Under the pieces are notes generated by a model. It searched no databases. It was given only the letters and a program-made list of their open reading frames with translations, and was not told the DNA's origin. A stretch of DNA of 13,461 nt. It comes from Actinomycetota bacterium. GTDB lineage: Bacteria; Actinomycetota; Humimicrobiia; Humimicrobiales; Humimicrobiaceae. Below are positions 1 to 13,461 of the stretch, in pieces (the first letter of the stretch is position 1; each line of letters begins with the position of its first letter). Where the stretch lies: NCBI GenBank assembly GCA_015711775.1, contig JACVJB010000004.1:1-13461 (forward strand), given 5' to 3'. The translations under genes were made by a program, and so were the position numbers.

Positions 1-1216
1 CAGGATTTTCTATACGCTTGCAATACTTGCGCTTTACAGGTTCGGATCAAATATTACAGTTCCAGGTGTTGACGCAAAGGCTATAACTGAGCAGGTACAG
101 TCAGGGCTGCTTGGAATCATGGACCTTTTTTCAGGCGGCGCGCTTTCAAGATTTGCAGTTTTTTCCCTTGGAATAATGCCATATATTACTGCAACCATTA
201 TTATGCAGCTTCTGCAGGTTGTTATTCCAAAGCTTGCGCAGCTTTCAAAAGAAGGTGAGATAGGCAGAAGAAAAATTAATCAGATTTCAAGGTATATGAC
301 AACAGGCCTTGCTCTTATACAGTCAGTTGCCATGGTATTTTATTTCAGGAATTTCAATGCAATCCCCAAGTTTGATGCAATGCACATAATACTGATTGTT
401 ATAACGCTGACAGCAGGGACCACGCTTATAATGTGGCTGGGCGAGCTTATAAATATACATGGCATAGGCAACGGAATATCTCTTATTATATTTGCGTCCA
501 TAGTCTCAAGGATGCCCGGCCAGGTATTAAGCATGTTCAGGCTTAAAACTGTAAACATTATTTTTGTAATAATATTTGCCGCACTTGCTGTTGGAGTCAT
601 AATGGCAATTATAGAAATGACGCAGGGCGAGCGAAGAATTCCCGTGCAGTACGCAAAGAGAATTGTTGGCAGAAAAGTTTTTGGTGGCCAGAGCACTTAC
701 ATACCGTTAAAGGTCAATCAGGCGGGAGTAATGCCTATTATATTTGCTGTTTCAGTGCTTCTTTTTCCTGCTACTATTGCACAGTTTGCAAATGTGGCAT
801 GGCTCCAGAGGATTGCGGACATGTTCACTCCAACCGCAGAGGGCAGAATAAACCCAGTGTATGCGGTTGTTTATCTTTTGCTGATAATATTTTTTGCATA
901 CTTTTATGGAGCAATCACTTTTAACCCCATGGATACGGCAGATAATTTAAGAAGGTATGGGGGTTTCATACCGGGTATAAGACCGGGCAAGAATACGGCA
1001 GACTATCTTTCGCATATACTTAACAGGATAACGCTGCCGGGTGCGGTTTTTCTGGCAATGATAGCGTTATTGCCTGAAATCCTTATAACATATGGAAATA
1101 TACCGTTTCGGTTTGGCGGGACATCCATACTTATTGCTGTAAGTGTTGCGCTTGAAACAATGAGGCAGCTTGAGTCTCAGCTTATGATGCGTGATTATGA
1201 AGGGTTTTTAAAATGA
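1..1216 (+). CDS. secY: Protein translocase subunit SecY (5' end cut by window)
   Basis: SecY is the pore-forming inner-membrane subunit of the SecYEG translocon, which exports unfolded proteins and inserts membrane proteins. The reading frame is open from base 2, so the ATG at 119 is internal. The 39 codons before it encode TM1 (IFYTLAILALYRFG) and the start of the plug region (ITVPGVD), which match SecY. About 404 residues are visible and perhaps 20 N-terminal residues are missing. Recognisable parts are GIMPYITATIIMQLL (TM2), the cytoplasmic loop RRIPVQYAKR, the NPMDTADNLRRYGGFIPGIRPG loop region, and the canonical C-terminus ending MMRDYEGFLK. The 3' end overlaps adk by four bases (ATGA), which suggests translational coupling. 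The secY-adk-map order is the standard bacterial spc-operon tail. Confidence 0.97.
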   Translation, partial: RIFYTLAILALYRFGSNITVPGVDAKAITEQVQSGLLGIMDLFSGGALSRFAVFSLGIMPYITATIIMQLLQVVIPKLAQLSKEGEIGRRKINQISRYMTTGLALIQSVAMVFYFRNFNAIPKFDAMHIILIVITLTAGTTLIMWLGELINIHGIGNGISLIIFASIVSRMPGQVLSMFRLKTVNIIFVIIFAALAVGVIMAIIEMTQGERRIPVQYAKRIVGRKVFGGQSTYIPLKVNQAGVMPIIFAVSVLLFPATIAQFANVAWLQRIADMFTPTAEGRINPVYAVVYLLLIIFFAYFYGAITFNPMDTADNLRRYGGFIPGIRPGKNTADYLSHILNRITLPGAVFLAMIALLPEILITYGNIPFRFGGTSILIAVSVALETMRQLESQLMMRDYEGFLK

Positions 1217-1848
1217 GGCTTATACTGCTTGGCGCGCCTGGAGCCGGTAAAGGGACTCAGGCTAAAAATATTACATCTAAGTATGATATTGCCCATATCT
1301 CGACAGGGGATATTTTAAGGGATGAGGTTAAAAACAATACTGAGCTTGGAATAAAAGCAAACCAGTATATGAAAGAAGGGAAGCTTGTTCCTGACGAACT
1401 AGTAATTGAAATGATAAGGAGAATACTTGTAAAAGATGGCTCCGGTACAGGATTTTTAATGGACGGTTTTCCCAGGACGCTGGTACAGGCTAAAAAATTT
1501 GATGAAATGCTTGCAAATCTGGGACAGACAATAGATAAAGTGATAAATATTTCTGTTGAGCCCGCCAGGCTAATAAAAAGGCTTACTTCCCGCAGAGTTT
1601 GCAGCAGCTGCAATAATATATGCAGCATTGAGGGCAATGAAGACAGTACAATGCAATGCCCTTTATGCGGCGGCCAGCTATATAAAAGAAAGGATGACAA
1701 CGAGGAAGTTATAGAGCAAAGGTTAAAAGTATATGAGCAGCAGACAAAACCGCTTATAGATTATTACAGCAAAAAGGGGCTTCTTTTTGAAGTTGACGGC
1801 ACAGATACTGAAGCGGAGGTAAAAGAAAGGATATTTTCAATTCTATGA
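1213..1848 (+). CDS. adk: Adenylate kinase, long form with zinc-binding LID
   Basis: Adenylate kinase catalyses ATP + AMP = 2 ADP in the cytoplasm. The 211-residue protein has the P-loop GAPGAGKGT at residues 7-15, the AMP-binding HISTGD near 28-33, the DGFPRT motif at 84-89, and a long LID domain. The LID carries four cysteines, C130, C133, C149 and C152, spaced CxxC...CxxC as in structural-zinc adenylate kinases of Bacillota and others. C137 is an additional cysteine in the LID. The start ATG at 1213 overlaps the secY stop (ATGA) and follows GAAGGG at 1199-1204. The gene's own stop overlaps the map start in the same way, so secY, adk and map are probably translated as a coupled unit. Confidence 0.97.
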   Translation: MRLILLGAPGAGKGTQAKNITSKYDIAHISTGDILRDEVKNNTELGIKANQYMKEGKLVPDELVIEMIRRILVKDGSGTGFLMDGFPRTLVQAKKFDEMLANLGQTIDKVINISVEPARLIKRLTSRRVCSSCNNICSIEGNEDSTMQCPLCGGQLYKRKDDNEEVIEQRLKVYEQQTKPLIDYYSKKGLLFEVDGTDTEAEVKERIFSIL

Positions 1849-2609
1849 TTATATGCAAGTCGGCAGATGAGATAAAGCTGATGAGGCAGGCAGGTAAAAT
1901 AGTTACTGAAGTTCTTTTACAAATTAAAAATAATTTAAAACCGGGGGTGCAGACTTCTTATCTTGATAAACTGGCTGAAGGAATAATATATAAGATGGGC
2001 GCGTTGCCCGCTTTTAAGGGTTATGTCGGTAAATTAAATTCCACTCCATACCCGGCAAACATATGTGTTTCAATTAATGAAGAAGTTGTCCATGGAATTC
2101 CGGGGAAAAAAACAGTTAAAGAGGGAGACCTTGTATCTGTTGATGTGGGAGTAAAATACCTGGGCTATTACGGAGATGCTGCAAGAAGTTTTATAGTTGG
2201 CGATGCAGGTAAAACCACACATAGATTATTTGATGCCACCCTTGATGCGCTTAATATGAGCATAGATAAATGTGTAATTGGAAATCGTCTCTCTGATATA
2301 TCCCATACTATTGAGGCAAGAGCGCAGAAGGATAATTTTTCAGTTGTTCGCGTATTTGTCGGTCATGGCATTGGAAAGAGGATGCATGAGGATCCTCAGA
2401 TTTTAAATTACGGTCCCCCCGGACAGGGCCCTCCTTTAAAAAAAGGAATGGTTCTTGCAATTGAGCCGATGTTTAATGCGGGAACTTCAGATGTTGAAGT
2501 GCAGCCGGATAACTGGACAGTTGTTACTGCCGACAGGAAGTTATCCTGCCATTTTGAGGACACTGTGGCAATAACTTCTGATGGACCTTTAATTTTAACT
2601 AGGGACTGA
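1845..2609 (+). CDS. map: Type I methionine aminopeptidase
   Basis: This enzyme removes the initiator methionine from nascent proteins with small second residues and acts at the ribosome. The protein has 254 residues, a normal size for the compact type Ia form without an N-terminal zinc-finger extension. All five metal ligands of the pita-bread fold are visible: D100 and D111 (in SVDVG and GDAARSF), H174 (GHGIGK), E207 (AIEPMF) and E238 (FEDTVAIT). The substrate-contacting histidines H83 (VVHGIPG) and H181 (MHEDPQI) are also present. The ATG at 1845 overlaps the adk stop (ATGA), with AAAGGA about 13 nt upstream. The 92-nt spacer after the gene contains a weak hairpin with a T tract and a good promoter, so this may be the end of one transcription unit. 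Confidence 0.97.
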   Translation: MIICKSADEIKLMRQAGKIVTEVLLQIKNNLKPGVQTSYLDKLAEGIIYKMGALPAFKGYVGKLNSTPYPANICVSINEEVVHGIPGKKTVKEGDLVSVDVGVKYLGYYGDAARSFIVGDAGKTTHRLFDATLDALNMSIDKCVIGNRLSDISHTIEARAQKDNFSVVRVFVGHGIGKRMHEDPQILNYGPPGQGPPLKKGMVLAIEPMFNAGTSDVEVQPDNWTVVTADRKLSCHFEDTVAITSDGPLILTRD

Positions 2610-2612
2610 TTT

Positions 2613-2632
2613 AAAAGTATGGACTTTTTTTT
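2613..2632 (+). terminator. Weak hairpin with T tract after map
   Basis: Just after the map stop, AAAAGT (2613-2618) pairs with ACTTTT (2623-2628) across the loop ATGG, and a run of eight T residues covers 2625-2632. The shape is that of an intrinsic terminator, but the 6-bp stem has a single G-C pair. It would at most attenuate transcription. Its position directly ahead of a candidate promoter supports a partial break between map and infA. Confidence 0.25.
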
Positions 2633-2638
2633 GATTAT

Positions 2639-2668
2639 TTGATAACCTACATGTTTGCGCCTTAAAAT
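2639..2668 (+). promoter_or_regulatory. Candidate sigma-70 promoter for the infA-rplQ block
   Basis: TTGATA at 2639-2644 (5 of 6 to the -35 consensus) is separated by 18 nt from TAAAAT at 2663-2668 (5 of 6 to the -10 consensus). Initiation would fall near 2675, giving a leader of roughly 27 nt that includes the infA Shine-Dalgarno at 2691-2696. The placement in the only sizeable gap between map and infA supports it. Activity is inferred from sequence alone. Confidence 0.45.
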
Positions 2669-2689
2669 AGGGTGTATTTATAATTTTAC

Positions 2690-2696
2690 AAGGAGG
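2690..2696 (+). promoter_or_regulatory. Perfect Shine-Dalgarno that fixes the ATT start of infA
   Basis: AAGGAGG at 2690-2696 lies 5 nt before the ATT at 2702. The in-frame codons between the upstream stop TAA (2681-2683) and ATT are TTT, TAC, AAG, GAG, GCT and GTC, none of which is a usual start. The site therefore points to ATT as the initiation codon. Confidence 0.85.
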
Positions 2697-2701
2697 CTGT
2701 C

Positions 2702-2923
2702 ATTTCTAAGAAAGAAGGCATTATTGAGGCTGAGGGCACAATTCTTGAAGCTCTGCCTAATGCCATGTTCAGGGTCGAGCTTGACAATGGACATAAGGTA
2801 CTGGCGCATATCTCAGGCAAAATGAGGATGCACTATATAAAAATACTGCCGGGAGATAAGGTAAGAGTGGAAATTTCACCTTATGACCTTACAAGAGGGC
2901 GTATAACATTCAGGAAAAAATAA
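2702..2923 (+). CDS. infA: Translation initiation factor IF-1, ATT start codon
   Basis: IF-1 is a small OB-fold (S1-like) protein that binds the A site of the 30S subunit and works with IF-2 and IF-3 during initiation. The 73-residue product matches the family over its whole length: [55 protein letters not shown] and [11 protein letters not shown]. The reading begins at ATT (2702-2704), 5 nt after a perfect AAGGAGG. No ATG, GTG, TTG or in-frame CTG lies between the upstream in-frame stop at 2681 and the conserved N-terminus. The next ATG (2765) would delete the first beta strand. ATT is the known start of infC in enterobacteria, where it supports feedback control; here it is on infA. A sequencing error changing ATG to ATT remains possible. 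Confidence 0.93.
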
Positions 2924-2969
2924 TTAAGAGCAGGCCTTTCTGCAGGTTTTATAGTATTAGTTTAAAGCG

Positions 2970-2988
2970 GTAACGGCCAGCCTGTTAC
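2970..2988 (+). other. RNA hairpin in the infA-rpmJ spacer
   Basis: GTAACGG (2970-2976) can pair with CCTGTTAC minus its first base (2982-2988) across the loop CCAGC. This gives a 7-bp stem with one G-U pair. The downstream sequence is A-rich, not a T tract, so it is not an intrinsic terminator. It could be an mRNA stability or processing element. Function is unknown. Confidence 0.4.
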
Positions 2989-2997
2989 AATAAAAAT

Positions 2998-3017
2998 AAA
3001 GTTTTTTAAAAAACTTT
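2998..3017 (+). repeat. 20-bp perfect palindrome upstream of rpmJ
   Basis: Bases 2998-3017 (AAAGTTTTTT followed by AAAAAACTTT) form a perfect 20-bp inverted repeat, 25 nt before the rpmJ start. As RNA it could fold into an 8-bp stem with a UUAA loop. It contains only two G-C pairs, so the fold would be weak, and chance in an AT-rich spacer is possible. Confidence 0.5.
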
Positions 3018-3042
3018 TAAATATTTTAGAAAAGGATTTGCA

Positions 3043-3156
3043 ATGAAAGTAAAACCATCAGTTAAAAAAATTTGCAGCAGTTGCAGGATAATAAGACGGG
3101 AAGGCAAAGTAATTATTATTTGTAAAAATCCCCGGCATAAACAAAGACAGGGTTAA
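3043..3156 (+). CDS. rpmJ: 50S ribosomal protein L36, zinc-binding (C+) form
   Basis: L36 is a 37-residue protein of the large subunit that contacts 23S rRNA. The sequence begins [17 protein letters not shown] and keeps the four zinc ligands C11, C14, C27 and H32 (CxxC then C and H in [11 protein letters not shown]), the ancestral C+ type. The length equals the family norm. The ATG at 3043 is preceded by AAAGGA (3031-3036) at a 6-nt spacing. The stop (3154-3156) lies inside the Shine-Dalgarno of rpsM (AAGGAGG, 3155-3161), so termination and rpsM initiation are closely linked. The infA-rpmJ-rpsM order is the classic one. The gene is short but unambiguous. Confidence 0.96.
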
Positions 3157-3168
3157 GGAGGTTTTGAG

Positions 3169-3543
3169 TTGGCAAGAATTTCAGGAATAGATATACCGAG
3201 GGATAAGCATATTGTAATTGCCCTCACTTATATTTTCGGCATCGGCAGATCCCTTGCGAAAAAAATTCTTACGGATTTAGGTATTGACCCGACAAGAAAA
3301 ACCAGGGATTTGACTGAAGATGAAACAATTAAAATAAGGGCTTATATTGATAATAATTTTAAAGTAGAAGGCGATCTTAGACGGGAAGTCAACCAGAATA
3401 TCAAAAGGCTGATTGAAATAAATTCATACAGGGGAATAAGACATAAAAGAGGCCTGCCTGTAAGGGGACAGAGAACACACACAAATGCAAGGACAAGAAA
3501 AGGCAGAAAAAGATCTGTAGGAATAAAGGCAAAAGCAAGATAA
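3169..3543 (+). CDS. rpsM: 30S ribosomal protein S13, TTG start
   Basis: S13 sits in the head of the small subunit and contacts the large subunit and P-site tRNA. The 124-residue protein starts [12 protein letters not shown] after the initiator and contains [15 protein letters not shown] (the helix-hairpin-helix-like segment). It ends with the conserved basic tail: [20 protein letters not shown] and then RKGRKRSVG. The start is TTG at 3169-3171, set by AAGGAGG at 3155-3161 with a 7-nt spacing. The residues after it match the universal N-terminus exactly, so no other start fits. A 56-nt spacer separates the gene from rpsK. Confidence 0.97.
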
Positions 3544-3599
3544 TTTCAACCATACAGGTGAAAGATTATATGCAACAGATATTTATATGGAGGTAAATT

Positions 3600-3998
3600 T
3601 TGGTAAAAAAAACCACTGCTGTTAAAAGGGTAAAAAGAAAGGATAAGAAAAATATTCCTTATGGCGTTGCTCATATACAGTCCACTTTTAATAATACTAT
3701 TGTCACTATTACTGACCAGCAGGGCAACACTATCTCATGGGGCAGCGCGGGAGCAATGGGATTTAAAGGCTCGCGCAAGAGTACGCCTTTTGCTGCTCAG
3801 GTAACTGCTTCCAGTGTTGCAAGAGCTGCCCAGGAACATGGCGTTTTTCGTGTGGATGTGCTTGTAAAGGGAATAGGCTCAGGAAGGGAAACTGCAGTCA
3901 GATCCCTGCAGGCTGCAGGACTTGAAATAGGCGCGATTACCGACATTACGCCTGTACCGCATAACGGATGCAGGCCGCGAAAACGTAGAAGAGTTTAA
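3600..3998 (+). CDS. rpsK: 30S ribosomal protein S11, TTG start
   Basis: S11 is part of the small-subunit platform and lies near the Shine-Dalgarno helix and the E site. The 132-residue product contains the conserved segments [56 protein letters not shown] and the C-terminus [16 protein letters not shown]. The first ~17 residues are a lysine- and arginine-rich extension, usual for bacterial S11. The start is TTG at 3600-3602, preceded by GGAGGT at 3589-3594 with a 5-nt spacing. The Asn-Gly in PHNGCRP is the site known in E. coli S11 for isoaspartate formation. It is followed by a 102-nt spacer rich in repeats before rpsD. Confidence 0.97.
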
Positions 3999-4006
3999 AA
4001 ATAATT

Positions 4007-4049
4007 CTGCGGTCTTATATTAATTAAAACTGCAGTCTTGTATTTATTA
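4007..4049 (+). repeat. Imperfect tandem repeat in the rpsD leader
   Basis: A 20-nt unit at 4007-4026 (beginning CTGCGGTCTTATATT) recurs at 4030-4049 (beginning CTGCAGTCTTGTATT) with 17 of 20 identical bases and a 23-nt period. The repeat ends about 50 nt before the rpsD start. It may be a protein- or RNA-binding element, or only a local duplication. No function can be assigned. Confidence 0.6.
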
Positions 4050-4053
4050 TACT
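4024..4053 (+). promoter_or_regulatory. Possible weak promoter upstream of rpsD
   Basis: TTAAAA (4024-4029, 4 of 6 to the -35 consensus) and TATACT (4048-4053, 5 of 6 to the -10 consensus) are 18 nt apart. In AT-rich DNA such a match is not rare, and it overlaps the tandem repeat, so it is only a candidate. Confidence 0.2.
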
Positions 4054-4062
4054 GGTTTTAAT

Positions 4063-4079
4063 TTAGCAAATATTGCTGA
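4063..4079 (+). promoter_or_regulatory. Hairpin just upstream of the rpsD ribosome-binding site
   Basis: TTAGCAA (4063-4069) can pair with TTGCTGA (4073-4079) across the loop ATA, a 7-bp stem with one G-U pair. It ends 5 nt before AGGAGG (4085-4090), the rpsD Shine-Dalgarno. In other bacteria S4 represses translation through mRNA structure near its targets, so this could be a control element. That link is inference. Confidence 0.35.
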
Positions 4080-4100
4080 TTATTAGGAGGATTTTTTTAT

Positions 4101-4730
4101 ATGGGTGCTATTACAGAGTACTCCTGCAAACTTTGCAGAAGAGAAAAACAGAAACTGTTTTTAAAGGGCGCAAGATGTTTTACTGATAAATGTGCAGTAG
4201 AGCGAAAACCGTATGTGCCCGGACAGAAAGCAAAAATGAGGCTTATTGAAAGCGAGTATTATCTTCAGCTTCGTGAAAAGCAGAAAGCAAAAAGATATTA
4301 TGGGGTTCTTGAAACACAGTTCAGGAATTATTATAAAAAAGCTGTAAGGAAAAAAGGAATAACCGGTGAGGTACTGCTTCAACTGCTTGAGACAAGGCTT
4401 GATAATGTAATTTATTCCATGGGCTTTGCAGTTTCAAGAAGGCAGGCCAGGCAGCTTATATCACATGGTCATATTGCAGTAAATGATAAAAAAGTTGATA
4501 TCGCATCCTATATGTTAAAAGAAGGCCAGACTGTAAGCATTCTGCCGTCAAGCACTGAGATAGCCCCGGTGCTTGAGGCAAAAGAGTCTGCAGGGAGCTT
4601 GACTATTCCGGAATGGCTCAAGGTGGATATTGCAAATCTTAAGGGCCAGGTAGTAAGAATTCCGGAAAGAAATGAAATAAAAGCCCCGGTAAATGAGCAG
4701 ATGATTGTAGAGCTTTATTCAAAGGTTTAA
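4101..4730 (+). CDS. rpsD: 30S ribosomal protein S4, zinc-binding form
   Basis: S4 is a primary 16S rRNA-binding protein that nucleates assembly of the 30S body, and in several bacteria it represses its own operon. The 209-residue protein has an N-terminal zinc cluster (C9, C12, C26, C31) of the kind known in Thermus S4. The conserved VPGQK and LREKQKAKRYYGVLE segments follow. The S4 RNA-binding domain runs at about 98-160 (TRLDNVIYSMGFAVSRRQARQLISHGH, then IAVNDKKVDI). The C-terminal part contains IPEWLKVD. The start ATG at 4101 follows AGGAGG (4085-4090) with a 10-nt A/T spacer. The gene precedes rpoA, the usual alpha-operon order, and both flanking spacers hold possible RNA structures. Confidence 0.97.
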   Translation: MGAITEYSCKLCRREKQKLFLKGARCFTDKCAVERKPYVPGQKAKMRLIESEYYLQLREKQKAKRYYGVLETQFRNYYKKAVRKKGITGEVLLQLLETRLDNVIYSMGFAVSRRQARQLISHGHIAVNDKKVDIASYMLKEGQTVSILPSSTEIAPVLEAKESAGSLTIPEWLKVDIANLKGQVVRIPERNEIKAPVNEQMIVELYSKV

Positions 4731-4740
4731 TTTTTTTAAA

Positions 4741-4771
4741 GCTGTTGCAATTTGTTGCTCTAAGCGGCAGC
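4741..4771 (+). other. Possible stem-loop in the rpsD-rpoA spacer
   Basis: GCTGTTGC (4741-4748) can pair with GCGGCAGC (4764-4771), including two G-U pairs, to give an 8-bp stem closing a 15-nt loop. No T tract follows, so it is not a terminator. It could be an mRNA processing or regulatory structure. Confidence 0.3.
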
Positions 4772-4838
4772 CGGGTTATTTTACTGGTAAATTATTGTAA
4801 TTATTTTTCTTTTAAAAAATATAGGAGGTTGATATAAA

Positions 4839-5768
4839 TTGCTAAAGATGCACAAGCCAAATGTTTCGACACAACAAAAAGATGAGTTTGAAAGTATATT
4901 CACTATTGAACCTCTTGAACGCGGATTTGGGCATACTCTCGGCAACTCCATAAGAAGGGTTTTACTTTCATCTATTGAAGGCGCAGGTATAACCAAAGTA
5001 AAAGTGGAAAATGTAAGTCATGAGTTTTCATCAATAGATGGCTTAAAAGAAGATATACTTGAGCTTATAGCCAATTTAAAAAACATTGTATTTAAAATGG
5101 AGGGTGCGGAGCCTGTTAAGATAAGGCTGAAAAAAAGCTCTTCCGGAGAAATAAAGGCATCAGATATAAAGCTGCCTGCAGGAGTTGAAATTTTAAACCC
5201 GGATACATTTATAGGCACTCTTTCAGATAATGCAAAAATTGATCTGGAGCTTACGCTTGAAAAAAATAAAGGTTACTGTTCGGCTGAGGAAAATACTACA
5301 GAGGATATGCCCATAGGAGAAATTCCTGTGGATACGATTTTTTCTCCGATAAGAAGGGTCAGTTTTAAAATTGAAAATACGCGTGTAGGGCAGATGACAA
5401 ACTTTGACAGGCTGGTTCTTGACATAAAGACAAACGGCAGCATAAAACCGGAAGATGCTTTGAGTCAGGCATCAAAAATTATTAATGATTACATGGCGCT
5501 TTTAATTGATTTGTCTGAGAACAATTCGCCTGACCCGATATTTGATGATGCCCCTGAAAGAGAGGAACCTGCAAAAGATATGACTATTGATGATATGGAG
5601 CTTTCTGTAAGAGCAACAAATTGCCTTAAAAGAGAACATATTGATACTCTTGAACAATTGCTTAACTACAGGGAAGACGAACTTCTGCAGATAAGGAATT
5701 TCGGGCAGAAATCAATACAGGAAGTAAAGGATAAGGTAAAGGAAATGGGTCGGTCTTTCAGGAAATAA
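4839..5768 (+). CDS. rpoA: DNA-directed RNA polymerase alpha subunit, TTG start
   Basis: The alpha dimer scaffolds RNA polymerase assembly, and its C-terminal domain contacts UP elements and activators. The 309-residue protein has the N-terminal domain with FTIEPLERGFGHTLGNSIRRVLLSS (dimerisation and beta contact) and TNFDRLVLDIKTNGSI. An acidic linker (DPIFDDAPEREEP) follows, then the C-terminal domain from about 248. There R258, N261, K264, N287, G289, K291 and S292 line up with E. coli R265, N268, K271, N294, G296, K298 and S299, so DNA contacts look intact. The start is TTG at 4839, 10 nt after AGGAGG (4823-4828). The ATG at 4848 would be 19 nt away, too far. It lies between rpsD and rplQ as in most bacteria. 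Confidence 0.97.
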   Translation: MLKMHKPNVSTQQKDEFESIFTIEPLERGFGHTLGNSIRRVLLSSIEGAGITKVKVENVSHEFSSIDGLKEDILELIANLKNIVFKMEGAEPVKIRLKKSSSGEIKASDIKLPAGVEILNPDTFIGTLSDNAKIDLELTLEKNKGYCSAEENTTEDMPIGEIPVDTIFSPIRRVSFKIENTRVGQMTNFDRLVLDIKTNGSIKPEDALSQASKIINDYMALLIDLSENNSPDPIFDDAPEREEPAKDMTIDDMELSVRATNCLKREHIDTLEQLLNYREDELLQIRNFGQKSIQEVKDKVKEMGRSFRK

Positions 5769-5831
5769 GCAGCGCCCTCATTTATTTTGATCGTATAAAG
5801 AACTATGAAGTTTTAAACAGGAGATATAGCA

Positions 5832-6185
5832 ATGGTAATACCAAAAAAAGCAAGAAGATTGGGGAAAAGCGCAAGCAACCAGAAAGCGATTCTTAAGAAT
5901 CTTGCGATTTCCCTTTTTGAAAATGGAAGGATAACAACAACTGTTACAAAGGGAAAATATTTAAGAGGTTACGTAGACAGGCTTATTAATTTTGCCAAAA
6001 AAGGGGATCTCGCATCAAGAAGGCAATGCCTGAAAACAATTGACAATGTTGATGCTGTAAAGAAACTGTTTGATGAAATTGGTCCGGCCGTTTATGAGAG
6101 GACAAGCGGCTTTACAAGGATAATTAAGTCAAATAACAGGCTCGGCGACGGAGCGCAGATGGTAATAGTTGAGCTGATTCGTTAA
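5832..6185 (+). CDS. rplQ: 50S ribosomal protein L17
   Basis: L17 is a large-subunit protein near the exit-tunnel side. The 117-residue product shows the family pattern: KKARRLGKSASNQKAILKNL, ISLFENGRITTTVTKGKYLR, FAKKGDLASRRQCL, KLFDEIGP and the GFTRI...GDGAQMVIVELI ending. The phrases RRLG and GRITTT are close to the actinobacterial form. The ATG at 5832 is preceded by AGGAGA (5819-5824) at a normal distance. It follows rpoA after 63 nt and is followed 23 nt later by truA. The cobalt/ECF transporter genes found here in Bacillota are absent. Confidence 0.97.
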   Translation: MVIPKKARRLGKSASNQKAILKNLAISLFENGRITTTVTKGKYLRGYVDRLINFAKKGDLASRRQCLKTIDNVDAVKKLFDEIGPAVYERTSGFTRIIKSNNRLGDGAQMVIVELIR

Positions 6186-6208
6186 TTTGAAAATTAATTT
6201 TAATTATT

Positions 6209-6949
6209 ATGCACACTTATTCTGCTGTTATAGAATATGACGGCACAGATTTTAAGGGTTTTCAGCAGCAGCCCGGAAATGTGCGCACAGTGCAGAAAGA
6301 GATTTGCAGGGCGCTAAATGCTCTTGCTCCCGGATTTACAGGATTTAGCTATGCGGGGCGCACGGATACGGGGGTGCATGCGAAGAACCAGGTAATAGGT
6401 TTTAAGGTTAAACAAGCGCTTGATATTTACAGGTTTTCGTGGAAATTTAATTGTCTTTTGCCCGGGGATATAAGCGTTAAAAGGGTGCAGGCGCAAAGCG
6501 ACAGCTTTGACGCAAGAAAGGATGCAAAGCTTCGCCGCTACAGTTATTATATTGTAAACAGTAGCTGCCAGAGTGTTTTTTTGAAAAAGTACAGCATAAT
6601 GATAACCGGGAAACTGGATGTACAGGCAATGAAAGGTGCAGCAGAAAAATTTACAGGCATTAAAGATTTTTCTGCTTTCTGCAATGATAACTTTAAAACC
6701 GGCTGCAATATAAGGCAGGTTTATGATTGCCGTATAAAAAGGTACCCTGGCAATATTATAAAAATTGATATTTGCGCAAATGCTTTCCTGTATAATATGG
6801 TAAGAATTATTGCGGGCACATTAATTGAAATAGGAAAAGGTAAGAGGAAGGCAGAAAGCATTGAAGCTGCATTTGAGAGTAAAAACAGAAAAGATGCCGG
6901 CAGGATAGCCCCGGCAAAAGGATTATTTTTGTCAGGTGTAACTTATTGA
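6209..6949 (+). CDS. truA: tRNA pseudouridine(38-40) synthase TruA
   Basis: TruA converts uridines 38-40 of the tRNA anticodon arm to pseudouridine. The 246-residue protein has the N-terminal IEYDGTDFKGFQQQ, the catalytic loop AGRTDTGVHA with the nucleophilic D53, the LPGDI segment, RRYSYYI with the conserved tyrosine region, and the C-terminal FLYNMVRIIAGTLIEIGKG. It ends at the conserved APAKGLFLSGV. The length is normal. The ATG at 6209 is chosen because it sits directly before the conserved N-terminus, but no Shine-Dalgarno is visible; the spacer is an AT-only stretch containing a 12-bp palindrome (6190-6201). Placement between rplQ and rplM is typical of Actinomycetota and some others. 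Confidence 0.96.
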   Translation: MHTYSAVIEYDGTDFKGFQQQPGNVRTVQKEICRALNALAPGFTGFSYAGRTDTGVHAKNQVIGFKVKQALDIYRFSWKFNCLLPGDISVKRVQAQSDSFDARKDAKLRRYSYYIVNSSCQSVFLKKYSIMITGKLDVQAMKGAAEKFTGIKDFSAFCNDNFKTGCNIRQVYDCRIKRYPGNIIKIDICANAFLYNMVRIIAGTLIEIGKGKRKAESIEAAFESKNRKDAGRIAPAKGLFLSGVTY

Positions 6950-6973
6950 CTTTACGTAAAAACTATAAATTAT
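6946..6973 (+). promoter_or_regulatory. Candidate promoter for rplM-rpsI
   Basis: TTGACT (6946-6951, 5 of 6 to the -35 consensus, overlapping the truA stop) is followed after 16 nt by AATTAT (6968-6973, 4 of 6 to the -10 consensus). Transcription would begin near 6980, upstream of the rplM Shine-Dalgarno at 7000-7005. A separate rplM promoter is known in E. coli, but here the -10 match is modest. Confidence 0.3.
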
Positions 6974-7008
6974 TAAGAGAATAAGCAACAGTTTACTTTG
7001 GAGGTAAG

Positions 7009-7452
7009 ATGGTTAGCGCAGGCACAAAAACCTATAGTGCTAAAAAAGAGGATATTGAAAAAAAATGGTATCTGATAGATGCCAGTGGTAAAAATCTTGG
7101 CAGGCTTTCAACCAGGATAGCCAAAATATTGAGGGGCAAGGACAAAGTCCTTTTTACTCCGCATGTTGACTGCGGCGATTTTGTAATTGTCATAAATGCA
7201 AAGCACATAAAGGTTTCAGGAAATAAAACTGATGACAAGCTTTATTACAGGCACAGCGGATATGTCGGTAATTTAAAAAGCACAAATTTGCGTGATATGC
7301 TTGTCAAGCATCCGGAATTTGTCCTGAGGCATTCAGTTAAGGGAATGATACCCCATAATATACTGGGAAGGCAGATACTTAAAAAATTAAAAATATTTTC
7401 GGGTAACAGTCATCCTCATCAGTCCCAGAAACCAGAAGTTTTAGAAGTATAA
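7009..7452 (+). CDS. rplM: 50S ribosomal protein L13
   Basis: L13 is an early-assembly protein of the large subunit. The 147-residue protein contains TYSAKKEDIEKKWYLIDASGK, NLGRLSTRIAKILRGKDKVLF, TPHVDCGDFVIVINA, KLYYRHSGYVGNLK and the C-terminal GMIPHNILGRQILKKLKIF. The phrases PHVDxGDF and TYS resemble the Gram-positive and actinobacterial form. The ATG at 7009 is preceded by GGAGGT at 7000-7005, a rather short spacing of about 4 nt from the GGAGG core. No better start exists, because the conserved sequence begins about ten residues in. rpsI follows after 22 nt, the near-universal L13-S9 pair. Confidence 0.97.
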   Translation: MVSAGTKTYSAKKEDIEKKWYLIDASGKNLGRLSTRIAKILRGKDKVLFTPHVDCGDFVIVINAKHIKVSGNKTDDKLYYRHSGYVGNLKSTNLRDMLVKHPEFVLRHSVKGMIPHNILGRQILKKLKIFSGNSHPHQSQKPEVLEV

Positions 7453-7474
7453 GTTTTAAGCAAGGAGAAAAAGT

Positions 7475-7870
7475 TTGGCAGAGAAAATAATATACTATGC
7501 TACCGGTAAGCGAAAAGAATCAATTGCAAGAGTAAGGCTCACACCGGGTACAGGAAAGATTACAGTTAATGACAGGGAATTTAATGCCTACTTCAGCAGC
7601 GCTGCGCAGAAAACAATGATAATTGAACCTCTTAAGCTGACGGGGACAGAAGCTGCTTATGATGTTTTGGCAGATATTACCGGCGGAGGGGTTTCCGGCC
7701 AGGCAGGAGCCTTAAGGCATGGGATTTCAAGGGCGCTTCTTGATGTAAATGAAGAGTTCCGCCAGATTTTAAAGCGCGAAGGTTTTTTAACAAGAGATTC
7801 AAGAATAAAAGAAAGAAAGAAATACGGCCTTAAGAAAGCCAGAAAAAAACCTCAGTTCTCAAAACGATAG
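7475..7870 (+). CDS. rpsI: 30S ribosomal protein S9, TTG start
   Basis: S9 is a small-subunit head protein whose C-terminal tail reaches the P-site tRNA. The 131-residue product has [67 protein letters not shown] and the terminal [12 protein letters not shown], including the invariant final Ser-Lys-Arg. The start is TTG at 7475, set by AAGGAG (7462-7467) with a 7-nt spacing. The TAG stop shares its last base with the GTG start of the following racemase gene (TAGTG), so the two genes are probably translationally coupled. Confidence 0.97.
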
Positions 7871-8880
7871 TGCATTATCCCTGTTTGAAAATTAACCTTT
7901 CAAAGGTTGAAAATAATGTAAGAATAATAAACGGCCGGTGTGCCTCCCAAGGCATATCGGTCGTTGGTGTTTCTAAATGTTTTTTGGGCGATACAGAAAT
8001 TGCAGGAGTTTTAAAAAAAAATGGAATAAAAATATTTGGCGACAGCAGGCTTTTAAATCTGGTCAAGCTAAGAAAATATTTTGGCCCGGGACAAAAACTA
8101 TATATGCTGAGAACGCCCATGATAACAGAGGTGGCTGAATTGGCAACAATATGCAGCACAAGCGCCAATACCCAGAGAGAAACCGTAAAGGCCATATCAG
8201 GAGTGTGCAACAGCCTTGATATAAGGCATGAAATAATAGTCATGGTTGAAACTGATGACCGTCGTGAAGGGCTGCTGCCTGACCAGGTTCTGCCTTTCTG
8301 CGAATATGTTCAGAAAAACTGTCCTTCAGTTGATATATGGGGCATAGGCACGAATGCAAGATGCATAACAGATAAAAGGCCAACCCGTAAAAGCCTAAAG
8401 CTGCTGATTGAGCTTAAAAGAGAAATTGAAAATAAGCTTAGCATAAATATACCGGTTATTTCAGGGGGTAATTCAAGCATCTATAATTTGATTGAAAAAA
8501 AGCAGCTTCCCGCAGGCATAAACCAGGTTAGGATTGGCGAAGCAATGCTTCTTGGCCACGAGACTGCAGGTTATAATGCCATAGAAGGAACGTATAATGA
8601 CGCCTTTATCCTTGAGGCTGAAATTATAGAAACTAAAAAAGGCTCCGGCGGCAATACTTTGCAAAGGGCAATTGCAGCTCTTGGGCTCCAGGATGTTTAT
8701 TACAAAAACATTAATGCCCTGATGCCGTCTACTGCCATTGTACAGCAGAGCAGCGATCACAGTGTTATTGAAACAACAGCCAAAATAAAAACCGGTGATA
8801 TCATATCTTTTAAACCGGATTATTTCGGGCTGCTGTTGTGCATGAGTTCGCCTTTTGTTAAAAAGATATATATAAATTAA
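7870..8880 (+). CDS. PLP-dependent amino acid racemase, ornithine racemase (Orr)-like
   Basis: This is a 336-residue fold-type III PLP enzyme of the alanine/ornithine racemase family (N-terminal TIM-barrel class). The closest pattern I recall is ornithine racemase Orr of amino-acid-fermenting clostridia: PCLKINLSKVENNVR at the N-terminus, VVGVSK with the Schiff-base lysine K36, GDSR near 57-60, the phosphate-binding SGGNSS at 198-203, NQVRIGEAMLLG at 218-229, and SSDH at 294-297. Related enzymes racemise ornithine, lysine or a wider range of amino acids, so the substrate cannot be fixed here. The start GTG (7870-7872) overlaps the rpsI stop; no Shine-Dalgarno is visible, which suggests coupling. 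The gene lies ahead of glmM and glmS, which points to cell-wall D-amino-acid supply, but this is inference. It could also serve ornithine or lysine catabolism. Confidence 0.85.
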   Translation: MHYPCLKINLSKVENNVRIINGRCASQGISVVGVSKCFLGDTEIAGVLKKNGIKIFGDSRLLNLVKLRKYFGPGQKLYMLRTPMITEVAELATICSTSANTQRETVKAISGVCNSLDIRHEIIVMVETDDRREGLLPDQVLPFCEYVQKNCPSVDIWGIGTNARCITDKRPTRKSLKLLIELKREIENKLSINIPVISGGNSSIYNLIEKKQLPAGINQVRIGEAMLLGHETAGYNAIEGTYNDAFILEAEIIETKKGSGGNTLQRAIAALGLQDVYYKNINALMPSTAIVQQSSDHSVIETTAKIKTGDIISFKPDYFGLLLCMSSPFVKKIYIN

Positions 8881-8907
8881 TATTATAAACAGGAAATTTA
8901 TACATTT

Positions 8908-10290
8908 ATGAAAGATTTAAGGAAATTGTTCGGCACAGATGGAATAAGGGGGGTAGCTGGAATTGATTTAACTCCCGGTTTTGTATCAAAAGTGGGAAAA
9001 GCTGCCGCCCAACTTTTATGGCCCGCTGGCGACAATAGGAAAAAGATACTTGTAGGCAGGGATACCAGGCCCTCGGGCGGATTTATCTCAGAAGCTGTAA
9101 TATCTGCAGCTATCGCAGGCGGCGTGGATGTGCTGGATGGAGGCATAATGACAACTCCTGAAGTGGCGCTTCTTATAAATCTCTTGAATCTTGACGGCGG
9201 AATAGTTATTTCAGCATCCCATAACCCTGTAGAGGATAATGGCATAAAATTCTTTACCGCCGGCGGCATAAAGCTTACAGACAGCCAGGAAAAAGCTATA
9301 GAGGATTGCATTATCTCAGATGAACAGGCAATCAAAAAAGAAAATACTGAAGACTTAAAACTTTATGCCGGGCATGATATTGGCCGCCTGTTGAGTCTTG
9401 ATAATGCTAATACTCTTTACAGGGATTATTTGAAAAAGATATTTAAAATGAGCCTGGCCGGCCTGAAAGTGGCTCTTGATTGCGCCAACGGGGCAGCCAG
9501 TATGCTGGCACCGTTTATTTTTGAGAGTTTTGGCGCCACCGTCATACCGTTTAACTGTAATATATCAGGAGAAGATATAAATAAAAACTGCGGCGCAACC
9601 CACCCTGAATTTATATCAAAGGCGACAATTGAAGCAAATGCTGACATCGGGTTTTCATTTGACGGTGATGCTGACAGGGTTATGGCATGCGACAGGAAGG
9701 GCAGGATTTTGGACGGCGATATAATTATAGGTTTCTGCGCCATTGATATGTCCAGGAAAAAAACGCTTAACAATAATTGTGTTGTAACAACAGTTATGGC
9801 AAACATGGGCTTTGACAAGGTCATGTCGTCTGAAGGAATTACCGTTTATAAAACTGATGTGGGCGACAGATATGTTATTGAAAAAATGAATGAAACCGGC
9901 GCAGTGCTTGGGGGAGAGCAGTCAGGGCATATAATATTTAAAAATATAAGCCCGACAGGTGACGGAATACTTAGCGCCCTTGAGTTTTTAAATGTAATAT
10001 TGTCCAATAATTATGATCTTGATAGCATAAACAGTATTGTTCCAAAATTTCCGCAGATACTTAAGAATATTAGAGTGCAGGATAAAAAAAAGTTGCTTGA
10101 GTCTGAAAACTTAAGGGTAGCAATTGCAGATGCGGATAGAAGGCTTGATGGAAAAGGCAGGCTTCTGGTAAGGCCCTCAGGCACGGAGTCATTAATCAGG
10201 GTAATGGCTGAAGCGCAAACTCTGCAGCTTGCAGAAAATGCGGTTGATCAGGTAGTGGAACTGATACTAAAAGAGCAGGAAAACTTATAA
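8908..10290 (+). CDS. glmM: Phosphoglucosamine mutase GlmM
   Basis: GlmM interconverts glucosamine-6-phosphate and glucosamine-1-phosphate on the way to UDP-GlcNAc for peptidoglycan. The 460-residue alpha-D-phosphohexomutase has all four domain signatures: LFGTDGIRGVAG at 7-18, the phosphoserine loop ISASHNP with S104, the Mg-binding FDGDADRV with D252, D254 and D256, the sugar-binding GGEQSGH at 335-341, and the phosphate-binding RPSGTESLIRV at 422-432. The SASHNP context and overall length fit GlmM better than phosphomannomutase, and the adjacent glmS supports it. The ATG at 8908 is followed at once by the conserved N-terminus. The only Shine-Dalgarno-like element, AGGAAA near 8890, is about 13 nt away, so initiation may be modest. 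Confidence 0.96.
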   Translation: MKDLRKLFGTDGIRGVAGIDLTPGFVSKVGKAAAQLLWPAGDNRKKILVGRDTRPSGGFISEAVISAAIAGGVDVLDGGIMTTPEVALLINLLNLDGGIVISASHNPVEDNGIKFFTAGGIKLTDSQEKAIEDCIISDEQAIKKENTEDLKLYAGHDIGRLLSLDNANTLYRDYLKKIFKMSLAGLKVALDCANGAASMLAPFIFESFGATVIPFNCNISGEDINKNCGATHPEFISKATIEANADIGFSFDGDADRVMACDRKGRILDGDIIIGFCAIDMSRKKTLNNNCVVTTVMANMGFDKVMSSEGITVYKTDVGDRYVIEKMNETGAVLGGEQSGHIIFKNISPTGDGILSALEFLNVILSNNYDLDSINSIVPKFPQILKNIRVQDKKKLLESENLRVAIADADRRLDGKGRLLVRPSGTESLIRVMAEAQTLQLAENAVDQVVELILKEQENL

Positions 10291-10339
10291 AAACATTTTT
10301 AACAAATTTTTTTAAGATTAATCAGGCAGGGGGGCTCTG

Positions 10340-12205
10340 ATGTGTGGCATAGTTGCATATATTGGAAATAAAAACTGTAAGGACATACTCATAAACGGAC
10401 TTAAAAGGCTTGAGTACAGAGGTTATGACTCTGCAGGGATCGGCATTCTTGTTAAATCCCCAGACGGCAATTCAGGCAGCCAGGGGCTGGAAATAAAAAC
10501 AGTCAAACAATCCGGTAAAATCAATGATCTTGAAAAACTTCTTAAGGGACAGAAAATAGAAGGAACAGTTGGCATTGGACATACAAGGTGGGCAACACAT
10601 GGAGAGCCCAACCAGGTAAATGCTCATCCTCATTTTGACTGCAGTAAAAGAATTGCTGTTGTGCATAACGGAATAATTGAAAATTATACTGAAATAAAAG
10701 AAGAGCTTAAAAAAAAGGGACATACATTCATTTCAGATACTGATACTGAAGTTCTGCCACACCTTCTTGAAGAATTCCTTAAATCAGATGCAGACGGCGG
10801 CATGCTGATTGCCATGCAGAGGCTGCTTAAAAGAATAAAAGGTTCAGGCGCCATTGTAGCCCTTAGTTCAGATTATCCGGATGAACTTATTGCAGGCAGG
10901 ATTGCAAGCCCTTTAATAGCCGGCATTTCAAAAGAGGCTAATTTTTTTGCATCTGATATGCCCGCCATCCTTGAGCACACCCATAATTTTGTAGTAATAA
11001 ATGATTATGAAACTGTAAGGCTCACAAGAGATAAAATCGAAATTTATGACGCTTCCGGCATACTTCTGCAGAGGGAGCCTTTTAAAGCCACATGGACACT
11101 TGAGAGCGCGGAAAAGGCCGGGTATGAAGATTTTATGCTCAAAGAGATATTCGAGCAGCCATACGGCATCAGGGAAACAATGCGCGGCAGGATAACAAAC
11201 GGTATATTTAATTTTGACGAGTTTGGGCTTGACGATGATAAAATAAAAAATCTTAAAAAAATACAGATTATTGCATGCGGAACATCATACCATTCGGCTC
11301 TTACAGGAAAACTGGTAATTGAAAAATGGGCAAAGATTCCGGTTGAAGTTGATATTGGCTCAGAATACCGTTATCGCAGCCCTTTAATAGATGCAAACTC
11401 ACTCTTTATTGCAATTACACAGTCAGGCGAGACAATTGATACGCTTGCAGCAGTTAAAGAGGCAAGAAAAAAGGGCGCAAAAGTTATTGCTATTACAAAT
11501 GTGGTGGGCAGTACCATATCAAGGGAATCTGACTCGGTAATATATACTCATGCAGGTCCGGAAATAGGTGTATGCGCGACCAAGACATTTACTGCGCAGA
11601 TAATTGTAATGTATCTTATAGGTTTATATCTTGCAAAAAGGAAAAAACTTCTAAGTGAAGAGACACTTAAAAAGTTTATAAACGAACTTGAAATAATGCC
11701 GAATAAAGTTCAGCAGATTTTAAATAATGCGGACAAAATAAAAAAAATTGCCGATTATAGCTACAGACACACATGTTTTTTATTCCTGGGCCGCATTTAC
11801 GGATTTCCCATGGCTCTTGAAGGCGCGTTAAAGCTCAAAGAAATATCATATATTCATGCTGAAGGATATGCAGCAGGCGAGATGAAGCACGGGCCTATTG
11901 CCTTAACCGATACAAAAACTATAGTGGTGGGGGTAATTCCCAAAGATTTTGTTTATGACAAGATGCTTTCCAATCTCCAGGAAGTAAAAGCAAGAAACGC
12001 TAAAATATTTGCTCTTACAACTGAAGGCGACAGCAATACTTCAAAATATGCGGATTACACGTTTGAAATACCAGGAACTTTTGAAGAACTGTATGGAATA
12101 CTTGAAATAGTTCCGCTGCAGCTTTATTCATATTACATTGCAAAAAACCTTGGTCGAAATGTTGACCAGCCAAGAAACCTTGCAAAAAGCGTTACGGTTG
12201 AGTAA
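10340..12205 (+). CDS. glmS: Glutamine-fructose-6-phosphate aminotransferase (isomerising)
   Basis: GlmS makes glucosamine-6-phosphate from fructose-6-phosphate and glutamine, the first step to UDP-GlcNAc; its product feeds the neighbouring GlmM. The 621-residue protein has the N-terminal glutaminase domain (about 1-250) with nucleophile C2 after the initiator, RGYDSAG, HTRWATHG at 81-88 and HNG at 109-111. The isomerase half has two SIS domains with ACGTSYHSA near 310, SQSG-like TQSGETIDT, and EGALKLKEISYIHAEGYAAGE followed by KHGP near 515. The C-terminus DQPRNLAKSVTVE includes the catalytic lysine K616. A short loop insertion near 40-50 makes it slightly longer than the E. coli enzyme. The ATG at 10340 follows AGGGGGG (10328-10334). 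The 49-nt spacer from glmM leaves no room for a glmS ribozyme. Confidence 0.97.
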   Translation: MCGIVAYIGNKNCKDILINGLKRLEYRGYDSAGIGILVKSPDGNSGSQGLEIKTVKQSGKINDLEKLLKGQKIEGTVGIGHTRWATHGEPNQVNAHPHFDCSKRIAVVHNGIIENYTEIKEELKKKGHTFISDTDTEVLPHLLEEFLKSDADGGMLIAMQRLLKRIKGSGAIVALSSDYPDELIAGRIASPLIAGISKEANFFASDMPAILEHTHNFVVINDYETVRLTRDKIEIYDASGILLQREPFKATWTLESAEKAGYEDFMLKEIFEQPYGIRETMRGRITNGIFNFDEFGLDDDKIKNLKKIQIIACGTSYHSALTGKLVIEKWAKIPVEVDIGSEYRYRSPLIDANSLFIAITQSGETIDTLAAVKEARKKGAKVIAITNVVGSTISRESDSVIYTHAGPEIGVCATKTFTAQIIVMYLIGLYLAKRKKLLSEETLKKFINELEIMPNKVQQILNNADKIKKIADYSYRHTCFLFLGRIYGFPMALEGALKLKEISYIHAEGYAAGEMKHGPIALTDTKTIVVGVIPKDFVYDKMLSNLQEVKARNAKIFALTTEGDSNTSKYADYTFEIPGTFEELYGILEIVPLQLYSYYIAKNLGRNVDQPRNLAKSVTVE

Positions 12206-12221
12206 GCTTATCTGTAAAGCT

Positions 12222-12629
12222 ATGAAAAACCTGAAAATATATGGAATTGGAACTGATTTAATTGAAGTTGGCAGAATTAAAGATGCAATCTTGAGATTTC
12301 CCGGTTTCAGAGAAAGAATTTATACTGCTGTGGAAATAAGTTACTGCGAAAACAAAAAAAACCCTTCTGCAAAATATATAAGCTATGCGCAGAGATTTGC
12401 CGCAAAGGAGGCTGTTGCCAAGGCCCTCGGCACAGGGCTTGGAAAGCATGTTTTTTTCAGGGAAATAGAGGTTTATAACCTTGGCAGCGGCAAACCGGAA
12501 ATTAATGTTTACGGAAAATCAGCAAACTTCTGCAGTGATAATTATATTACAGATATTCTTGTTTCATTAACCGGCACTAAAGACCATGCTTGCGCATTTG
12601 TCATTGCAATAAAAGAACAGAAAAAATAA
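12222..12629 (+). CDS. acpS: Holo-[acyl-carrier-protein] synthase
   Basis: AcpS transfers 4'-phosphopantetheine from CoA to the serine of acyl carrier protein, activating fatty acid synthesis. With the start at ATG 12222 the protein has 135 residues, the usual size. It shows GIGTDLIEVGRI with the metal-binding D12, RFAAKEAVAKALGTG with E63, and a C-terminal SLTGTKDHACAFVIA strand. The open frame extends back to 12138, but those codons overlap the glmS end and encode nothing conserved. An in-frame TTG at 12198 is also possible. No Shine-Dalgarno is seen before 12222, 17 nt after the glmS stop, so it may depend on glmS translation. The position after glmS matches the actinobacterial gene order. 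Confidence 0.94.
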   Translation: MKNLKIYGIGTDLIEVGRIKDAILRFPGFRERIYTAVEISYCENKKNPSAKYISYAQRFAAKEAVAKALGTGLGKHVFFREIEVYNLGSGKPEINVYGKSANFCSDNYITDILVSLTGTKDHACAFVIAIKEQKK

Positions 12630-12680
12630 CCTAATGCTAACAATTACTATTTGACTTTGAAGTAAATGACTATCAATATA

Positions 12681-12732
12681 CTTGAAAGAATAGGAAGACG
12701 TCTTAAAAATTAACAATTTTTATCTTGAAAGA
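12681..12732 (+). repeat. Direct repeat CTTGAAAGA flanking an AT palindrome upstream of vapB
   Basis: CTTGAAAGA occurs at 12681-12689 and again at 12724-12732, starts 43 nt apart. The second copy covers the -35 element of the vapB promoter. Between them lies the perfect inverted repeat TAAAAATT/AATTTTTA (12704-12711 and 12715-12722, loop AAC). These are candidate binding sites for the VapB ribbon-helix-helix protein. Binding is inferred from position only. Confidence 0.4.
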
Positions 12733-12753
12733 TTTGTCATTATGCAATACAAT
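12725..12753 (+). promoter_or_regulatory. Sigma-70-like promoter of the vapBC pair
   Basis: TTGAAA (12725-12730, 5 of 6 to the -35 consensus) and TACAAT (12748-12753, 5 of 6 to the -10 consensus) are separated by exactly 17 nt. Initiation near 12760 would place the Shine-Dalgarno AGGAGG (12771-12776) in a short leader. The core promoter also contains the imperfect inverted repeat TTGTcATT/AATACAA (12734-12752), fitting an autoregulated toxin-antitoxin promoter. Confidence 0.6.
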
Positions 12754-12784
12754 TTGATGTTGTGAGATACAGGAGGTTTAGAGT

Positions 12785-13024
12785 ATGCCAATGAGTTTGA
12801 GGCTCTCAAAAAGACTGATATGCGCAATAGAAAAAGCAGCAATGAAGGAGAATAAAACTAAAACAGCTTTTGTAATTGAAGCAATAGATGAAAAGCTCGG
12901 ACTGATCAAAAACAGGGAAAGTGCATTGCGTGACTTTGCCGGATGGCTTTCTACAAAAGAAGCAGATGAGCTACGGCTTGCAACATCTGTTTTTGAAACC
13001 ATTAATGAAGGTGACTGGGAATGA
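12785..13024 (+). CDS. vapB: VapB-type ribbon-helix-helix antitoxin
   Basis: The 79-residue protein looks like a CopG/RHH-family antitoxin. An N-terminal beta strand and two helices (MSLRLSKRLICAIEKAAMKE, then TKTAFVIEAIDEKLGL) would dimerise and bind operator DNA. The C-terminal part (AGWLSTKEADELRLATSVFE, INEGDWE) resembles the segment by which such antitoxins wrap around and block a PIN toxin. It should neutralise the downstream VapC and repress the shared promoter. The ATG at 12785 follows a perfect AGGAGG (12771-12776) with an 8-nt spacing. The stop overlaps the vapC start (ATGA), the usual coupling that keeps antitoxin ahead of toxin. The family assignment rests on pattern and neighbour; the subtype is uncertain. 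Confidence 0.85.
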   Translation: MPMSLRLSKRLICAIEKAAMKENKTKTAFVIEAIDEKLGLIKNRESALRDFAGWLSTKEADELRLATSVFETINEGDWE

Positions 13025-13416
13025 GGCTAATTCTGGATACGAATATATATTCTGACTATGCGGAAGGAAAGCCTGAGGTAGTTGATGTAATAGCCCGCAA
13101 AGCACAGGAGATTTGTTTCCCCTCAATTGTTTTGGGTGAACTATACTATGGGTTTTTAAAAAGTTCGCGAAAACAATTAAATGAACAGAAGATTGAGCAA
13201 TTTATTACTTTATTTAATGTGGACATAATAGTAGTAGACGAGGATGTCTCCCGTAAATATGCATTAATTTATGAGAACCTGGAGAAAAAAGGGTGCAGAA
13301 TACCTCTTAATGATGTATGGATTGCCGCCTGCTGCATGGCTGACGGTGGAACGCTTTTAACCAGAGATAATCATTTTAATAATGTTGAGCAAATCGAAAA
13401 AATTATATTACATTAA
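13021..13416 (+). CDS. vapC: VapC-type PIN-domain ribonuclease toxin
   Basis: This 131-residue PIN-domain protein is a probable Mg-dependent endoribonuclease. VapC toxins in other bacteria cleave initiator tRNA, other tRNAs or the sarcin-ricin loop of 23S rRNA; the target here cannot be told. The four acidic residues of the active site are in place: D6 in LILDTN, E40 in LGELYYG, D98 in PLNDVWIAA and D116 in LLTRDNHF. The toxin therefore looks intact rather than decayed. The ATG overlaps the vapB stop by four bases. The module has its own promoter and lies after acpS, where actinobacterial genomes usually continue with other housekeeping genes, so it was probably inserted. Confidence 0.93.
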   Translation: MRLILDTNIYSDYAEGKPEVVDVIARKAQEICFPSIVLGELYYGFLKSSRKQLNEQKIEQFITLFNVDIIVVDEDVSRKYALIYENLEKKGCRIPLNDVWIAACCMADGGTLLTRDNHFNNVEQIEKIILH

Positions 13417-13430
13417 GACAGGTGTATTAA

Positions 13431-13461
13431 TTGGGACTCAATATTATTTTAAAGGGCAGCA
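13431..13461 (+). CDS. Possible start of a further gene, cut by the window end
   Basis: A TTG at 13431 follows AGGTG (13420-13424) with a 6-nt spacing and opens a frame reading (M)GLNIILKGS up to the window edge. TTG starts are common in this region, so this may be the first ten codons of a gene. It is too short to identify. Confidence 0.3.
   Translation, partial: MGLNIILKGS

What the first reader, a model, noticed from the sequence alone, without database searches (positions are those of the whole stretch)
2690..2923. infA appears to start with ATT
The IF-1 reading frame has no ATG, GTG, TTG or CTG between the in-frame stop TAA at 2681-2683 and its conserved N-terminus. ATT at 2702 sits 5 nt after a perfect AAGGAGG. 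AUU is a rare start codon, best known on E. coli infC, where it lets IF-3 repress its own synthesis by rejecting non-canonical starts. IF-1 supports the fidelity function of IF-3, so an AUU start on infA could form a similar feedback loop that keeps IF-1 level matched to ribosomes. The position of ATT is seen in the sequence; the control is inference.
Basis: partly seen in the sequence, partly recalled or inferred. Interest (0 to 1): 0.7.

Follow-up and report, generated by a model that had tools for sequence, protein, structure and literature searches.

The report
Class-wide AUU start on infA
In a group of uncultured actinobacteria the gene for the essential translation factor IF1 begins with the rare start codon AUU (or AUA/AUC) instead of AUG, as the gene for its partner IF3 does, which suggests that the cell sets the level of both proofreading factors through their own proofreading.

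Summary
ATT at 2702-2704 follows AAGGAGG (2690-2696) by 5 nt, with no ATG/GTG/TTG/CTG between the in-frame TAA (2681-2683) and ATT. In the class, 37 of 40 genomes searched have a readable infA 5' end: ATT 31, ATA 4, ATC 2, never G in third position, although fourfold sites are saturated. Codons 2-21 evolve as coding sequence; the codons upstream do not. In 37 class loci, 280 of 280 starts of eleven neighbouring genes have a canonical codon available. The class is most probably Candidatus Humimicrobiia. There infC is also non-canonical (31 of 35 loci have no canonical option), and infB in two genera. Outside the class, 31 of 36 sampled phylum genomes use AUG/GUG/UUG; CUG/GUA occur in Acidimicrobiia-like ones. 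Most likely IF1 has been placed under the IF3/IF1 start-codon stringency that autoregulates infC; the feedback itself is inferred. AUN starts on a few other genes (nadE, rsmD, hypE) show that the device is not confined to initiation factors. My paper searches showed no AUU-started infA.

The parts
2620..2648 (+). conserved promoter-like block (TGGACT - 17 nt - TAACCT), possible start of the infA transcript
   Evidence: upstream alignment; a loose form of its right half, TTG[AGC]TA[AT][ACT][CT]T[AG], is found upstream in 28 of 32 f1 genomes and 0 of 5 other class genomes; the promoter assignment is my inference. The scan instead scored TTGATA/TAAAAT at 2639-2668 (1 site found, 2.3 expected in shuffles)
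2681..2683 (+). in-frame stop TAA that closes the frame upstream
   Evidence: sequence
2690..2696 (+). Shine-Dalgarno AAGGAGG, 5 nt before the start codon
   Evidence: sequence; SD duplex -11.2 kcal/mol here, -8.1 to -16.2 across 37 genomes
2702..2704 (+). ATT (AUU) start codon
   Evidence: ATT 31, ATA 4, ATC 2 of 37
2702..2923 (+). infA, translation initiation factor IF-1, 73 aa
   Evidence: PF01176; translation
2765..2767 (+). first in-frame canonical codon (ATG, codon 22); false start of the 52-aa database entries
1845..2609 (+). map (methionine aminopeptidase), upstream neighbour, ATG start
   Evidence: canonical with SD in 33 of 33 loci; gene name by sequence familiarity
3043..3156 (+). 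rpmJ (L36), downstream neighbour, ATG start
   Evidence: canonical in 35 of 35 loci, 31 with SD; gene name by sequence familiarity

Best explanation
infA of this class is translated from an SD-driven AUU (AUA/AUC in some genomes) decoded by ordinary initiator tRNA. This start codon is kept by selection because it puts IF1 synthesis under the start-codon discrimination exerted by IF3 with IF1's help. When IF3 (and IF1) are plentiful relative to 30S subunits, AUU complexes are rejected and IF1 output falls; when they run short, AUU is tolerated and IF1 is replenished. infC in the same genomes carries the same kind of start, so both fidelity factors would be tuned together to ribosome number. Shown here: the AUN start and its conservation, the SD, and the parallel state of infC. 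Established elsewhere by others: IF3 rejection of AUU and IF1's support of it. Inferred: that this occurs in Humimicrobiia and is strong enough to regulate.
For: 37 of 37 readable class genomes AUN, third base never G, positions 1-2 invariant, while fourfold-degenerate identity between genera is 0.34. Codons 2-21 differ by 0.145/0.091/0.533 at positions 1/2/3 (a coding pattern), the three codons upstream by 0.349/0.546/0.644. SD present in all 37 (-8.1 kcal/mol or better). Neighbouring genes: 280 of 280 have a canonical codon, 264 with SD. infC: 31 of 35 loci have no canonical option. infB: AUU in 5 of 24 loci, genera g4 and g15 only. Initiator anticodon arm: 30 of 34 motif hits are CAU; the 4 others are not tRNA genes by ARAGORN. 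A second, Acidimicrobiia-like set has infA with CUG or GUA, also outside AUG/GUG/UUG. Literature, passages only: PMC4611024; PMC5472188 (IF3 represses the sigR GTC start, infC is ATC in Streptomyces); PMC13009471 (conserved AUA/AUU starts with strong SD lower output in S. aureus).
Against: No expression data were found for these uncultured bacteria. AUN starts also occur on nadE (no canonical option in 19 of 30 loci), rsmD and hypE, so the codon need not mean autogenous control. infB is canonical in 19 of 24 loci, including the genome of the window, so it is not a uniform initiation-factor rule. In the window's own genus the infC start is less clear: the AUC lies 12 nt after GGAGG. Some class members have weaker infA SDs (about -8 kcal/mol).
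Confidence: 0.6

Rival explanations
1. Static damper: infA sits among ribosomal protein genes but less IF1 than ribosomal protein is needed; the poor start codon simply lowers its translation by a fixed factor, and any IF3 effect is incidental.
For: Position between map and rpmJ in a ribosomal protein cluster. pcnB in E. coli is a precedent of an AUU start said to reduce expression (passage and reference title). UUG or GUG is used by 21 of 36 sampled genomes elsewhere in the phylum, as if a weak start were often preferred.
Against: A fixed reduction could be had with UUG, GUG or a weak SD, yet the class keeps good SDs together with codons that IF3 rejects, and shares this with infC.
Confidence: 0.27
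2. Relaxed initiation: the class tolerates AUN starts in general, so AUU on infA is neutral drift.
For: A handful of other genes look AUN-started in G009/G008.
Against: 0 of 37 readable class infA genes have gone to ATG although fourfold sites are saturated. 280 of 280 neighbour starts keep a canonical codon. nadE and infB do vary between canonical and AUN, which is what drift would look like.
Confidence: 0.08
3. Annotation illusion: translation starts at Met22 (52-aa product) or at an upstream codon.
For: Many of the 120 listed database relatives are 52 aa, starting at that Met.
Against: Codons 2-21 are conserved as protein, and the Pfam domain starts at residue 8. Upstream the frame is closed within 30 nt in 31 of 37 genomes. 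Met22 has no SD (-1.2 kcal/mol).
Confidence: 0.02
4. Sequencing or assembly error in one metagenome-assembled genome.
For: The genome is 68% complete, in 294 contigs.
Against: The same state in 36 other assemblies.
Confidence: 0.01

Closest known systems
infC autoregulation by its AUU start (E. coli; ATC in Streptomyces; passages)
   Same: Initiation-factor gene with a start codon other than AUG/GUG/UUG and an SD; the product takes part in start-codon discrimination
   Different: Here the gene is infA; its product supports rather than performs codon discrimination; control not measured
sigR of Streptomyces (GTC start repressed by IF3; PMC5472188, passages)
   Same: An actinobacterial gene whose unusual start subjects it to IF3
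   Different: sigR is a sigma factor, not part of the initiation machinery; GTC, not ATT
cvfC1 (AUU), ccpN and infC (AUA) in S. aureus (PMC13009471, passages)
   Same: AUN starts led by a strong SD, the first two described as conserved
   Different: Other genes; Firmicutes; output measured there, not here
Borrelia burgdorferi pncA (AUU; PMC13398362, passages)
   Same: AUU start with a truncated protein in databases
   Different: Metabolic enzyme; no link to initiation factors reported in the passages seen
Chloroplast infA with UUG start (Hirose 1999, cited in PMC9845219, passages)
   Same: infA with a non-AUG start; change to AUG raised translation strongly
   Different: UUG is canonical for bacterial IF3; organelle
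pcnB (E. coli, AUU; passage and reference title)
   Same: AUU start
   Different: Described as limiting expression; not an initiation factor

Membership tests
IF-1 (infA) protein family | eIF-1a/IF-1 domain over the Pfam cut-off | tested here: met
   PF01176, 100.6 bits against 30.2, residues 8-71, full profile 1-64; single match in the genome held
IF3-discriminated (non-canonical) start genes | start codon other than AUG, GUG, UUG | tested here: met
IF3-discriminated (non-canonical) start genes | SD that directs the ribosome to that codon | tested here: met
   AAGGAGG, 5 nt spacing; all 37 have an SD duplex of -8.1 kcal/mol or better
infC-type autoregulated initiation-factor genes | expression rises when IF3 is short and falls when IF3 is in excess | not testable with these tools
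   needs reporters or in vitro translation
infC-type autoregulated initiation-factor genes | changing AUU to AUG abolishes the control | not testable with these tools
   reported for E. coli infC by others (title in reference lists)
infC-type autoregulated initiation-factor genes | the product takes part in rejecting the codon | not tested
   literature only: IF1-induced 30S changes support IF3 fidelity (PMC4611024, passages)
altered initiator tRNA (reassigned start) | initiator tRNA with an anticodon matching AUU | tested here: not met
   GGGCTNATAACCC: 34 hits in 25 of 40 genomes, 30 with CAU. ARAGORN was run at three CAU hits (tRNA-Met CAT at L168 and L169, no tRNA at L167) and at the 4 non-CAU hits (no tRNA). 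The genome of the window and 14 others had no hit, so an odd initiator tRNA outside this pattern is not excluded

The most novel reading that the evidence does not exclude
In Candidatus Humimicrobiia start-codon stringency itself is the sensor of an initiation-factor regulon: infA and infC class-wide, and infB in at least two genera, are all started with codons that IF3/IF1 reject, so the free level of the fidelity factors sets the synthesis of the whole set. A parallel version with CUG/GUA-started infA arose in Acidimicrobiia.
Probability: 0.4. Interest if true: 0.78.

Novelty: new variant of a known kind. Interest (0 to 1): 0.62.

Why it matters
The AUU start of infC is a classic case of a protein repressing its own gene through its own biochemical activity. 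A class-wide AUU on infA would extend that principle to a second fidelity factor and gives a ready comparison (ATT, ATA, ATC, and CUG/GUA elsewhere) for testing how IF1 contributes to start-codon choice in vivo. It also matters for annotation: many database IF-1 entries close to this one are shorter by 21 residues, starting at Met22, as expected if gene callers pass over ATT.

Tried and rejected
Sequence error, start at Met22, upstream start and altered initiator tRNA were tested and rejected or disfavoured. A narrow DNA pattern for the start region hit 3 of 296 phylum genomes, all in f1, and missed most known members; it says nothing about distribution. (order) repeated (family), because the order holds the same 35 genomes. 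A first pairwise scan for conserved non-canonical starts (second part) flagged 169 of 297 pairs because alignments ran into non-coding flanks; discarded and replaced (20 of 289 pairs flagged). By eye, infB, nadE, hypE and rsmD are credible non-canonical starts and truB a conserved frame break; I set aside the other 15 rows, which look like antisense ORFs, alignments starting downstream of a canonical codon, or unclear cases. The coding-onset scan flagged 88 of 1212 ORFs; most look spurious, and only those with domain evidence or conservation are used. The 400-kb scan used an SD threshold that missed infA itself. prfB (L225) lacks a usable start; I take it to be the known RF2 frameshift (recalled). 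Rfam found nothing in the window at gathering scores. Paper searches showed no report of AUU-started infA in bacteria: I judged by listings, except for the papers opened. The term 'infa' matches word beginnings, so counts there are inflated. An arXiv study of genes preferring non-AUG starts is cited in PMC9845219 but is not held, so prior mention there cannot be excluded.

Full report
What is there. The + strand reads TAA (2681-2683) TTT TAC AAG GAG GCT GTC ATT TCT AAG AAA GAA GGC. The in-frame TAA lies seven codons before ATT, and no ATG, GTG, TTG or CTG stands between them. AAGGAGG (2690-2696) stands 5 nt before ATT. The 73-codon frame is IF-1 (PF01176, 100.6 bits, residues 8-71), the only such match in the genome held, which has 1.44 Mb in 294 contigs and is 68% complete. 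The next in-frame canonical codon is ATG 2765, codon 22, inside the domain, with an SD duplex of only -1.2 kcal/mol.

Relatives. The protein was sought in 40 genomes of the class: 35 of the same family, which are also all those held of the order, and 5 of two other families. 39 of 40 matched. G020 and G023 are cut at a contig end and G028 had no match, leaving 37 with a readable 5' end, from 15 genera. I read these and tabulated them: ATT 31, ATA 4, ATC 2, no canonical codon. The four ATA genomes (family f3) have ATT or ATC directly before the ATA, and a few others have a second AUN codon beside the first, so the exact first codon there is uncertain by one; either choice is AUN. Five of the 37 have canonical or CTG codons 21-126 nt upstream (G005, G024, G025, G030, G037). 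Those within ten codons of the start (G024, G025, G030) had no SD match; the farther ones were not tested. SD duplex energies run from -8.1 to -16.2 kcal/mol.

Why this is selection and not drift. Between genera, fourfold-degenerate sites of infA codons 2-31 are identical in only 34% of cases on average (618 genome pairs), that is, near saturation, yet positions 1 and 2 of the start codon never differ and position 3 is never G. Codons 2-21 differ by 0.145, 0.091 and 0.533 at positions 1, 2, 3, the pattern of translated sequence; the three codons before ATT differ by 0.349, 0.546 and 0.644. Translation therefore most likely begins at this codon. As a control I looked at eleven neighbouring genes in 37 class loci (not exactly the same set: G030 is there twice, the named locus L034 is included, the window itself is not). 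280 of 280 starts have a canonical codon within ten codons upstream or six downstream of the aligned start, 264 with an SD. infA has none in 33 of 37, and in the other 4 only one without an SD. That stretch of codons is generous and will hold a canonical codon by chance fairly often, so single genes prove little; the contrast as a whole is clear.

Who they are. Two database proteins nearly identical to this one are named Candidatus Humimicrobiaceae, and the contig length listed for one (19,729) equals that of G018's infA contig. NCBI taxonomy places this family in class Candidatus Humimicrobiia, Actinomycetota. The assignment of the window is an inference from these links. The databases hold both 52-aa entries starting at Met22 and 73-aa entries starting Met-Ser-Lys-Lys. 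One 73-aa entry has a contig length (33,778) equal to that of L034, whose start is ATT, so at least some pipelines already seem to read this ATT as the start.

Other initiation factors. infC was found in 29 of 35 family genomes and in 5 of 5 other class genomes. Of 35 infC loci read (one genome has two; L132 is cut close to the start), 31 have no canonical codon between the upstream stop and the conserved N-terminus. Three have only an ATG 18-19 codons up, in a hairpin-like stretch; one (L294) has two ATGs 20-28 codons up and two GTGs inside or beside its SD. By eye, the likely infC starts are AUU, AUA or AUC in 28 loci; in six loci of genus g6 and one of G022 the SD-spaced codon is UUU or UUC, which I cannot explain. 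In the window's genus and in G003 the infC AUC/AUU lies 12 nt after GGAGG, farther than usual, so that start is less certain. infB was read in 24 loci (24 of 40 genomes matched): 19 canonical (17 AUG, 2 GUG), 5 with only AUU, all in genera g4 and g15, where the SD is not clear-cut. The genome of the window has AUG on infB.

How special is infA. In about 1.19 Mb of G009, a coding-onset scan flagged 88 of 1212 ORFs, mostly noise. Among 289 orthologous pairs of G009 and G008 (samples of both genomes), 20 rows were flagged; the credible non-canonical starts are infB, nadE, rsmD and hypE. ruvB, a PHP protein and a LytR-family protein look similar in G009 alone. nadE was read in 30 loci (of 34 matching genomes): 19 have no canonical option, 10 have one nearby (AUG in the genome of the window), 1 only farther up. 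So AUN starts are rare but not confined to initiation factors, and infA and infC stand out by constancy.

Beyond the class. 240 of 246 phylum genomes had an infA match, but only the better matches were listed, and from those I fetched 36 genomes of 34 families outside the class. The start, read by eye at the aligned position and not checked for an SD in each, is UUG 14, AUG 10, GUG 7, CUG 2, GUA 1, unresolved 2. The CUG and GUA cases, plus four named loci of which three are titled Acidimicrobiales, Acidimicrobiaceae or Ilumatobacteraceae, were checked: five of these seven have no canonical codon in frame, and two (L189, L105) have an ATG farther up. Among the 80 named loci, only L034 shows AUN at the start position, by eye. 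These are the 80 best matches, with many Streptomyces and other actinobacteria, so AUN-started infA in other phyla is not excluded.

Mechanism. A review states that AUG, GUG and UUG escape IF3 discrimination while other triplets do not, that IF3 and IF1 kinetically oppose locking with non-canonical ligands, and that IF1-induced changes of the 30S support IF3 (PMC4611024, passages). In Streptomyces, IF3 represses a GTC start, and infC starts with ATC (PMC5472188, passages). In S. aureus, AUA/AUU starts with strong SDs lower output, in one case depending on the medium (PMC13009471, passages). An AUU start with truncated database entries is known for Borrelia pncA (PMC13398362, passages). The initiator tRNA looks ordinary where found. 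The simplest mechanism is therefore that IF1 synthesis is gated by IF3 with IF1's help, in parallel with infC. That the gate acts as feedback in these organisms is inference; a fixed reduction of IF1 synthesis is the main rival.

Limits. Gene names of neighbours are by sequence familiarity unless a Pfam match is cited. A preprint on IF1 and IF2 (PMC13345285, passages), a codon survey with IF3 (PMC10158994, passages) and a paper on IF fusions (PMC9410913, passages) were also looked at; none of the passages tests an AUU-started infA.

Noticed in passing
L236 9497-11605 and L271-L274: infB of genera g4 and g15 has no canonical start; AUU is the likely start, so all three initiation factors are probably AUU-started there.
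   Followed up: partly
L214 15729-17492; L319-L348: nadE (NAD synthase) seems to start with AUN in much of the family (no canonical option in 19 of 30 loci).
   Followed up: partly
L117, L125, L128, L131, L132, L135, L136: infC of genus g6 and one copy in G022 appears to start with UUU or UUC at SD spacing, odder than AUU; unexplained.
   Followed up: no
L051, L061, L077, L105, L182, L189, L195: infA of Acidimicrobiia-like genomes appears to start with CUG, once GUA, with an SD.
   Followed up: partly
L236 about 13040 and L301 about 8937: truB is split over two frames at a conserved run of nine T in two species; looks like slippage or frameshifting.
   Followed up: no
L117, L119, L128, L137-L139, L141-L143: A terminator-like hairpin (GGTAGA...TCTGCC + T run, by eye) lies just before the infC SD in many genomes; possible attenuator; no Rfam match there in the loci searched.
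   Followed up: no
window 2620-2648: Conserved promoter-like block before infA; its right half is found in 28 of 32 family genomes.
   Followed up: partly
L235 1403-1951; L238 1114-2169; L238 14555-15580; L222 10718-11680: rsmD, hypE, ruvB and a PHP protein also lack a canonical start ahead of their conserved N-terminus in G009.
   Followed up: partly
L295 153-389 (- strand): T-box leader, 122.8 bits.
   Followed up: no
window 12785-13416: Two overlapping ORFs that look like a VapBC-type antitoxin and PIN-domain toxin pair (by eye).
   Followed up: no
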